A stretch of 64,000 nt of DNA, taken from positions 372,001 to 436,000 of the forward strand of contig NZ_FNBH01000002.1 of assembly GCF_900102265.1 (NCBI RefSeq), given 5' to 3'. The notes below the pieces were generated by a model. It did not search any database. It saw only the letters and a program-made list of their open reading frames with translations, and was not told the DNA's origin. The stretch comes from Epilithonimonas hungarica (lineage in GTDB: Bacteria; Bacteroidota; Bacteroidia; Flavobacteriales; Weeksellaceae). Of this stretch, positions 1 to 64,000 are shown in pieces (the first letter of the stretch is position 1; each line of letters starts with the position of its first letter). The position numbers and the translations under genes are program-made.

Positions 1-242
1 GCTCTCAAAATAGTGGTAATAACAGGCTGTGTCTCGATTTCTTTTACTGTGATTTTATCAAGAGGCGTTGTGATTTCAATCTCTTTTTGTCCAAGTGTTT
101 TACTGATCTCGAAAGCAGCAATCTCCCCGATCCTTTCCATATTTCTACGGAATTTCATTCGGTCTTGCTGCGCTTCAACGTTTCGAAGATCATTGATCCA
201 TGAATTGACAAGAGAAAAGTTTTCTGAAAGTATAGCTAGCAT
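1..242 (-). CDS. upp: Uracil phosphoribosyltransferase, N-terminal part (cut by window start)
   Basis: The reverse strand from the ATG at 242 reads through the left edge without a stop. The peptide begins MLAILSENFSLVNSW and contains QQDRMKFRRNMERIGEI followed by an ITTPL stretch and a TILRA end. This is the N-terminal signature of Bacteroidetes uracil phosphoribosyltransferase, which makes UMP from uracil and PRPP in pyrimidine salvage. The PRPP-binding loop would lie outside the window. It sits downstream of der in the same direction but is separated from it by a terminator hairpin, so it probably has its own promoter. Identification rests on about 80 residues recognised from memory. Confidence 0.75.
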   Translation of the reverse strand, partial: MLAILSENFSLVNSWINDLRNVEAQQDRMKFRRNMERIGEIAAFEISKTLGQKEIEITTPLDKITVKEIETQPVITTILR

Positions 243-311
243 AGTTTGATGTATGATTATTAGATTCAAAAATATAACTTAAATCTCAAAAATTAATTAA
301 TTATTATAAAA

Positions 312-343
312 AACCCTTTCAGAACCTAAGCTCTGAAAGGGTT
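312..343 (-). terminator. Rho-independent terminator after der
   Basis: An 11-bp perfect stem pairs 312-322 with 333-343 around a 10-base loop. On the minus strand it is followed by a T run (308-313 are A on the plus strand). It lies just after the der stop codon and before upp. Confidence 0.8.
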
Positions 344-348
344 GATAT

Positions 349-1656
349 TTATTTTTGTCTGAAGTAAACCTCGATTGGAACACCTGTGAATCCAAAGTGT
401 TTTCTCAGTTGGTTTTCCGTGAAGCGCTTGTATGGCTCTTTCACATATTGAGGAAGATTACAGAAGAATACAAATTGTGGCGACGGCGTTGGCAACTGCA
501 CACAATATTTGATTTTAACATATTTCCCTTTGATTGCTGGCGGCGGCAATGCTTCGAAAACAGGAAGCATTACTTCATTCAGTCTAGAAGTTTTGATCTT
601 TTTAGCTCTGTCATTATAAACTTCCATAGCAACCTCAACAGCCTTCAGGATTCTTTGTTTAGTCAATGCAGAAACGAACAAGATCGGAATATCGGTAAAC
701 TGTCCGATTTTATTCTTGATAGCCGCTTCGAAATCACGGGTTGAATTGGTATCTTTCTCAACCAAATCCCATTTGTTCACAAGAATTACAATTCCTTTCC
801 TGTTTTTCTGAGCAAGACCGAAGATATTCATATCCTGAGATTCCCAGCCCAAAGTTGCATCTACCATAATGATGACAACATCAGAAAACTCGATGGAACG
901 AATGGAACGCATCACGGAATAGAATTCCAGATCCTCATTAACTTTAGATTTTCTTCTCATTCCAGCCGTATCAACCAATACAAACTCATGTCCGAATTTG
1001 TTATACAAAGTCTGGATACTGTCTCTAGTCGTTCCTGCAATATCAGTCACGATGTTTCTTTCGACATCAAGTAAAGCGTTTGTCAAAGTTGATTTTCCAA
1101 CATTTGGACGACCTGCGATTGTGATTTTCGGCAAACCTTCAAACGGGTCTTTGTAGTCTGTTGTCGGAAAATCTTTCACAACATCGTCCAACAATTCTCC
1201 AGTTCCAGAACCGGTCGCTGAAGACAAGGTGTAATATTTTTCAACGCCTAATTGGTAAAACTCGGTTGCTGGCAATTCTTCTTTTGAAGAATCCACTTTG
1301 TTGACCACCAAATAAAGTGGTTTGTTGGCCTTTCTTAAAAGTTCATATATTTCCTGGTCTGTATCGGTAAGACCTTCTTCCACATTTACCATAAAAATGA
1401 TAGACGTAGCCTCGTCCACAGCAAGCTGAACTTGTTTACGGATTTCCATTTCAAAAACGTCATCCGTTCCCACATCATAACCTCCTGTATCAATTACTGT
1501 GAAGTCTACGCCGTTCCAATCGGATTTTCCGTAATGACGGTCACGCGTAACACCTGCTGTAGAGTCTACAATGGCTTCTCTTCTTTCTAACAGACGGTTA
1601 AATAATGTGGATTTTCCTACGTTGGGACGCCCAACGATAGCGACAATGTTTGACAT
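349..1656 (-). CDS. der: Ribosome biogenesis GTPase Der (EngA)
   Basis: Tandem-GTPase protein of 435 residues, the normal length for Der. It binds the 50S subunit and is essential for its assembly. The first G domain has the P-loop GRPNVGKST at residues 9-17 and NKVD at 119-122. The second G domain has the same P-loop at 182-190, then DTAGM and NKWD. The C-terminal ~90 residues match the KH-like domain. It appears to be a single-gene unit: a TAnnTTTG promoter and hairpin leader lie upstream and a terminator lies downstream. Confidence 0.95.
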   Translation of the reverse strand: MSNIVAIVGRPNVGKSTLFNRLLERREAIVDSTAGVTRDRHYGKSDWNGVDFTVIDTGGYDVGTDDVFEMEIRKQVQLAVDEATSIIFMVNVEEGLTDTDQEIYELLRKANKPLYLVVNKVDSSKEELPATEFYQLGVEKYYTLSSATGSGTGELLDDVVKDFPTTDYKDPFEGLPKITIAGRPNVGKSTLTNALLDVERNIVTDIAGTTRDSIQTLYNKFGHEFVLVDTAGMRRKSKVNEDLEFYSVMRSIRSIEFSDVVIIMVDATLGWESQDMNIFGLAQKNRKGIVILVNKWDLVEKDTNSTRDFEAAIKNKIGQFTDIPILFVSALTKQRILKAVEVAMEVYNDRAKKIKTSRLNEVMLPVFEALPPPAIKGKYVKIKYCVQLPTPSPQFVFFCNLPQYVKEPYKRFTENQLRKHFGFTGVPIEVYFRQK

Positions 1657-1684
1657 AAAATTGTTTAATAATAAGATTATTAAT

Positions 1685-1726
1685 GGGTTACTCTTACTTT
1701 AAGAGCCCAAATTTTTTGCAAAGATA
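1685..1726 (-). promoter_or_regulatory. der promoter -7 box and hairpin in the der 5' leader
   Basis: On the minus strand TATCTTTG (plus 1719-1726) matches the Bacteroidetes -7 consensus TAnnTTTG. About 10 bases further on, the leader contains a hairpin. Its core is a perfect 6-bp inverted repeat (1691-1696 with 1700-1705), capped outside by GGG/CCC (1685-1687 with 1706-1708). The hairpin lies between the predicted start of transcription and the der ATG at 1656. A regulatory role is inference. Confidence 0.45.
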
Positions 1727-1821
1727 CGGTTTTTTGACTGAGAGTTGTTATTCAAAATTCTGAATACAAAGTCCATACAGTTTTCATCCATTATCGAAGA
1801 TATTTTTAAGGTTCGCAGAGG

Positions 1822-1838
1822 ACTTCGACAGGCTCAGC
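1822..1838. repeat. Dispersed CTTCGAC...CTCAG intergenic repeat, copy 1
   Basis: The stretch ACTTCGACAGGCTCAGC belongs to a dispersed intergenic repeat type that I recall as common in Bacteroidetes. Related degenerate copies occur at 33601-33623 and, in reverse orientation, at 54106-54131. The rest of the 1657-1973 gap holds the der promoter and, at 1929-1936, a TATTTTTG box that could serve the gene at 1974. I see no gene in it. Confidence 0.4.
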
Positions 1839-1973
1839 ATAAACTACAAACTCATCAAAGATTTAAAACATATAATTCTAATAATTATTCAACTTGTTTC
1901 TTTTTACATTTGTCTTATTTCTTAATTTTATTTTTGGACAAGATTTTGTAATACTAATTTTAAAATCTGAACT

Positions 1974-2435
1974 ATGAAAAAAATATTAATTGTACTACTT
2001 GTCGCCTTCATAATCATCCAGTTTTTTCCGATTGATAAAACGAATCCTGCGACCAACGAAGGAATGGATTTTCTGAAGATCAAAAACACACCGGAACCAA
2101 TTGCGAAAATCATACGTAACTCCTGCTACGACTGCCATTCCAACGAAACGAGATATCCTTTTTACAGTAATATCCAGCCTTTTGCATGGCTGTTGAAAAA
2201 CCATATTGATGAAGGTAGAAAAGAGATGAATTTCTCTACATTTGCAACTTATGAACCTAAAAGGCAAGCACACAAATTGGAGGAAGCTGCGGAGTATGTA
2301 GAGCAAAAGAAAATGCCTTTGGAAAGTTATCTTTTGGGACATCCAGATGCAAAATTGACTGATGAACAGAGAAAGGAATTGGCACAGTATTTCAGGAAAA
2401 TCCAGAAGGAGCTTGAAAATTCAAATGTATTATGA
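1974..2435 (+). CDS. Haem-binding domain (single CxxCH) membrane-anchored protein
   Basis: A 153-residue protein with an N-terminal hydrophobic segment (residues 3-19) that would act as signal or anchor. It has one c-type haem motif, CYDCH, at residues 51-55, preceded by NS and followed by NETRYPFYSNIQP, as in the haem-binding domain family PF14376. It is probably periplasmic with a covalent haem. Such proteins occur near cytochromes and DCC thioredoxin-like proteins in Bacteroidetes; here the next gene is DCC-type and overlaps it by 4 bases, so the two are translationally coupled. The electron partner is unknown. Confidence 0.8.
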   Translation: MKKILIVLLVAFIIIQFFPIDKTNPATNEGMDFLKIKNTPEPIAKIIRNSCYDCHSNETRYPFYSNIQPFAWLLKNHIDEGRKEMNFSTFATYEPKRQAHKLEEAAEYVEQKKMPLESYLLGHPDAKLTDEQRKELAQYFRKIQKELENSNVL

Positions 2436-2857
2436 CCACAGAAATATCTGTTAATTTGAAAGATAAATTCATTGTTTTCTATGACGGTGAATGTGGATTC
2501 TGCAATCATTGGGTGCAGTGGATATTGGAAAGGGATAAGAAGGATAAGTTCTTGTTTTCTTCTCTTCAATCGGTATTTGGACAGAAGTTTTTGAATGACA
2601 GAAATCTTCCGAATGAGGTTTTTGATACGCTTTATCTTTGGAAACCAGCGGATTTTTACTTATCTAAATACCAGGCAATTTTAAAAATTGCCACAGAAGT
2701 TGGCGGAATCTATTCTTTGGCTGCGATCGGGAAAATCATTCCAGATTTTATTGGGAATCAGTTCTATAATTTGATTTCCAGAAATCGAAAAAAATTGGCA
2801 GCAAACCAATGTTTTCTCCCGAATGCAGAACAGAGAAAAAAATTTATTGAAGAATAA
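2432..2857 (+). CDS. Thiol-disulfide oxidoreductase, DCC family (DUF393)
   Basis: A 141-residue protein starting inside the stop of the haem-binding gene (ATGA overlap). The family motif is at the N-terminus: FYDGECGFCNHWV, with the CxxC pair at residues 21-24, and a later D(T)LYLW segment. DCC proteins have a thioredoxin-like fold and are presumed to do dithiol/disulfide chemistry, but substrates are unknown. Coupling to a c-type haem protein suggests a joint redox role. There is no signal peptide, so it is likely cytoplasmic or loosely membrane-associated. Confidence 0.85.
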   Translation: MTTEISVNLKDKFIVFYDGECGFCNHWVQWILERDKKDKFLFSSLQSVFGQKFLNDRNLPNEVFDTLYLWKPADFYLSKYQAILKIATEVGGIYSLAAIGKIIPDFIGNQFYNLISRNRKKLAANQCFLPNAEQRKKFIEE

Positions 2858-2959
2858 AAAATTGGCTTGAGAAGCTCCGCTTAAGTAATGTTAAATGAAA
2901 TTTAATCCAGAAAAACACAGACTCGGTTTTGAATTTCAAACTTTGAGCTCGAAATGTTT

Positions 2960-2967
2960 TATATTTG
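2960..2967 (+). promoter_or_regulatory. -7 box (TATATTTG) for the DUF4290-murA unit
   Basis: TATATTTG fits TAnnTTTG exactly. It ends only 7 bases before the ATG at 2975, so the transcript would start at or within a few bases of the start codon. A TTG at 2943-2945 could be the -33 element, but the 14-base spacing is shorter than usual. Confidence 0.55.
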
Positions 2968-2974
2968 CAATATT

Positions 2975-3628
2975 ATGGAATATAATACCGACAGAACACA
3001 ACTACTAATGCCCGAATACGGGCGCAATATACAGCAGCTGGTGGAGCATTGCAAAACACTGCAAACCAAAGAGGAACGTAACGAAATGGCGCTCGCCATC
3101 ATCGAGTTCATGGGACAAAGAAATCCGCATCTTCGTGATGAGGAAAATTACAAACATAAACTTTGGGACCATCTGTTCATTCTTGCTGACCACAATTTGG
3201 ACGTGGATTCTCCTTATCCAATTCTTTCAGCCGATGATCTGATCACCAAACCAAGAAAAATGGATTACCCATCTTTGGAAAATGATTATAAATTTTACGG
3301 GAAGAGTATTCTTCAACTGATAGAAACAGCAATTGCCCTGGAAGAAGGTGATGAAAAAGATGCTCTGATACAAGTGATTGCCAATAATATGAAAAAATCC
3401 TACAATGTTTACAACAAAGAACATGTGCAGGATGATGTCATCTTCAGACATTTGAAAGAACTTTCCAAAAACCGATTGGATCTTACCGGATTGGATTCTC
3501 TGGACAAGAGCAAGATCTATTACGCGACAAACAGAAACAATAATAATAGAAATAACAACAGAAATTCAAATCACAATAACAACAACAGGAAAAATAATTT
3601 CCAGAACCATAAAAACAAGAGAAGATAA
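2975..3628 (+). CDS. DUF4290 domain-containing protein
   Basis: A 217-residue protein starting at the ATG at 2975 (MEYNTDRTQLLMPEYGRN). An in-frame ATG seven codons earlier lies inside the promoter box and is unlikely to be used. The first ~170 residues match the Bacteroidetes-specific DUF4290 family, function unknown. The C-terminal ~35 residues are an unusual low-complexity Asn/Arg/Lys tail (NNNRNNNRNSNHNNNN and similar), basic and probably disordered, which would suit nucleic acid or envelope binding (inference). Its TAA overlaps the murA ATG by one base, so it is co-translated with murA. Confidence 0.85.
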   Translation: MEYNTDRTQLLMPEYGRNIQQLVEHCKTLQTKEERNEMALAIIEFMGQRNPHLRDEENYKHKLWDHLFILADHNLDVDSPYPILSADDLITKPRKMDYPSLENDYKFYGKSILQLIETAIALEEGDEKDALIQVIANNMKKSYNVYNKEHVQDDVIFRHLKELSKNRLDLTGLDSLDKSKIYYATNRNNNNRNNNRNSNHNNNNRKNNFQNHKNKRR

Positions 3629-4935
3629 TGAGCGGAGCTTTCGAAATAAGAGGAGGAAAAAGATTAAGCGGAGAGATCACGCCACAAGGTGCGAAGAATG
3701 AGGCTTTACAAATCCTTTGCGCTGTCTTGCTAACGGAGGATGAAGTTAGAATCAACAATATTCCAGATATCAAAGATGTTAACAAACTGATAGAAATCCT
3801 TCAGGACTTCAATGTAAAGGTAATAAAAAATGGAAAAGGCGATTATACCTTCAAGGCAGATGAAGTCAACTTCGATTATATAAAATCTAAAGAATTCAAA
3901 AAAGACGGGGCAAAACTAAGAGGCTCTGTTATGATATTGGGGCCAATGTTGGCGAGATTCGGCGAAGCCTATTTACCTACACCTGGTGGAGACAAGATCG
4001 GAAGAAGAAGACTGGATACGCATTTCCAAGGTTTTGTGGAGCTCGGCGCAGAGTTCTCTTATGATGAGGAAGAAGCATTCTACTCCTTGAGAGCAAAAGA
4101 ACTGAATGGGAAATTCATCCTATTGGAAGAAGCTTCGGTTACAGGAACTGCAAACATTGTGATGGCAGCTGTTTTAGCAAAAGGAAAAACCAGAATCTAT
4201 AATGCTGCCTGCGAACCTTATCTTCAGCAATTGTGTAAAATGCTGAATAGAATGGGAGCTAACATTTCTGGAATCGGATCAAATTTATTAACAATTGAAG
4301 GCGTTGACAAACTACACGGAACAGAACACACAATGCTTCCTGATATGGTTGAGATCGGTTCTTGGATCGGATTGGCAGCAATGACAAAATCTGAGATCAC
4401 CATCAAAAACGTTAACTGGAATCAACTTGGTGTTATTCCAAATACATTCAGAAAATTAGGAATCGAGCTTGAGCAAAGAGGTGACGATATCTATATTCCT
4501 TCTCAGGAAAATTATAAAGTACAAAAATTTATTGACGGTTCTATACTAACAGTTTCAGATGCGCCTTGGCCAGGTTTTACACCAGATCTGTTATCAATTA
4601 TTTTGGTTGTAGCGACTCAGGCAAAAGGTTCTGTTTTGATCCATCAAAAAATGTTCGAAAGCAGATTGTTCTTCGTGGATAAATTGATTGATATGGGAGC
4701 ACAAATTATTCTTTGCGATCCGCACAGAGCAACTGTAATTGGAATGAATCAGGAAACACCACTTCGTGGAACAACGATGATATCACCGGATATCCGAGCC
4801 GGAAATGCACTTTTGATCGCAGCACTTTCTGCAGAAGGAAAATCAGTGATCCAAAACATCGAGCAAATCGACCGTGGTTATGAAAATATCGACGAAAGAT
4901 TGAGAGCCATTGGTGCAGATATCAGAAGAATATAA
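3628..4935 (+). CDS. murA: UDP-N-acetylglucosamine 1-carboxyvinyltransferase MurA, Asp-type active site
   Basis: 435 residues, full length. It transfers enolpyruvate from PEP to UDP-GlcNAc, the first committed step of peptidoglycan synthesis, in the cytoplasm. KN of GAKNEAL (residues 23-24) matches E. coli Lys22-Asn23, and the RAGNALL segment near the C-terminus matches the Arg397 region. In the active-site loop the sequence is PGGDKIGRRRLDTH, so the position of E. coli Cys115 is Asp122. Cys-to-Asp MurA enzymes are active but not alkylated by fosfomycin. Co-translated with the DUF4290 gene and followed by a terminator. Confidence 0.95.
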   Translation: MSGAFEIRGGKRLSGEITPQGAKNEALQILCAVLLTEDEVRINNIPDIKDVNKLIEILQDFNVKVIKNGKGDYTFKADEVNFDYIKSKEFKKDGAKLRGSVMILGPMLARFGEAYLPTPGGDKIGRRRLDTHFQGFVELGAEFSYDEEEAFYSLRAKELNGKFILLEEASVTGTANIVMAAVLAKGKTRIYNAACEPYLQQLCKMLNRMGANISGIGSNLLTIEGVDKLHGTEHTMLPDMVEIGSWIGLAAMTKSEITIKNVNWNQLGVIPNTFRKLGIELEQRGDDIYIPSQENYKVQKFIDGSILTVSDAPWPGFTPDLLSIILVVATQAKGSVLIHQKMFESRLFFVDKLIDMGAQIILCDPHRATVIGMNQETPLRGTTMISPDIRAGNALLIAALSAEGKSVIQNIEQIDRGYENIDERLRAIGADIRRI

Positions 4936-4940
4936 AATTT

Positions 4941-4971
4941 AAAAGCGTTCAAATTTCTGAGCGCTTTTTTT
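4941..4971 (+). terminator. Rho-independent terminator after murA
   Basis: An 11-bp stem, AAAAGCGTTCA (4941-4951) with TGAGCGCTTTT (4958-4968), contains one T-G wobble and runs into a T tract at 4965-4971. Confidence 0.8.
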
Positions 4972-5100
4972 ATGCTTATTTTTCAAATTCGCATTTAATG
5001 CCCGAAAAGGAGCTTTTAGATGTCTCACTGCTTCCAATAAGAACTTTAATATGGTATTTCTCACTTATTTTGCTCAAAATAATTAAACAATCAATTGAGT

Positions 5101-6792
5101 ATGAGAAAACTATTTTATTTTATTACAGTTCTTTTATTGTTCTTTCAAAGTAATGCGCAAGAGTTTTCTTGGGGCAAAAGACTCGGGGGAGAAGGCGAAG
5201 ATGTCATCCGATCTTTGGTTGTAGATGCACAAGGCAATTCTTATGCGACCGGCTATTTTTCCGATTATTGTATTTTCGGAGAAGAATTGCAGCAGACAGA
5301 AATAGCGTCCAAAGGGATGTTTGATATCTTCATTTCCAAAACTTCCCCAAATGGCGAATTACTTTGGGTAAAAGCCATAGGAGGAACTGCCGACGATTAT
5401 GGAACAGCAATAACTGTCGATTCTAATGGTAATGTTTATATCACTGGTATTTTTCAGGAAACAGTGAATTTCAACCCGAATGGAACTGCTCAAAACTTAA
5501 CATCGAAAGGTGTGCAGGATATTTTTATCTTGAAATTAAATTCGAGTGGAAATTTTGTTTGGGTAAAGGGAATCGGAGGAGAACTCTATGAAGAAACAAG
5601 TGCTATACAAGTCGCATCCAATGGAGAGGTTTACCTTGCCGGATATTTTACGGGAGTTGTTGATTTCGACCCATCTGAATCAGAAAATACTATTAGTCCA
5701 ATTGGTCTTGTAGATTCTTTCTTTGCAAAATTATCAGACAACGGAAGCCTCTCTTGGGTCAGGACAATTGGTGGTTTTATGACAACGCCAATGGATATGA
5801 AATTGCACAATAACAATCTTTATGCATTGGGAAATTTAAAAAAAACCACAGATTTTGATCCCGATAGTGCACAAACACATAACATTACGGCTCTTGGTTT
5901 TGATGCTTACCTTTTAAAATTAGACCTTTCGGGAAATTTCGTCAATGTAACAACTACAAAAAGCCTCAACTCTTCTACCGGAACTACGCCCACAAATCTT
6001 AGCATAGATGGAAATGGCAATGCGTATGTTTCAGGATATTTCGGAGGAAGTATAGATTTTGGACCTGATGTTGAACATAATGGACAATACACATTCACTT
6101 CTGAAAGTATGCTTACCGGATTTGTGTTCAAAGTTGGAAATGATGGGAAATTGGTTTGGGCAAATTATCCAAAACCTAGTACAGAAGAGGCTTCGTCACT
6201 TGGCTATGGCCTTGTCACCAATAAAAATCAAGAGACATTTGTAACGGGATATATTGCCGGGAATGTCAAATTTGATGATATCGAATTGGAACAGAATACA
6301 GACCATTTTATGAACGCTTTTGTTGCAAAATTAGACTCACAGGGGAAATTTGTTGATGCAAAGTTATTTGCCGGTTCCAATTTTATCGATACGCATTGTG
6401 CAGCGATGGACGCTGATGAAAATCTGTACATCGGAGGCGCATTCACTGACCTTGTGAATATTGATCCGACAGGAAATGGAAGCTATTATCTATTTTCAAG
6501 AGGTTATAGAGATTCTTATGTGGTGAAGCTTAACAATACCGATCTTAAAGTCAAGGATATCAATTCAAAAACGGACTTACTGATCTATCCAAATCCTACA
6601 TCAGATATGATCTATTTAAAATCAAAAGAACAAATATCTGGTAACAAATATATTATACACGACATGGCTGGCAGAGAAATCTCAACCGGAGTTCTGGATA
6701 GCAAGCAAGAAATAAAAATCAATCTTCTTCCAAAAGGAAACTATATATTAAAAATCGGCAACAAATATCAAACAAAAATTATCAAAAATTAA
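5101..6792 (+). CDS. Secreted beta-propeller-like repeat protein with T9SS C-terminal sorting domain
   Basis: 563 residues. The ATG at 5101 is preferred to an in-frame TTG two codons earlier because MRKLFYFITVLLLFFQSNAQ is a clean signal peptide. The body (about residues 30-470) is a series of ~50-residue repeats with recurrent GN.Y..G.F......(D)F and AKL...G...W patterns, as in SBBP/propeller repeat proteins. The last ~80 residues (from LLIYPNPTSD to GNYILKI...) form a type A T9SS sorting domain, so it is exported across the outer membrane and anchored or released. Ligand or function unknown. It stands alone between murA and an AraC-type regulator. Confidence 0.8.
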   Translation: MRKLFYFITVLLLFFQSNAQEFSWGKRLGGEGEDVIRSLVVDAQGNSYATGYFSDYCIFGEELQQTEIASKGMFDIFISKTSPNGELLWVKAIGGTADDYGTAITVDSNGNVYITGIFQETVNFNPNGTAQNLTSKGVQDIFILKLNSSGNFVWVKGIGGELYEETSAIQVASNGEVYLAGYFTGVVDFDPSESENTISPIGLVDSFFAKLSDNGSLSWVRTIGGFMTTPMDMKLHNNNLYALGNLKKTTDFDPDSAQTHNITALGFDAYLLKLDLSGNFVNVTTTKSLNSSTGTTPTNLSIDGNGNAYVSGYFGGSIDFGPDVEHNGQYTFTSESMLTGFVFKVGNDGKLVWANYPKPSTEEASSLGYGLVTNKNQETFVTGYIAGNVKFDDIELEQNTDHFMNAFVAKLDSQGKFVDAKLFAGSNFIDTHCAAMDADENLYIGGAFTDLVNIDPTGNGSYYLFSRGYRDSYVVKLNNTDLKVKDINSKTDLLIYPNPTSDMIYLKSKEQISGNKYIIHDMAGREISTGVLDSKQEIKINLLPKGNYILKIGNKYQTKIIKN

Positions 6793-6852
6793 ATTTTATT
6801 AAATTCTGGCAATCAAATTTGCAAAAGTCTTGTACTTTTTCTAATTTTCGGA

Positions 6853-8067
6853 ATGGAAAGTTGGGAGATGCTCATTGACTTCGGTTTGATTGCCGGAATG
6901 TTTTTTATTTTTTTATTGATTTTTTTCCTAATAAAATCCGGTAAAGATATTACACGGATCCTGCTAATTGTTCTATTTAGCAATGCCCTTTTCTTTCTAT
7001 TCTATTATTATGGATATTTGCATCGTTCACGTCTAATTGGTGCTATTGCCGTATTTTTCGGTCACGGAGTTGGATATCTGCTAGGACCTGTGCTATTATT
7101 TTTACTCAAATCCCTTGTCCTTCCTCAGAAAAAAATCATCCTTCCACTTCTCAAGAACCTTGTTCCTTTTTTTGTCGTATTTGTATGTTTCAACATTCCC
7201 TTGTCTGTAGCAATGGCTACGGATTATCTTACACCATTCCACCATTTTTATATAAGGATAGAACCTTATTTTAATCTATTGGAGAATGGATTTTTGGCAA
7301 CCTACATCATTATTACACTCAACTTTTTTGCAAAACTAAAAAGTGTTTTCAAGGAGAATTATTCTATCTTGGAAAAAAACGACCTCAATTGGTACAGACA
7401 ACTTATAATTGGTCTTTTTATCATAATAACCATTGATTCTTTTTGCACGATCTACGAAATGTTTTTCCCAGAAATCCCTTGGAATATCGGGACGGTCATT
7501 GCCTTTTTATTTGTTGGATTCTATTTGTATTTAGGTTACAAAGGGATGTTCCAGTCCAGGATCCTTATGCCTGATTTCCTATTACAAAAAATCGAAAATG
7601 ACAATACCATCAACAGTGATGATCATCTCAATAATGAAATCGATCAAATTGCTGAAAATCCGGAAAAGAATTCATCGATCAAACAATTGGATATTTTTTC
7701 AAAAGAAGAGATAGACTCAATAAAAGAAAAACTGAACAGGGTTTTAGAAATCGATAAAATATTTTTAAATGATGAGCTGAATCTCACAGACTTGTCTGAC
7801 AGCATTGGCATTTCCAACAAAAAATTGTCGGAATTACTGAATCAACATCTCAATACCAATTTCTATAATTTAATTAATGATCATAGAATCGCAGAGGTCA
7901 TCAAGAAATTTGAAGAAGGAGACACATCCAAATTCACGATCATGTCCATTGCTAATGACTGCGGATTCCAGTCCAAAGCCAGTTTTTACAGAATCTTCAA
8001 ACAGAAAACGGGTGTTTCTCCCTCCGAGTTTATTAAAAATAAAAAAATAAAAAAGGAAGCTGTTTAA
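6853..8067 (+). CDS. Membrane-embedded AraC-family transcriptional regulator
   Basis: 404 residues. The N-terminal ~230 residues contain about seven hydrophobic segments. They are followed by a polar linker and a C-terminal AraC/XylS DNA-binding domain with two helix-turn-helix units (LTDLSDSIGISNKKLSELLN and IMSIANDCGFQSKASFYRIFK) ending in GVSPSEFIKN. This architecture, common in Flavobacteriia, suggests a sensor in the inner membrane that regulates directly from it. The target is not evident. The gene ends head-on against the NIL-domain gene: the two stop codons share TTAA at 8064-8067. Confidence 0.85.
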   Translation: MESWEMLIDFGLIAGMFFIFLLIFFLIKSGKDITRILLIVLFSNALFFLFYYYGYLHRSRLIGAIAVFFGHGVGYLLGPVLLFLLKSLVLPQKKIILPLLKNLVPFFVVFVCFNIPLSVAMATDYLTPFHHFYIRIEPYFNLLENGFLATYIIITLNFFAKLKSVFKENYSILEKNDLNWYRQLIIGLFIIITIDSFCTIYEMFFPEIPWNIGTVIAFLFVGFYLYLGYKGMFQSRILMPDFLLQKIENDNTINSDDHLNNEIDQIAENPEKNSSIKQLDIFSKEEIDSIKEKLNRVLEIDKIFLNDELNLTDLSDSIGISNKKLSELLNQHLNTNFYNLINDHRIAEVIKKFEEGDTSKFTIMSIANDCGFQSKASFYRIFKQKTGVSPSEFIKNKKIKKEAV

Positions 8068-8082
8068 GAAGCCTCCTTTTTT
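8049..8082. terminator. Bidirectional terminator inside two overlapping gene ends
   Basis: AAAAAAGGA (8049-8057) pairs perfectly with TCCTTTTTT (8074-8082), giving A and T runs on both strands. The loop holds both convergent stop codons (8064-8067), so one hairpin serves the AraC-type gene and the NIL-domain gene and is itself partly coding. Confidence 0.65.
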
Positions 8083-8372
8083 TGCAGAACATCTATTTTG
8101 CTGCTCAACAATTTATATTCTCTAAGATAACTTTCTATCTTATTGATCTGGTCCTGTGTGATATTTAGGAGAAGTTTTACGTTTCCGAAGTTACTTCCGT
8201 TGAGATATTCGATATTGGCATTTACGATTTTGTAACTTACGTTATAATGATTATAGATCGTATAAAGTAAGATATCGAATCTGATCTTTCCATTCAGTTC
8301 TATCTCAAGGATTATTTCTCTCGTGGGTTTCGGAAGAAAATTGTTGCCGGTAGTTTCTTGTTTGTAGATCAT
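8064..8372 (-). CDS. NIL domain-containing protein
   Basis: 102 residues. After a short N-terminal arm it reads REIILEIELNGKI ... NANIEYLNGSNFGNVKLLLN ... IESYLREYKL. This is the pattern of the NIL domain, the ~75-residue ferredoxin-like regulatory domain at the C-terminus of the methionine importer ATPase MetN, where it binds methionine. Here it stands alone. It is second in a leftward unit with the DUF4395 gene (23-base gap), which is preceded by a methionine-codon leader attenuator. That makes a methionine/sulfur role credible. Whether it senses methionine or binds a partner is open. Confidence 0.7.
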   Translation of the reverse strand: MIYKQETTGNNFLPKPTREIILEIELNGKIRFDILLYTIYNHYNVSYKIVNANIEYLNGSNFGNVKLLLNITQDQINKIESYLREYKLLSSKIDVLQKKEAS

Positions 8373-8395
8373 AGTAATATTTGGTATTTGGTGTA

Positions 8396-8827
8396 TTATT
8401 TAATTTTATTTTGAATTGGGACAACGACAAATTGGTAGATGTAACAGCCAACACAGATTTTGAATAAGCTTTCCAGACTTGCGAGGATAATTAATAAAAA
8501 CCCTGTGATGAAAGCCTCATCATAGAATCCATTTATCATTAATAGAAAAACCAGCACGGTGAAAACCGCTCCCAATGCTGCAGCAAATCTTTTAGGTGCT
8601 GCAAAAATGGATCTCTTTTTCAGTTTTAATATGTTCGCGATTGATTTTGAAAAAAGAGCTAAAGGAGAAAATGATTGTCCTAAAGCTCTAATAATAAAAT
8701 CAAAAACTAAGAGCAAAAGTAGAAACGGCCATTTAAAAAATAGAGATACGACGGCAACGACAATCACTGAAAATGCTGTCAACCTTACGGTATTTTCGTC
8801 TGTATAGTATTTTTTAGTTTGATCCAT
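8396..8827 (-). CDS. DUF4395 membrane protein
   Basis: 143 residues starting at the ATG at 8827 (MDQTKKYYTDENTVRLTAF). An upstream in-frame ATG at 8857 falls inside the attenuator terminator and is rejected. There are about four hydrophobic helices and a conserved-looking CVGCYIY segment in the last one. DUF4395 proteins are small integral membrane proteins of unknown function; I recall them near rhodanese/sulfurtransferase genes in other bacteria. First gene of the unit controlled by the leader-peptide attenuator, followed by the NIL-domain gene, which supports a role in sulfur or methionine metabolism or transport. Confidence 0.75.
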   Translation of the reverse strand: MDQTKKYYTDENTVRLTAFSVIVVAVVSLFFKWPFLLLLLVFDFIIRALGQSFSPLALFSKSIANILKLKKRSIFAAPKRFAAALGAVFTVLVFLLMINGFYDEAFITGFLLIILASLESLFKICVGCYIYQFVVVPIQNKIK

Positions 8828-8840
8828 AGTTGAAATTTTA

Positions 8841-8874
8841 AAATAAAAAAGCTTCACCGGTAAGATGAAGCTTT
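8841..8874 (-). terminator. Attenuator terminator hairpin
   Basis: A 9-bp perfect stem, AAAGCTTCA with TGAAGCTTT (plus 8848-8856 with 8866-8874), has a 9-base loop and a T-rich tail on the minus strand (8850-8841). It sits 14 bases before the DUF4395 start codon, so it can only act on read-through into that gene. Confidence 0.8.
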
Positions 8875-8937
8875 ATGTCATAGCTTTCTCACCGCACCCT
8901 TCAGTTCGTATTACACATCATCGCCATCTGTGAGAAA
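8841..8937 (-). promoter_or_regulatory. Transcription attenuator (three mutually exclusive hairpins) upstream of DUF4395/NIL genes
   Basis: Read on the minus strand. Structure 1:2 pairs TTTCTCAC (8937-8930) with GTGAGAAA (8892-8885), 8 perfect base pairs. Structure 2:3 (antiterminator) pairs GGTGAGA+AAGCT (8893-8882) with AGCTT+TCTTACC (8872-8868 and 8865-8859), 12 pairs with one G-U and a 2-base bulge. Structure 3:4 (terminator) pairs 8874-8866 with 8856-8848 and is followed by a T-rich tail (8850-8841). Segment 1 lies in leader-peptide codons 4-7, just before the Met codons. A ribosome stalled at those codons would cover segment 1, allow 2:3, and so permit read-through: the classic amino-acid attenuation arrangement. 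Confidence 0.75.
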
Positions 8938-8948
8938 ATCTGTTTCAT
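8901..8948 (-). CDS. Methionine-rich leader peptide (15 residues)
   Basis: From the ATG at 8948 the minus strand encodes MKQIFSQMAMMCNTN and a TGA at 8903-8901. Met occurs at positions 1, 8, 10 and 11, followed by Cys 12; three Met in four codons is far from random. The ORF begins about 20 bases after a consensus promoter and lies within the attenuator, with segment 1 of the pairing immediately 5' of Met8. I see no other role for so short a peptide than sensing charged tRNA-Met (and perhaps tRNA-Cys) by ribosome stalling. Confidence 0.7.
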   Translation of the reverse strand: MKQIFSQMAMMCNTN

Positions 8949-8966
8949 TATTTCTTAATTACATTG

Positions 8967-8996
8967 CAAATATAGAAATTATTTAATTCCCACCAA
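8967..8996 (-). promoter_or_regulatory. Consensus Bacteroidetes promoter for the attenuated operon
   Basis: On the minus strand a TTG (-33 element, 8996-8994) is followed after exactly 19 bases by TATATTTG (-7 element, 8974-8967). This matches the TTG-N19-TAnnTTTG consensus of Bacteroidetes housekeeping promoters and is the best promoter match in the window. Predicted transcription start is near 8960, 10-15 bases before the leader peptide. Confidence 0.75.
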
Positions 8997-9084
8997 ATAA
9001 GTATGAATTAAATTTACACAAATTCATTATTTGTTAACATTGGGATGGTTCCGTTTTTTTATTGCATGAGAATTAGAAGAAAAC

Positions 9085-9729
9085 TCACTCTATTTGTCCT
9101 ACTTTAAATAATTTTTCCGAAGCTGCGAGTCCATTAGGATTACAACCAGGTTCACCTTCCGGCACTTTGATGTTTTTCTCTTGATAGAATTTTTCCCAGA
9201 ACGTATTGGTTTTTCCAGTTTTAGGGTCGATGAAAGTCATCGGCTCTAATTTGAAAATCTGATTTTCACGAAAAGCACGCTCTACAAAATCGGAGCAATA
9301 ATACGATTGCTCATCCAGAATATAGTTGAAGTTATAAGGTTTTCCAACCAAAGTTTCAGCCTTGGAAACAGAATTCGGAATTGATGATCTGAACTCAGAT
9401 CTCAAACGATAAACATCGATCTTTTGCCCAGATCTTGTTTGTTCTTTTAAAAAATGATTGAGTTTTTGTTTCTGCGAACCACCTTTTGGTGCAGCGTGAA
9501 GAACATAAAGATGATGGTCTTCTTTTTTCACAATTCCGATATGGTCGTAAGATGTTTTTTTCTCTGTCTGTGTCACATTATTAATAGCTCCGGACAATCC
9601 GGACTCTACAGCAGGTACGAAAAGCAAATCGCCGTTTTCCAAAATCGAAGTATTATGAGTTTTGCAGCTTGTTAAAAAAAACAGCGCAAAAATAAGGTAA
9701 ACTAAATTACTTTTTATAATTCTTCTCAT
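9085..9729 (-). CDS. YiiX-like permuted papain (NlpC/P60 superfamily) lipoprotein
   Basis: 214 residues from the ATG at 9729 (MRRIIKSN...); an alternative ATG at 9747 adds six residues. The signal sequence ends in LTSC, a lipobox, so it is a lipoprotein. The catalytic pattern is that of circularly permuted papain-like enzymes: DHIGIV with the His early, and YYCSDFVERAF with the Cys late. The N-terminal ENGDLLFVP matches the family start. Related proteins are presumed amidases or thioesterases acting on cell-wall or lipid substrates. It overlaps the end of the DUF1801 gene upstream by 23 bases, so the two are co-translated. Confidence 0.8.
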   Translation of the reverse strand: MRRIIKSNLVYLIFALFFLTSCKTHNTSILENGDLLFVPAVESGLSGAINNVTQTEKKTSYDHIGIVKKEDHHLYVLHAAPKGGSQKQKLNHFLKEQTRSGQKIDVYRLRSEFRSSIPNSVSKAETLVGKPYNFNYILDEQSYYCSDFVERAFRENQIFKLEPMTFIDPKTGKTNTFWEKFYQEKNIKVPEGEPGCNPNGLAASEKLFKVGQIE

Positions 9730-10162
9730 AAATTGTAATCCATTCATCTACAGATATTTTTGTACAAAGTTCGCCCATCAATTCATAAGGAATATCGTCC
9801 ATTTTTTTGAACCGGATACAGGATTTTCCCATATCCAGTTTCTTTTTGGAATGATTGGGAAATTCTGATACAAACCAATCTAAAATCTTTTGGTCTGCAT
9901 AGATTCCCGTATTATAAAAAGCAATAAAATTCTTCTGCGAAGCTACACTTATGAAAGGTAAAGGTGTATTTTTCGCACAATGGTAACCCGCAGGATAAGT
10001 TTCCAAGGGCACGCACCAAGTGACCATTCCGTATTGCATATTCTGTTGAAAGCCTTTGGGAAGATTGCGATCAACAGTTTCTAATAACTTCCTGAAAGCA
10101 TCTCTTCTTTCCTCAGGAATCTGGGAAATATATTCTTCTATGGTATCAACAAAAATCTGCAT
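9707..10162 (-). CDS. DUF1801 domain-containing protein
   Basis: 151 residues, soluble, with no signal peptide. The sequence EEYISQIPEERRDAFRKLLE, then QYGMVTWCVPLETYP, FIAFYNTGIYAD and a C-terminal KSCIRFKKMDDIP...L is the DUF1801 (YdhG-like) fold. These are small cytoplasmic proteins of unknown biochemical role, some described as iron-related chaperone-like proteins. It is translated just ahead of, and overlapping, the YiiX-like lipoprotein gene. Confidence 0.8.
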   Translation of the reverse strand: MQIFVDTIEEYISQIPEERRDAFRKLLETVDRNLPKGFQQNMQYGMVTWCVPLETYPAGYHCAKNTPLPFISVASQKNFIAFYNTGIYADQKILDWFVSEFPNHSKKKLDMGKSCIRFKKMDDIPYELMGELCTKISVDEWITIYEKNYKK

Positions 10163-10221
10163 TTGATCATTTATTAAAGTTTATCGCAAAGTCGCAAAAA
10201 CAAATTAAAATTGAATTACTA

Positions 10222-10264
10222 TTAAGTCGCAAGATTTTCATTATTGAAAAAATTGGCGACTTAA
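10222..10264. repeat. Intergenic palindrome (AAGTCGC...GCGACTT)
   Basis: TTAAGTCGC (10222-10230) is repeated inverted as GCGACTTAA (10256-10264) around a 25-base AT-rich loop. It lies in the divergent gap between the DUF1801 and aminotransferase genes. A TATTTTTG box at 10363-10370 is a likely -7 element for the aminotransferase. No gene is seen in 10163-10390. Confidence 0.45.
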
Positions 10265-10390
10265 AAACACAATACTTTATAAAATTTAGCCCCTTTACGA
10301 TTAAATAAAATTCAATTATTCTGAATCAAAAATACTAATTTTTTTATTGAAAATTTAAACCTTATTTTTGTATCCCAAAGTCAAATAATA

Positions 10391-11599
10391 ATGCCGAAAA
10401 TATCGCAAAGAGCGCAGCATATGCCTGCATCTCCAGTTAGAAAATTAGTTCCTTATGCAACAATAGCAAAACAAAAGGGAATCAAAGTTTATCATCTCAA
10501 CATTGGTCAGCCGGACATCGAAACACCTGAAACTGCTTTGAATGCTGTGAAAAACATCGACCTCAAAGTTTTGGAATACGCTTTATCAGAAGGCAATATC
10601 GAGTACAGAAAAGCTTTGACAGAATATTATCATTCTCTTGGATTTACGGATCTTACTCCTGATAATTTCATCGTAACAAACGGAGGTTCAGAAGCTTTGA
10701 ATTTCGCCATTTCTACGCTTTGTGATGACGGAGATGAAATCATTATTCCGGAACCTTATTATGCTAATTATAACGGATTCGCAGGAACGTTCAACATCAA
10801 TGTAGTTGCGGTTCCTTCAACGATTGATACAGGATTTGCTCTACCTTCAATTGAAGAATTTGAGAAAAAAATCACAGGTAAAACAAGAGCAATAATTGTT
10901 TGTAATCCTGGAAATCCAACAGGTTATCTGTATTCCAGAGAAGAACTTCAGAAGTTGGCAGAGATTGCAAAAAAACACGATATCGTGATTATTTCTGACG
11001 AAGTTTACAGAGAATATGTTTATGACGGTGAACAACAGATCTCAATGTTTGAATTTCCTGAAGTAGCAGACAACGTTATCGTCATCGATTCGGAATCTAA
11101 AAGATATTCAATGTGTGGTGCAAGAATTGGATGTTTGATCACACGTTCTAAGAAGATTCACGATGCAGCAATTCTTTTTGCACAGGCGAGATTGAGTCCG
11201 GTTCTTTTAGGCCAGATCGCAGCAACCGCAGCTCATAAAAACGATGCAGAATATATCGCCAAAGTAAGAGAAGAATATACCAACCGAAGAAATCTTCTGG
11301 TAGAATTATTGAATGAAATTCCAGGCGTGATATGCCCAAAACCAAAAGGCGCTTTCTATTGCGGTGTAGAACTGCCCGTAGATGACTCTGATAAATTTGC
11401 GCAATGGCTTTTGGAAAGTTATTCCAATAACAATGAAACTGTTATGGTTGCGCCAATGGGAGGCTTTTACAGCAATCCGGAGTTAGGAAAAAAACAAGTA
11501 AGGATCGCATATGTTTTGAAGCAGGAAGACCTTAGAAGAAGTGTTGAGCTCTTAAAAGATGCGATAGAAAAATACAGAACCGAATTTGGTTTGAATTAA
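10391..11599 (+). CDS. Pyridoxal phosphate-dependent aminotransferase, class I/II
   Basis: 402 residues. Fold-type I aminotransferase with NGGSEAL (residues 97-103, PLP phosphate contact), CNPGNPTG (171-178), SDEVYREY (202-209) and SESKRYSMCGARIG, in which Lys237 should be the Schiff-base lysine. Closest in style to aspartate/aromatic aminotransferases annotated simply as PLP-dependent aminotransferase in Flavobacteriia. The amino donor cannot be fixed from sequence. Monocistronic: promoter box at 10363-10370 and terminator at 11621-11670. Confidence 0.9.
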   Translation: MPKISQRAQHMPASPVRKLVPYATIAKQKGIKVYHLNIGQPDIETPETALNAVKNIDLKVLEYALSEGNIEYRKALTEYYHSLGFTDLTPDNFIVTNGGSEALNFAISTLCDDGDEIIIPEPYYANYNGFAGTFNINVVAVPSTIDTGFALPSIEEFEKKITGKTRAIIVCNPGNPTGYLYSREELQKLAEIAKKHDIVIISDEVYREYVYDGEQQISMFEFPEVADNVIVIDSESKRYSMCGARIGCLITRSKKIHDAAILFAQARLSPVLLGQIAATAAHKNDAEYIAKVREEYTNRRNLLVELLNEIPGVICPKPKGAFYCGVELPVDDSDKFAQWLLESYSNNNETVMVAPMGGFYSNPELGKKQVRIAYVLKQEDLRRSVELLKDAIEKYRTEFGLN

Positions 11600-11620
11600 A
11601 TCAATTTCAGATTATTTCTA

Positions 11621-11670
11621 AAAAGCCACATAGAAAATTCTATTAAAAATTAAAATTTCTATGTGGTTTT
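11621..11670 (+). terminator. Terminator after the aminotransferase
   Basis: CCACATAGAAA (11626-11636) pairs perfectly with TTTCTATGTGG (11656-11666), flanked by A and T runs. The loop is long and AT-rich. Confidence 0.65.
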
Positions 11671-11706
11671 ATCATTAAATTTACACCAATCATAAAATCA
11701 AAAACG

Positions 11707-12150
11707 ATGAAAATATTAAAAATAGGACTAATTGCATCGGCTTTTGCAATGCTTTTGATCAGCTGTAAAACTGTCGCTCAGAGTTCACAGATCGAATCTA
11801 TAACGTTCAGAAATACTTATGGACGAGGCGGCTTCACATCTATAACCGCAACAAAAGATTCGTTAATAGCTACTTCAGCAGGCGGAAGAATGACGGATTA
11901 CCCTAATTTCAATAAAAAGATCAATTCCAAAGATTGGGAAAAATTGGTTTCGGTTTTAGATATTTCTGTTTTAGACAAAACTCAAAATGGAGCCAGAAGA
12001 GGGGTTTACGATGGACATGATGAGATTTTCAGTATTGTTACAAAAGATAAGGAATATGAGATTTTCAATGCATCTGAGGATGCACAGAACTACAAACAAT
12101 TAGAAAAATTAAAAACCAATCTTAATAATCTGCTCTCACAATATAAATAG
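11707..12150 (+). CDS. Hypothetical lipoprotein
   Basis: 147 residues. The N-terminal signal ends in LLISC (lipobox), so it is a lipoprotein, presumably envelope-attached. The mature part has SITFRNTYGRGGFTSITATKDS and a repeated pattern of short beta-strands, then a charged C-terminal helix. I do not recognise a named family with confidence. It lies 2 bases before murB and is probably co-transcribed with it, but nothing in its sequence links it to peptidoglycan synthesis. Confidence 0.75.
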   Translation: MKILKIGLIASAFAMLLISCKTVAQSSQIESITFRNTYGRGGFTSITATKDSLIATSAGGRMTDYPNFNKKINSKDWEKLVSVLDISVLDKTQNGARRGVYDGHDEIFSIVTKDKEYEIFNASEDAQNYKQLEKLKTNLNNLLSQYK

Positions 12151-12152
12151 TA

Positions 12153-13166
12153 ATGCAGGAAAATTTTTCTTTAAAACCTTTCAATACATTCGGAGTAGAA
12201 GCCTCAGCCCGGTATTTTTCAGAAGTCAATTCTGTTGAAGAATTAACTGAAGCACTCAAATTCTCAAACGCTCAAACTCTCCCTCTTCTATTTATTGGCG
12301 GGGGAAGTAACATTCTGTTGACAAAAGATTTTGATGGATTAGCCATTCACTTGAATTTGAGAGGAATTTCAGAAGAGATCATTGATGAGAATCAGGTTCT
12401 GGTTACAGCAAAAGCTGGTGAAAACTGGCATCAATTTGTGATGTATTGTCTGGAGAAAAATTATGGCGGATTAGAGAACCTGTCGTTGATCCCGGGAAAT
12501 GTCGGCACTTCTCCAATGCAGAATATCGGTGCTTACGGAACAGAAATAAAAGACGTTTTCGAAAGTTGTAAAGTACTGAATTTGCAAAACTTTGAAATTG
12601 AAATCTTAAACTCAGAACAGTGTCGATTTGGCTACAGAGATTCGATTTTCAAGCAAGAAGGGAAAGGCAAATATGTGATTCTGGAAGTCACTTTCCGATT
12701 GACCAGAAAAGAGCACAAAATTGATGTGGAATATGGCGCAATCAAATCTGAATTGGAAAATCTTGGAATCAATAACCCTACTATCCAAGATGTTTCAAAA
12801 GCGGTCATCCGCATCAGACAAAGCAAATTGCCAGACCCAAAAGTTATTGGAAATGCAGGAAGTTTCTTTAAAAACCCTACAATTGCACTTTCACAATTTG
12901 AAGTTTTAAAACAAACTTTCGAAAATATCCCCGGTTATCCGAATGGCGATCTTGTAAAAGTTCCTGCCGGTTGGTTGATAGAACAAGATGGCTGGAAAGG
13001 CAAGCAAATTGGAAGTGTGGCTTCCCACAAACTTCAGGCTTTAGTCATCATCAATGCAACGGGAAACGCAACCGGAAAAGAAATCTTTGATTTTTCTTCG
13101 GAGATCATCAATTCGGTAAAAGGAAAATTCGGGATCGAATTGGAACGGGAAGTGAATATCATTTAG
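12153..13166 (+). CDS. murB: UDP-N-acetylenolpyruvoylglucosamine reductase MurB
   Basis: 337 residues. This FAD-dependent enzyme reduces the MurA product to UDP-MurNAc. Visible are the N-terminal LKPFNTFGVEA, the FAD-binding GGGSNILL, the ENLSLIPGNVGTSPMQNIGAYG segment with active-site features, GYRDSIFK and a C-terminal type I MurB domain ending GIELEREVNII with GSFFKNP and GWLIEQDGWKG. Full length for the E. coli-like type I enzyme. The start is two bases after the preceding lipoprotein gene. Confidence 0.95.
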   Translation: MQENFSLKPFNTFGVEASARYFSEVNSVEELTEALKFSNAQTLPLLFIGGGSNILLTKDFDGLAIHLNLRGISEEIIDENQVLVTAKAGENWHQFVMYCLEKNYGGLENLSLIPGNVGTSPMQNIGAYGTEIKDVFESCKVLNLQNFEIEILNSEQCRFGYRDSIFKQEGKGKYVILEVTFRLTRKEHKIDVEYGAIKSELENLGINNPTIQDVSKAVIRIRQSKLPDPKVIGNAGSFFKNPTIALSQFEVLKQTFENIPGYPNGDLVKVPAGWLIEQDGWKGKQIGSVASHKLQALVIINATGNATGKEIFDFSSEIINSVKGKFGIELEREVNII

Positions 13167-13212
13167 AAAAAAATTGTCGGATGACTTTTAATAACTAAAA
13201 ATCAAAACAGAT

Positions 13213-13764
13213 ATGGCGGATCGATCAGAAAAAGAATTCAGGCAACTCATCAGGAAACATATTGACAAGGTCAATTTTGTAAAAGTAATCCTCAAAGACG
13301 ATTCTTCTATATTTGGGTTCATTGTCAAGTCATCCAACGAGTTTTTGATGATCGAGGAAACGTACGATTTCTCATTAGCAGGAACTAAAATCGTTCCTTA
13401 CAAAAACATAAAAAGTATTCGTCATAACAAATTTGACAAGGTTTCTAAAATGATCTTTTCAGAAGAAGGACTTATTAAATTCAACCAAAAAGTTATTGAT
13501 AAAACTTCTTTAAAAGATTTTGAATCACTTTTCAGATCGATCAAAAAACAAAATTTCCATTGCATCATAGAAAGTAGAGAAAAGAAAATCGGCTATTTTT
13601 CGATTGGGGAAATCTTAGATATCAATGAAAAATCTGTCATTATTCAGAATTATGACACGACAGGAAAGATCTTAAAAAAGCCGGATAAAATTTCTTTTAA
13701 GAACATAGAGTTGATTAACTTTAATGATAATTATTCTAAGACATTTAGAAAATATTTAAAATAA
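13213..13764 (+). CDS. Hypothetical protein with N-terminal SH3/Sm-like strand pattern
   Basis: 183 residues, soluble, no signal peptide, Lys-rich. The first ~75 residues (VKVILKDDSSIFGFIVKSSNEFLMIEE...IVPYKNIKSIRHNKF) and a second segment (HCIIESREKKIGYFSIGEILDINEKSVIIQNYD) each look like short beta-barrels of the Sm/SH3 kind, suggesting a duplicated fold, but I do not recognise a family. Ends 3 bases before the DsbA-like gene, so probably co-transcribed with it. Confidence 0.7.
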   Translation: MADRSEKEFRQLIRKHIDKVNFVKVILKDDSSIFGFIVKSSNEFLMIEETYDFSLAGTKIVPYKNIKSIRHNKFDKVSKMIFSEEGLIKFNQKVIDKTSLKDFESLFRSIKKQNFHCIIESREKKIGYFSIGEILDINEKSVIIQNYDTTGKILKKPDKISFKNIELINFNDNYSKTFRKYLK

Positions 13765-13767
13765 AAA

Positions 13768-14472
13768 ATGAAAGTAGATATCTGGAGCGACACACGTTGT
13801 CCGTTTTGTTTTATTGGAAAGAAAAATTTTGAAAAAGCACTTCAGAATTTTGCTCAAAATGATAAGGTTGAAGTCAATTGGCATTCTTTCCAACTTGATC
13901 CGAAAATGAAGACCGACCTTAGCAGAAATCATTACGAATATCTTTCCGACATCAAAGGTCACTCGTTGCAGCAGACGATCCAGATGCACGAAAATCTTAT
14001 TCAAATAGGAAAAAATGCAGGAATCGATTTCAATTTTGATGAAGTGAAAGTTTCTAATTCTTTCAAAAGTCAAATATTGGTTCAACTCGCAAAGGAAAAA
14101 GGCAAGGCCAACGAGATGGAAGAGCTCCTGTTTGAAGCATATTTCATCCTTGGAAAAAACATTGATGATATCGGAATTCTTTCTGAAATTGGAGAAAAAT
14201 TGGGTTTCACAAAAGAAGAGATCCAAAATGCAGTTCAATCTTCTGAATTAACAGAATTGGTAAACAATGATATTTCTGAAGCAGCCTCTTTTGGGATCAA
14301 CAGCGTTCCGTTTTTTGTTTTCGATAGAAAATATGCGATCTCAGGAGCACAACCTACACATCTATTTTCTGAGGTTTTGGAAAAAAGCTGGACAGAATTT
14401 TCTGAAAACAATTCAAAGATCAATATTGTAAGCGAAGGTGATTCTTGTGATGTTGATGGAAATAATTGCTAA
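13768..14472 (+). CDS. DsbA family oxidoreductase (FrnE-like)
   Basis: 234 residues. No signal peptide, so cytoplasmic. The thioredoxin-fold active site is WSDTRCPFCFIGKKNFE with CPFC at residues 11-14, and the cis-Pro region is GINSVPFFVFD. This is the FrnE/2-hydroxychromene isomerase-like branch of DsbA proteins. The C-terminus carries two more cysteines (DSCDVDGNNC), as in FrnE proteins that add a second redox pair. It may act in cytoplasmic disulfide exchange or oxidative stress; the substrate is unknown. Confidence 0.88.
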   Translation: MKVDIWSDTRCPFCFIGKKNFEKALQNFAQNDKVEVNWHSFQLDPKMKTDLSRNHYEYLSDIKGHSLQQTIQMHENLIQIGKNAGIDFNFDEVKVSNSFKSQILVQLAKEKGKANEMEELLFEAYFILGKNIDDIGILSEIGEKLGFTKEEIQNAVQSSELTELVNNDISEAASFGINSVPFFVFDRKYAISGAQPTHLFSEVLEKSWTEFSENNSKINIVSEGDSCDVDGNNC

Positions 14473-14511
14473 AAAATTAAAGATATATTCTCACTTTTAT
14501 AAAATAATCTC

Positions 14512-14560
14512 CTCGCAGATTTAGCGGATTAAGAATCTGCAAAATCAAAAAATCTGCGAG
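14512..14560. repeat. Palindromic intergenic repeat (AATCTGC family), copy A
   Basis: CTCGCAGATTT (14512-14522) is inverted as AAATCTGCGAG (14550-14560), with a further AATCTGCAAAAT in the middle. A second copy with the same internal order is at 15851-15896, so the two flank proC and the GNAT gene. It could act as a transcript hairpin; it has no T run typical of a terminator. Confidence 0.6.
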
Positions 14561-14591
14561 AATTAAAAATAAATAAAATATAAAAACACGA

Positions 14592-15395
14592 ATGAAAATT
14601 GCAGTTTTAGGAGCAGGAAATATGGGTTTGTCATTTTCAAAGTCTTTTTTGAAATATGAATTGATAAAACCGCAAAATCTACACCTCATTACAAGAAACG
14701 AGAACAAAAAAGATAAAATAAGAACACTGTTTCCGGAATCAGAAATCTCGTCTTTTGACGAAATTAAAACGTTGGAAGCGGACCTTATTATCATTGCTGT
14801 GAAGCCTCAGGATTTTGGTTTTGTGGCAGAAAAATTGCCTTTCAAAATTTCGGAAAAATCAATGATTTTATCGATAATGGCCGGCATCTCTATTGATAAA
14901 ATCCAAAAACTTCTAAATCACAGATCCGTCGTAAGAGCAATGCCCAACTCTCCTACTCTCCTCGGGATGGGAATCACAGGCTATACGGCAGCGGAAGGAA
15001 TTTCTTTCTCAGAATTGATGAACGTTGAACGTTTACTGAATTCTACAGGACGTTCTGTTTACCTGGAAGATGAAAATCTTTTGAATGCCGTCACTGCACT
15101 TTCCGGGAGCGGACCAGCTTATTTCTATTACATCATAGACGCAATGATAAAAGCCGGGACCGAAATGGGAATTGATGAAAACTTATCTAAATTATTTGTA
15201 AAACAGACCATGTTAGGCGCCTATCATCTCATTAATAATTCTGATAAATCTTTGGAAGAATTGATAAAAGATGTGGCTTCAAAAGGCGGAACAACAGAAG
15301 CGGCGCTTAAAACATTTGAGGAAAACGAATTGAAATCAATCCTGAAAAAAGGAATCTTGGCCGCGGAAAACAGAGCAAAGGAATTAAATTCATAA
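14592..15395 (+). CDS. proC: Pyrroline-5-carboxylate reductase
   Basis: 267 residues, the usual length. Last step of proline synthesis, NAD(P)H-dependent, cytoplasmic. The Rossmann motif is AVLGAGNMGLSFSKS at the N-terminus. The signature VTALSGSGPAYFYYIIDAM, followed by KQTMLGAYHL and the C-terminal VASKGGTTEAALKTFEE, identifies ProC. Followed at 3 bases by a GNAT acetyltransferase. Confidence 0.95.
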   Translation: MKIAVLGAGNMGLSFSKSFLKYELIKPQNLHLITRNENKKDKIRTLFPESEISSFDEIKTLEADLIIIAVKPQDFGFVAEKLPFKISEKSMILSIMAGISIDKIQKLLNHRSVVRAMPNSPTLLGMGITGYTAAEGISFSELMNVERLLNSTGRSVYLEDENLLNAVTALSGSGPAYFYYIIDAMIKAGTEMGIDENLSKLFVKQTMLGAYHLINNSDKSLEELIKDVASKGGTTEAALKTFEENELKSILKKGILAAENRAKELNS

Positions 15396-15398
15396 ACA

Positions 15399-15830
15399 AT
15401 GCACGAGAAAAAAGACTTTTATATTTCTACCGATAAATCTAAAATGGACATAGAAACCATTCATCATTATTTATCGGAAGAATCTTATTGGGCGAAAGGC
15501 GTTTCAAGAGAAATTGTTGAAAAATCGATTGCTAATTCTTTTTGTTTCGGTGTATTTCATCAAGATTTGCAAGTCGGATTTGCAAAAGTGATCACAGATT
15601 TTACGACGATCGCTTATTTGGGAGATGTATTTATTTTGGATGAATTTCGTGGTCTTGGCCTGTCCAAATTATTAATGGAAAACATTATGAATCATCCGGA
15701 ATTACAAGGTTTGAGACGATGGATTCTTTTAACAGCAGATGCTCACGAGCTTTATAAAAAATTTGGATGGAACAACATCAAAGAACCGGCAAGATGGATG
15801 GAAGTTCACACTAAGAACCCTTATCAATAA
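15399..15830 (+). CDS. GNAT family N-acetyltransferase
   Basis: 143 residues. The GNAT core is visible: VGFAKVITDF, then YLGDVFILDEFRGLGLSKLLMENIM (acetyl-CoA binding, RGLGLS in place of RGxGxG/A), and LLTADAHELYKKFGW, typical of the branch acting on small amines or residues of unknown identity. It starts 3 bases after proC and is probably co-transcribed. The acceptor cannot be told from sequence. Confidence 0.88.
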   Translation: MHEKKDFYISTDKSKMDIETIHHYLSEESYWAKGVSREIVEKSIANSFCFGVFHQDLQVGFAKVITDFTTIAYLGDVFILDEFRGLGLSKLLMENIMNHPELQGLRRWILLTADAHELYKKFGWNNIKEPARWMEVHTKNPYQ

Positions 15831-15850
15831 GTGGTGAATTTATAGATTTG

Positions 15851-15896
15851 GCAGATTTTTAATCGTTTGAATCTGCAAAATTGGCTAAATCTGCAA
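15851..15896. repeat. Palindromic intergenic repeat (AATCTGC family), copy B
   Basis: GCAGATTT ... GAATCTGCAAAAT ... AAATCTGC, in the same order as copy A at 14512-14560. It lies between the convergent GNAT and VanZ-like genes. Confidence 0.6.
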
Positions 15897-15927
15897 GATA
15901 AATATTTTTCAATTTCTTAGTTTAATT

Positions 15928-16353
15928 TTATTTCCGGGTTGAGGTTTTCGAAGTCCATATTCTGTAAATCCAAAAGCCGATCACAGCACCAACAGTATTC
16001 AGAATAACATCATCAATATCGAAAACACCCAATCTTGTGAAATACTGAAGACTTTCTATCAAAATAATAGCGGAAAGAAAGTCCAGGATCAGAGTCCAAA
16101 AGTTGTTGAGCCTCGGAAAGATAATTCCTAAAAATCCAAATGGAACAAACATCAGAATATTACCGAATATGTTAATGATGATCGTTTTCCAAAGAATCGT
16201 TTGCTTGATGAAACCCGCCGTTGAAAACATCGGGATCAGTCTCACAATATTAATATCATACTGATTTCTCCCAAATCCGAAAAACATCAGATAAAGCAGA
16301 AATAAGGCGTAAGACGGAATCAGTATTTTATATAATTTCCTCAAAAGACCCAT
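15928..16353 (-). CDS. VanZ family membrane protein
   Basis: 141 residues with four hydrophobic helices. The pattern LIPMFST...ILWKTIIINIFGNILMFVPFGFLGIIFPRL...ESLQYFTRLGVFDIDDVILNTVGAVIGF, with N.L.F.P.G and the acidic DIDDVILN, is the VanZ/RDD-like domain. The family is named after teicoplanin resistance, but most members have no known function. It lies 28 bases beyond the transglutaminase gene in the same direction. Confidence 0.85.
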   Translation of the reverse strand: MGLLRKLYKILIPSYALFLLYLMFFGFGRNQYDINIVRLIPMFSTAGFIKQTILWKTIIINIFGNILMFVPFGFLGIIFPRLNNFWTLILDFLSAIILIESLQYFTRLGVFDIDDVILNTVGAVIGFWIYRIWTSKTSTRK

Positions 16354-16381
16354 ACAGAAAATTCGATTCCAAATATACGAA

Positions 16382-17365
16382 CTATTGTTGCTGTTGCTGC
16401 TGTTGTTGCATTTCTAGAAACATCCGATAAGAATTGCTTTGAGGTAAAAGTTCTTCAATCGATGGATTATTTTCTCTAATGTACATTGGAAGTTTAGGAA
16501 CTTCAGTTAAATTTTTGGTCTTATCGGTTGTGATGATCACAGAAACGCCCAATTTATGACTGGATGTCCCTTTATAAGTACCTTTCACTGGTGTACAATC
16601 TTTGAAATCTCTTCCCACAGCAATCTTGATGTGTCGGTCGCTTACCCAGCAATTGTTCGTCGGGTCGTTTCCTAGCCAGCCATAACCCGGAATGAAAACT
16701 TCTACCCAAGCGTGCGTTGCGCCTTCTCCCCTCAGTTCCTGATTGCTTGGACTAATGTATCCGCTGACATATCTTGACGGGACGCCCAACATTCTCAACA
16801 TTCCCAAAAGCAAATGCGCAAAATCCTGACAAACACCTGCTTTCAGCTCCCAAATCTCATCTATTTCCGTTTCGAAATCTGTGATTCCCTGCCTGTAAGT
16901 AAAATTCTCATAAATGTAAGATGACAAAGCTGTTGCTGTTTCCATCACAGACAAATCTGAATTAGCTACAGATTTTAAGGTTGACAAAATCTCTTCTTTA
17001 CTCTTAATATTTTCCTGTCTTACAAAATCGATGTAAGGAAACTGATCGGCCTGTTCTTTCACGATCTGCCATTGCTCTTCGACATTCAGATTGATAATCG
17101 GCAATTCTATTGGAAAAGTTTCCACAACCAACTCAACTTTGATTTCCAAAAAATGATGCGGTTCTATGATCGTAAAAACACCTATTCTATTGGTAAAATA
17201 ATCATAATAATAATCGATATTAGAATTGGGGAACAAGGAGATCTTTTGCTCGATAACTTCCTGAAAATCATTGGTCAATGGCGACAAAATAATTTGGTTC
17301 GCACTGTCTGTGACCGCAGAAGAATATTCGTATCTTGTAATGTGTAAAATGTTGAAAACTGGCAT
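16382..17365 (-). CDS. Transglutaminase-like protein with C-terminal polyglutamine tail
   Basis: 327 residues. The N-terminal domain (HITRYEYSSAVTDSANQIILSP) is the bacterial transglutaminase N-terminal family. The core has the catalytic Cys in ELKAGVCQDFAHLLLGMLR, His in GATHAWVEVFIPGYGWLGNDPTNN and the associated Asp. It is cytoplasmic and presumably a protease or amidase/ligase for peptides. The protein ends in EMQQQQQQQQ: eight Gln, written with mixed CAA and CAG. Third gene of the conserved ATP-grasp / alpha-E / transglutaminase cluster. Confidence 0.88.
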   Translation of the reverse strand: MPVFNILHITRYEYSSAVTDSANQIILSPLTNDFQEVIEQKISLFPNSNIDYYYDYFTNRIGVFTIIEPHHFLEIKVELVVETFPIELPIINLNVEEQWQIVKEQADQFPYIDFVRQENIKSKEEILSTLKSVANSDLSVMETATALSSYIYENFTYRQGITDFETEIDEIWELKAGVCQDFAHLLLGMLRMLGVPSRYVSGYISPSNQELRGEGATHAWVEVFIPGYGWLGNDPTNNCWVSDRHIKIAVGRDFKDCTPVKGTYKGTSSHKLGVSVIITTDKTKNLTEVPKLPMYIRENNPSIEELLPQSNSYRMFLEMQQQQQQQQ

Positions 17366-17445
17366 TTATAATGATGATTTGTTGATTTTCTAATTTGTTG
17401 GTGTGACAAATTGACGATTTAGCGATTTTACAATTAAACATTTTC

Positions 17446-18366
17446 TCAAACAACCAAACCAAAAAACTGGTGGTTAAAAATATTTGAAATTTCGTAAATA
17501 TCACTTTCTATCCTGGCAAGAAAAAGCATCTTTTCCTCACGTGTCCTGGGATGTCTTGTAAACTGGACATTCGCAATACATTTTCCAATGAAAAAACCGA
17601 CCGTTTCATCACTTTCACCTTGTTCGCCGGAATTGAGCTGTTTGGAAAATTTATCTAATTCATTAAGAGAATATGTAATTGAATTTGGGAAAAGCGGTTC
17701 ATAGATCATCTGGTAAAAAATCCGTTCTTTTTCCATAGTTCCAAGATTATGTCGAAGGTAAAAATCATACCCGCTCACCGAACTTAGAAAATACCGCCAA
17801 TTGGAATAATCATTATCCAAAAGGTCTTCGCCGTAAAGGATCCACTGTTTTCTGATCAGGTTAATACTATTTAAAATTCTTTCTATATACTTTCCCAATT
17901 CTAAAAAACAATAACCTTCGTCTCTCGCCACATAATTGTCAATAACGCCATAATAAACCATCGATTGCTTTACCAAAAGATCAAAAACACTGATCGGGTC
18001 ACCATATCTGGATTGATTGAACAGAAAATGGTCTTTCATCTGATGATGAAAATCGTTGAGACATTGCCAAACATCTTTGTTGATGTGGTCTTGCGCACTT
18101 CTGGCATTTTCTCTCGCCCGGAAAATATTGCTGGCAATCGACAGATCATTATTGATATCAAAAAGCACCTTGGAGATCAGATTTCCAAAACTGTAATCAT
18201 CATTATCGATCTCAATTTGATTTTCCTCACAAAAATTCTCCCAACTTTCTACAGAGGCGCCATCCTGATAAGCGATGTATCTGGTATGAAAAACTTTGAG
18301 CTGAAAATTGGTCCGCTCCATATAACGGCTCATCCAAAATATATTTTCTGCAACTCTACTTAGCAT
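17446..18366 (-). CDS. Alpha-E domain-containing protein
   Basis: 306 residues, all-helical and acidic. It begins MLSRVAENIFWMSRYMERTNF, the signature of the alpha-E family (DUF403), and has a conserved HPRTREEKML-type segment near the end. It is always found with circularly permuted ATP-grasp and transglutaminase-like genes, as here, and that trio is thought to synthesise and process a peptide or ligation product. No enzymatic activity is known for the alpha-E part itself. 37-base gap from the ATP-grasp gene upstream. Confidence 0.88.
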   Translation of the reverse strand: MLSRVAENIFWMSRYMERTNFQLKVFHTRYIAYQDGASVESWENFCEENQIEIDNDDYSFGNLISKVLFDINNDLSIASNIFRARENARSAQDHINKDVWQCLNDFHHQMKDHFLFNQSRYGDPISVFDLLVKQSMVYYGVIDNYVARDEGYCFLELGKYIERILNSINLIRKQWILYGEDLLDNDYSNWRYFLSSVSGYDFYLRHNLGTMEKERIFYQMIYEPLFPNSITYSLNELDKFSKQLNSGEQGESDETVGFFIGKCIANVQFTRHPRTREEKMLFLARIESDIYEISNIFNHQFFGLVV

Positions 18367-18403
18367 TGTTCTTAATGGTTAATTGTTAATGATTAAAACT
18401 GAA

Positions 18404-19846
18404 TTAGTCAACAACCCAAGTATCTTTGGAACCGCCACCTTGAGAGGAATTCACAACAATAGAACCTTCCTTCAAAGCAACTCTGGTTAATCCGCCTGGA
18501 ACAATATCAATTCCATCAGGACCGTATAATGCGAAAGGTCTCAGATCAACTCTTCTCGGTTGCAAAACACCATTGATGTAACAAGGCGCAGTTGAAAGCT
18601 TAATGATTGGTTGCGCGATATAACTTCTTGGATTCAGGTTGATTTGTTTTGTGAATTCAGCGATTTCTTCATTGGTAGCTTTGTCTCCGATCAACATTCC
18701 GTAACCACCACTTTCATTGGTTTTTTTCACAACCATTTTGTGCATGTTTTCTATCGTATATTTCCGTTCGTCCAGGTTTTCCATTCGGTAAGTTGGAACA
18801 CTTTTCAGAATCGGTTCTTCTCCCAAGTAATATCGAATCATATCCGGAACGTAGGAATAAATGGCCTTATCATCCGCAACGCCATTTCCCATCGCATTCA
18901 CGATGATGACATTTCCTTTTCTGTAAGCGTGATACAATCCCGGAACACCTAAAACACTGTCTTGGCGAAAAACCAGCGGGTCAATGAACTCATCATCCAC
19001 TCTTCTGTAAATGACATCCACTTTTTTTAGGCCTTTCGTCGTTTTCATATAGACTTGATGATTTTGCACCACCAGATCGCGACCTTCCACCAATTCGATT
19101 CCCATTAATCGGGCTAAAGTCGTATGTTCAAAATAAGCGGAATTGAAAATCCCCGGTGTTAGCAGAACGACATTAGGTTTTGCACTGATCTGGCGCCCAA
19201 AGGACAATAGATTTTTTATTAACAGATCGGGATAAATATTGACTTGTTTAACCTTGATATTAGGTAAAATATTAGGAAAAAGCCTGTAACTCATTTTCCG
19301 GTTTTCCAACATATAACTGACTCCGGAAGGTGTCCTGAGATTATCTTCCAGAACATAATAACTACCATCATGATCTCTGATAAGATCGATTCCGCTGATG
19401 TGTGTATAAATATCAAATGGCACATCCACATTTATCATTTCACGAAGATAATTGGGACAAGTGTAAACCAAAGACGATGGCAAAACTTCATCTTTGATAA
19501 TGAATTGCTGATGATAAACATCTTTGAGAAAAATATTGAGAGCCTTGAGTCTTTGCTTGATTCCTTTCTGTATAAAATCCCATTCCGAAGACTGAATTAT
19601 CCTCGGAACGACGTCAAAAGGAAAAATCTTTTCGATTCCTTCTCCATCATTATAAACCGTGAAAGTAATCCCTTGCGTCATAAACAGTTTTTTCGCAAGG
19701 TCATTTTTCTGGTCCATCTCAGAAACATCAAACTTGGAAAAACCGGTCACAAAATCCCGGTAATGATTTCTTACTACATTATCGGACATCATTTCGTCAT
19801 AAATATCATTTATTGCTGGATAACCACTCAAAAAACCATCATTCAT
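18404..19846 (-). CDS. Circularly permuted type 2 ATP-grasp protein
   Basis: 480 residues. The sequence VYNDGEGIEKIFPFDVVPRII, EDNLRTPSGVSYMLENRK, VVLLTPGIFNSAYFEHTTLARLMGIELVEG and KTNESGGYGMLIG is that of the DUF404/DUF407 circularly permuted ATP-grasp family, with ATP-binding Lys/Glu residues around KKTNESGGYG. It should form a carboxylate-amine bond using ATP. First gene of a three-gene leftward operon with alpha-E and transglutaminase-like genes. The product is unknown. Confidence 0.9.
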   Translation of the reverse strand: MNDGFLSGYPAINDIYDEMMSDNVVRNHYRDFVTGFSKFDVSEMDQKNDLAKKLFMTQGITFTVYNDGEGIEKIFPFDVVPRIIQSSEWDFIQKGIKQRLKALNIFLKDVYHQQFIIKDEVLPSSLVYTCPNYLREMINVDVPFDIYTHISGIDLIRDHDGSYYVLEDNLRTPSGVSYMLENRKMSYRLFPNILPNIKVKQVNIYPDLLIKNLLSFGRQISAKPNVVLLTPGIFNSAYFEHTTLARLMGIELVEGRDLVVQNHQVYMKTTKGLKKVDVIYRRVDDEFIDPLVFRQDSVLGVPGLYHAYRKGNVIIVNAMGNGVADDKAIYSYVPDMIRYYLGEEPILKSVPTYRMENLDERKYTIENMHKMVVKKTNESGGYGMLIGDKATNEEIAEFTKQINLNPRSYIAQPIIKLSTAPCYINGVLQPRRVDLRPFALYGPDGIDIVPGGLTRVALKEGSIVVNSSQGGGSKDTWVVD

Positions 19847-20073
19847 AGCTATATTTTATGTTTTTAAAACACTAATATATAAAATTAACAGGGGTAATTA
19901 TAATTTTTATATAAAATAAATTTAAAACACCCCTATCTAAAGACACATCAAAGCAATAAAATCAATTTTTATATTTTAATTAGAAATCCATAACAGAATC
20001 CTTTCAACTACAACATTTCCCTTGACTTTTTTTGTAATTTTTAGTATATTCGTTATTCATTTACACGATTTAG

Positions 20074-22275
20074 ATGATTTACGACCTAGAGAAAGAAAAC
20101 AAGGAAATCCTTGCGCGATATAAAGACCTCATTACCAATACATACCGTACCTTGGACGAGGAGCAGAACAAGCTTATCAGAAAAGCCTTTGATATTGCTT
20201 TGGACGCCCACAAGGACCAGCGTAGAAAAACCGGCGAACCCTACATCTACCATCCGATAGAAGTCGCTAAAATTGTAGCAAATGAAGTCGGCTTAGGTGC
20301 AACAAGTATCGCCTGCGCTCTACTCCATGATGTAATAGAGGATTCTGAATATACTTACGAAGACCTTAATAAAATCTTCGGCAAAACCATTGCGGATATA
20401 GTCAGTGGATTGACAAAAATATCTGTAATGAACCAACAGAACATTTCTGTCCAGTCTGAAAATTACAGAAAACTATTACTTACACTTTCGGAAGATTTCC
20501 GTGTGATTCTCATCAAAATAGCAGACCGACTGCACAATATGAGAACCCTGGAAAGCATGCATCCTGTAAAGCAGAAAAAAATAGCTGCAGAAACTGCATA
20601 CATTTATGCTCCATTAGCTCATAGATTTGGACTTTATTCTATCAAATCCGAACTAGAAGACCTATCTTTAAAATATAATAATCCAGAGGTCTATAATGAA
20701 ATCCTGAACAAATTAGAAACAGCAAAAGAAGTTCGTGAAAAATATGTTGAGGAGTTCACAAAAGAAGTTTCCGAACAGCTGAAAGAAGAAAACCTCAACT
20801 TCACGATCAAAGGACGCGCAAAAGCCATCAGTTCGATTTATCGTAAAATGCAAAAGCAGAACGTAACTTTTGAAGAAGTTTATGACAATTATGCCATCAG
20901 GATCATTTATAAATCCGACCCTAGAAATGAAAAATTCCTAGCCTGGAAGATCTACTCCATCGTAACAGACCTTTATCAAAGCAATCCTTCCCGAATGCGT
21001 GACTGGATCTCCCAGCCAAGGTCAACTGGTTATGAGAGTCTCCATTTGACCGTAATGGGTCCGGATAAAAAATGGATCGAGGTCCAGATCCGTTCCGAAA
21101 GAATGAACGAGATTGCCGAAAAAGGAGTTGCAGCCCATTATAAATACAAAGAAGGCTATAGAAAAAATACTGATGACCAGAGATTCGAAAACTGGGTTTC
21201 CGAGATCAGGGACGTTCTTGAGCAACAACAAAACCTTTCCACATCTGAACTTCTTGATAATATCAAATTAAATCTTTACTCCAAAGAGGTTTTCGTTTTT
21301 ACTCCAAAAGGGGAGATCAAAATTCTTCCGACTGGAGCAACTGCTTTGGATTTTGCATTTTCGGTTCACTCAGATCTGGGAACAAAATGTCTGGGAGCAA
21401 AGATCAACGGAAAATTGGTTCCGATAAGTTATGTTCTTCAAAATGGTGACCAGATAGACATCCTTTCCTCTCAAAATCAAAAACCGAAGGCTGATTGGCT
21501 GGACTTTGTAGTAACTTCCAAAGCCAAATCCAAGATCAAGAACATCCTTAATTCCGAAAAAAATCAGAACACCGCGGAAGGGAAAGAGATACTTCAGAGA
21601 AAGATGCGTCACGCAAAACTGAATTTCTCCGATGAAGAGATCAATGGATTACAAAAATTTCTTAATCTGAAAACTTCTCAAGATTTATTTCTAGGCTTCC
21701 AAAACGGAACCTTCGATATTGGTGATATCAAGAGATATTCTGATAAAAAAAGCATTCTCAGCAATATCTTCAACCGTTTCAGAAAATCATCCTCCAAAGA
21801 AGAGTACGTCGAAAAGGTCGACTCTAATCTGGATATGATCGTATTCGGAAAAGATGAGGAAAAACTGAATTATTCTTTTGCTAAATGCTGTACAGTAATC
21901 CCTGGTGATAAAATTTTCGGGTTCATTACCATTTCTGATGGGATCAAGGTCCATAGTGAAAGCTGCCCAAATGCGATCAACTTAAGAGCCAATTACGATT
22001 ACAGAGTTCTGCAGGCAAAATGGGTCAACGCAGAGAGCTTCAAAAACAGGATCAAAATAGAGATCGAAGGCCTGGACAGAATGGGAATGATCAACGATAT
22101 CACAGCAGTTATCAGCGGTTCTATGAATATGGATATGAAGAGTATGAGCATTGCTTCAAATGATGGTATTTTTACAGGAAGTATCGCTCTCGAGGTTAAA
22201 AATAAAAGTCAATTGGAAGAAACTTTCAAACAGTTAAAAGCTATAAAAGGCGTCTCTAAAGTGAAGCGAACGTAA
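20074..22275 (+). CDS. spoT: Bifunctional (p)ppGpp synthetase/hydrolase (RelA/SpoT family)
   Basis: 733 residues with full long-RSH architecture. HD hydrolase at about residues 45-200 (YIYHPIEVA, CALLHDVIEDSEY, KIADRLHNMRTL). Synthetase at about 240-370 (RAKAISSIYRKM, RMRDWISQPRSTGYESLHLTV). TGS at about 405-465 (VFVFTPKGEIKILPTGATALDFAFSVHSDLG). Zinc-finger-like region with KCCTVIPGD, and a C-terminal ACT domain. The intact HD motif argues for hydrolase activity, so SpoT/Rel type. It controls the stringent response in the cytoplasm. Its last base is the first base of nhaA's start codon. Confidence 0.93.
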   Translation: MIYDLEKENKEILARYKDLITNTYRTLDEEQNKLIRKAFDIALDAHKDQRRKTGEPYIYHPIEVAKIVANEVGLGATSIACALLHDVIEDSEYTYEDLNKIFGKTIADIVSGLTKISVMNQQNISVQSENYRKLLLTLSEDFRVILIKIADRLHNMRTLESMHPVKQKKIAAETAYIYAPLAHRFGLYSIKSELEDLSLKYNNPEVYNEILNKLETAKEVREKYVEEFTKEVSEQLKEENLNFTIKGRAKAISSIYRKMQKQNVTFEEVYDNYAIRIIYKSDPRNEKFLAWKIYSIVTDLYQSNPSRMRDWISQPRSTGYESLHLTVMGPDKKWIEVQIRSERMNEIAEKGVAAHYKYKEGYRKNTDDQRFENWVSEIRDVLEQQQNLSTSELLDNIKLNLYSKEVFVFTPKGEIKILPTGATALDFAFSVHSDLGTKCLGAKINGKLVPISYVLQNGDQIDILSSQNQKPKADWLDFVVTSKAKSKIKNILNSEKNQNTAEGKEILQRKMRHAKLNFSDEEINGLQKFLNLKTSQDLFLGFQNGTFDIGDIKRYSDKKSILSNIFNRFRKSSSKEEYVEKVDSNLDMIVFGKDEEKLNYSFAKCCTVIPGDKIFGFITISDGIKVHSESCPNAINLRANYDYRVLQAKWVNAESFKNRIKIEIEGLDRMGMINDITAVISGSMNMDMKSMSIASNDGIFTGSIALEVKNKSQLEETFKQLKAIKGVSKVKRT

Positions 22276-23441
22276 TGCAATTATCAAAATACTTTCAACA
22301 ATTTTTTCACAACAGCAAAAGCTCTGGAATTGTACTTATCATTTGTGTTCTCATTTCATTAGGTATCGCAAATAGTTCTCTATCGGAGAATTTTCAAAAT
22401 CTTCTTAATTCCAATATTGGAACTGAATTTTTTCATTTGAATTATTCAGTTTCTGTTTGGATCAACGATGGATTGATGGCTATTTTCTTCCTTTTGGTAG
22501 GATTGGAAATCAAAAGAGAGCTGTTGGAGGGCGAATTATCCGACATGAAAAAAGCGAATCTCCCAATTTTCGCCGCACTCGGTGGCATGTTGGTTCCCGC
22601 TTTGATCTATTTTGCATTCAATTATAATTCCGGGTATAAAAATGGCTGGGCAATTCCAATGGCAACCGATATTGCATTTTCTCTGGCCATCATTTCATTG
22701 CTTGGAAAAAGTATCCCTAATTCTCTCAAAGTATTTTTAAGCGCATTAGCAATAGTAGATGATCTGGGGGCTATTATCGTGATCGCATTGTTTTATACAG
22801 ATTCTATTGATTGGATCTCTTTAGGGGGTTGTGGCGGAATTACAATTCTTCTAATTATTTTAAACAAAATAGGGATTAAAAATCTTTTATTCTATCTGAT
22901 CCCGGGATTATTTCTTTGGTATTTTATGCACCATTCCGGTATTCATGCAACTATTGCAGGAGTGATTTTAGCATTTACAATTCCAACAAATATTTCCGAA
23001 ACCGAGATCTCTCCGTTAGAAAAGCTGGAACAAAAACTTCATATCCCTGTCAGTTTTGTGATAATGCCATTATTTGCATTGGCTAATACTAATATTACTT
23101 TTCGATCAGAGGTTTTTGCCAATTTTATCAATCCATTGAGCTTAGGAATTATTGCCGGATTATTTGCTGGAAAAGTTATTGGTATCAATTTATTTTCTTG
23201 GATCGTTGTCAAGCTAAAATGGAGTGAGCTTCCGGCTTTTTCAAAATGGCAGCAATTGATTGGCGTAGGATTTTTAGCCGGAATAGGTTTCACTATGTCA
23301 ATTTTCGTCTCGCTTTTAGCTTTTCCTGATCAAATTGAGAATCAAGAAATTGCCAAGATCAGCATTCTGGCTGCTTCGGTTTTATCCGGAGTTATAGGCT
23401 TTGTAATTTTAAATTTCAATAAAAAACCTTCCGAAATTTAA
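22275..23441 (+). CDS. nhaA: Na+/H+ antiporter NhaA
   Basis: 388 residues, about 12 membrane helices, normal NhaA length. Characteristic pieces: WINDGLMAIFFLLVGLEIKRELLEGEL, GWAIPMATDIAFSLAIISLLG, and ALAIVDDLGAIIVIALFYT with the adjacent transport aspartates (E. coli D163/D164). Late LAGIGFTMSIFVSLLAF is also typical. It exports Na+ in exchange for H+ across the inner membrane. The start overlaps the spoT stop by one base, giving a spoT-nhaA operon. Confidence 0.93.
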   Translation: MQLSKYFQQFFHNSKSSGIVLIICVLISLGIANSSLSENFQNLLNSNIGTEFFHLNYSVSVWINDGLMAIFFLLVGLEIKRELLEGELSDMKKANLPIFAALGGMLVPALIYFAFNYNSGYKNGWAIPMATDIAFSLAIISLLGKSIPNSLKVFLSALAIVDDLGAIIVIALFYTDSIDWISLGGCGGITILLIILNKIGIKNLLFYLIPGLFLWYFMHHSGIHATIAGVILAFTIPTNISETEISPLEKLEQKLHIPVSFVIMPLFALANTNITFRSEVFANFINPLSLGIIAGLFAGKVIGINLFSWIVVKLKWSELPAFSKWQQLIGVGFLAGIGFTMSIFVSLLAFPDQIENQEIAKISILAASVLSGVIGFVILNFNKKPSEI

Positions 23442-23452
23442 TTGAAAGGTTT
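23424..23452 (+). terminator. Possible terminator overlapping the end of nhaA
   Basis: AAACCTT (23424-23430) pairs with AAGGTTT (23446-23452) around the nhaA stop codon, with A and T runs on either side. It would serve nhaA and the convergent small gene. Confidence 0.5.
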
Positions 23453-23459
23453 ATGAATT

Positions 23460-23570
23460 TTAATCTCTTTTAGAAGCATTTTTCTTTTCTCTCTTAGCTT
23501 CTTTCTTTTCTTTTGCTGTTTTCAGTGGTTCTTTTTTCACTGTTTTTTTAGCATCTTGACCTTTTGCCAT
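23460..23570 (-). CDS. Very small lysine-rich protein (36 residues)
   Basis: From the ATG at 23570 the minus strand encodes MAKGQDAKKTVKKEPLKTAK... ending KKNASKRD with TAA at 23462-23460. The composition is extremely basic (about 40% Lys/Arg) with periodic Glu and Ala, likely one helix. I recall near-identical short proteins annotated as hypothetical in Chryseobacterium genomes, which supports a real gene. It could bind nucleic acid or the ribosome (inference). It is convergent with nhaA. Confidence 0.7.
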   Translation of the reverse strand: MAKGQDAKKTVKKEPLKTAKEKKEAKREKKNASKRD

Positions 23571-23654
23571 AGTTATATATTTTAGTGTTTTATTTTTAGT
23601 ATTGTAAATATAATAATTTTAATAAACGCTATTGGGATAAACATCTCAACCAAA

Positions 23655-24584
23655 CTATTTAATTGTTATCATCTCATCTCGTACTAACTTTTCCAACTTA
23701 ACCTTTTTAATGGCAAGATTAAGTTCATTTCCCATCAGTACAAGAAAAACATTGACATTAATCCAAACCATTACCAAAATAATAGAACCAATGGAACCAT
23801 AAAGAACGTTATATCTTGCGATATTCGCCACATAAATGGCAAAGAAGTAGGTCAATGTAACAAATAGAACTGTTGTCAAAACTGCTCCGGGGAAAGCTTC
23901 TCTAAGTCTTGTGATTTTTAGACAGCCAACCCAATAGAAAAGTGTCAACAAAATAAGATAGAACAACGGAAAAGATATAAATCCAATGATCTTTGTAAGA
24001 TTCTTTGTAAACCAGCCAATGTCATAGGTCGGCGTGAAAAGTTTGAGGACAACCTCACTGTAATAGATTCCAAAAATCGAAAGGAAAACCAGTGTCAGAA
24101 AGGAAATTGTAACCAACATCGCCAAAGCATATTCTTTTACGAAACCTCTTTTAAGTTCCGTATTTCTGTTGAATCCATTGATGAATGTGAAACAACCGTT
24201 AGTCGCAAAAACAAAAGATAGTAAAATCGTTAAAGTACTTATCGACTTCATATTAGGAAGAAGGCTTGTTTGTATATAACCCGTGACATCACTTTGCATA
24301 TGAGACGGAAAAATACGAGGCATCAGAACTTCGAAGATGTAAAACTGAAGTTTATCGTAGTGCGGCATATAAGGCAAAACCGACAACAAGAAAAGAATCA
24401 TCGGGAAAAGACTTAGAAAAAAACTCCACGAAATACTGGCAGCCTGTCTTCCTAAAGGATTTTTGAAAATGGCATCAGAATATATCGTGAACATCTTCCA
24501 GAGAGAAATTCCCAAAACTGGTATGTGGATCCCGTCGAAAAAGTTTTTGATTTTGAGGAAAAAACGCTGTATTTTTTTTGCCAT
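23655..24584 (-). CDS. YihY/virulence factor BrkB family membrane protein
   Basis: 309 residues with about six membrane helices. The YihY/BrkB pattern is visible: RQAASISWSFFLSLFPMILFLLSVLPY near the N-terminus, a central FVFATNGCFTFINGFNR, and a late FPGAVLTTVLFVTLTYFFAIYVANIARYNVLYGSIGSIILVMVWINVNVFLVLMGNELN. The family was once called ribonuclease BN by mistake; the true role is unknown, probably an inner-membrane transporter-like protein. Divergent from rlmH with a 30-base gap holding both promoters. Confidence 0.9.
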   Translation of the reverse strand: MAKKIQRFFLKIKNFFDGIHIPVLGISLWKMFTIYSDAIFKNPLGRQAASISWSFFLSLFPMILFLLSVLPYMPHYDKLQFYIFEVLMPRIFPSHMQSDVTGYIQTSLLPNMKSISTLTILLSFVFATNGCFTFINGFNRNTELKRGFVKEYALAMLVTISFLTLVFLSIFGIYYSEVVLKLFTPTYDIGWFTKNLTKIIGFISFPLFYLILLTLFYWVGCLKITRLREAFPGAVLTTVLFVTLTYFFAIYVANIARYNVLYGSIGSIILVMVWINVNVFLVLMGNELNLAIKKVKLEKLVRDEMITIK

Positions 24585-24589
24585 TCATT

Positions 24590-24610
24590 TATCTTTGCCT
24601 CACAAATATA
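24590..24610. promoter_or_regulatory. Interlocked divergent promoters for yihY-like gene and rlmH
   Basis: Rightward -7 box TATCTTTG is at 24590-24597 (for rlmH, ATG 24615). Leftward TATATTTG is at plus 24603-24610 (for the YihY gene, ATG 24584). Each box lies where the other transcript should begin, so the two promoters cannot be open at the same time. No clear -33 element was found for either at the ideal spacing. Confidence 0.5.
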
Positions 24611-24614
24611 GTAA

Positions 24615-25088
24615 ATGCGTATTAATTTGATCTGTATCGGCAAAACAGATGATAAAGAAATTGTTTCTCTTATCAAATATTATCTCCCCAGAATCCCCAA
24701 ACACTGGAACTTTGAACTGATAGAGATTCCGGATATCAAAAACGCCAAAAATCTAAGTTCTGACCAACTGAAAAAAGAGGAAGCAAAACTATTTCACAAC
24801 CAAATCGATTCTTCTGACCTGGTAATTCTTTTGGACGAAAAAGGAAAGCAATTCACAAGCCGAGAATTCTCTGAGAAAATCGATTTCTGGATGGGAAGTT
24901 CCGTGAAAAAAATTAATATTTTGATTGGTGGTGCTTATGGTTTTTCTGATGAGATCTACCAACGTGCCAATGAAAAGATATCATTATCAAAAATGACCTT
25001 TACGCACCAGATGATCCGGTTATTTTTTGTGGAACAGATCTACAGAGCAGCTACAATTTTGCAAGGAAAGCCTTATCATAATGATTGA
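24615..25088 (+). CDS. rlmH: 23S rRNA (pseudouridine(1915)-N(3))-methyltransferase RlmH
   Basis: 157 residues, full length. SPOUT-fold methyltransferase acting on helix 69 of assembled 70S ribosomes. Visible: MRINLICIGKT, LLDEKGKQFTSREFSEKI, ILIGGAYGFSDEIY (SAM-binding knot region) and the conserved C-terminal LSKMTFTHQMIRLFFVEQIYRA...GKPYHN. Single gene with its own promoter box at 24590. Confidence 0.96.
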   Translation: MRINLICIGKTDDKEIVSLIKYYLPRIPKHWNFELIEIPDIKNAKNLSSDQLKKEEAKLFHNQIDSSDLVILLDEKGKQFTSREFSEKIDFWMGSSVKKINILIGGAYGFSDEIYQRANEKISLSKMTFTHQMIRLFFVEQIYRAATILQGKPYHND

Positions 25089-25090
25089 TA

Positions 25091-26196
25091 TTATTTGACA
25101 AATCGTTTTCTAAGTTTCATAAATGGTTTCTCAACGACCAGATGTATGACCTGAGCAAAACCAATACAAGTCATCATACAGATCATAAGCATCAAATTAC
25201 TGTCAATCTCATAATTTTCAAACAATTGATGGGTCATATGGACCACACCTTTATGTGTTAAATAAACAGCATAAGAAAGCGTGGCGATTCTACTCAGTAT
25301 TGTAGAATTCCATTTGTATAAAAAACTTGTCGGAGCAATTGCCCCCAAAACAAACAATCCATAGCCCAAAGCAATCAAAGGAAATCCAAAAACCGAAGCT
25401 TCAAAACTCATTTGATTTTCACATAAAAATAGGCAGAAACAAGAATCATTAATCCAAAGCATAAAATCAAATTACCAAAAAGCGAGGTTCTATTCCAGAC
25501 CTTAGGATAAAAATGATAAAGTCCTGCGATCAAAACACCGGCTAATAATCCATCCAAACGGTTGTAAGTCGGATAATAAACATATTTGTACCAATACATC
25601 CAATTGCTTTCATCCGCCATATTTGGCATATACAAATCGTTATAACTGTAAATTCTGATTGCAATCCCGAAAATGAAAAATAAAACCAAAACCCAATAAG
25701 CCCGCGTCATCCATTTTCCGGAAACGATAAGCATCAGGATCAATGGAAGGAATAAATAAAAATGCTCTTCCACACAAAGTGACCAGCAATGGGAAAATGT
25801 CCCTTCATCTTTTAAATTCAAACCAAGATTCTGAGTAAAGGTCAGAAATTTCCAAAACGGCGGCAGGCTTTCTCTTTCACGAAAAAACGGCAAGCAAAAA
25901 TATAATCCTACTGTAAAAAAGTAAGCCGGCGGAATCCTGAAAACTCTTTTAAGGAAGAAGTTTTTCAATGATAATTGACCATCATTTTTTACTTCTTGAA
26001 ATAATTGAGATGAAATCAGGAATCCACTCAACACAAAAAATAAATCGACACCCGTCCAGCCAAATCTTGCAACATCAGGAAGCCATTCCGGTTCGCCTCC
26101 ACTCAAAATAAAATAGTGAAATAGGAAAACAAAAATAATTGCGAAAGCCCGCAAATTATCTAATCCGTAAAATTTTTGAGTCAGTTTTGAGTTCAA
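25091..26196 (-). pseudogene. Acyltransferase 3 family (OafA-like) gene split by a frameshift
   Basis: Two adjacent reading frames together make one ~375-residue acyltransferase. The upstream part (25408-26196, TTG start at 26196) has LDNLRAFAIIFVFLFHYFIL, GWTGVDLFFVLSGFLISSQLF with the VDLFFVLSGF motif, and SLCVEEHFYLFLPL. It ends at a TGA at 25410-25408 after YVKIK. The downstream part (from ATG 25411, MSFEASVFGFPLIALGYG to 25091) supplies the missing last helices (YAVYLTHKGVVHM, VEKPFMKLRKR). One extra base in the A-rich run before the ATG would restore a single protein. As written, stop and start overlap as ATGA, so two coupled half-proteins are also possible. Confidence 0.75.
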
Positions 26197-26219
26197 ACGG
26201 AAAATCGATTTTTTAGAAA

Positions 26220-26780
26220 TTAAACCGATTGCTTGTTCAGTACTTTCTTCGTAAGATTCGCCAAAACGCCACCTAAAAGAAAACCAACTGCTGCGCCAAA
26301 AGCAATATCACCCGGATAATGAACGCCAATATAGATCCTACTGTAAGACACTATAAATGCCCAGACAACTAAGATGTACGGCAGGTATCTGTAGTTTTTC
26401 CCAATCAATATCGTAAGAAAACTAACCAGAAAAAAAGAGCTGGAAGCGTGCGCAGAATAGAAACCATACTTTCCGCCACAGATCACCAATCGCATTTTTC
26501 CCATTAGTAATGGCTCATGGCAAGGCCTCAATCTTTCTACACCATGTTTGAAAACACTTGCCAATTGGTCGGAAATCGTGATTCCGATGGCGATGAAAAT
26601 GAGGACAAAAATTAGTTTTTTAGTAGGAACAGCTTTATAAACAAGATAAAGTAAAATCACATAAAACGGTATCCAAAACCATTTTCCCGTAACCAAAAGC
26701 CAAAACGGGTCGAACGTGGAACTTCCCAAACCATTGAGAAATAATAGAAGTTGTTGATCCAGAGAAATTACTTCATTCAT
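26220..26780 (-). CDS. PAP2 family phosphatase
   Basis: 186 residues, about five membrane helices. The three-part acid phosphatase signature is KHGVERLRP (KxxxxxxRP-like), YSAHASSSFF (PSGH-like, here SAHA) and SRIYIGVHYPGD (SRxxxxxHxxxD). It probably dephosphorylates a lipid phosphate such as undecaprenyl or phosphatidylglycerol phosphate at the inner membrane; the substrate is not determinable. Three bases separate it from tatA upstream, and it leads into the acyltransferase, so tatA-PAP2-acyltransferase is a likely operon. Confidence 0.9.
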   Translation of the reverse strand: MNEVISLDQQLLLFLNGLGSSTFDPFWLLVTGKWFWIPFYVILLYLVYKAVPTKKLIFVLIFIAIGITISDQLASVFKHGVERLRPCHEPLLMGKMRLVICGGKYGFYSAHASSSFFLVSFLTILIGKNYRYLPYILVVWAFIVSYSRIYIGVHYPGDIAFGAAVGFLLGGVLANLTKKVLNKQSV

Positions 26781-26783
26781 AGA

Positions 26784-27107
26784 TTATCGGCTTACGGGAC
26801 CTTCGTGAGAATCGTCCTCGGAAAGGTCTATTTTAGGTGTTTCTTGTTTTAGAAAAGAATCATTTTTCTTCTCTGCCAAAGGATTGAATTCCTGTGCAGA
26901 TTGCTTCACTTTTTCAATCTCTTTTTTGATCTCGGAAACAGGGTTATCCGCCTCCTTCATGATTTCGGTTTTGATATCATCTACGGCGCCGCGCATCTTA
27001 CGAACACCTTCTCCAAGACCTCTTGCAATCTCGGGTAATTTATCGGGGCCGAACAAAACAACGATCGCCAGAGCAATCATCAGCATTTCTCCAATACTCA
27101 ATTCCAT
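26784..27107 (-). CDS. tatA: Sec-independent protein translocase subunit TatA/TatB
   Basis: 107 residues. One N-terminal membrane helix (GEMLMIALAIVVLFGPDKLPEIAR) with the conserved FGP hinge, followed by an amphipathic helix (GLGEGVRKMRGAVDDIKTEI) and a charged tail. That is the TatA/TatE layout. It forms the variable pore for export of folded proteins across the inner membrane. No tatC is in the window. Probably the first gene of an operon with PAP2. Confidence 0.9.
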   Translation of the reverse strand: MELSIGEMLMIALAIVVLFGPDKLPEIARGLGEGVRKMRGAVDDIKTEIMKEADNPVSEIKKEIEKVKQSAQEFNPLAEKKNDSFLKQETPKIDLSEDDSHEGPVSR

Positions 27108-27181
27108 TTGACAAAATTAAGAAAGATTATAAAGCTAGCAGACATTTAGTTATCATAATTTTATCATAAAAAGAAACATTA

Positions 27182-28402
27182 TTAATTTTCTTTCTTCCCT
27201 TTAAAATTAATATAAACAAAATAGATACTCGCCATAAACAGCAAGAATGCCAAGAAAAATGGCGCTCCTGGAAACTGGAATGGCGCTTCTTTGTGTGTGA
27301 AATAGTAAAACAAATTCGTCATCAATGGTGGCCCGATGATAGAAGTGGCACTCATCAAACTCGTTAATGCCCCTTGTAATTCTCCTTGTTCATTGGAAGG
27401 AATATTTTTAGTGATGATCGATTGTAAAGCGGGTCCGCAGATTCCCCCTAAGCAATAAGGGATTGTAAATACCAGCATCATCCAGCCTTCCGTTGCGAAA
27501 GCATACAGCAACATCCCGAATGAGTACAACAGCAATCCATAGAAAATACTTTTTTTATCACCTATTTTCGGGTTGACCCATCTGATCAGTAATCCCTGAA
27601 CCAGTCCAACCATCAAGCCTACAACACCAAGAGAAATACCAACCATTCTCTCATCCCAATTGAATCTGTACATCGTATAGAAACTCCAGTTACTTTGTAC
27701 GGCGTGCCCGCCGATATAGATCAAGATCAGGGAAATAACCAATCCCGAAATCTCAGGATGTTTCCTCAGTAATTTTAAAGAGCCAATTGGGTTGGCACGT
27801 TTCCAGTCAAATTCCCTACGGTTGTCTTTATCCAGACTTTCGGGCAAGATGAAATATCCGTAAATGAAATTGATCATACACAAAACCGCCGCTGCATAAA
27901 ACGGAACCCTGGAACCATAATGCCCCAGAACACCTCCCAAAACAGGCCCAATAATGAAACCTAGTCCAAAAGCAGCTCCTATCAATCCAAAATTCTTTGC
28001 CCGGTCCTTATCTGTCGAGATATCTGCGATGTACGCACTTGCAGTTGTAACACTGGCTCCGGTAATTCCTGCGATGATCCTACCTATAAACAGCCACCAG
28101 ATATTGGGTGATAAAGCCAGGAAAATATAATCTACAGAGAATCCAAAAAGTGATAATAGAATAATTGGTCTTCGCCCATATTTGTCACTGAGGTTTCCAA
28201 CCATTGGGGAAAAAACAAATTGGATAAAAGCATAAGCAAAACTAAGCCAGCCACCATATTTTGCAGCCTCGCTGATGTCTGCGTGGATCAGTTCTTCTAT
28301 CAGTTTGGGGACTACAGGAATAATGATTCCCCAGCCTGTGATATCTATCAATAATGTGATAAATATAAAACCGATAGCAGCAGATTTTTGATTTGTTTTC
28401 AT
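27182..28402 (-). CDS. Tet-like MFS transporter (TCR/Tet family)
   Basis: 406 residues, 12 predicted membrane helices. Motifs: [15 protein letters not shown] in helix 1, [19 protein letters not shown] (MFS motif A, loop 2-3), [22 protein letters not shown] and [12 protein letters not shown] (motif C, antiporter signature). The order is that of the class of drug:H+ antiporters including TetA, but most chromosomal relatives are not shown to export tetracycline. No TetR-type repressor is adjacent. Resistance is therefore not claimed. Confidence 0.88.
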
Positions 28403-28606
28403 AACGGTTGCGAAGATAAGAATTTTTTGATCTTACAATTAAATTCCAAAATATTACATAGTTTTATTTTCCTAAATTGATCATATTCAATTGGTAGATT
28501 CTGGAAGAAAATAATTAATATTACACAAAACTAGTAAGCAATTTAAACCTCGCCTGTGCGAGCATCCTGCTTGTCCCAAATAAAATAACAAACTAAACAC
28601 CATCCA

Positions 28607-28974
28607 ATGAAAATCAAAATCACCTTAACCCTATCCATACTTTTCGCAATCACATCTTGCGACCAAATCACAGACAACTATTGGCAACAAAAAGAAGAAG
28701 AGAATCATACCTCTCCATTTATGGGAAAATGGGTCGGAACATATAATGGCAACGAAGTGGGAACCCTCACTCTGGACATTTCTAAAAATGGTAATATCAC
28801 AGGGTCATTGGGTCGCACAGAAGTAGACCTGGCCAGCTATGTCTATGACGATGGCACATTGCAGCCCGTGATCTCCACACACTTAGCTTTACACTTTACG
28901 GTAACCTGAAAGATAAGAAGGGAACATGGAAAGACAAAGATAAACAAGGCACCTGGACGCTTACAAAACAATAG
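28607..28974 (+). pseudogene. Small lipoprotein gene with a C-terminal frameshift
   Basis: The ORF from 28607 starts with a lipoprotein signal (LFAITSC) and reads WVGTYNGNEVGTLTLDISKNGNITGSLG... to a stop at 28909. Its last ~15 residues lose character. In another frame the DNA continues ARDLHTLSFTLYGNLKDKKG and then GTWKDKDKQGTWTLTKQ to a TAG at 28972-28974, a natural continuation of a lipocalin-like beta domain. A one-base loss near 28858-28866 explains both. The restored protein would be about 121 residues. Function unknown. Confidence 0.6.
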
Positions 28975-29045
28975 TCTTGGTTTAATAAAATATTACCTAC
29001 ATTCTTAAAACTACAACCCAGCAACACAAGCTACAACCATAAACA

Positions 29046-29075
29046 AAAAAGCTCCCAATTTATTGAGAGCTTTTT
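29046..29075. terminator. Bidirectional terminator between lipoprotein gene and secDF
   Basis: AAAAAGCTC (29046-29054) pairs with GAGCTTTTT (29067-29075); A and T runs allow it to act on both converging transcripts. Confidence 0.75.
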
Positions 29076-29094
29076 ATTATATATTTTAAGAAAA

Positions 29095-32004
29095 TTATTT
29101 CACTATTTCAGCATTGCTGATCGAAGATTTTCCTGTTACCTTATCTTCCTTTTTCTTTCCTTTCAGGAAGTCATAAGCCGTAGCCGATGCAATGAAAATA
29201 GATGAATAAGTACCGAATCCAATACCAATCAATAGACAGAACATAAATCCTCTCAAGTTATCCCCACCGAAGATGAAGATCGCAAGGATCACCAAGATCG
29301 TAGTGAAAGACGTGTTGAACGTTCTACCAATTGTACTGGAAATCGAATCATCAAATAATCCAGCCAAAGTCAATGCCTTCTTCTCACGCAGGTATTCTCT
29401 AATTCTATCAAAGATGATCACCGTGTCATTGATGGAATATCCGATCACCGTCAGGATCGCTGCAATGAAATCCTGATTGATCTCCATATTAAAAGGCATT
29501 ACTTTGTAGAACAATGAGTAGACCCCAAGGATAACCACAGTATCATGGAATAGACCGGCAACCGCTCCAAGCGAGAATTGCCACTTATCAAATCTTACCA
29601 GGATGTAGATGAAGATACCAATCAATGATGCAGCTACCGCCAACATACCATGTGTTTTGATATCATCTGCAACTGTAGGTCCAACTTTGGTTGAAGAAAC
29701 AATTCCTGCGTGGCCTTTATCTGCAGACTTAAATTCTGCCAAGGTCATACCGGCTGGTAATTCAGATTTAAGTCCTTCATATATTTTTTGTTCTACAGTC
29801 TGATCGGCTTGAAGAGACTCGTCATCAATTAAATAATCAGTAGTTATCTTCAACTGAGAAGAGTTACCAAAAGTTTTAGCCTCTACAATGTTATTTTGAC
29901 CATCTGTAGTTACCATCAATTTACCTATACTACTTTCAATTTTTTCAGCATCTACAGGTTTTTCAAATCTCACCACATAGTTACGCCCACCTGTAAAATC
30001 AATACCATATTTGAATCCATTGATTGCGATAGATGCAATTGCGATCACCATCAATATACCTGATACAATGTAAGACCATTTTCTTTTCCCGATGAAATCT
30101 AGCCAAGTATTTCTGAAAAGATTTTTAGTTGGCGCCGTCCAAACAGAAAGAGATTTTCCTTTTTCCAGTCTGCTGAAGATCATCACTCTCGATAACAATA
30201 CCGAAGTGAACAATGTCATTACCAATCCAATCATCAACGTTACTGCAAAACCTTTGATAGGTCCTGTTCCGAAGACATAAAGAATCAAAGCTGTAATGAA
30301 AGTAGTCGCGTGACCATCGATGATCGCAGAGATCGCATGTTTGAAACCATCTTTGTAAGCTTCCATAATTCCTTTTCCAAGGAACAATTCTTCTTTCGTT
30401 CTTTCATAGATGATAACGTTGGCATCCACTGCCATCGCCATAGATAATACAATACCAGCAATACCAGGAAGCGTAAGAGTAGCATCCACAGAATCCATGA
30501 TCCCGAAGATGTAGAATAAGTTGATCGTCATTGCAATGACTGCATAAACTCCTGCGCCACCATAATAGAAAATGATGTAAACGATAATAATTGCAAATGC
30601 AATAAGGAATGACATAATCCCATCATTGATAGACTCAGCTCCAAGAGATGGACCGACAACATCAGCCTGTACAATTTTGGCGCCCGCAGGCAATTTACCA
30701 GCCCCAAGAACATCTACCAGATCTTTAGCTTCTTCTTGAGTAAAGTTTCCAGAGATCTGAGTTCTACCGTTAGGAATCACATCATTTACAGAAGGTGCGG
30801 TATAAACTCTGTTATCTAGAGTTACAGCTACCACTTTACCTTTGTTTTTCTCAGTCATCGCTTTCCAATCACGAGCACCTTGAGAATCCATCTGCATATC
30901 CACCACGATACGACCTAACTGGTCATAATTGATATTTGCAGATTCTACAGCACCGTCAACTGGCGCTTTCTGTGTGATATTTCCACGGATGGCATATAAT
31001 ACAAGACTGTTGGAAGTATTATTCTCAGGCTTGTAACCCCACATAAACTGGGTATATTTCAAATTAACAGGTCTCGCTTTGATAGCTATATCGCTGTTAA
31101 GTAATTTATTCACAACTGCTGTATCAGCCAATTTTACGTTGGCCACTGCATTCCCAGGTGTAGAATTCAATTGGATCAAGTTCATTAAATTCGTTGTCTT
31201 GGGAACACCTATAGAATCTCCTTTAGCTTTAACCAGCTGGTCCAGTTGAGAAAAATATGGTACAACCTCTTGCCCTAGCTGTACTTCCCAAAACTGAAGC
31301 TTAGCAGAAGTTGCCAACATCTTTTTAACTCTGTCGATATCCTTGATACCAGGCATCTCCACCAAGATCCTTCCAGTTCCGGGAACCCTCTGAACGTTTG
31401 GCTGTGTAACACCCATTTTGTCGATACGTGTTCTAAGAACTTCATAAGCCGTTCCTACAGATGCATCTATTTTTTTTCTTACAATATTTTTAACCTGATC
31501 GTCAGGCGTATTGAATTTGATCTCAGAAAGATTCGTGTTTCCGAAGATCTCAGGATCCGCAAGTTTCAGATTCGTTCTTTTTTCCTGATTAACAGCTTCG
31601 AATTGTGTAAAGAAATCCTCGATGTATTGTTTACTTGAGTTTTTCTGTGCTTTGTCTGTTCTGTTAAGTGCTTCTATTAAAGTAGCATTTGTAGAGTAAT
31701 TACTAAGATCATTTACCAGATCTCTCTGATTGATCTCCAATAATACGTTGATACCACCTTTAAGATCCAATCCGAGTTTCATTTCTTTCTGTTTTGCTGA
31801 CGCATAATCCAGTTTTGTGAAACCTAGATTAAGGGTGTCTTTAGAAAGTCTTGCAATCTCAGCCTGGTATTTCACTGGATTTTCTCCTGCAATTGCTTTC
31901 GCTTCCTTTTCTATTTTGTTGGCATAGAAAGAAGGCAGAAGCTCATTAAGGCAAATTAATCCAAGAACGATGGCAACTAATGTAACGAGTCCTTTTCCTT
32001 GCAT
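29095..32004 (-). CDS. secDF: Protein translocase subunit SecDF (fused)
   Basis: 969 residues, SecD and SecF in one chain as usual in Bacteroidetes. N-terminal helix, then KLGLDLKGGINVLLEINQRD (SecD start), the large periplasmic region with VPGTGRILVEMPGI, and membrane block FLIAFAIIIVYIIFYY...GIAGIVLSMAMAVDANVIIYERTKEEL. From about residue 650, SecF follows with YGIDFTGGRNYVVRF and VIGYSINDTVIIFDRIREYL. It uses proton motive force to pull exported proteins through SecYEG. A TATATTTG -7 box lies upstream at 32034-32041. Monocistronic. Confidence 0.95.
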   Translation of the reverse strand: MQGKGLVTLVAIVLGLICLNELLPSFYANKIEKEAKAIAGENPVKYQAEIARLSKDTLNLGFTKLDYASAKQKEMKLGLDLKGGINVLLEINQRDLVNDLSNYSTNATLIEALNRTDKAQKNSSKQYIEDFFTQFEAVNQEKRTNLKLADPEIFGNTNLSEIKFNTPDDQVKNIVRKKIDASVGTAYEVLRTRIDKMGVTQPNVQRVPGTGRILVEMPGIKDIDRVKKMLATSAKLQFWEVQLGQEVVPYFSQLDQLVKAKGDSIGVPKTTNLMNLIQLNSTPGNAVANVKLADTAVVNKLLNSDIAIKARPVNLKYTQFMWGYKPENNTSNSLVLYAIRGNITQKAPVDGAVESANINYDQLGRIVVDMQMDSQGARDWKAMTEKNKGKVVAVTLDNRVYTAPSVNDVIPNGRTQISGNFTQEEAKDLVDVLGAGKLPAGAKIVQADVVGPSLGAESINDGIMSFLIAFAIIIVYIIFYYGGAGVYAVIAMTINLFYIFGIMDSVDATLTLPGIAGIVLSMAMAVDANVIIYERTKEELFLGKGIMEAYKDGFKHAISAIIDGHATTFITALILYVFGTGPIKGFAVTLMIGLVMTLFTSVLLSRVMIFSRLEKGKSLSVWTAPTKNLFRNTWLDFIGKRKWSYIVSGILMVIAIASIAINGFKYGIDFTGGRNYVVRFEKPVDAEKIESSIGKLMVTTDGQNNIVEAKTFGNSSQLKITTDYLIDDESLQADQTVEQKIYEGLKSELPAGMTLAEFKSADKGHAGIVSSTKVGPTVADDIKTHGMLAVAASLIGIFIYILVRFDKWQFSLGAVAGLFHDTVVILGVYSLFYKVMPFNMEINQDFIAAILTVIGYSINDTVIIFDRIREYLREKKALTLAGLFDDSISSTIGRTFNTSFTTILVILAIFIFGGDNLRGFMFCLLIGIGFGTYSSIFIASATAYDFLKGKKKEDKVTGKSSISNAEIVK

Positions 32005-32033
32005 TTTCTTACGATATATATAAATTAAGTCGG

Positions 32034-32041
32034 CAAATATA
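32034..32041 (-). promoter_or_regulatory. -7 box (TATATTTG) for secDF
   Basis: The plus-strand CAAATATA gives TATATTTG on the minus strand, 30 bases before the secDF ATG; no good -33 match was found. The remaining gap up to 32228 includes TAAATTTG at 32187-32194, a candidate -7 box for the sugar dehydrogenase gene. Confidence 0.45.
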
Positions 32042-32228
32042 ATGATTTATCATGGAAATAAGAATTTGAAAATGAGAAATCTGCATTATACTTTTTATAT
32101 TGAATTCAAATCCGATTATTCAGCAAAAAAATGAGATAAAATTTCGGTTTATTAAGAATTAAATAATTTACCATTTGTTCAGGCATTAAATTTGGTAACT
32201 TTATTAAAAATCTATAAAATAATAAGTT

Positions 32229-33587
32229 ATGAAAAAATTACTATTCATTTTTTCCTTTGCATTTTCATTGGGAATATCGGCACAGCAAATCATATTGGAA
32301 GAATTCGCGACAGCCTCAAATCCTGTAGAAATAATTGCTTCTCCCACAAACGACGACAGACTTTTTGTAGTTCAGCAATCTGGAACCATCAGAATTTTGA
32401 ATACCAATGGAACTTTTGAAACCAATAATTTTCTGAACATTACGGACAGGGTCAACTTCAGTGGAGAAATGGGATTATTAGGCTTGGCATTTCATCCGCA
32501 ATTTGCAACCAACCGTTATTTTTATGTTTATTATAACAGAGCAGGTAGAACCATAACTGTTTCCAGATTCACTGCCAATTCTGCCAATCCAAATACTGCA
32601 GACCCGGCTACAGAAAAAGTACTGTTATCTATCGAAAAACCTTTTACCAATCATAATGGTGGAAGCATCCACTTCGGAGCGGATGGTTATCTTTGGATCT
32701 CAACAGGAGACGGAGGAAGTGGTGGCGATCCCAATAACAACGGGCAAAACAAAAACTCACTTCTAGGAAAACTGTTGAGAATTGATGTCAACTCCGAGAA
32801 TACTTACAATATTCCTGCTGATAATCCTTTTGTAGGAATTGATGGTGCTGATGAAATTTGGTCTTATGGTTTAAGGAATGGTTGGAAGTATTCCTTTGAC
32901 AAAACAACCAACAATATTTGGATTGCTGATGTGGGTCAGAATTTGATTGAAGAAATAAACAGAGTTCCCACAACTTCAGCGGGAATCAACTACGGATGGC
33001 GATGCTATGAAGGAAATAATGCATACAACACCGCCGGTTGTGCCAATGCTTCAACAATGACCTTTCCTGTTGTAGACTATGACCATTCCGGCGGAAAATG
33101 CTCCATTACCGGTGGTTATGTTTACAGAGGCAATCTTTACCCTGACCTGGTAGGAAAATATATTTTTGCAGATTACTGTTCAACTCAAATCGGGATTCTT
33201 GACAATACTACCATTACGTGGACATCAGCTTTTTCCGGAAACAATTTTACAACGTTTGGTGAGGACAATCAGAAACAACTTTATGTTGCTGCATCTAATG
33301 GAAAAATCTTTAAAGTTAAAACTAATTCTCTAGCCGTTTCGGATATTGATACAAGTCAAATTCAAATTTCTCCAATTCCGGCAAAAGATTTTATATATGT
33401 CAAAAATATTAATGATAAAAATATCACAGCAGAGATTTTGGATTTGTCCGGAAAATCTGTTTTGAATACCAATGTTGCTGAGAATGATAAAAGCATTGAT
33501 GTTTCTACTTTGAGATCTGGAAATTATATTTTGGTACTGAAAAAAGATGATATTAAAATCATAAGTCAGAAGATCATTAAGGAATAA
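32229..33587 (+). CDS. Secreted PQQ-dependent sugar dehydrogenase (GSDH family) with T9SS sorting domain
   Basis: 452 residues. Signal peptide MKKLLFIFSFAFSLGISA. The propeller (about 20-370) has the GSDH/sorbosone dehydrogenase features: GEMGLLGLAFHPQF, NHNGGSIHFGADGYLWISTGDGG with catalytic-site His, GLRNGWKYSFD, and IWIADVGQNLIEEINRV. The last ~75 residues (QISPIPAKDFIYVKN ... GNYILVLKKDD) are a type A T9SS sorting domain, so it is exported to the surface. Substrate, and whether PQQ is truly the cofactor, are not settled. Monocistronic. Confidence 0.85.
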   Translation: MKKLLFIFSFAFSLGISAQQIILEEFATASNPVEIIASPTNDDRLFVVQQSGTIRILNTNGTFETNNFLNITDRVNFSGEMGLLGLAFHPQFATNRYFYVYYNRAGRTITVSRFTANSANPNTADPATEKVLLSIEKPFTNHNGGSIHFGADGYLWISTGDGGSGGDPNNNGQNKNSLLGKLLRIDVNSENTYNIPADNPFVGIDGADEIWSYGLRNGWKYSFDKTTNNIWIADVGQNLIEEINRVPTTSAGINYGWRCYEGNNAYNTAGCANASTMTFPVVDYDHSGGKCSITGGYVYRGNLYPDLVGKYIFADYCSTQIGILDNTTITWTSAFSGNNFTTFGEDNQKQLYVAASNGKIFKVKTNSLAVSDIDTSQIQISPIPAKDFIYVKNINDKNITAEILDLSGKSVLNTNVAENDKSIDVSTLRSGNYILVLKKDDIKIISQKIIKE

Positions 33588-33600
33588 ATTTTTTAAGTGG

Positions 33601-33623
33601 TCTTCGAGAGCCTCAGACTGACA
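33601..33623. repeat. Dispersed CTTCGA...CTCAGACTGACA repeat, copy 2
   Basis: TCTTCGAGAGCCTCAGACTG resembles the elements at 1822-1838 and 54106-54131. It lies between the sugar dehydrogenase stop and the terminator. Confidence 0.4.
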
Positions 33624-33669
33624 TTTATTAATTTTCAAAAAACTTTATACTGACAATTGCAGTAAAACA

Positions 33670-33703
33670 AAAAGCCTTTCAGAGTTATTTCTGAAAGGCT
33701 TTT
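33670..33703. terminator. Bidirectional terminator between sugar dehydrogenase and GH3 genes
   Basis: A 13-bp perfect stem, AAAAGCCTTTCAG (33670-33682) with CTGAAAGGCTTTT (33691-33703), serves the two convergent genes. Confidence 0.85.
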
Positions 33704-33724
33704 ATTATTAATTGGAATTAAATT

Positions 33725-36052
33725 TTATTTTGTCCAAGTGATTCTGGTCGTTTTTACATCGTGAGAATTAGTTCCAACCATGATATCGAAATCTCCTGCT
33801 TCCCAATCGAATTTCAATTGACTGTTATAAAATTTCAGGTCTTCCGGAGAAATCTTGAAAGTTACTTTTTTGCTTTCTCCGGCCTTCAGATAAACTTTTT
33901 GGAAACCTTTCAATTCCTTAACTGGTCTTGTAATGCTTCCAACCAGATCTCTGATATAAAGCTGAGCCACTTCTGCTCCATCATATTTTCCATTATTCGT
34001 AAGCGTAACCGTAGCTTCAATCGAAGTATCTCCTGAAGGTTTTGTATTGCTCACAGAAAGATCAGAATAATTGAATTGAGTATAACTTAATCCATATCCA
34101 AACGGATAAAGCGGCGTGTTACATTCATCCAAATAATTTGAACGGAACTTCTCAAAAGTACATTTATCAGTAAATTCTGTGCTCAATGGGCGACCAGTAT
34201 TTTTAGCATTATAGTAGATAGGAACCTGACCTACACTTCTTGGGAATGTCATCGGTAATTTTGCCGAAGGATTCACTTTTCCATAAAGAACGTCAGAAAT
34301 AGCATATCCAGCCATACTTCCCGGGAACCAGACATTTAGGATTCCGTCTGCCAATTCAGATTCTTCCGTTAAAACCAATGGACGACCTGCAAATAAAACG
34401 ATTACAATCGGTTTCCCGGTTTTCTTAAGTTCCCTCAACAATTCTTTCTGAGTTTCCGGGATTCCTATATCAGTTCTGGAGCTGGATTCTCCACTCATTT
34501 CCGCACTTTCTCCAATTGCTAAAAGAATCACATCAGCTTTACTTGCGATGTCAACCGCTTCTTTTCTGATCTGATCTGCAGGACGATTGTCTCTGTCCGT
34601 TGTTTTCCCGAACATTGCCGCTTTTTGCTCCATTGCTTCGGATTCGTAAACATTACTTCCTTTTGCAAAAATAAAATTGACGTCTTTACCAACAGTTTCC
34701 TTAAGACCTCTCAGCAATGAGATAGAATTAGCGTGTTTTGCAGCAACGCTCCAAGTCCCGGGCATATTCACTGAGTTATCGGCCAACGGACCAATTACAG
34801 CAACTGTTCCTGATTTTTTAAGAGGAAGAACCTGTTTGTCATTTTTCATCAAAACCATAGAGTTTGCAGAAATAGTTCTCGCTGCCTCCAAATGTTTCGG
34901 GCTGAAAACTTCTTTCTGAGCTCTCTTGGAATCTGTATATCTGTAAGGATCATCAAAAAGTCCAAGGTCATATTTAGCTTCCAGGATTCTTCTTGCAGCA
35001 TCTGTCACGGTCTTTTCAGAAACTTTTCCTTCGGAAACTGATTTTTTCAAAGTTTTAAGAAAACCTTCGCCAACCATGTCCATATCAATGCCGGCATTCA
35101 TAGCCAATGCAGAAACCTGCTGCAGGTCTCCCATCCCGTGATCGACCATTTCATTGATTCCGGTATAATCTGTCACTACAAAACCTTTGAACTTCCACTG
35201 ATCTCTAAGAACATCTGTCATCAACCATTTGTTTCCAGTTGCAGGAACGCCGTCAACTTCATTGAAAGAAGCCATTACAGAACCAACACCAGCTTCCACA
35301 GCAGCTTTGTAAGGTGGAAAATAATTATTGAACATGGATATGTGACTCATATCAACCGTGTTATAATCTCGTCCTCCTTCCGGAGCTCCGTAAAGTGCAA
35401 AGTGTTTCAGACAGGCCAACATCGTATTATTTTTTGAAAGGTCGGTTCCTTGGTAACCGAAAACCATTGCCTTTGCTATCTCACTTCCCAAATACGGATC
35501 TTCACCTGAACCTTCGGAAACCCTGCCCCATCTCGGATCTCTGGAAATATCTGTCATTGGAGAAAAGGTCCAGTTGATCCCATCTGCCGTAGATTCCTGA
35601 GCAGCGATCTGGGCTGACCTCTGAATCAAGTTCATATCCCAAGACGAAGCCAAACCTAATGGAATCGGAAAAGAGGTCTCGTAACCATGGATCACATCCA
35701 TCCCGAAGATCATTGGGATCTTCAGACGGCTTTTCTCTACAGCTACTTTCTGGACATCGCGGATCTTATCAACACCTTTGATGTTAAACAATCCACCAAC
35801 CAGGCCTTGTTCTATTTTTTTACCGATATCAGAACTCTGAGCTTGTCCTGTTGTAAAATCACTTGCACCAGGAAGATTAAGTTGTCCTATCTTTTCATCC
35901 AAAGTCATTTTTGAAATAAGGTTATCTATGAAAGCCTTTTTCTTGGACTGATATTTTTCGGTTTGATAAGACTGAACTGGTTTGTTCACCAATTCCTGTG
36001 CAAGAAAATAAGGCGAAAGTGCCAATGCAGCTAGGATTACAAACTTTTTCAT
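33725..36052 (-). CDS. bglX: Glycoside hydrolase family 3 beta-glucosidase (BglX-type)
   Basis: 775 residues. Signal peptide MKKFVILAALALSPYFLA. TIM-barrel domain from about residue 40 with KIPMIFGMDVIHGY, SPMTDISRDPRWGRVSEGSGEDPYL, CLKHFALYG and the nucleophile region FVVTDYTG (Asp295). Then the alpha/beta sandwich with the acid/base region GESAEMSGESSSR, and a C-terminal fibronectin III-like domain. It cleaves terminal beta-glucose from oligosaccharides in the periplasm. In this locus, with GH144-like proteins and SusCD, beta-1,2-gluco-oligosaccharides are the likely substrate (inference from characterised GH3/GH144 pairs). Confidence 0.9.
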   Translation of the reverse strand: MKKFVILAALALSPYFLAQELVNKPVQSYQTEKYQSKKKAFIDNLISKMTLDEKIGQLNLPGASDFTTGQAQSSDIGKKIEQGLVGGLFNIKGVDKIRDVQKVAVEKSRLKIPMIFGMDVIHGYETSFPIPLGLASSWDMNLIQRSAQIAAQESTADGINWTFSPMTDISRDPRWGRVSEGSGEDPYLGSEIAKAMVFGYQGTDLSKNNTMLACLKHFALYGAPEGGRDYNTVDMSHISMFNNYFPPYKAAVEAGVGSVMASFNEVDGVPATGNKWLMTDVLRDQWKFKGFVVTDYTGINEMVDHGMGDLQQVSALAMNAGIDMDMVGEGFLKTLKKSVSEGKVSEKTVTDAARRILEAKYDLGLFDDPYRYTDSKRAQKEVFSPKHLEAARTISANSMVLMKNDKQVLPLKKSGTVAVIGPLADNSVNMPGTWSVAAKHANSISLLRGLKETVGKDVNFIFAKGSNVYESEAMEQKAAMFGKTTDRDNRPADQIRKEAVDIASKADVILLAIGESAEMSGESSSRTDIGIPETQKELLRELKKTGKPIVIVLFAGRPLVLTEESELADGILNVWFPGSMAGYAISDVLYGKVNPSAKLPMTFPRSVGQVPIYYNAKNTGRPLSTEFTDKCTFEKFRSNYLDECNTPLYPFGYGLSYTQFNYSDLSVSNTKPSGDTSIEATVTLTNNGKYDGAEVAQLYIRDLVGSITRPVKELKGFQKVYLKAGESKKVTFKISPEDLKFYNSQLKFDWEAGDFDIMVGTNSHDVKTTRITWTK

Positions 36053-36083
36053 ATATAGTATTATTTTTTATTAATTGTTATAT

Positions 36084-36138
36084 GGAATCGCCTATCATCT
36101 ATACTTGATTTTTTTTCAAAATTCTTAAAGGCGATTTC
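36084..36138. promoter_or_regulatory. Hairpin in the gap upstream of the GH3 gene
   Basis: GGAATCGCCT (36084-36093) pairs with AGGCGATTTC (36129-36138), ten positions with one mismatch. It lies between the esterase-like gene and the GH3 start at 36052 and could be a leader structure or an old intergenic repeat. A CACAAAGGCGC-type repeat remnant follows at about 36217-36280. No gene is seen in 36053-36314. Confidence 0.35.
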
Positions 36139-36314
36139 ATTATATATATTATTTAATTTTTTTATTTTACTAATTATTGATTGTATGACCTATAATAGTA
36201 ATCGGAGAAATTTTAACACAAAGCGCACGAAGATTTTTTTATCTTATTGAAAATATTTTTAGGTTCACAAAGGCGCTATCGCTTATAAAAGCTAATTGTG
36301 ATTTTCAATTGTTA

Positions 36315-37031
36315 CTAATTATTGATATTCGTTTTTTTGAAAGATAGCATCCATTCATACAATTTAGGGTCAGAATAGGTTGAATCCCAAGAGTTGTGAT
36401 TGTCATTTGGAAAAATCGTTAGTTCTGCTTTTGGATTTATCGGATGTAATTTCTGATAAAAATTGAAAGCATTCTCAGGCAGAACAACATCGTCCATTCC
36501 GCCGTGGAAAATTTTCAGGTTCATATCTTTGTAATTGTGAATGTTTGCCCACATTACCCGATCTGTCGGAGCACAGACTGATGCAACTGCCGCAAACATT
36601 TCCGGATGCTCGCCGGCTAATTTCAAAGTTCCCCAACCGCCCATTGATAAACCTGTAAGATAGATTCTCTCTTTATCGATTTTATATTTTTCAGAGATCT
36701 CTTTGATGAGAAAATAAACCGCATCTGTATCCCACCAAGTATTTGCTGGACATTGAGGCGCCAAAACAGCCACAGGTTCTTTGATTAAATCTTTATGTTG
36801 TAGAACTCCGTTAAGTTTTACTTTTTCTAAATCATTTCCTCTTTCACCAGAACCGTGAAGAAAAATAATCAATGGCAGTTTTGTTTTTGAATCTTTTGGA
36901 ATATCCAGAAGGTAAGATAGTTTTTTCTGGATCTTAACCTCCCTGCTAAACTCGGATTTGATTTCCTGTGCGTTGGAAAATGTTGAAAATCCTAAAATTA
37001 AAAGTGGAAGATATTTTAGTTTTAAGGTCAT
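36315..37031 (-). CDS. Secreted alpha/beta hydrolase (esterase / prolyl-oligopeptidase-like)
   Basis: 238 residues. Signal peptide MTLKLKYLPLLILGFSTFSNA. Core: LPLIIFLHGSGERGND (oxyanion region), IYLTGLSMGGWGTLKLA with the nucleophile serine in GLSMGG, HGGMDDVVLPENA (catalytic Asp) and PNDNHNSWD (catalytic His). This resembles the short esterase/PHB-depolymerase-like enzymes often found in polysaccharide loci, where they may remove acyl groups from glycans. In the same direction as the PUL genes on both sides, but separated from the upstream GH144-like gene by a 324-base gap. Confidence 0.82.
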   Translation of the reverse strand: MTLKLKYLPLLILGFSTFSNAQEIKSEFSREVKIQKKLSYLLDIPKDSKTKLPLIIFLHGSGERGNDLEKVKLNGVLQHKDLIKEPVAVLAPQCPANTWWDTDAVYFLIKEISEKYKIDKERIYLTGLSMGGWGTLKLAGEHPEMFAAVASVCAPTDRVMWANIHNYKDMNLKIFHGGMDDVVLPENAFNFYQKLHPINPKAELTIFPNDNHNSWDSTYSDPKLYEWMLSFKKTNINN

Positions 37032-37206
37032 AATAAGTAGATAAAAGAAAATAGAATAAAGATAAAAGACTTACAATCAATTTGTTTTTTTATTGAAAAT
37101 AAATACATTAATCCATTTTTATTACTCGTTTTGTTACACATACTTTGTTACCAAAGATACAAAATGTTAACTTGTATGCCTAAGTTTATAATTATTACTG
37201 AATCCC

Positions 37207-37299
37207 ATAGCCCCGATTGCAGTGGAAATCCTTTTGCTTTTTTTTCACATATGAAAAAGCAAAAGATTGCAACGGAAAGCGGGATCAAGCTCCTGAAAT
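37207..37299. repeat. Structured intergenic element with long hairpin and internal direct repeats
   Basis: A perfect 12-bp stem pairs CTTTTGCTTTTT (37231-37242) with AAAAAGCAAAAG (37254-37265). It is bracketed by the direct repeats GATTGCAGTGGAAA (37215-37228) and GATTGCAACGGAAA (37265-37278), and outside by AGC+CCCG (37209-37215) with CGGG+GCT (37280-37291). I recall very similar AGCCC...GGAAAGC.GG...GCTCCTGAAA elements after genes in many Flavobacteriia. The rest of 37032-37355 shows only AT-rich DNA and a TATCTTTG box (minus strand, 37153-37160); a 69-codon ORF there has no credible protein character. Confidence 0.55.
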
Positions 37300-37355
37300 A
37301 CTTATTGAATCAAAATGAGACAATAAATATCCTGCCCTAAAGATAATACTTTTTG

Positions 37356-38741
37356 CTAATCTATCTTATGCTTTTCTGATCTGAATCCGATTTTTTTCAA
37401 ACCGGCTCTGATATCAGGTGCATTCATAAACAGATCCCACAGCAATCCCGTACGGTAATTCTCTATCATTGGCGCAATTGTACCCTGATCAATCGCCAAA
37501 TATCGGGGTGTAAACCAGTCGTTGAAATTGATGGAGGTCGCATCATAAGGTCCGGCCTGTCCAATAAAATTAGGTTTTTCCTCATACAAATATCTAAGGA
37601 AGGCCATGGATTCCTTCGGTGTGTACGGCATGGAGCTAAGTGCTGCAGTCGGCACAATAACGCCCAGGTCTTCTTTCATCGGCTGATGTGCGGCGTACCC
37701 CGTAGAACCGTCTTTGTTTCTTGTATACCCTGCCGTGAGTCCCCAATATTTTTCAGAATAACCTTTGAATTTCAGTGGGTTTTCTAAGCAATATTTGTAG
37801 TCTATCGATACCTGGTTCCTGTTCAAATCCCAGTAATTTTTTACATATTTATCAGACAATTGTCTTGGATCCAGCCCCAAATAGGAATACTGACTCCAAA
37901 ATAATGGTCCTCCATATTCTTCGGCATAATTGTGTTTTACATAAAGTGGAAGTCCATATTTTGTACGGTCTGTCGTGTAGGTTCCGTTGCGGGTCCAGCC
38001 TTTGTTATAAGTATCATAATCTATGGAATAATCCGGAGATGCAGCTGCCATTACATAAGTGATGAGGCACTCGTTATAGCCTTCCAGCGGGAAGTTCATT
38101 TCCCAGCCGTAAGTTGGTGACCAATGCCAGTAAAGAACTTTTTGCCCTCCTTTTGTGTACCAATTCCATTCTACACCTTTCCAAAGCTTGTCCATTTTTG
38201 CAGCCAGAGCTTTTTCCTCATCGTTTCCATTTTTGAAATATTCGCGGACACAGATCATCCCCTGAACAAGGAAAGCCGTCTCAACCAAATCTCCGCCATT
38301 GTCTTTCTTTCCAAATGGTACAACTTTTCCCGTTTCACCATTGATCCAATGTGACCAAGCCCCGTGAAAACGGTCTGCTTTTTCCAGAAAATCTGCGATA
38401 TGCGTCAATCTTTTCACAGCTTCCTGACGAGGGATAAATTTTCTATCGACACCAACTAAGATTGTCATCAATCCAAATCCTGAACCTCCAGTTGTAATAA
38501 CATGTTTGTCATTGTCCGGATAGATATTGTCCTCATGATAACGTTCTCTTCCTAAAAGAGATTTAGGCTCTGCAAAATCCCAGAAATATTTGAGGGCATC
38601 GCTTTGGACTTTGTCCATTAGTTGATTATCGGTCAGTTGTGATCTTGGTCTTTCAGAAACTCTGTTTTCAGTCAATTGTTTGCTTGTGCAAGATGTGAGT
38701 AATGCTAAGGAAACGATTGAAAGTGATATTATCTTTTTCAT
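37356..38741 (-). CDS. Glucoamylase-family (PF10091, GH144-like) lipoprotein, paralogue 1
   Basis: 461 residues. Lipoprotein signal ending LALLTSC. Conserved blocks: DALKYFWDFAEPKSLLGRERYH, TTGGSGFGLMTILVG, FHGAWSHWINGETG, DNGGDLVETAFLVQGMICVREYF, WYTKGGQKVLYWHWSPTYGW, FWSQYSYLGLDPR, WGLTAGY and GYAAHQP. This alpha/alpha-barrel family includes endo-beta-1,2-glucanases (GH144). With the paralogue upstream (20-base gap), SusCD and a GH3 enzyme, it is likely a surface or periplasmic beta-1,2-glucanase. Activity is inferred from family membership and context. Confidence 0.85.
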   Translation of the reverse strand: MKKIISLSIVSLALLTSCTSKQLTENRVSERPRSQLTDNQLMDKVQSDALKYFWDFAEPKSLLGRERYHEDNIYPDNDKHVITTGGSGFGLMTILVGVDRKFIPRQEAVKRLTHIADFLEKADRFHGAWSHWINGETGKVVPFGKKDNGGDLVETAFLVQGMICVREYFKNGNDEEKALAAKMDKLWKGVEWNWYTKGGQKVLYWHWSPTYGWEMNFPLEGYNECLITYVMAAASPDYSIDYDTYNKGWTRNGTYTTDRTKYGLPLYVKHNYAEEYGGPLFWSQYSYLGLDPRQLSDKYVKNYWDLNRNQVSIDYKYCLENPLKFKGYSEKYWGLTAGYTRNKDGSTGYAAHQPMKEDLGVIVPTAALSSMPYTPKESMAFLRYLYEEKPNFIGQAGPYDATSINFNDWFTPRYLAIDQGTIAPMIENYRTGLLWDLFMNAPDIRAGLKKIGFRSEKHKID

Positions 38742-38761
38742 TAAATTAATTTAAAAATGAA

Positions 38762-40168
38762 TTAAAATCCATACGTTGTTGAATGGAAACCAAGTTTGAT
38801 GAGACCTTGTCTAACGTCCGTTGCATTCATAAACAATTTCCACAGAAATTGGGTTTGACTATTCTCTACCATTGGAGCAATCGTTCCCTGGTCAATAGCC
38901 AAATATCTTGGTGTCACCCAATTATATTGAATCGAATAAGCATCATAAGGTCCTGCTATACCAATATACTTAGAATAATTTTCATTATAAAGAAATCTCA
39001 AAAAATCCATACTTTCTGTCGGTGTATATGGCATATTGGAAATAGCCGCTGTTGGAGATATAATCCCCAGATCATTATTAGGCTGATGAGCAGAATATCC
39101 AGTTGTCCCATCAGGATTTCTGGAATAACTTGCTGTAAGCCCCCAGCTTTTTGAATTATAGCCTTGCCAGGATTTTGGATTTCTGACACAATATTCGTAC
39201 ATAATTTTGGCATGATTCTTTGTAACATCCCCATAATTGACATACTCGTCTGATAAACCTCTGGGATCCAATCCTAAGAATGAATAATGTGACCAGAACA
39301 TTGGTCCGACTGTTCCATTAGCTCCATTATGATTTACGACCAACGGAATCCCGAACTGAGAACCAGAAGTTTTAATACCTCCGTTTCTTGCCCATCCATT
39401 TTGATAAACCGATTTTTCAATTGAATAATTTGGGGAAGCTGCCGCAAGAATATATGTGATTAAAGTTTCATCAAAACCTTGCAATTTCATATTCATCTGA
39501 AAGTCATAATTTGGAGACCAGTGCCAATAAAGCGTATTTTCTCCCTTTGTGTACCAGCTCCATTCGATTCCTTTCCAAAGGTCATCTGCTTTTTGAGCCA
39601 AAGCAAGTTCTGCTGCGTTTGTAGAGCTTTTGAAATATTCTCTTACACAGATCAGGCCTTGCGCAAGAAAAGCCGTTTCTACAAGATCTCCGCCGTTATC
39701 CATTGTACTAAATGGAAGTACATTCCCATTTGTCCCATTGATCCAATGTGGCCAGGCTCCGTGAAAACGATTGGCTGTCTGTAAAAAATCAAGAGCGGTC
39801 GTTAATCTTGAAACGGCATCAGCTTGTGAAACATAACCATTCTTGATCCCTACTAAAATTGTCATTAAACCAAAACCGGACCCACCTGTTGTTACTGTAT
39901 TAGCATCGTCACTTGGATTATCTGTATGATATCTTTCTCTCGCGAGTTTTGAATTAGACTGCGCAAAATCCCAGAAATATTTTAGGGCATCTTTTTTTAC
40001 CATTTCGGTGATTTGGGAATCTGTGTAAACAGTTGCGGAATTTTGAGGAGCTCCGACTGATGAATTATTAACATCCCAATCGCTTGAATTTGAGCAATTG
40101 TATGATAGCAAAAATGCTATTGACAATGTTATTATTCTAAAAAAATTCTTCATAATCATCTTTTTCAT
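38762..40168 (-). CDS. Glucoamylase-family (PF10091, GH144-like) lipoprotein, paralogue 2
   Basis: 468 residues (starts at codons 1, 4 and 6 are all possible). The signal ends in LLSYNC, a lipobox. It shares the same block order as the next gene: DALKYFWDFAQSNSKLARERYH, TTGGSGFGLMTILVG, FHGAWPHWINGT, DNGGDLVETAFLAQGLICVREYF, WHWSPNYDFQMN, SHYSFLGLDPRGLSDEY, SAHQPNNDLG. A tandem duplicate, clearly diverged, so the two may differ in location or in endo versus exo action. It is preceded by the intra-operon hairpin at 40178-40210. Confidence 0.85.
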   Translation of the reverse strand: MKKMIMKNFFRIITLSIAFLLSYNCSNSSDWDVNNSSVGAPQNSATVYTDSQITEMVKKDALKYFWDFAQSNSKLARERYHTDNPSDDANTVTTGGSGFGLMTILVGIKNGYVSQADAVSRLTTALDFLQTANRFHGAWPHWINGTNGNVLPFSTMDNGGDLVETAFLAQGLICVREYFKSSTNAAELALAQKADDLWKGIEWSWYTKGENTLYWHWSPNYDFQMNMKLQGFDETLITYILAAASPNYSIEKSVYQNGWARNGGIKTSGSQFGIPLVVNHNGANGTVGPMFWSHYSFLGLDPRGLSDEYVNYGDVTKNHAKIMYEYCVRNPKSWQGYNSKSWGLTASYSRNPDGTTGYSAHQPNNDLGIISPTAAISNMPYTPTESMDFLRFLYNENYSKYIGIAGPYDAYSIQYNWVTPRYLAIDQGTIAPMVENSQTQFLWKLFMNATDVRQGLIKLGFHSTTYGF

Positions 40169-40177
40169 TTTTTATGA

Positions 40178-40210
40178 AAAACACTTTATGAACAAGTCAT
40201 AAAGTGTTTT
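40178..40210 (-). promoter_or_regulatory. Intra-operon hairpin between SusCD/LamG and enzyme genes
   Basis: A 14-bp perfect stem, AAAACACTTTATGA (40178-40191) with TCATAAAGTGTTTT (40197-40210), has a 5-base loop and a short T run on the minus strand. It lies 10 bases before the paralogue 2 start codon. It could be a partial terminator or a processing/stability site that sets expression of the enzymes below that of the transport genes. Confidence 0.6.
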
Positions 40211-40235
40211 TATTACAATTTGTCTAATAGATTAT

Positions 40236-41399
40236 TTAGAGTTTAGAATCAAAAATATTTTTGATATCAGTTGCAGATAATGCAGTATTAAATAATCTAA
40301 ACTGATCAAGCCCTCCTTTCCAAGATGATCTTAACCAATCGTCTGCAGTATCATTATTAACTTCTTTAGGACCTGCACCAATTCTAAATTCTTTAGCTGT
40401 GGTAGCATCCATATTTATATCGCCATGATTATCCCAAGATTGTTGCTTTGCATTAGCGACTCCGTTTATATATAAGGTCATTTTACTTGTGTTGGCATCA
40501 TAAACTAATGCACAATGTTTCCAATTATTATCAGCAATTCCCGGTATAGCATCAGCGCCTTCCCAATTGAACCACTTGTCACTTTTAGTTTTATCTACAA
40601 TCGGAAATTTAATTTGTGTACCTGTAGCATTAGTTTCCATTAATAGCATACCTTGTCCGCCTGACCAATGATCTGTAGTAGTTGGAATACTAAAAACATG
40701 TTCTGGTCCATTGCCGCCATTATTATTTTTAGTTTGTCCATTTAGCTTAAACCAAAATGAAACTGTAAAACTTTTGGCGGTAGCAACCCAATCATTTGGT
40801 TTTGAATAAGTTATATATTTCAAATTAGCTCCTTGTATTCCATTTCCTGATATCCCAGAAGTTAGAGATAATGGATTACTTGTTGCTGGTGTATTTTGAA
40901 GTAAGTCTGATACTACTTTCAAAGGGTCTGAGGAAGGATAATCAAAAGGAACGAAAAATGTCTCACCAAGGTATAAAGGCTGGTAAACATTTGTTACATT
41001 AAATGCAAATGTTTTTGTAGTTGTTTTACCAGATAAATCAACTGCATCTACTTTAAAAGTATGATTACCTAATCCTAAATTTTTGTATAAGTATGATCCA
41101 GTAAAATTTCTATAATCTAAAAAAGTATTATAAGTATTGAGTGGAGCTCCATCCAAAGATATATTAATACTTTTGATTTCTACATCATCGGATACTTTAA
41201 AATCAAATGTATAATCTGCCATTGTATCAGTAAATGGAATATTTACTGTTCCAGAAGCTGGATTCATAATTGTTACTATCGGAGCAGCCTTATCTTCTCC
41301 AGCAGCAACACTACTTATATCATCGATATAACCCTCTGAACAAGCAGATAAAGCTAATATTGAAAATGTAGCAAAGGTTAGTTTTATTATATTTTTCAT
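40236..41399 (-). CDS. LamG-domain surface lipoprotein of the PUL (putative glycan-binding)
   Basis: 387 residues from the ATG at 41399 (an ATG five codons earlier is possible). Lipoprotein signal ending LALSAC. An Ig-like segment follows (about 45-140: APIVTIMNPASGTVNIPF...DDVEIKSINISLDGAPL...GNHTFKVDAVDLSGK). The C-terminal ~200 residues are a concanavalin-A/LamG jelly roll (FTVSFWFKLNG, HWSGGQGMLLM, WKHCALVYDANTSKMTLYING, DQFRLFNTALSATDIKNIF). In the position where PULs usually keep SusE/F-like proteins, so probably a cell-surface glycan-binding protein. Confidence 0.82.
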   Translation of the reverse strand: MKNIIKLTFATFSILALSACSEGYIDDISSVAAGEDKAAPIVTIMNPASGTVNIPFTDTMADYTFDFKVSDDVEIKSINISLDGAPLNTYNTFLDYRNFTGSYLYKNLGLGNHTFKVDAVDLSGKTTTKTFAFNVTNVYQPLYLGETFFVPFDYPSSDPLKVVSDLLQNTPATSNPLSLTSGISGNGIQGANLKYITYSKPNDWVATAKSFTVSFWFKLNGQTKNNNGGNGPEHVFSIPTTTDHWSGGQGMLLMETNATGTQIKFPIVDKTKSDKWFNWEGADAIPGIADNNWKHCALVYDANTSKMTLYINGVANAKQQSWDNHGDINMDATTAKEFRIGAGPKEVNNDTADDWLRSSWKGGLDQFRLFNTALSATDIKNIFDSKL

Positions 41400-41420
41400 T
41401 TTAATTAGAATCAAAGTTAA

Positions 41421-42962
41421 TTATTTATCTAAAGATTGAATTCTTTCCAATTGAGCTAATGGATAAGGCAAAAACTGTTTATCCATAGTAAAGGTTCTAC
41501 CATCATAGCTCAAGGCCGCCGTATTGCCTAATCTTACCATATCAAAATAACGGATACCCCACTCCATACCAAGCTCAGCATATTTCTCATCCATTACTTG
41601 ATCAGCTGTAACTGAAGTTAAAAGACCTAAGTTTGCTCTGTCTCTAACCTTGTTAACAGCGTCAACGGCTGATCCAGCAGTTGGACTAGCACCTCTTGCA
41701 ACCGCTTCTGCATACATCAACAATACTTCAGCATATCTTGTAATGATATAATTTTTGTTACTACCATAGCTAAGTCGTCCAGGAATCAATTGGTTAGATG
41801 GTAAATAATGCTTACCACTGAAAAAGAATGCTCTATCCGAATTATTAATCTGATCATTATCTGGAGTCACATTAGAAACCCAAGATGGCAATGTTGAAAA
41901 ATTAGGATCTTCTTTAATTTTGTTAATTCCTGCTGGTGTAAACAAAACATTAGTAACTAATCTTTTCTGTTCATTTCTACCAAGCATAAACTTAATATAC
42001 TTCAAACTTGGTTCGTAAAAGCCCCATCCAGCTGTAGCTCCTGTGACAGATGGTGTCCAGCTTGTAGGGCCATAGAAATCCCAAAGGTGTTTTACGTTAT
42101 TTCCTGCGCCTACTCCAAAATCAGAATATTGAATTTCTAACAAGTTTTCATCAGCCAATTTGCCCGGTGTTTTAAATAATTCATAATAATCACTAAATAA
42201 AGTAAATTTTCCAGAATTAATTATTTGTCCAGTAGCGTCTGCAACACCTTGATAATTTTTAAGTTCAAGATTTGCCATTGCTTTGATTGCTAAGGCTGTA
42301 TATTTCGTAACTCCACCTCTGATATCTGTACGTTGATTTGGTCTAGCATCTGGTAAACTTGGTACAGATTCGTCCATTTGAGATGATACCCAAGACATTA
42401 CATCATCTTTGGTTCTAAGTGTAAGCTGAGATTGATCTAAAACTTCCATTACAGGAACTCTACCCCAAACTCTTGAAATTTGAAATGTATAAAAAGCTCT
42501 AAGAGTTTTACACTCCGCAACATATTGATCTATCAATTGAGAATTGACACCTCCTGCTCTGAACTTCTCTAGTTCATTCATTTGGGCAGTAACTTGTACA
42601 ACTCTTTCATACAAGATTTTCCACAAAGAATCATACATCCAATAACTTTGATCATAAGAATAATTATCTGTATCTGTAAAAGGCACCTGATCTCCTTTTC
42701 CTCCAGAATTAACATCATCACCTCTTACAGAAATTAATGGGATTTGTTCCCATCCAAAACCAACATCTCCATTATCAGAAGCTCTTTTACCTGATAATGT
42801 AGCATATGCTCCCATTACAGCTCCTTTAGCTCCTTCCGGACTAGTATAGTCAAAGCTAGAACCAGAATCCAACTGCATTGGTTCATCTAACTTGCTGTCA
42901 CAACTTGTTAAACCTACAAATCCTGCAAGTAATACTATTTTTATATATTTTATTTGTTTCAT
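41421..42962 (-). CDS. SusD/RagB family nutrient-binding outer membrane lipoprotein
   Basis: 513 residues from the ATG at 42962; the longer frame reaching back to 43052 overlaps susC and lacks a signal. Lipoprotein signal ending VGLTSC. SusD features: TSPEGAKGAVMGAYATLSG, ECKTLRAFYTFQISRVWGRVPVM, TKYTALAIKAMANLELKNYQGV, NYIITRYAEVLLMYAEAVARG and the C-terminal EWGIRYFDMVRLGN...YPLAQLERI. It forms the lid of the SusC channel and captures the oligosaccharide at the surface. 19 bases after susC. Confidence 0.93.
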   Translation of the reverse strand: MKQIKYIKIVLLAGFVGLTSCDSKLDEPMQLDSGSSFDYTSPEGAKGAVMGAYATLSGKRASDNGDVGFGWEQIPLISVRGDDVNSGGKGDQVPFTDTDNYSYDQSYWMYDSLWKILYERVVQVTAQMNELEKFRAGGVNSQLIDQYVAECKTLRAFYTFQISRVWGRVPVMEVLDQSQLTLRTKDDVMSWVSSQMDESVPSLPDARPNQRTDIRGGVTKYTALAIKAMANLELKNYQGVADATGQIINSGKFTLFSDYYELFKTPGKLADENLLEIQYSDFGVGAGNNVKHLWDFYGPTSWTPSVTGATAGWGFYEPSLKYIKFMLGRNEQKRLVTNVLFTPAGINKIKEDPNFSTLPSWVSNVTPDNDQINNSDRAFFFSGKHYLPSNQLIPGRLSYGSNKNYIITRYAEVLLMYAEAVARGASPTAGSAVDAVNKVRDRANLGLLTSVTADQVMDEKYAELGMEWGIRYFDMVRLGNTAALSYDGRTFTMDKQFLPYPLAQLERIQSLDK

Positions 42963-42981
42963 TTTGTTAATTTTTAAGTTT

Positions 42982-45828
42982 TTAGAATTTGATACTATAA
43001 CCAAATGTAACAACAGAAGGTGTAGGGTACACATCCAAGTTGACACCATCATTCGCTACTTCTGGGTTCATTAGATTCTCACTTTTAGTCCACATAAATG
43101 GTCTATCTGCAGTTACAGAAAATCTCATCTCAGGAACTCCATTAGCTTTTAAAGTATATCCCAATTGGATATTTTGAACTCTGAAAAAATCACCATCTTG
43201 TAGCCAGAATTTGGATAATTTTTGATTATTCCAGCTGTTTCTATAACCTTCCGAAGAGATATATTCATTGGTAGTACCTTCTCCATGCCAACGATTGATT
43301 GCAAAATCAGCATCAATGTTTCTTCCTGTCGTTCTGATAACTTCTCCTCTATTTCTATTAAGAATTTTATTCCCTCCTTGTCCATAAAATGCCATAGAAA
43401 AATCCCAATTTTTATAGCTTACTGCCAGAGATCCTCCAAAATAATAAGTTGGAACTGGTGAACCAAGGTACATTCTGTCTTCTGCATCAATTTTACCATC
43501 ACCATTCATATCTCTGTATTTAAAATATCCTGGCTTAATAGGACTAGCAGTATTTGTAGCATTATACGCTACAGCCGTTGGATCTGCATTAATCTCGGCT
43601 TGATTCTGATAAACCCCAATTACATCATAGCCATAAAACACATCTATTGGTTGACCAACGACTAAACGCTGTGGAAAGTCTCCTGATCCTCTAGCAATAA
43701 AACCTTGCCCATACAAATCTGTAACTTCATTTTTGATTTGGCTAAAGTTACCATTAATGCTATATCTCCAGTCTTCGCCTATTTTATCTCTCCATCCAGC
43801 TGATATTTCAAAACCTTTGTTTCTCATTGCCCCAACGTTTTTGAAACTATCCGCATTTCCAATAGTTGGTTGAACAGGTATAACCATTTTTTTTGTATCT
43901 TTTACAAAATAGTCACCTTCTAATGTTAAACGTCTATCCAAAAGTTCAGCAGAAAGTCCTACGTTAGTTTCCTCCGTATATTCTCTTCTAACATCATCCA
44001 AATACGTTGTAAATTGAAAAGCAGGAAGATATGTATCAGCAAATACAGAATTGACAGTAAATGCTGTACTAGGTCTACTTGCATTAACTGCATCATTAGC
44101 CAATCTACCCCATCCAGCACGGAACTTCAATAAGTTTAGCCAACTAACATCTTTCAAGAATGATTCTTCAGAAGCAACCCATCCTAGACCAAAAGCTGGC
44201 AAATTAATAGTTTTTTGGTTAGGGAACTTATTAGAGCCTTCATTTCTAAGTGTAGCATAAGCTATATAACGATTCTTAAACTTGTAAGATAGTCTTCCAA
44301 AATAAGATGTTCTATAATATCTGTAAGGGCTTCCTTCTGTACTGATTCTTCCTACATCGGAGGTATTATTAAGATACCACGTTCCTTCATTATATCTTGA
44401 AAATCCAGGAATCTCACTAGAGAAAAAACCTTTCACACTCAGAAATTTGTAAGATTGATCTGCATAAGAAGTTCCTCCCATTAAAGTAAAATCATGATCT
44501 CCCAATGTCTTTGTCCAAGTTAAAGTATTATCCCAGATATAATCTTCATAATTGGCATTGTTACGAGTAATAGAAGATTGATTTATTGTTCTTTGAAAAC
44601 CTTGACCAATATCATTAACAAAGTAAGGCAACTCCATTAAACGCTCATCAATATTTCTATTATTGTAAGAAAGCGTTGTTTTGAAAGTCAACTCTTTAGG
44701 TAATATGCTTATCTCCGCATAAGCATTGAAGTTTAATGATCTTTGAATTCCAAGCTTATCAACATTGTCCATTAATGAAAAAGGATTATCATGACCTCTG
44801 TAGCCTAGTAACTGAGCATCTGCATAAGGTTTGTAATCTGCATTTGTAAACAATGGGTCATAAACAGGCATTACAGGAACAGCATAATAAATTTGTTGCC
44901 AAGCAGAACCTTCATCATCATACTTTTCTCCACGAGTATAATTAATAGTAGCTCCAACATTCAACCAATTAGTTGCCTTGGCATCTACTTTAGCCCTGAT
45001 GTTAAATCGCTCATAACTATTTCTCATTTTTAGAATCCCGTCTTGGGAAAAATAGTTCCCTCCTAATGAGTAAGCTACTTTTTCAGAACCACCATCTACT
45101 GCAAGACTATGACTCTGGATTGGCGCTACTCTCAAAGCCTCTTTATACCAATCCGTATTTACATTAGGAAGATTAGGGTTAGTTTTACTTCTTCCATATC
45201 TTTCTATAGCAGACTCAATAGCGGTGATTTCCCACTGATTTCCTGATTCTAATGCAAAATTAGTATACTGTTCAGCATTAGCCATTTTAATTACATTATT
45301 AGCATACTGAGCACCATAATAAGAATCGTAAGTTAATTTTGGTTTTTTATTATAACTACCACCTTTTGTAGTAATAACCACAACACCATTTGCTGCTAAA
45401 ACACCATATATTGCAGATGCAGAAGCATCTTTAAGAATTGTAAAATCCTGAATATCATTTGGATTTAAAAATTCAATATTATCAACAAAAAGCCCATCAA
45501 CAACATACAATGGCTGATTAGTTCCATTGATTGAGTGTACCCCCCTAATATTTATCTTTGGAGCTTCTCCTGGAGATCCATTAGTTATAATTTTTCCTTG
45601 CAAAGCTTGAGTAGCTTGTCCAGATGGCGTCTTAACGATATCAGCTGCTTTTACGGTAGTAATCGCACTTGTTAAGTCAACTTTCTTCTGAGTTCCATAT
45701 CCAATCACAACAACTTCCTCGATCTTGTTCTCTTTCGTAACAGTATCCTGTGTGGTTTGTGCATGTAAATCACTGCCGAAGTACAGAGCAGCAATCAACA
45801 ATGGTAATTTTACATAATTTTTTCTCAT
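42982..45828 (-). CDS. SusC/RagA family TonB-linked outer membrane protein
   Basis: 948 residues. Signal MRKNYVKLPLLIAALYFGSDLHA, then almost directly the TonB box and plug start (KIEEVVVIGYGTQKKVDLTSAI). The carboxypeptidase-regulatory-like N-terminal domain common in SusC proteins is missing. The plug has ALQGKIITNGSPGEAPKINIRGVHSINGTNQPLYVVDG and DASASAIYGVLAANGVVVITTKGG. The barrel ends FGYSIKF with a terminal Phe. It imports oligosaccharides with SusD. First gene of the PUL; no regulator gene is adjacent. Confidence 0.94.
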   Translation of the reverse strand: MRKNYVKLPLLIAALYFGSDLHAQTTQDTVTKENKIEEVVVIGYGTQKKVDLTSAITTVKAADIVKTPSGQATQALQGKIITNGSPGEAPKINIRGVHSINGTNQPLYVVDGLFVDNIEFLNPNDIQDFTILKDASASAIYGVLAANGVVVITTKGGSYNKKPKLTYDSYYGAQYANNVIKMANAEQYTNFALESGNQWEITAIESAIERYGRSKTNPNLPNVNTDWYKEALRVAPIQSHSLAVDGGSEKVAYSLGGNYFSQDGILKMRNSYERFNIRAKVDAKATNWLNVGATINYTRGEKYDDEGSAWQQIYYAVPVMPVYDPLFTNADYKPYADAQLLGYRGHDNPFSLMDNVDKLGIQRSLNFNAYAEISILPKELTFKTTLSYNNRNIDERLMELPYFVNDIGQGFQRTINQSSITRNNANYEDYIWDNTLTWTKTLGDHDFTLMGGTSYADQSYKFLSVKGFFSSEIPGFSRYNEGTWYLNNTSDVGRISTEGSPYRYYRTSYFGRLSYKFKNRYIAYATLRNEGSNKFPNQKTINLPAFGLGWVASEESFLKDVSWLNLLKFRAGWGRLANDAVNASRPSTAFTVNSVFADTYLPAFQFTTYLDDVRREYTEETNVGLSAELLDRRLTLEGDYFVKDTKKMVIPVQPTIGNADSFKNVGAMRNKGFEISAGWRDKIGEDWRYSINGNFSQIKNEVTDLYGQGFIARGSGDFPQRLVVGQPIDVFYGYDVIGVYQNQAEINADPTAVAYNATNTASPIKPGYFKYRDMNGDGKIDAEDRMYLGSPVPTYYFGGSLAVSYKNWDFSMAFYGQGGNKILNRNRGEVIRTTGRNIDADFAINRWHGEGTTNEYISSEGYRNSWNNQKLSKFWLQDGDFFRVQNIQLGYTLKANGVPEMRFSVTADRPFMWTKSENLMNPEVANDGVNLDVYPTPSVVTFGYSIKF

Positions 45829-45876
45829 AATATTCTTAAGTATTATTTTCTTATTCTCCGAATATAAATATTTTTA

Positions 45877-45911
45877 TTAACACAATGTTAATATATGCTA
45901 AAACAAATATA
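45877..45911 (-). promoter_or_regulatory. susC promoter -7 box and downstream palindrome (candidate operator)
   Basis: Minus-strand TATATTTG (plus 45904-45911) is followed 12 bases later by the perfect palindrome TTAACA-CAA-TGTTAA (45877-45891), at or just after the predicted transcription start and 49 bases before the susC ATG. Position and symmetry suit a repressor site or roadblock. The rest of 45829-46102 is AT-rich with no gene seen. Confidence 0.45.
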
Positions 45912-46102
45912 ACCAATTGTATTTCAATAAATTAAAATACAAAATTATTATTTTTAATATGAAAAGCACTAAAAAATAATCCCCAAATTTTGGCTCAGTA
46001 TTTGTCTATTTAATATAATCGAAGTTTTAATCACTCAAAACGAGCCATTATATTGCTTCACATTAAGACAATAAAAAGAATAAAATCAATAAATATTAAA
46101 TT

Positions 46103-46657
46103 ATGAATACCAACAGACTTTCAACAGAAATGCAAAATGCATTGATCAAACAGATGACAAAAGAAAATCATGCCTCACAAATATTCTTATCTTACGGTTG
46201 TTGGGCTGATACAAAAGGTTATGGCGGAATCGCAAATTTTCTTTACAGACATTCTCAGGAAGAAAGGAATCATATGATAAAGTTTATGAGATATATCCTG
46301 GACAGAGGTGGCGAAGCTAAAGTAGAAGCAATCCCTGCTCCTCCGGAAAACCCGCAAAGTTTGACCGACTGTTTCAATAAAGTTTTCCAACACGAGGTTG
46401 ATAACACTACCTCTATATACGATCTTGTTGACTTGGCTTTCCGGGAAAAAGACTGGGCTACCTGGAACTTTATGCAATGGTTTGTGAAAGAACAGATCGA
46501 GGAAGAAAAACTAGCTCTTGAATTGATTGACAAACTTAAAATTGCTGGCGGAGACAGAGCAACCGACGAATCCCTGTTTACTCTGGATAAGGCTTTGGAA
46601 GCTGCTGCTGATGAAGTTTCTTTACCACAAGAGGCTACTGCAGATAATCCATCTTAA
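46103..46657 (+). CDS. ftnA: Bacterial non-haem ferritin
   Basis: 184 residues. Ferritin four-helix core with the ferroxidase ligands in pattern: QMTKENHASQIFLSYGCWAD (helix A Glu), HSQEERNHMIKFMRYI (ExxH, helix B), and HEVDNTTSIYDLV...NFMQWFVKEQIEEEKLALELIDKL (helices C and D, QIEEE). It stores iron in a 24-mer in the cytoplasm. The C-terminal ~20 residues after the helices are acidic. Single gene with a terminator after it. No Fur box was recognised upstream. Confidence 0.93.
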   Translation: MNTNRLSTEMQNALIKQMTKENHASQIFLSYGCWADTKGYGGIANFLYRHSQEERNHMIKFMRYILDRGGEAKVEAIPAPPENPQSLTDCFNKVFQHEVDNTTSIYDLVDLAFREKDWATWNFMQWFVKEQIEEEKLALELIDKLKIAGGDRATDESLFTLDKALEAAADEVSLPQEATADNPS

Positions 46658-46681
46658 AACAAAATAAATATCACTAACTTT

Positions 46682-46706
46682 GATCTCCGTTTTTACGGAG
46701 ATCTTT
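46682..46706 (+). terminator. Terminator after ferritin gene
   Basis: GATCTCCGT (46682-46690) pairs with ACGGAGATC (46695-46703), followed by a T run. Confidence 0.8.
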
Positions 46707-46725
46707 TAATTTATATTCAAACAAA

Positions 46726-47031
46726 ATGGCAGACATTATAGAAAACAATCATTCCAATCCGGAAGATTTTTACAAATCGTTAAAAGAAAAACTGGAAGAG
46801 CAGCATAACTTCCCGGAGGAATATCTCTTCAAATTCATTGTAACAAGTGATTCTGAGAAAATAACAGAGATCTTAAGAGTTTTCGACAATTTGAAATACA
46901 CTTTATCCAACAAAGAAAGTTCAACCGGAAAATATACTTCTGTCTCAATCGATTGTTTTGTGCTGGACGCAGACCAGGTTATCACTATTTATAAAAAAGT
47001 GGCAGAAATAGAAGGTGTAATGATGCTTTAA
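46726..47031 (+). CDS. DUF493 family protein (YbeD-like)
   Basis: 101 residues. The segment FPEEYLFKFIVTSDSEKITEILRVFDN...NKESSTGKYTSVSIDCFVLDADQVITIYKKVAEIEGVMML is the DUF493/YbeD alpha-beta fold, similar to ACT-like regulatory domains. In E. coli ybeD sits near lipB; here it lies between ferritin and a tiny protein gene, with terminators on both sides of the pair. Function unknown. Confidence 0.85.
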   Translation: MADIIENNHSNPEDFYKSLKEKLEEQHNFPEEYLFKFIVTSDSEKITEILRVFDNLKYTLSNKESSTGKYTSVSIDCFVLDADQVITIYKKVAEIEGVMML

Positions 47032-47074
47032 TTTTTTGGTTTGAAACTTGTATTTTAAAATCAAATTTAATGTT

Positions 47075-47221
47075 ATGAAAAAAGCATTTTTTAAAATACT
47101 GAACAAAATAAATGTCGCAGTTTTACCAAAGTACAGTAAAAGGGATTTTACAAAACTTAATAAATTTCAAAAAGCAATTTTTGGCTACAGATATATAGTT
47201 TTAATTAATTCTTTAGATTAA
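47075..47221 (+). CDS. Small conserved basic protein (48 residues)
   Basis: From the ATG at 47075: MKKAFFKILNKINVAVLPKY, then SKRDFTKLNKFQKAIFGYRYIVLINSLD and TAA. I recall many Flavobacteriia having a 45-50 residue protein with this outline (FFKIL.K.N...LP.Y......L.K.QK...GYR..V......), often labelled SsrA-binding protein though far too short to be SmpB. Conservation of the pattern and the terminator 20 bases later support a real gene. Basic and possibly membrane- or RNA-associated; function unknown. Confidence 0.72.
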   Translation: MKKAFFKILNKINVAVLPKYSKRDFTKLNKFQKAIFGYRYIVLINSLD

Positions 47222-47240
47222 TTATCAAATACTTAAAAAT

Positions 47241-47271
47241 AAAAAAGCGTTCAATATTTGAACGCTTTTTT
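47241..47271. terminator. Strong bidirectional terminator
   Basis: A 14-bp perfect stem, AAAAAAGCGTTCAA (47241-47254) with TTGAACGCTTTTTT (47258-47271), has a 3-base loop. It serves the small gene and, from the other side, the deoxyhypusine synthase homologue. Confidence 0.85.
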
Positions 47272-47308
47272 ATTTTATCTTCCGGCTTCAGACTTTCGTC
47301 CTCCAGCT

Positions 47309-48283
47309 TTATGAATTCTCAAGAATATAACTGAACATCAATGGCGCACAGATCGTCGCATCGCTTTCAACAATATATTTTGGTGTTGTAATATCCAGTT
47401 TCCCCCAAGTGATCTTCTCATTCGGAACCGCTCCGGAATATGAACCGTAAGATGTTGTAGAATCGGAGATCTGGCAGAAATAAGACCAGAAAGGAATATC
47501 ATGCATTTCCATATCTTGATACAACATTGGAACAACACAGATTGGGAAATCTCCTGCAATTCCTCCACCAATTTGGAAGAATCCAACTCCCTTTCCGCCT
47601 GAATTTTTCGTGTACCAATCAGCAAGATAAGCCATATATTCGATGCCTGATTTCATTGTAGAGAATTTCAGATCTCCTTTGATACAATAAGAAGCGAAAA
47701 TATTACCCATTGTAGAATCTTCCCATCCCGGAACCACGATCGGCAAATTCTTTTCAGCAGCAGCAATCATCCAGGAGTTTTCTCTTGGGATTTCGTAATA
47801 CTGCTCAAGAACGCCGGAAAGAATCATTTTGTACATATATTCGTGTGGGAAATATCTTTCACCTTTATCATCAGCATCTTTCCAAAGTTCGTAGATATGT
47901 TTCTGCAATCTTCTGAAAGCCTCTTCTTCCGGAATACAAGTATCAGTAACCCTGTTCAATCCTCTTTCCAAAAGTGCCCATTCTTCCTGTGGCGTAAGGT
48001 CTCTGTAATGCGGAACTCTTTCGTAATGAGAGTGCGCAACAAGATTCATAAGGTCTTCTTCCAGGTTGGCTCCTGTACAAGAGATGAAATCTACTTTATC
48101 CTGACGAATCATCTCAGCAAAGATTTTCCCAAGTTCAGCGGTTGACATAGCTCCAGCCAATGTTACCATCATTTTGCCGCCATCTTTCAGGTGTGCAACA
48201 TAACCTTTGGAAGCATCTACCAACGCTGCTGCATTGAAGTGCAAATAATACTTTTCTATAAATTCCGAAATCGGCTTACTCAT
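47309..48283 (-). CDS. Deoxyhypusine synthase family protein
   Basis: 324 residues from the ATG at 48283 (MSKPISEFIEKYYLHFNAAA). The longer frame to 48460 runs back through the promoter and is rejected. NAD-binding/DHS fold: MVTLAGAMSTAELG, FISCTGANLEEDLMNLVAHSHY, IVVPGWEDSTMGNIFA, VGFFQIGGGIAGDF and SGAVPNEKITWGKLD. In the last motif Lys295 corresponds to the human DHS active-site lysine in SGAxPDExxxWGK. Bacteria lack eIF5A, and characterised bacterial homologues work on polyamines (homospermidine-synthase-like), so the reaction is uncertain. Confidence 0.88.
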   Translation of the reverse strand: MSKPISEFIEKYYLHFNAAALVDASKGYVAHLKDGGKMMVTLAGAMSTAELGKIFAEMIRQDKVDFISCTGANLEEDLMNLVAHSHYERVPHYRDLTPQEEWALLERGLNRVTDTCIPEEEAFRRLQKHIYELWKDADDKGERYFPHEYMYKMILSGVLEQYYEIPRENSWMIAAAEKNLPIVVPGWEDSTMGNIFASYCIKGDLKFSTMKSGIEYMAYLADWYTKNSGGKGVGFFQIGGGIAGDFPICVVPMLYQDMEMHDIPFWSYFCQISDSTTSYGSYSGAVPNEKITWGKLDITTPKYIVESDATICAPLMFSYILENS

Positions 48284-48299
48284 TTTATAAAAATTTTTG

Positions 48300-48419
48300 C
48301 AAAGATAAGAATTTGTTTGGATGTCAGAAGCCGGATACTGGATGTGAAGGTTAATTTTAAAAGACATTTTTTCCATCTGATTTCCGACTTCCAACATCCA
48401 ACATATTTCACTACTTTTG
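48300..48419. promoter_or_regulatory. Divergent promoter region, deoxyhypusine synthase homologue / ABC-F
   Basis: Leftward TATCTTTG is at plus 48300-48307, 17 bases before the ATG at 48283. Rightward TACTTTTG is at 48412-48419, 27 bases before the ATG at 48446. Between them are imperfect inverted stretches of the type GGATGTCAGAAGCCGGATACTGG (48318-48340) and its degenerate complement (48374-48402). Similar text occurs at 47279-47306. Confidence 0.5.
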
Positions 48420-48445
48420 CAAATTGAAATTTTAAACAGACAACA

Positions 48446-50380
48446 ATGATATCGGCACAAGGATTAGGATTACATCACGCAGGAAATTATCTTTTCCGAG
48501 ACGTTAATTTTACCATCAAAAAAGATGATAAAATTGGCTTGGTCGGTAAGAACGGAGCTGGAAAATCCACGCTTCTTAAAATCCTTTCCGGAGAGATCAA
48601 CTTCTACGAAGGCAACGTTGTTCCGGAAGGAAACATCACAATTGGATTCTTAAAACAAGACCTTGATTTTGTAAAAGGAAGAACCGTTTGGGACGAGACG
48701 ATGCAGGCTTATGAGCAGATCAATGCGATGAAGAATGAACTGGAGGACGTCAATCATCAATTAGCAACCAGAACCGATTACGAAAGTGATGCCTATTCTG
48801 ATCTAATTGTCAGAATGACGGAACTGAATGACCTTTTAATGAATCACGATGCATATAATCTGGAAGGCGATGTAGAAAAAGTATTGTTTGGGTTGGGTTT
48901 CAAAGCTGATGATTTTCAAAAGATAACCGACGAGTTTTCCGGAGGCTGGAGAATGAGGATCGAATTGGCAAAACTCCTTCTTCAGAAAAACGATTTGATG
49001 CTTCTGGATGAGCCGACCAACCACTTGGATATGGAATCCATCATTTGGCTGGAAGATTTCCTGAAAGATTATCCTGGCTCTATCGTTTTGGTAAGTCACG
49101 ATAAACAGTTTATGACATCGATCTGTAACAGAACTTTTGATGTTAATAATAAAAAAATTGAGGATTACAAAGCCAACTATTCCAAATATCTGGAGCTGAG
49201 AAAAGAACGTCGCGAAAAACTAGCGCAGGCGAAGAAAAACCAAGATGCGGAAATCAAGCAGATGGAAGACAACATCAACAAGTTCCGTGCAAGTGCAACC
49301 AAAGCTTCTTTTGCCCAGTCATTAATCAAAAAACTGGATAAAATCGAAAGAATAGAGATCGATAATGAAGATGTATCCAAATTCAATATTCGTTTCCAAC
49401 CGTCTGTTACACCTGGAAAAGTAATCTTCGAAGCCAAAAACTTAGGAAAAGCTTACGGAAACAAGCAGATCTTTGACAACGTTGACTTCTTTGTAGAACG
49501 TGGCGACAGAATCTCTCTTTTGGGACAGAACGGACAAGGGAAAACGACTTTGGCAAAGATTCTTGCCGGCGATATCAAGGATTATTCAGGAGAATGGAAT
49601 CTTGGTCACAACGTGAGCATCGGATATTTTGCCCAGAATCAGGAAGAAGTTTTGACACCGGATAAAACTGTTCTACAAGAAGCGGAAGATTCTGCAACGG
49701 AAGAAACCAGACCAAGAGTTCGTGACTTATTAGGTTCTTTCTTGTTTCAGGGCGAAGATGTGACCAAGAAAACCAAAGTTCTTTCCGGAGGTGAGAGAAA
49801 CCGTCTGGCGCTTTGTAAATTATTGCTTCGTCCGTTCAATACGTTGATCATGGATGAACCTACGAACCACTTGGATATTCAGTCAAAAGAGATTATTAAA
49901 TTAGCGCTTCAGAAATATGAAGGAACATTGATCGTGATTTCTCACGACCGTGAATTCCTGCAAGGTTTGTCTGATAAGATTTTTGAATTCCGTGATGGAA
50001 AAATGAAGGAATTCCTAGGAAACATTGATGAATACCTGGAATACAGACAAAAAGAAAGCATCCGGGAAATCTCTGCCGAAAGGTCAAAACTTCATAAAGA
50101 AGAGGTTGAAGAACCAAAAGCTAAGATCCAAGAATCAAAGCCAGCAACTGACAATCAGTCAACAACGATTGTAAGCAAAGAGCAGAAAAATATTCAAAAC
50201 AAACTGAAAAAAGTAGAAGAAAAAATCTCTGAACTGGAATTGAAAATCGAAGAATTCGAAGCTTCTTTTACTAAGGAAAATCCTTCTGAACAAACTTTGG
50301 AAACTTATAACAAAACAAAAGAAGAACTGGATCTGACCTTACAGGAATGGGAATATCTTGGAAGTCAATTAGAGAACTAA
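48446..50380 (+). CDS. ABC-F family ATP-binding cassette protein
   Basis: 644 residues, two ABC domains and no membrane segments. Domain 1 has GKNGAGKST, the signature FSGGWRMRIELAKLLL and LLDEPTNHLD. A charged linker follows (RKERREKLAQAKKNQDAEI). Domain 2 has GQNGQGKTT, LSGGERNRLALCKLLL and IMDEPTNHLD. The C-terminal ~90 residues are coiled-coil (KLKKVEEKISELELKIEEFE), as in Uup-type ABC-F proteins. These bind the ribosomal E site or DNA and act in translation or ribosome assembly. Not an antibiotic-resistance type that I recognise. Confidence 0.9.
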   Translation: MISAQGLGLHHAGNYLFRDVNFTIKKDDKIGLVGKNGAGKSTLLKILSGEINFYEGNVVPEGNITIGFLKQDLDFVKGRTVWDETMQAYEQINAMKNELEDVNHQLATRTDYESDAYSDLIVRMTELNDLLMNHDAYNLEGDVEKVLFGLGFKADDFQKITDEFSGGWRMRIELAKLLLQKNDLMLLDEPTNHLDMESIIWLEDFLKDYPGSIVLVSHDKQFMTSICNRTFDVNNKKIEDYKANYSKYLELRKERREKLAQAKKNQDAEIKQMEDNINKFRASATKASFAQSLIKKLDKIERIEIDNEDVSKFNIRFQPSVTPGKVIFEAKNLGKAYGNKQIFDNVDFFVERGDRISLLGQNGQGKTTLAKILAGDIKDYSGEWNLGHNVSIGYFAQNQEEVLTPDKTVLQEAEDSATEETRPRVRDLLGSFLFQGEDVTKKTKVLSGGERNRLALCKLLLRPFNTLIMDEPTNHLDIQSKEIIKLALQKYEGTLIVISHDREFLQGLSDKIFEFRDGKMKEFLGNIDEYLEYRQKESIREISAERSKLHKEEVEEPKAKIQESKPATDNQSTTIVSKEQKNIQNKLKKVEEKISELELKIEEFEASFTKENPSEQTLETYNKTKEELDLTLQEWEYLGSQLEN

Positions 50381-50393
50381 TTTTAAAATATCT

Positions 50394-50423
50394 AAATCCA
50401 TTCAAAATTGAATGGATTTTTTA
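50394..50423 (+). terminator. Terminator after ABC-F gene
   Basis: AAATCCATTCA (50394-50404) pairs perfectly with TGAATGGATTT (50409-50419), followed by a T run. Confidence 0.85.
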
Positions 50424-50465
50424 TAGACCTGTTTTAATTCTTATCTTCGACAAAGAAATTCAAAA

Positions 50466-51032
50466 ATGAGTGACAAACTAAGAAAACATATCGAAGAAAT
50501 CACACCGATCACAGATAAGGAATTCGATTATCTGCTGTCTCATTTTTCAGTCAAAAAACTTAAAAAACATCAATTTTTGATCCAGCAAGGCGACCTGGTT
50601 AAAAATGACCATTTTGTAGTTTCCGGGTTGTTGAAAGCTTATCATACCAATCCTGACGACGGCAAAGAACACATTCTTCAGTTTGCCTGGGAAAACTGGT
50701 GGATTACAGATTTCCAGGCTTATTTCAATCAAACCAATTCTACTCTCAACATAGATTGTATAGAAGATGTCGAAGTACTTTCTATCTCATTGGAAAACCG
50801 CGAAAAAATCTGTGCTGACCTTCATAAGATTGAACATTTTTTCAGAAAGAAATCCAATTTCGGATACATTGCGCTTCAGCAAAGGATTCTTTCACTGTTA
50901 ACTCATAGCACAAAAGAACGCTATGAACAGATGCTCAGCAACTACCCTTCTCTTTTCCAGCGTGTTCCAAAGTCTCTCATTGCTTCTTACCTTGGGGTTT
51001 CCAGAGAAACACTTAGCAGATTATCAAAATAA
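50466..51032 (+). CDS. Crp/Fnr family transcriptional regulator 1
   Basis: 188 residues. N-terminal cyclic-nucleotide-binding-like barrel (FSVKKLKKHQFLIQQGDLVKNDHFVVSGLLKAYH...WITDFQAYF), dimer helix, and a C-terminal winged helix (VPKSLIASYLGVSRETLSRLSK) that ends right at the recognition helix. No Fe-S cysteines and no obvious cAMP phosphate-binding motif, as in many Bacteroidetes Crp-like proteins sensing unknown signals. The DJ-1/PfpI gene follows in the same direction after 95 bases and may be its target. Confidence 0.88.
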   Translation: MSDKLRKHIEEITPITDKEFDYLLSHFSVKKLKKHQFLIQQGDLVKNDHFVVSGLLKAYHTNPDDGKEHILQFAWENWWITDFQAYFNQTNSTLNIDCIEDVEVLSISLENREKICADLHKIEHFFRKKSNFGYIALQQRILSLLTHSTKERYEQMLSNYPSLFQRVPKSLIASYLGVSRETLSRLSK

Positions 51033-51127
51033 ATGTGACCTACATCACAGAAAAACCTTGATATACATCCTTTCTTTCGGTCTCGATTTTGTAGAATTTT
51101 GCAGTATCAAATTTTAAAATTGTGATA

Positions 51128-51898
51128 ATGAAAACCAAAATTTCAATCTTTTCTGTCCTATTTGTATTCATTTCAATGTTGAATATCACAAATGCACAGA
51201 ACAAAAAATCTAACAAAGTTATGAGCAAAAAAATCTTATTCGTGGTGACAAGCCACGACAAAAAAGGCAATACCAATGAACCAACAGGCTATTATCTTGG
51301 CGAAGTCTCACATCCTTGGGAAATTCTCCATTCTGCTGGTTACGATATCGATTTTGTAAGCCCAAAAGGAGGAAAAGCCCCTGTTGACGGACTCAATCTG
51401 GAAGATGCAGTTAATAAAGAATTCTGGGAGAATAAAGAGTACCGTACAAAAATCGAAAACACGATGAAACCTTCGGAAGTTGACCCGTCAAAATATGCCG
51501 CAATTTTCTACGCTGGCGGACACGGAACAATGTGGGATTTTCCGGACAATACAGAACTTCAGAACATTGCAAGAAAGATCTATGAAAACAATGGCATCAT
51601 AAGTGCGGTTTGTCACGGTCCTTCTGCTCTTGTAAACCTCAAATTATCAAATGGAAAATATCTGGTTGAAGGCAAAAAAGTGAATGCCTTTACCAATGAA
51701 GAGGAAACTGCCGTGAAACTGGAAAATGTAGTTCCTTTCTTATTGGAAGATCAATTAAAAGAAAGAGGTGCTATTTTTGAAAAATCCGGGCTTTGGCAAG
51801 ATCACGTAGTTGCTGACGGAAGATTAATTACAGGACAAAATCCACAATCTGCAAAAAGCGTGGGTGAGGAAATCTTAAAAGGATTAAAACAGAAATAA
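51128..51898 (+). CDS. Exported DJ-1/PfpI-like type 1 glutamine amidotransferase domain protein (Hsp31-like)
   Basis: 256 residues from the ATG at 51128; an in-frame GTG two codons earlier is possible. Signal peptide MKTKISIFSVLFVFISMLNITNA. The core has LFVVTSHDKKGNTNEPTGYYLGEVSHPWEIL, the conserved Glu, AIFYAGGHGTMWDF and the nucleophile elbow ISAVCHGPSAL with the catalytic Cys. It resembles Hsp31/glyoxalase III-type proteins (chaperone, deglycase or methylglyoxal detoxification), but the export signal is unusual for that group. Followed by a terminator. Confidence 0.88.
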   Translation: MKTKISIFSVLFVFISMLNITNAQNKKSNKVMSKKILFVVTSHDKKGNTNEPTGYYLGEVSHPWEILHSAGYDIDFVSPKGGKAPVDGLNLEDAVNKEFWENKEYRTKIENTMKPSEVDPSKYAAIFYAGGHGTMWDFPDNTELQNIARKIYENNGIISAVCHGPSALVNLKLSNGKYLVEGKKVNAFTNEEETAVKLENVVPFLLEDQLKERGAIFEKSGLWQDHVVADGRLITGQNPQSAKSVGEEILKGLKQK

Positions 51899-51917
51899 AA
51901 TTCAACATTCAAAATAT

Positions 51918-51950
51918 AAAAGCAAGACCAAAATAGGTTTTGCTTTTTTT
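51918..51950 (+). terminator. Terminator after the DJ-1-like gene
   Basis: AAAAGCAAGACC (51918-51929) pairs with GGTTTTGCTTTT (51936-51947), with one G-T wobble, followed by more T. Confidence 0.75.
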
Positions 51951-52048
51951 GTTTTCATTAATTAACAAGTTTAATTTATTTTCATTTTGTTTTTGTAATT
52001 TCACGTTAGATAAAAACTTAAACAAACTCAATCGCAAAAATCCACATA

Positions 52049-52657
52049 ATGATCAATAATCTAAAGAAATTCCTGAACGAAGAACAAGACCCGAAAGCCG
52101 TAGAAAAGATCATAGAAAAGGTAAATGATTTGTTAACCAATGGAGAAAACGTCGAGTATGTTGCCGTACAAAACAAACCTACCATCAACTTGTCTCCGGA
52201 TTCTATCGTTCTTACCAATAAAAGAATCCTGTTTTTCCGTTCCAAGACATTTGGTTTGGTGACGGATTTTCAGGATTATCTTTGGAAAGATGTTTCTGAA
52301 AGTCATATCAGCGAAGCTATTCTGGGTTCCACTTTCACAATGACGGCTGTCACCGGGTTCATAGAAACGATCGATTATATTCCTAAATCTCAGGCCAGAA
52401 AACTCTATCAATACGCACAAGCGAAAGAGGAAGAGATGATAGAATACCGACGACAAAAAGAACTGGAAGAGAAAAGAGCTGCTGCAGGAGGAATTACCGT
52501 GAACACTCAAACTGAACCAGCAGAAGAGCTTAAACCAGAAACCACGAATGAGGACCCAATGGAAACTTTACTGAAACTAAAGGCATTTCTGGACAATGAT
52601 CTAATATCTGCAGAAGATTACGAAACTAAAAAGAAAGAGATATTAGACAGAATGTAA
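52049..52657 (+). CDS. PH-like and SHOCT domain protein
   Basis: 202 residues, soluble. Residues about 20-125 form a bacterial PH domain (VEYVAVQNKPTINLSPDSIVLTNKRILFFRSK...WKDVSESHISEAILGSTFTM). A charged linker follows, and the C-terminal ~30 residues are a SHOCT motif (METLLKLKAFLDNDLISAEDYETKKKEILDRM). SHOCT is a short helical oligomerisation tail found attached to many domains. Function unknown. 19 bases before the next gene, so the pair may be co-transcribed. Confidence 0.85.
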   Translation: MINNLKKFLNEEQDPKAVEKIIEKVNDLLTNGENVEYVAVQNKPTINLSPDSIVLTNKRILFFRSKTFGLVTDFQDYLWKDVSESHISEAILGSTFTMTAVTGFIETIDYIPKSQARKLYQYAQAKEEEMIEYRRQKELEEKRAAAGGITVNTQTEPAEELKPETTNEDPMETLLKLKAFLDNDLISAEDYETKKKEILDRM

Positions 52658-52676
52658 AATCTCTCAATTCTTACCA

Positions 52677-53411
52677 ATGCAAGCAAAAAAATCTCTGATC
52701 ATATTTTTCTCATTATTATGTGCTACAGTATTTTCACAAGTAAAAGACACGCTTCTACTGAAAGAGGTACTAAAGCAATTAAAATTAACAGAGAAAAACA
52801 TCAATTTAGAAATAGCTTCGGATAGACCACTACCTTATTTGGCAGGGAAAACAGCATTAGTAATCCCCAAATATAAAGTCAATGAAGAAGACCAATATGG
52901 TAACTTTTACTTTGAGATAGAACCTTACATCATCATAGCAGACCAAAAGACAGGTAAGGTCCTTAATCAGTATCGCATCCCGGAGGAATGGGTTTCCGAC
53001 GCTGTAAAACTCAGCAGCATCACAATCGATACAGGTCTATATCATCTTAATGCCAACACAAGAGCTTTTGGTGTGAGAGTCGACTATTCTGGGAGCAGCA
53101 ACCCAAATCCTTATGGCAGATCAGACCTTTCGCTTTTCATAATTCAAAACAACAGTATAAAACGGGTTCTGAAAGACTACACAATCTCAGATTATCACGG
53201 AGAATGGGACACGAGGTGCACAGGCGAATTTGAAGAGATGTCAGCAGTGATAGACATCGATAAGATCCAGTCTAAAGGATACAATAACCTGATTCTGAAA
53301 ATCACTGATCAAATGACAAAAAGCACCAGGACCAGTGATGACTGTGTAGAGAAAAAGAAGACCACAAAGCGCATAAAAACTTTGAAGTTCAGTGGAACAG
53401 AATATCAATGA
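52677..53411 (+). CDS. Hypothetical exported protein
   Basis: 244 residues. Signal peptide MQAKKSLIIFFSLLCATVFS. The mature part is beta-rich with two cysteines (TRCTGEF and DDCVEKKK), probably one disulfide, and a Tyr/Ser-rich DYSGSSNPNPYGRSDLSLFII segment. I do not recognise a family with confidence. It lies between the PH-SHOCT gene and the second Crp/Fnr gene, all rightward. Confidence 0.72.
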   Translation: MQAKKSLIIFFSLLCATVFSQVKDTLLLKEVLKQLKLTEKNINLEIASDRPLPYLAGKTALVIPKYKVNEEDQYGNFYFEIEPYIIIADQKTGKVLNQYRIPEEWVSDAVKLSSITIDTGLYHLNANTRAFGVRVDYSGSSNPNPYGRSDLSLFIIQNNSIKRVLKDYTISDYHGEWDTRCTGEFEEMSAVIDIDKIQSKGYNNLILKITDQMTKSTRTSDDCVEKKKTTKRIKTLKFSGTEYQ

Positions 53412-53457
53412 TCATTATTAAAAGCAGATAATATCGTCAAATTAATTTTACCTCAAT

Positions 53458-54033
53458 ATGTCAGAAATCTTCAAAGCACATTTAGATAAATTCATCCCAG
53501 TAACAGATGAAGAATTTGCTTCGATCATGAACTATTTCGAAATCAAATCGTTTGCTAAGAAAGAAGATCTACTGGAAGAGGGTCAAATCTGCAGATCCAA
53601 CTACTTTGTTATCAAAGGTCTGCTAAGAAAGTTTTTCATCAATGAAAAAGGAACGGAACAAACCACAGATTTTGCATTGGAAACTTGGTGGATGACAGAT
53701 AATTTTTCTTTTGAACGTAAAACACCAGCTGATTTCAGCATACAAACAGTCGAGAAATCAGAAGTTTTGACAATCTCCAGCGAGTCTCAAGAAAAACTCC
53801 TTAATGATTTCCCGATAATGGAAAAGTATTTCAGAATTGTTTATCAGAGAGCTTTCGCAGCCAATCAAAGAAGAGTGAAGTATATTTTCACTTATTCCAA
53901 AGAGGATTTTTATTTTTCTCTGATCAAGCAATATCCCGATTTCGTACAACGTGTCCCGCAATACTTAATTGCTTCTTTTCTAGGTTTCACACCAGAATAT
54001 CTAAGTGAAATTCGTAAGAGAATCGTTTCCTAA
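53458..54033 (+). CDS. Crp/Fnr family transcriptional regulator 2
   Basis: 191 residues. Barrel domain (FEIKSFAKKEDLLEEGQICRSNYFVIKGLLRKFF...WWMTDNFSF), linker, and C-terminal helix-turn-helix (VPQYLIASFLGFTPEYLSEIRKRI). The same branch as the regulator at 50466 but clearly diverged, with one Cys (QICRS). The next gene rightward is an AhpD-like carboxymuconolactone decarboxylase family protein, a common arrangement in Flavobacteriia in which the regulator probably controls the oxidoreductase. Confidence 0.88.
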   Translation: MSEIFKAHLDKFIPVTDEEFASIMNYFEIKSFAKKEDLLEEGQICRSNYFVIKGLLRKFFINEKGTEQTTDFALETWWMTDNFSFERKTPADFSIQTVEKSEVLTISSESQEKLLNDFPIMEKYFRIVYQRAFAANQRRVKYIFTYSKEDFYFSLIKQYPDFVQRVPQYLIASFLGFTPEYLSEIRKRIVS

Positions 54034-54105
54034 TTTGTGAGATATCTTCATTTACTTTAGTAAGGCTTCCTGACATTGTTTATTTTAAGACTTTTATATT
54101 AGAGT

Positions 54106-54131
54106 TGTCATCCTGATTAGAGTCGAAGGAC
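54106..54131. repeat. Dispersed GTCATCCTG...GTCGAAGGACA repeat, copy 3 (reverse orientation)
   Basis: TGTCATCCTGATTAGAGTCG and the following AAGGACA match, as a reverse complement, the CTTCGAC...CTCAG...TGACA type seen at 1822 and 33601. It lies in the 239-base gap between the Crp/Fnr and CMD genes, which otherwise shows no gene. Confidence 0.45.
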
Positions 54132-54272
54132 ACATATCATAAAAAATTATTTTGTGGATTTGATTTCTCCAGATCTTCGATTTGTGATTCAACCCTTTTC
54201 TTAAACCAGTTTAAGTTTTTCCCAATATCGATCTCTCAACTTTGTATCAACAAATTAAAACAATCAAAAACA

Positions 54273-54719
54273 ATGGAAAAACGTATCAACATCCACGCAA
54301 CAGAACCACAAGCCTACAAAGCAATGCTAGGACTGGAAGCTTATTTGGCCCAGTCGGAAATTTCAAAAATGATCAAAGAACTCATCAAGATCAGAGCTTC
54401 ACAAATCAACGGTTGTGCCTATTGTCTGGATATGCACACCAAAGACGCTCTCAAATATGGCGAAACGGCTGAGAGGATCTTCCTGGTAAGTGCTTGGCAC
54501 GAAGCAGACAAATTCTTCACAGAAGAGGAAAAGGTAGCGCTTAAAATGACCGAAGAAATCACATTGATCAGCCAAAATGGTCTTAGGGATGACACTTACC
54601 AAAAAGCAAAATCTGTCTTCTCCGAAAAACAAATTGCCGAGATCATTATAGCGATCGTGACCATCAATTCCTGGAACAGAATTGCATTGAGTACAAAGCT
54701 GGAAATCGGGGAATTTTAA
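54273..54719 (+). CDS. Carboxymuconolactone decarboxylase family protein (AhpD-like)
   Basis: 148 residues, all-helical. The peroxidase-like redox motif is INGCAYCLDMHTKDALKYGE, a CxxC pair followed by His, as in AhpD/CMD proteins. The rest has RIFLVSAWHEADKFFTEEEKVALKMTEEITLI and IAIVTINSWNRIALSTKLE. It likely reduces hydroperoxides with a thiol or lipoyl partner in the cytoplasm; the natural substrate is unknown. Preceded by a Crp/Fnr regulator gene that may control it. Confidence 0.9.
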   Translation: MEKRINIHATEPQAYKAMLGLEAYLAQSEISKMIKELIKIRASQINGCAYCLDMHTKDALKYGETAERIFLVSAWHEADKFFTEEEKVALKMTEEITLISQNGLRDDTYQKAKSVFSEKQIAEIIIAIVTINSWNRIALSTKLEIGEF

Positions 54720-54738
54720 CTATGATGACTTTATACAC

Positions 54739-54872
54739 TTAATCACAAAAGTCACAAAAGCTATATTTTCTTTAGGGTTTTAAAAACTCAAAAAAGGAAA
54801 TATTTTGAAGAATTATATTCTATTTTTCTAGAGATTTTTTTCAGACTTTCTTTTTGTGACTTTTGTAGTTAA
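54739..54872. repeat. Long intergenic palindrome after the CMD gene
   Basis: TTAATCACAAAAGTCACAAAAG (54739-54760) is inverted as CTTTTTGTGACTTTTGTAGTTAA (54850-54872) with one inserted base and a swapped pair, around a ~90-base AT-rich loop. The pattern (C)ACAAAAGTCACAAAAG is of the same kind as remnants near 10171-10195 and 36217-36280. Confidence 0.5.
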
Positions 54873-54888
54873 ATGTTTTTTTCAAAAA

Positions 54889-54976
54889 TGTCTCGATGTC
54901 TTACCAAAAACGTCGAGACCTTTTGATGAAAACGACGGGAGGTTTTAGGTAAAAGGTCTTGATGTTTTTATGAAAT
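54889..54976. repeat. 22-nt imperfect tandem repeat, four units
   Basis: Units at 54889-54910, 54911-54932, 54933-54954 and 54955-54976 are exactly 22 bases. All four share G2, C4, G7-A8, T11, T13-T14 and A19-A21; the middle units read CGTCGAGACCTTTTGATGAA-AA and CGACGGGAGGTTTTAGGTAA-AA. A weaker fifth unit may precede at 54867-54888. No reading frame is preserved across it and the units are adjacent without spacers. Confidence 0.55.
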
Positions 54977-55056
54977 ATGCAAACTTCCTGTTCATCGGAC
55001 TTGCAGAAGCTACTTTTCTTCAGAAGATAACATTTATTGAAAAATTTTCTCACGGC

Positions 55057-55119
55057 TCATATGGTCAATCCACGAAGCAAATGTTTCATTTCATCATCAA
55101 TGGCAATTGCTTTTATTAT
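55057..55119 (-). pseudogene. Stump of a LytTR-type response regulator gene (start codon and body lost)
   Basis: Three bases after the histidine kinase stop, the minus strand reads, in one frame from ATA at 55119, xIKAIAIDDEMKHLLRGLTI and then TGA. IKAIAIDDE is the usual N-terminus of receiver domains of LytTR regulators, in exactly the place where the partner of a LytS-type kinase is normally encoded. The expected ATG is ATA and the frame stops after 20 codons; the DNA beyond is repeats. I read it as a deleted response regulator. Confidence 0.5.
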
Positions 55120-55122
55120 GTG

Positions 55123-56301
55123 CTAAGAGCCGAGGTCAAGGTCTAGTTCTACAAAGTACGATTTTTTATTTTCTTCGATATTCAAAGAATATTTTCCCGG
55201 GTAAAGTTTTTCCAGACGTTCCGTAGTGTTTTTCATGCCTGCTTTTGTAGATTCGTCTGCAGCGTAATGATTGACGATATTATTAAAAACCCTGAAATTC
55301 AGTTTCCCGCCATCAAGATTCACATTAATTGATATTTTTGAGGGTTCTTCTGTATTATAACCATATTTGAAGGCATTTTCAATAAAGTTCAAAAGAATCA
55401 TCGGAACGATTCTAACCTCATCTGTAACACCATTTTCTGTATAAGTAAAATCCAGGCTATTATCCGTTCTTATCAGTTGCAATGCAATATAATCCTTGAT
55501 ATAGAATAACTCTTTGGAGAGCAGCACAAAATCATTTTCGCTCTCTTCCAGGATATAGTGCATTACATTGGAAAGTTTGAGAACCCCTTCCGATGCATCA
55601 TCGGATCTCATCAAGATCAGAGAATGAATAGAATTAAGCGTATCGAAAAGAAAATGTGGATGAAGCTGATAACGGAGATTTAGCAGATCAGCTTTGGCCT
55701 TGGCACGTTCCATCTCTTTTCTTTTTATGGATTGGTGTATAAAAAATGAGCTGAGAAAAGAAAATAAGAACGGCAAGATCCCGGATATGTATTTTCTAGA
55801 AAAGGAGTCTTCCTTTCCCATCAACTTTGCAGAAGGGAAACTCTTTCTATGAGGTCGCATTTTGAATGGTGTCTCCAAATGCCCTTTTTCAAGATATGCT
55901 CTCTCTTGTGAGGAAAAATATTCTGGTGGTCGTGGAAAATATTCAGATGTGGTATGGATTTTTTTATCATTTGATATCTGATCCTGGAAAAAACCGAAAC
56001 GAGGACCACTACCGTGATTATCCGGAAACATAAAAAATGGAAGCGTGCAAATCCATATATAGGAAACAAAAATACTGACCCAATAAAGCAAAAGTCTCCT
56101 TTTGTCATATAATTTGGGCAGAAGAAAGACCAAATTCAGGTAGAAAAAAACAATAAGCAGAACATATCTGGAAAAATCTCTCTGAAAAAAGGACGAACTC
56201 AGCAAACGCAAACTACTATCTAATTCCGGCGACGATAAGACAGGAATCAACAAAAGAAGCAAGATCAATACAATGTGATAATAGATATTTTTGTTTTTCA
56301 C
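55123..56301 (-). CDS. LytS/YehU-type sensor histidine kinase (orphan)
   Basis: 392 residues. N-terminal membrane helices (about 8-25, 45-62, 70-92), a ~75-residue extracytoplasmic loop rich in Pro/His/Arg, another helix at about 172-190, then the His_kinase domain: LRYQLHPHFLFDTLNSIHSLI with phospho-acceptor His216 (Asp where Asn is usual after HFLF). The ATPase part has ILLNFIENAFKYGYNTE and GMKNTTERLEKLYPGKYSLNI. It should phosphorylate a LytTR regulator, but only a stump of one follows, so the kinase is without a neighbouring partner. Confidence 0.88.
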   Translation of the reverse strand: MKNKNIYYHIVLILLLLLIPVLSSPELDSSLRLLSSSFFQRDFSRYVLLIVFFYLNLVFLLPKLYDKRRLLLYWVSIFVSYIWICTLPFFMFPDNHGSGPRFGFFQDQISNDKKIHTTSEYFPRPPEYFSSQERAYLEKGHLETPFKMRPHRKSFPSAKLMGKEDSFSRKYISGILPFLFSFLSSFFIHQSIKRKEMERAKAKADLLNLRYQLHPHFLFDTLNSIHSLILMRSDDASEGVLKLSNVMHYILEESENDFVLLSKELFYIKDYIALQLIRTDNSLDFTYTENGVTDEVRIVPMILLNFIENAFKYGYNTEEPSKISINVNLDGGKLNFRVFNNIVNHYAADESTKAGMKNTTERLEKLYPGKYSLNIEENKKSYFVELDLDLGS

Positions 56302-56412
56302 AGAGGCCTATTTTAATAAGAATTCTATAATTAATCGCACAATTCCTAAAATAGTTACAATTAAATTATCAAATCTTCAAAACGAAGTTAATAAAAAAAA
56401 ATACTTCAAAAC

Positions 56413-56444
56413 AAAAAACGCTTCCAAGTTTGGAAACGTTTTTT
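56413..56444 (-). terminator. Terminator after the M3 peptidase gene
   Basis: AAAAAACG and TTCCA (56413-56426) pair with TGGAA and CGTTTTTT (56431-56444) around GT-rich bases, with an A run that is a T run on the minus strand. Confidence 0.75.
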
Positions 56445-56462
56445 ATATATTTTATTCAAGTC

Positions 56463-58601
56463 TTATTTGATGAAACCTCTGCTTCTGAGAAGTGGTTTGA
56501 TATCGGCCTTGTGCCCTGTAAACTCTTCAAATGCTTTGTTCAGATCGACACTGTTACCAACTGAAAGAATATACTTTCTAAATCTATCTCCATTCTCTCT
56601 TTTGATCCCGCCGTTTGCTTTTATCCATTCCCACGCATCAGAATCCAAAGTTTCTGACCAGAGATAAGCGTAATAGCCCGCTGAATAACCGCCACCCCAA
56701 ATGTGTGCAAAATAAGGTGTGTGATATCTTGGCGGAACTTGCGGAACCAACAATCCGTATCTGGACAAAGCTTGTTTTTCAAAATCCAGAACAGGGATCA
56801 GCTGGCTGTCAGAAGTCACTGTGTGCCAATTCATATCCAAAGTTGCAGCTGCTACCAATTCTGTTGTTGCGTAGCCTTGGTTGAAATTTGATGCTTTTTT
56901 GATCTTATCAATCAGAGTTTGGGGCATCTGCTGCTTTGTCTGATAATGCAATGCATAGTTTTTCAGGATCTCCGGTTCCAGTGCAAAATGCTCATTGATC
57001 TGAGATGGAAACTCAACAAAATCCCTTGGCGTGTTGGCCCCGGAAATTGATGCATATTTTTGGTTGGCAAACAGGCCATGCAAAGTATGACCGAACTCAT
57101 GGAACATTGTTTCCACATCATCATAAGAGATCAAAGATGGTTTTCCAGGCGCTGGTTTCTGATAATTGAAGACATTTACAATGACCGGTTTTTGTCCCAG
57201 CAAATGTGACTGGGGAACAAAATTGTTCATCCAAGCGCCACCGCTTTTATTGCTTCTTGTGTAGAAATCTAAGTAATAAAGTGCCAGAGATTTCCCATCT
57301 CTGTCGAAAACCTCATAGGCCACAACATCCGGGTGATAAACAGGAAGGTCTTTCCTTTCCTTAAAAGTGATTCCGTAGAATTGTTCTGCGGCGTAGAAGA
57401 CACCTTTTTCTAAAACAGTTGTCACTTCAAAATAAGGTTTGATCTCGTTCTCATCGAGGTCGTATTTTGCTTTTCTAACCTGCTCAGAATAGAAATTCCA
57501 ATCCCAAGGTTCCACTTGGAAACCTCCTTTTTGAGAATCGATCAGGTCCTGGATTTCTTTTGCCTCGCGATTGGCCGTTTCAACCGCAGGTTTTGCCAAT
57601 TGCGCCAAAAGTCCCATTGCTGCTTCCGGCGTTTTTGCCATTTGGTCTTGCAGGCTCCATTCTGCGAAGTTTTTCTTTCCGAATAGTTGCGCTTTTTGCA
57701 ATCTTAGTTTTGCCAATTTCTCAACCGTTTCGCGCGTATCGTTTTCGTCACCTTTTTCAGCTCTTGTCCAAGACGCCTTGAAGAGTTTTTCTCTCGTTGT
57801 CCTGTTTTTGAGATTCTGCAAAAGTGGTTGTTGTGTTGTATTCTGCAGAGGCAAAAGATACTTCCCTTTCTGTCCGGCTTGTTCCGCATCAGTTGCAGCT
57901 GCAGCAATTTCATCAGCAGAAAGTCCGTCCAATTCTTTGACATCAGAGATCAGAACTGCTCCTTTTTTCCTGGCCTCCAACAATTTGCTGCTGAATTGTG
58001 TCGCCAAAGTTGCCAATTGTTGATTGATTTCCTTCAATTTCTCCTTATTTTCAGAAGAAAGATTAGCTCCGGCAATTTCAAAATTGGTAATATAAAACTC
58101 TGTTAATCGTTTACTTTCCGCATCCAGTTTATCGGTTTTCACCGCTTTGATCCTTTTGTAAAGCTTGTCATTCAAATAGATCTTATCCGATTGGGAAGCG
58201 AAGATCGGCGCATATTCCTCTTCCAACTTCTGAAGACCATCGTTGGTATTAGAACTTGTCAAATTGTAAAAAATAATAGTTGCCCTTCCAAGTGTTTGTC
58301 CACTATTTTCTAAAGCTAAAACCGTGTTCTCAAAAGTTGGTGCAGCTTTGTCATTTACGATTTTATCAATGTTGGCCAATTGTTCTTTCAAACCAAATTC
58401 AAAAGCAGGTTTGAAGTGTTCGTCCTTTATTTTATCGAATTCCGGAGCTTGATACTGCAACGGGCTTTTTTTAAGAAATGGATTATCTTTCATAGATCTT
58501 TCTACAGTTACAGAAATTTTTTTCTGCTGAGAATGTATTGTAATATTTCCTGCGCCAAACGCAATGAATGTGACAAGTAAAGTAGTTTTTATTTTCTTCA
58601 T
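56463..58601 (-). CDS. dcp: M3 family metallopeptidase (peptidyl-dipeptidase Dcp-like)
   Basis: 712 residues from the ATG at 58601; the frame extends to 58652 but that part overlaps the upstream gene's end and lacks a signal. Signal-like MKKIKTTLLVTFIAFGAGNITIHS suggests export to the periplasm. The zinc site is VETMFHEFGHTLHGLF (HExxH near residue 500), with the third ligand in FVEFPSQINEHFA. Upstream helices and NPLKKSP-like start match Dcp. It removes C-terminal dipeptides from oligopeptides. Five bases after the phytanoyl-CoA dioxygenase-like gene. Confidence 0.92.
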   Translation of the reverse strand: MKKIKTTLLVTFIAFGAGNITIHSQQKKISVTVERSMKDNPFLKKSPLQYQAPEFDKIKDEHFKPAFEFGLKEQLANIDKIVNDKAAPTFENTVLALENSGQTLGRATIIFYNLTSSNTNDGLQKLEEEYAPIFASQSDKIYLNDKLYKRIKAVKTDKLDAESKRLTEFYITNFEIAGANLSSENKEKLKEINQQLATLATQFSSKLLEARKKGAVLISDVKELDGLSADEIAAAATDAEQAGQKGKYLLPLQNTTQQPLLQNLKNRTTREKLFKASWTRAEKGDENDTRETVEKLAKLRLQKAQLFGKKNFAEWSLQDQMAKTPEAAMGLLAQLAKPAVETANREAKEIQDLIDSQKGGFQVEPWDWNFYSEQVRKAKYDLDENEIKPYFEVTTVLEKGVFYAAEQFYGITFKERKDLPVYHPDVVAYEVFDRDGKSLALYYLDFYTRSNKSGGAWMNNFVPQSHLLGQKPVIVNVFNYQKPAPGKPSLISYDDVETMFHEFGHTLHGLFANQKYASISGANTPRDFVEFPSQINEHFALEPEILKNYALHYQTKQQMPQTLIDKIKKASNFNQGYATTELVAAATLDMNWHTVTSDSQLIPVLDFEKQALSRYGLLVPQVPPRYHTPYFAHIWGGGYSAGYYAYLWSETLDSDAWEWIKANGGIKRENGDRFRKYILSVGNSVDLNKAFEEFTGHKADIKPLLRSRGFIK

Positions 58602-58606
58602 ATATT

Positions 58607-59542
58607 TTAATTTTCGAAAAGGGCTGGTCTTTGGGTAATTTCGTGATAACAAACCGAGTTTTCATCAAAAAAATGAAACACCATACTTTTTCGAGTTTTA
58701 TCTTTATTGGTGTGAGGTTCTCCTCCATGTAAAACATTGGCATGCCAGATCAGCATATCTCCTTTTTTACATTCGAAGATCTCTTTCTTAAGATCTAATT
58801 CTTTAACTTTTTCCTGAAGCATGATCTCATAGCCTTTATTGCCTTTGTTACCTAACATCCAGAAATTACCTTCATTATCATAATCAGAGTTCATATAATA
58901 AGGTAACTTGTGACTGCCCGGGTAATAATGGAGTGCTCCCTGATCAGCTTTTATATCTTCCAACGCAATCCAAACGCCAATAAGCCCACCTACAGGAAAT
59001 GTCGTCATGTGGATACTATCCGAATGTGTTTTTTGCTGGCTTCCATTGATAAAATTGATACTTTGAAAGAGCTTGGTCTTTCCATCTAATAAAATATCGA
59101 GCAATTCCAATAAAGATTTCTCTAAACCTATTTCCTTGATAATTTCTGACTTATGCAAAGCAAACATCAGTTTATTACCATACTTGAAGCTGATCTCATT
59201 ATTATCTAAAAGTTTCTGTATCTCAGAATTGACCTGATCGGCCTGTTCCGTTGAAATGAAATTTTTGACAACACTATAACCGTTATCAAAGAACTGTGAT
59301 AAACTTTGTTGATTCTCCGGCGTTTGATTTTTATAAAAATCTGTTTGGAGAATAGCTCCAGGATCTTCTCTCCTTTTGAACTGCGATTCCACTTTTCTAA
59401 AATCTTTGCTTGAAATAGGTGAAAAATAGGATTTATTGATCTTGTATTTCTTATAAAGCGGAATATTATGTTTTAATTTTTTTCTATTGAATATGTTGAA
59501 AAATGCGTAACTTAACTTACTATTTTTTATCAATGACATCAT
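58607..59542 (-). CDS. Phytanoyl-CoA dioxygenase (PhyH) family protein
   Basis: 311 residues, soluble. The double-stranded beta-helix of Fe(II)/2-oxoglutarate dioxygenases is visible: NGYSVVKNFISTEQADQV start, QQKTHSDSIHMTTFP (HxD iron ligands), DQGALHYYPGSHKLPY, GDMLIWHANVLHGGEPH (distal His) and TRKSMVFHFF (2-oxoglutarate Arg). The N-terminal ~65 residues are a basic extension rich in Lys/Tyr. Substrate unknown; related bacterial proteins hydroxylate small molecules or lipids. Probably co-transcribed with the M3 peptidase gene. Confidence 0.87.
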   Translation of the reverse strand: MMSLIKNSKLSYAFFNIFNRKKLKHNIPLYKKYKINKSYFSPISSKDFRKVESQFKRREDPGAILQTDFYKNQTPENQQSLSQFFDNGYSVVKNFISTEQADQVNSEIQKLLDNNEISFKYGNKLMFALHKSEIIKEIGLEKSLLELLDILLDGKTKLFQSINFINGSQQKTHSDSIHMTTFPVGGLIGVWIALEDIKADQGALHYYPGSHKLPYYMNSDYDNEGNFWMLGNKGNKGYEIMLQEKVKELDLKKEIFECKKGDMLIWHANVLHGGEPHTNKDKTRKSMVFHFFDENSVCYHEITQRPALFEN

Positions 59543-59598
59543 GGAGTCTTATTTTTCTCAAATTTAAAAAAATAATTATTTATAAACGTTGTAAATAA

Positions 59599-61452
59599 TT
59601 ATTTATCATCCTCATCTCCATCACCGCTCCAATGGTTTTCCTCAAAAGAAATACTATCGAGTGCCAGCAGTTCGGCTTCGCGTTCCAAAGACTCACGCAA
59701 AGTAAAGGTAATCATATCTTTGTCTTTTTCCTTGGCTAAACGTCTTGTCATTGCTTTATCGATGAGCATAAAACGTTTCCCCATTCTTCTGGCTGTATAT
59801 TTTCTCATTCCATTTTCCTGAAGAATATCGACTGCCATATCGACCGCCGTCCCGAGCGTTTCACGATAAATATGATTCACATTTTTATTGAGAAAATCAT
59901 AAGCATCCAAACGGTTTTTGGCTCTTACAAAGATCTTGAGTTCGGGATAATTTTCTTTGGCATAATCGACCAGAAATTTATTCTTTTCCGGGTCATCCAA
60001 GCAAAGAACGAGAAGTTCCGCATCTTCGATTCCTGCTGACCTTAACAAAGCTGGCTTGGTCGCATCGCCATAATAAACATTGAATCCGTTTGACCTCAAC
60101 AACGCAACCCTATCCGGGTCATTATCCAGAACGGTGGAACGAATTCCGTTGGCTTTCAAAAGACGTCCAACTGTACTTCCGAAAAATCCAAATCCTACGA
60201 TAATGACTTTACGTTGTTTGATGATCCCAAGCTCTATATTTTCTTCTGTTTTTTGTTTTATGAATCGTTTGTCGAGAACTTTCTCCTTGAAGATCAAAAG
60301 CAATGGCGAAATACACATCGTAATCGCAACGATCGCCATCAATTCTGAATTTGCCTGATAATCGATCAGATACAGACTCGCGGCGAAATTGACCAGAACG
60401 AAAGCAAATTCCCCAACTTGTGACAGAGCAAAAGCCAGGAAAAAACTCTGTTCGTTGTTCATCTTATAATACTTTCCAATGGCGAAAAGAACAACCGCCT
60501 TAATTGCTAACACGATAAATGCCGCAGAAAATATAAAGAAAGGCTTCGAAGCTATAATATCAAAGTTAATTGTAGCGCCAACACTTACGAAAAACACAGC
60601 CAGTAACAGTCCTTTAAACGGGTCAATGGCACTTTCCAGCTCGTGACGAAACTCACTGTTAGCCAACATCACTCCTGCAATGAAAGCCCCTAAAGCAGGA
60701 CTCAAATCCACTGAAATCATTAATTCTGAAACGCCAATTACCAAAAATAACGATGCTGCCGTTAGCAGTTCATTAAGTCCTGACCTTGATACAAATCTTA
60801 GAAATGGAGTGAAAATATATCGTCCTAAAAGAATCAAAGCAATAACAGCGAAAATCACGGTAAAAGGTTGAAGCCATTCTGGTAAATATTGTAAAAGAAC
60901 TTTCTCGTGACCAGCTTGTGACAGTGCTTTTTCGGATTTAGAAATAAATGGTAACAATGCCAGAATCGGAATCACTGCAATATCCTGAAACAGCAAAATC
61001 GAAAACGATGATTCTCCGCTAACTGTTCGGAAAAGATTTTTTTCTTTCAGGGTCTGCAAAACAATTGCCGTGGACGACATGGCAAAACAAAGCGAAATAA
61101 TGAACGATTTTTTCAGTCCAAACCCTGCAATATAAAATACGATGAAGATCCCGACAATACTGAGCAACATTTGGCTGACGCCCAATCCGATAATCCGTTT
61201 TCTGATTTGCCAGAGTTTCTGAGGTTCCAATTCCAAACCAACTAAAAACAAAAGCATGATCACACCCAACTCCGAAGCGTGCATAATGTCTTCCGCATCT
61301 CTTCCCGTCAATTGTAGACAAAACGGGCCAATCAAAATTCCGCCAAGAATATATCCGATCACAGAACTCAAACCCAATTTTTTTCCCAACGGGACCATAA
61401 TAATGGCCGCTCCAAGGAAAATCAGGATTGTCATCGCAATGGAACCTTGCAT
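59599..61452 (-). CDS. CPA2 family cation:proton antiporter with RCK domain (KefB/KefC-like)
   Basis: 617 residues. The N-terminal ~390 residues are a 12-13 helix exchanger (GKKLGLSSVIGYILGGILIGPF, LGVIMLLFLVGLELEP, SLCFAMSSTAIVLQTL, FQDIAVIPILALLPF, PALGAFIAGVMLANSEF). A cytoplasmic TrkA-N/RCK domain begins VIIVGFGFFGSTVGRLLKANG at about residue 405 with D following the second strand (VLDNDPDRV), and there is a short acidic tail. It is a K+/H+ exchanger gated by nucleotide or thiol adducts. Its ATG follows the stop of the KefF-like gene with no gap. Confidence 0.9.
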   Translation of the reverse strand: MQGSIAMTILIFLGAAIIMVPLGKKLGLSSVIGYILGGILIGPFCLQLTGRDAEDIMHASELGVIMLLFLVGLELEPQKLWQIRKRIIGLGVSQMLLSIVGIFIVFYIAGFGLKKSFIISLCFAMSSTAIVLQTLKEKNLFRTVSGESSFSILLFQDIAVIPILALLPFISKSEKALSQAGHEKVLLQYLPEWLQPFTVIFAVIALILLGRYIFTPFLRFVSRSGLNELLTAASLFLVIGVSELMISVDLSPALGAFIAGVMLANSEFRHELESAIDPFKGLLLAVFFVSVGATINFDIIASKPFFIFSAAFIVLAIKAVVLFAIGKYYKMNNEQSFFLAFALSQVGEFAFVLVNFAASLYLIDYQANSELMAIVAITMCISPLLLIFKEKVLDKRFIKQKTEENIELGIIKQRKVIIVGFGFFGSTVGRLLKANGIRSTVLDNDPDRVALLRSNGFNVYYGDATKPALLRSAGIEDAELLVLCLDDPEKNKFLVDYAKENYPELKIFVRAKNRLDAYDFLNKNVNHIYRETLGTAVDMAVDILQENGMRKYTARRMGKRFMLIDKAMTRRLAKEKDKDMITFTLRESLEREAELLALDSISFEENHWSGDGDEDDK

Positions 61453-61977
61453 CTATTCTATTTTTAAAGTTTCGGCCAATTCTTCTGAAAGCAGATTGAG
61501 TTCTGCGTCGGTCAGATTATCAGCATTATAAATGATGTGTATTTTTTTGAGGTCGATATTGTTGACGTATAGAGAAACTTTGAGTCCGGAAAGTAATTCT
61601 TCTACGCCTATTTTATATTTTCCCTCTGGAGTATAATTATTTTCTCTTCCACCCACACTTGTGATAATCAATGCGTCTTTTCCGGAAAGAATATTAATTC
61701 CATTCTCAGAAACCCAGCGCATATCAAAAACCTCATCTATCCAAAGTTTTAGCAAAGGCGGAAGCCCGAACCAAATAATAGGAAAATGGAAAATAATCCT
61801 TTCGTATTCTACGATTCTTTTCCTTTCACGGAAAGGCTGAATATGAAAATCGGGGTAATCCTCATACAAATCCCGGAACGTGACATTGTCCATATCATCA
61901 TAACATTCTAACAATCTAACATTTGTAGTAGAATGTTCGAAGTAAGGATGCGCAAATAGAACCAATGTTTTTTTCAA
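61453..61977 (-). CDS. NAD(P)H-dependent oxidoreductase, KefF-like
   Basis: 174 residues, flavodoxin-like fold. TLVLFAHPYFEHSTTNVRLLE (FMN phosphate region), FHFPIIWFGLPPLLKLWIDEVF (KefF/MdaB signature) and ALIITSVGGRENNYTPEG. In E. coli KefF is a quinone reductase that also activates KefC; its gene lies directly before kefC. Here the same order and an end-to-end junction (TAG then ATG) with a KefC-like gene strongly suggest the equivalent pair, used in electrophile stress or K+ homeostasis. Confidence 0.87.
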   Translation of the reverse strand: MKKTLVLFAHPYFEHSTTNVRLLECYDDMDNVTFRDLYEDYPDFHIQPFRERKRIVEYERIIFHFPIIWFGLPPLLKLWIDEVFDMRWVSENGINILSGKDALIITSVGGRENNYTPEGKYKIGVEELLSGLKVSLYVNNIDLKKIHIIYNADNLTDAELNLLSEELAETLKIE

Positions 61978-62106
61978 AGAAATATCGATTTTCGTAAATA
62001 TAGTGAATTTCTTTTTTTATGTCAAGATTTGGTGTATTACGAAATTGAAAATAATTTTTGTTGGTGGGAATTATTTTGGGATATTTGAGAAATTAAATTT
62101 AATAAA

Positions 62107-62787
62107 ATGTTCAATCTTCAATCAACTAAGTTAATTAATATCTCATTGCCTAGTCTATATAGATATATGGATAAGAAATATTCTGATTTATTTTTTGAAG
62201 AAGGAATTATTAGAATTAGTTCTTTCGATAGATTCAGAAAATATCCTGACGAAATAAGAGGAGACACAAATGAGGGAGGGGGTATTTACGAGACATTTTC
62301 AAATGAAGGAACTCAAAATTTGATAATGACAAATACCGGTCAAAGTGCCTATATGCTTTGTTCAAGTTTACATTTTAGTAAAGATTTAATGAACGAATTT
62401 AAAGCTGATTCTTGTATAAGAATTAAAGACCCTGTTTCATTTGTGAATGCAATCCTAAATGCAATTCCTGGCACAATTGAAGCTTTTTTAGGGTTTTGCA
62501 ATTATAAAGATTACAGAGTTATAAGTAAGACTATTTCACCTTTTTCTGATTTAGATGATTTGAGTGATAAAGGAACCGTAACAATAGGTGGTCCAAATTT
62601 CAATGCAAGGGTACAAGAGACTATTGGAAATGGAATGGATTTGATGTTTTTAAAGGAAATAAAATATCAGATGCAAAATGAGTTTCGTTTTGTTTGGAAA
62701 ATTGATAACAGATATTTTGAAATGGAAGATTATATTGATATAAAATGTAAAGAAGCTATACAGTATTGCGAAATTGTAACTGATTAG
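62107..62787 (+). CDS. AT-rich orphan hypothetical protein (weak DUF2971-like outline)
   Basis: 226 residues, no signal peptide. The N-terminal YRYMDKKYSDLFFEEGIIRISSFDRFRKYPDEIRGDTNEGGG and the later KEIKYQMQNEFRFVWKI recall DUF2971-type proteins (a side-chain-rich start with a residue-spacing like ...G.I..S....F.D..D..., and a late E.R), but the match is loose. The gene is more AT-rich than its neighbours, stands alone with its own terminator, and has no neighbour in the same process, which suggests recent acquisition. Function unknown. Confidence 0.72.
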   Translation: MFNLQSTKLINISLPSLYRYMDKKYSDLFFEEGIIRISSFDRFRKYPDEIRGDTNEGGGIYETFSNEGTQNLIMTNTGQSAYMLCSSLHFSKDLMNEFKADSCIRIKDPVSFVNAILNAIPGTIEAFLGFCNYKDYRVISKTISPFSDLDDLSDKGTVTIGGPNFNARVQETIGNGMDLMFLKEIKYQMQNEFRFVWKIDNRYFEMEDYIDIKCKEAIQYCEIVTD

Positions 62788-62792
62788 AATCA

Positions 62793-62817
62793 AAAACCCA
62801 GACAAAATCTGGGTTTT
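62793..62817. terminator. Bidirectional terminator after the orphan gene
   Basis: AAAACCCAGA (62793-62802) pairs with TCTGGGTTTT (62808-62817), between two convergent genes. Confidence 0.8.
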
Positions 62818-62838
62818 ATTTTATATTCATTTTCAATC

Positions 62839-63648
62839 TTACCATCCGCCAGAAGCTCCGCCTCCGCCAAAACTTCCGCCTCCGCCGAAACCGCCAAAGC
62901 CTCCGCCTCCACTACTGCTTCCGCCACCAAATCCTCCACCGAAGCTTCCCGGAAATGGGAAAAATCCGCCTCGGTATCTTCGGTTTCCTTTTCTTGATAG
63001 TGTGTAATCATCGTCATCGTAGTTTCCGCCGCCGTTATTACCATTCAGAATACTTATCAAAATAATAATGACAATTATAATCAGAATAATAGCGCCAATA
63101 CTGATTCCGCTATCGTTCTTTTGTTTCTTGACAATCGGTTTGAATTTCCCTTGAACCGCTTCCATAATAGCAGAAGTTCCGCGGTCAATTCCATTATAGA
63201 ATTCTCCTTTTTTGAAAGCAGGTGTTACGAGATAATCCAGAATCTGTCCCGCCACCGAAGCCGTCAAATATTGCTCAACTGCACGACCTTGCTGGATAGA
63301 CATTGTCCGGTCTTCTGTTGCAATCAGGAAAACAACGCCGTTATCCACTCCTTTTTGTCCGATTCCCCATTTTTCGCCGTACATTGTTGCGAGATAATTG
63401 ACATCTTCCCCACTGGTTGTCGGGAGAATTATGACCTCGATTTCTGTAGAAGTAGAATCGGAGAATTTGATTAATTTTTGATTCAGAGCATCCTTTTCAG
63501 ATTCCGATAGCAATCCTGCTTTATCATATACAGGATAAAGAACCGCCGGTTTTTCAGGCACTAATTGAGCTTTGGAAAACAATCCAAAAACCAGGAATAA
63601 TGCGAAAATATATCGTTTAAGAGAAGCTGATATCATTGGGTAATTCAT
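62839..63648 (-). CDS. TPM domain protein with Gly-rich tail (YgcG-like)
   Basis: 269 residues (start at 63648, or at the ATG four codons later). Signal peptide up to SKAQ. TPM domain at about 30-160: VYDKAGLLSESEKDALNQKLIKFSDSTSTEIEVIILPT...YGEKWGIGQKGVDNGVVFLIATEDRTMSIQQG. Then one membrane helix (IGAIILIIIVIIILISIL), and a C-terminal repeat of Gly, Ser and Phe (GGGFGGF and similar) ending GGASGGW. TPM proteins with Gly-rich tails lie in the membrane facing the periplasm. Overlaps the end of the second TPM gene. Confidence 0.88.
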   Translation of the reverse strand: MNYPMISASLKRYIFALFLVFGLFSKAQLVPEKPAVLYPVYDKAGLLSESEKDALNQKLIKFSDSTSTEIEVIILPTTSGEDVNYLATMYGEKWGIGQKGVDNGVVFLIATEDRTMSIQQGRAVEQYLTASVAGQILDYLVTPAFKKGEFYNGIDRGTSAIMEAVQGKFKPIVKKQKNDSGISIGAIILIIIVIIILISILNGNNGGGNYDDDDYTLSRKGNRRYRGGFFPFPGSFGGGFGGGSSSGGGGFGGFGGGGSFGGGGASGGW

Positions 63649-64000
63649 TGATATTTTCCCCAGAGATCTGGAAATATTTTTTGAGTTCGAGTCCGGTTTT
63701 CAGAATCGCATCTTTCAGACCTTTGTAATAATTTTCCTTTGCAAATTCAGAAGTGACCTCATCATGAAGATCATCCCAGAATTGTTGCTTTACTTTTTTG
63801 TGAATGCCTTCGTCTCCGATAATCGTGAGATAATGTTGTTCAAAATTCACATAAAACAAAACGCCGTTTCTTTCTTTGGTAAGATGCATTTCCAACGAAT
63901 TAAAAATCGCAAATGCTTTTTTTGCAAAATCATCTTCGGCGATGGAATCTATATGCACACGAATCTCACCCGAAGAATGGTCTTCAGCTATTTTGATGGC
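63617..64000 (-). CDS. TPM domain protein, C-terminal part (cut by window end)
   Basis: The frame is open to the right edge. Codons before the first in-frame Met read AIKIAEDHSSGEIRVHIDS, a standard internal part of the TPM family, so the start lies outside the window. The visible 127 residues include NGVLFYVNFEQHYLTIIGDEGIHKKVKQQFWDDL and end at NDISFS. No Gly-rich tail or membrane helix is present, unlike its neighbour. The two are translated in overlap (32 bases) as a TPM pair, an arrangement I recall next to a LemA gene in Bacteroidetes; none is visible here. Confidence 0.85.
   Translation of the reverse strand, partial: AIKIAEDHSSGEIRVHIDSIAEDDFAKKAFAIFNSLEMHLTKERNGVLFYVNFEQHYLTIIGDEGIHKKVKQQFWDDLHDEVTSEFAKENYYKGLKDAILKTGLELKKYFQISGENINELPNDISFS

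Follow-up and report, generated by a model that had tools for sequence, protein, structure and literature searches.

The window, a 64,000-nucleotide stretch of the Epilithonimonas hungarica genome, carries on its minus strand a DUF4395 gene (8396..8827, with its ATG at 8827; Pfam PF14340, 1.2e-26) followed by a gene for a standalone NIL-domain protein of 102 aa (8064..8372; Pfam PF09383, 3.1e-9), and both gene assignments made in an earlier note on this DNA hold. NIL is the methionine-sensing domain of MetN, but whereas MetN combines an ABC ATPase and NIL in one protein, the window protein is NIL alone, and its match to the C-terminus of the MetN model is weak (22.7 bits vs. a cut-off of 499.7). 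DUF4395 contains an invariant Cys-x-x-Cys motif (ICVGCY), with C125 and C128 present in all 47 aligned sequences; identities are 55–87% for Epilithonimonas, Chryseobacterium and one Flavobacteriaceae bacterium, and 43–45% for other Bacteroidetes. Elsewhere in the window, on the plus strand, there is a match to Flavo-1 RNA (37205–37290; Rfam RF01705, 79.9 bits).

The region upstream of DUF4395, also read on the minus strand, contains a promoter, a short open reading frame and several RNA pairings. The promoter (8967..8996) has the form TTG-N19-TATATTTG, with TTG at 8996–8994 and TATATTTG at 8974–8967; it is kept in the genus alignment and fits the Bacteroidota promoter consensus. A palindromic operator-like element, TTTAATTCATACTTATTTGGTGGGAATTAAA (8982..9012), overlaps the -33 box. 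The leader ORF, MKQIFSQMAMMCNTN (8901..8948), has 15 codons with Met at positions 1, 8, 10 and 11 and Cys at position 12, and the Met11-Cys12 codons (ATG TGT; 8913..8918) form the presumed stall site. Stem 1:2 (8885..8937) joins TTTCTCAC (8937–8930) to GTGAGAAA (8892–8885) with 8 of 8 positions paired, and the candidate antiterminator 2:3 (8859..8893) joins GGTGAGAAAGCT (8893–8882) to AGCTTCATCTTACC (8872–8859) through 12 pairs with a 2-nt bulge. A small hairpin folds at the leader stop codon (8893..8908), and the predicted intrinsic terminator 3:4 (8841..8874) has a stem at 8874–8848 and a T-rich tail to 8841. On re-reading the sequence, the promoter, the 15-codon leader and the three pairings described in the earlier note lie where it had placed them, although 11 pairs are computed for the terminator stem vs. 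the nine claimed. To that account we add a palindrome that overlaps the promoter, the hairpin at the stop codon and, as described below, leaders ahead of other DUF4395 operons.

Single-sequence statistics cannot carry the attenuator claim because the fold of 8841–8960 is only mildly better than those of shuffled sequences (z -1.52; 12 of 200 shuffles as good). Terminator-like sites within 6000–11000 are also near chance (five found vs. a shuffled mean of 3.2, s.d. 2.3). It is conservation, rather than any one sequence, that is judged to raise the leader region above chance. A leader, promoter and terminator lie upstream of DUF4395 in 21 of 21 loci read (20 genus genomes and L007), DUF4395 being present in 20 of 23 Epilithonimonas genomes. 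In G005 and G014, which lack DUF4395, the leader stands directly before NIL, giving 23 leaders altogether. The leader, DUF4395 and NIL were all not found in G011, in which it differs from the other 22 genus genomes, and the leader is retained in all 22 genus genomes holding NIL. Because it is kept before NIL without DUF4395, and because all three are missing in G011, the leader tracks NIL. Model R1 matches 22 of the 23 genus genomes with E values of 3e-14 or lower, the exception being G011. Eleven weak R1 matches (E 2e-4 to 7e-3), of which ten lie in other genera and the last is an additional hit in G020, are taken as chance; among the eight that were read, DUF4395 or NIL is never preceded by a conserved Met-Cys leader, and most of the eight are terminators or coding sequence. 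One of them, L062, has a chance ORF ending in MMMC that overlaps the end of another ORF.

The 23 leaders comprise 17 distinct peptides of 14 or 15 codons, in all of which the frame is open. They end in TAA (11 leaders), TGA (8) or TAG (4), and their Cys codon is TGT in 21 and TGC in two. Besides the start, the only residues invariant in 23 of 23 leaders are the dipeptide Met-Cys (Met11-Cys12 in the window). The leader is probably translated, since all three stops are used, the length change is in-frame and Met-Cys is invariant; the ORF thus has the look of a coding sequence. The earlier note built its reading on the Met run, which is unlikely to be the conserved sensor: Met8 and Met10 are not conserved, and internal Met codons number one in 14 leaders, two in three and three in six.

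Comparison across clades indicates that the ORF and the terminator are solid and that stems 1:2 and 2:3 are supported only in some clades. The recurrence in relatives that the earlier note had proposed as a check is therefore found for the short ORFs, in part for compensatory change in the terminator, and only by clade for 1:2 and 2:3. Two of ten pairs in the terminator consensus fold are changed on both sides with pairing kept. Duplex tests set cognate arms against mononucleotide-shuffled partners, using few and related sequences. For 1:2 these give -19.5 vs. a shuffled -9.0 in the main clade (29 of 960 as low) and -12.6 vs. -8.5 in the window clade (22 of 300), and values no better than shuffles in L007 (27 of 60 as low) and L024 (52 of 60). 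For 2:3 the window clade gives -16.2 vs. -8.7 (3 of 300), and L007 and L024 have 0 and 1 of 60 shuffles as low; the main clade is weak (-10.8 vs. -8.3; 195 of 960). Cross-clade arm swaps reveal no clear preference for cognate 1:2 arms, and window-clade 5′ arms bind the 3′ arms of the main clade more strongly (-16.0) than those of their own clade (-12.6). A column covariation test of 1:2 on a MAFFT alignment is negative (78.7% of cells paired vs. 78.8% in shuffles), a result to which the out-of-register placing of the window clade contributes. The stop-codon hairpin appears in 22 of 23 folds (the exception is L033), and its second pair, read by eye from the folds since the hairpin alignment is ungapped and out of register, is C-G in the main clade, A-U in L024 and G-C in the window clade. 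Individually these hairpins are weak, the fraction of shuffles as low ranging from 0.01 to 0.45.

The full-length window RNA is predicted to fold with 1:2 and 3:4 at -25.0 kcal/mol vs. -21.4 kcal/mol when 2:3 is forced. If the RNA is masked as far as the leading edge of a stalled ribosome, given the usual footprint sizes, and arm 4 is absent, 2:3 forms with 6 to 12 pairs in 21 of 21 leaders scored (L020 and L048, for which the crude score called no terminator, are left out). With arm 4 present the terminator returns in 17 of the 21, and the RNAs of L001 (the window), L015, L021 and L056 are antiterminated. Before arm 4 is made, the window RNA prefers 2:3 even unmasked, with no stalled ribosome. 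Given this preference and the thermodynamic return to the terminator in 17 of 21 leaders, the switch must lean on timing, as classical attenuators likewise do.

We favor, with a probability of roughly 0.75, a ribosome-mediated Cys/Met transcription attenuator acting on a DUF4395-NIL sulfur-amino-acid operon, a reading that builds on the anatomy of the leader region, its conservation, and the recurrence of Cys/Met leaders before DUF4395 operons. The signal is most likely the supply of cysteine and/or methionine, and there is a good likelihood that cysteine, alone or with methionine, is sensed. A shortage of charged tRNA-Cys and/or tRNA-Met would stall a ribosome whose P and A sites are occupied by the Met-Cys codons. 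The stalled ribosome would cover UUUCUCAC, the 5′ arm immediately upstream, together with the 5′ half of the stop-codon hairpin that follows. Arm 2 (GGUGAGAAAGCU) would be freed to pair with arm 3 while arm 4 is still to be transcribed, pre-empting the terminator and giving read-through into the DUF4395-NIL operon. When Cys and Met are plentiful the ribosome would reach the stop codon and leave, the leader would tie up arm 2 through the stop-codon hairpin and 1:2, and transcription would end at the 3:4 terminator. Initiation would probably be controlled separately, by an Rrf2-family sulfur regulator on the palindrome over the promoter. Termination, its relief and the identity of the regulator are all predictions from the sequence. 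Counting against this reading, 14 of the 23 leaders offer a single internal Met codon and a single Cys codon, a low number by the standard of classical attenuators.

Leaders with terminators are also found before DUF4395 operons in four other genera and one unclassified MAG, and most contain Cys runs. A wider scan of loci gives NCCC leaders in four genomes of genus g8 (MNCCC[SP]F; G212, G213, G217 and G218), VMCCC leaders in G394 and G830, and a CCCC leader in L011, all with terminators. Before EamA-type permease genes there are MVCCC leaders (G739 and G944), an MMMC leader (G275) and a CCM leader (G804). An MMCCC leader in G214 precedes a TonB-receptor-like gene, the operon here being only putative because the receptor gene is separated from DUF4395 by a hairpin. 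DUF4395 itself is present in 30 of 316 genomes of the family, 36 of 395 of the class and 50 of 244 of the family to which G394 belongs. Most DUF4395 genes have no such leader: a Met/Cys leader and terminator lie directly upstream in one (G394) of 29 class loci read and not in the other 28. A GTG-started ORF with a weak terminator (L177) and Met/Cys-rich ORFs lacking a terminator at eleven loci are taken as chance.

A control scan of 623 other genes, drawn from the same loci and not from random genomes, finds a leader and terminator at six. Five of these head DUF4395 operons (G214, putatively, G275, G739, G804 and G944/L010), and the sixth (L159) looks like chance. For DUF4395 genes themselves the same combination is found at 13 of 104, an undercount for Epilithonimonas because the crude terminator score missed L020 and L048.

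Five genomes have two leader-terminator modules in series (G394, G830, G739, G275 and G804; loci L180, L185, L184, L082 and L188). Each Met/Cys leader has its own terminator and both modules are upstream of the first gene of the operon; a [ST]-S-K-M-[MI] stretch is common to four of the five first-module leaders. The candidate antiterminator is matched by at most 35 of 1000 shuffles in nine of 15 modules (G739 B, G275 A and B, G804 A, G944 B, G214, L011, G218 and G217) and is unconvincing in the other six (of 1000 shuffles as low: G394 A 138 and B 291, G830 A 164 and B 141, G739 A 71, G804 B 606). Stem 1:2 is convincing in two of six leaders outside the genus (G213, 3 of 500 as low; G217, 5 of 500) and unconvincing in G218 (148 of 500), G212 (128), G394 (491) and L011 (317). 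Outside the genus, a ribosome reaching arm 2 near the end of the leader may replace 1:2.

The genes around DUF4395 include several linked to sulfur amino acids. The order EamA-DUF4395-MetN-MetI-MetQ is found in G275, G739 and G804, and also with insertions in G944, where a peroxiredoxin gene, another gene and a tRNA-Cys gene lie between EamA and DUF4395; the names rest on Pfam for G275 EamA, MetN and MetI and for the G804 ATPase, NIL and MetQ (NlpA lipoprotein), and are otherwise assigned by eye. DUF4395 adjoins MetN in L082, L160, L184, L010/L186 and L188. MetN is in two pieces in the metNIQ-like operon of G804 (L188:2029-3047), where a 245-aa ATPase and a 94-aa NIL protein are encoded separately. 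Free NIL probably derives from MetN, and the split MetN of L188 is a possible origin of free NIL genes. G394 and G830 have a DUF4395-NIL operon like that of the window, situated behind a tRNA-Cys gene. Genes for tRNA-Cys (GCA) at L180:1697-1769, L185:1392-1464, L012:2899-2970, L013:2878-2949 and L010:2174-2248 are inside or just before DUF4395 operons, so a Cys-codon leader can precede a tRNA-Cys gene. Neighbors of DUF4395 recognized by eye include cysteine synthase (L102, L158, L163 and L167), an O-acetylhomoserine sulfhydrylase-like gene with a rhodanese gene (L108), and Rrf2 with peroxiredoxins (L086, L087, L089, L090 and L098, the L086 Rrf2 being assigned by Pfam); many other DUF4395 loci have no such sulfur or Rrf2 neighbor. 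Near the DUF4395-metNIQ operon of L082, group II intron matches (L082:4574-6316) surround a 438-aa ORF that by eye is reverse-transcriptase-like.

These leaders and their neighbors bear on which amino acid is sensed. An attenuator for methionine alone, with the Met run as sensor and Cys incidental, would fit Met 8, 10 and 11 of the window leader, the role of NIL as the methionine-sensing domain of MetN, the metNIQ genes adjoining DUF4395 in some genomes, and the placing of Met before Cys in 23 of 23 leaders. However, most genus leaders (14 of 23) have a single internal Met, the Cys is invariant, and the g8 (NCCC) and L011 (CCCC) leaders rest on Cys runs, which makes a methionine-only sensor improbable. 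A weaker point against it is the presence of tRNA-Cys and no other tRNA in five of eight loci scanned, these having been chosen partly for a tRNA already seen.

The peptide itself could also be the sensor, with IFS[QH]IxMC arresting the ribosome when a small molecule (for example cysteine or S-adenosylmethionine) is sensed, and not for want of charged tRNA. Such arrest would account for Met-Cys and the flanking IFS[QH]I being kept in most leaders, and a single Met and a single Cys codon are little for a codon-starvation sensor. Yet the residues before Met-Cys vary (MYQNCSNMMMC in L007 and MIKSYSHIMMC in L024), the conserved F and S codons fall in the 1:2 arm, and the leaders of other genera are unrelated peptides with mainly Met and Cys in common; we regard nascent-peptide arrest as less probable still than a methionine-only sensor.

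A conserved structured leader with a terminator before sulfur-linked genes is also what a metabolite riboswitch or protein-binding RNA with an accidental ORF would present. The window leader contains no Rfam 15 family at gathering score, however, the only match being a chance-level snoRNA (E 0.44), and a scan of eight other loci returns only tRNA and group II intron matches and no riboswitch or T-box. Use of all three stops, the in-frame length change and the variation of 1:2 and 2:3 by clade while Met-Cys is invariant further argue against this explanation, which we consider very unlikely.

The palindrome core is present in the upstream regions of 21 of 21 loci by a loose pattern and 19 of 21 by a stricter one. 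In the window genome either pattern has a single match, at this promoter, and none at other sulfur genes. ATTAGTCTACTAATTTGGTAGACTAAT or a close variant stands upstream of the NIL gene in all ten Chryseobacterium loci read, which were picked from many (L068 is the most deviant); there NIL follows the same Peptidase_C92 gene, without DUF4395, and none of the ten loci has an ATG-started Met/Cys leader before NIL. Of 173 Chryseobacterium genomes, 124 contain a related motif, CTACTNANTTGGTAGGATA (at most one mismatch), against a single control match overall. This motif directly follows an Rrf2 gene in 27 of 30 Chryseobacterium loci read; the downstream gene is cysH in 19 of them and TauE-like in eight (identified by Pfam for L198 only), and the remaining three loci have no adjoining Rrf2 gene. 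In L202 and L204 an Rrf2-type motif stands before a gene that by eye is JmjC/cupin-like, without adjoining Rrf2. Outside Epilithonimonas, GTCTACTATTTTAGTAGAC lies ahead of the leader in L010, and no comparable palindrome was noted before the other leaders checked.

An Rrf2 homologue with 46–50% identity to the L125 Rrf2 is encoded in all 23 Epilithonimonas genomes, and in six loci read no sulfur genes adjoin it. The link to the regulator is only by analogy, because the Epilithonimonas Rrf2 gene is not beside sulfur genes in those six loci and the motif occurs once in the window genome; by that analogy, Rrf2 control of the promoter seems somewhat more probable than its absence. CymR and IscR belong to the Rrf2 family, and the L125 Rrf2 encoded beside the motif scores 61.2 bits with the NCBIfam model for CymR and 74.1 bits with that for IscR, far under the cut-offs of 195 and 207.55, so by NCBIfam it is neither. 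That the palindrome is the sole regulator and the leader and terminator are without effect, as the leaderless Chryseobacterium NIL genes behind a related palindrome might suggest, is the least likely of the explanations, given the leader in all 22 NIL-holding genus genomes and the kept terminator pairs.

Beyond the Cys/Met attenuator favored for the window, a wider and more tentative reading, to which we give slightly less than even odds, is that a Bacteroidota-wide family of mixed Cys/Met attenuators controls a DUF4395 sulfur-amino-acid uptake unit, either EamA-DUF4395-MetNIQ or a reduced DUF4395-NIL. In some lineages, serial modules and an Rrf2-controlled promoter would then constitute a three-stage gate; DUF4395 would act in sulfur-amino-acid or sulfane-sulfur handling, and free NIL would be a sensor left over from MetN. 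The attenuator reading, if right, would assign a physiology, sulfur amino acid supply, to two families without a known function, DUF4395 and free NIL. The loci would also form a natural series with no leader (the ten Chryseobacterium loci), one (Epilithonimonas) and two in series (five other genomes), which makes attenuator evolution testable.

Poly-cysteine short ORFs of mycobacteria were reportedly described by Canestrari in 2020. Such ORFs stand before sulfur genes and are thought to be cysteine-responsive (PMC4633059; predicted in PMC1262725), a Mycobacterium smegmatis case being called translation attenuation in the available text of PMC13236596. No terminator hairpins were found in Mycobacterium according to the available text of PMC1262725, whereas a terminator and a candidate antiterminator are present here. 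Within mostly open-access literature, cysteine-codon attenuation is in print in few places, and we found there neither a mixed Met/Cys leader nor control of this kind over DUF4395 or NIL, no literature on DUF4395 itself as judged by titles, and none on the NIL domain with methionine in Bacteroidetes. For Flavobacterium psychrophilum, a member of the same class, there are hints that leader peptides attenuate operons of amino-acid biosynthesis, with Met, DUF4395 and NIL not named as targets in the available text (PMC9723704). The uORFC-8-2 motif upstream of cysS in Rhodobacterales, a predicted ribosome-mediated attenuator, is similar in having a short ORF with Cys codons, stems and an intrinsic terminator. 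As described in the available text, it belongs to the Alphaproteobacteria, precedes a cysteinyl-tRNA synthetase gene and has two tandem Cys codons, usually 14 and 15 (PMC8632094). The window leader, with Met-Cys and one Cys codon, DUF4395/NIL downstream and a Bacteroidota host, is not the same motif. Two short ORFs in one leader are known from Salmonella mgtCBR, where the signals are ATP and proline (PMC3641672, in the text available); the serial modules before DUF4395 operons differ in that each has its own terminator and both are rich in Met/Cys codons.
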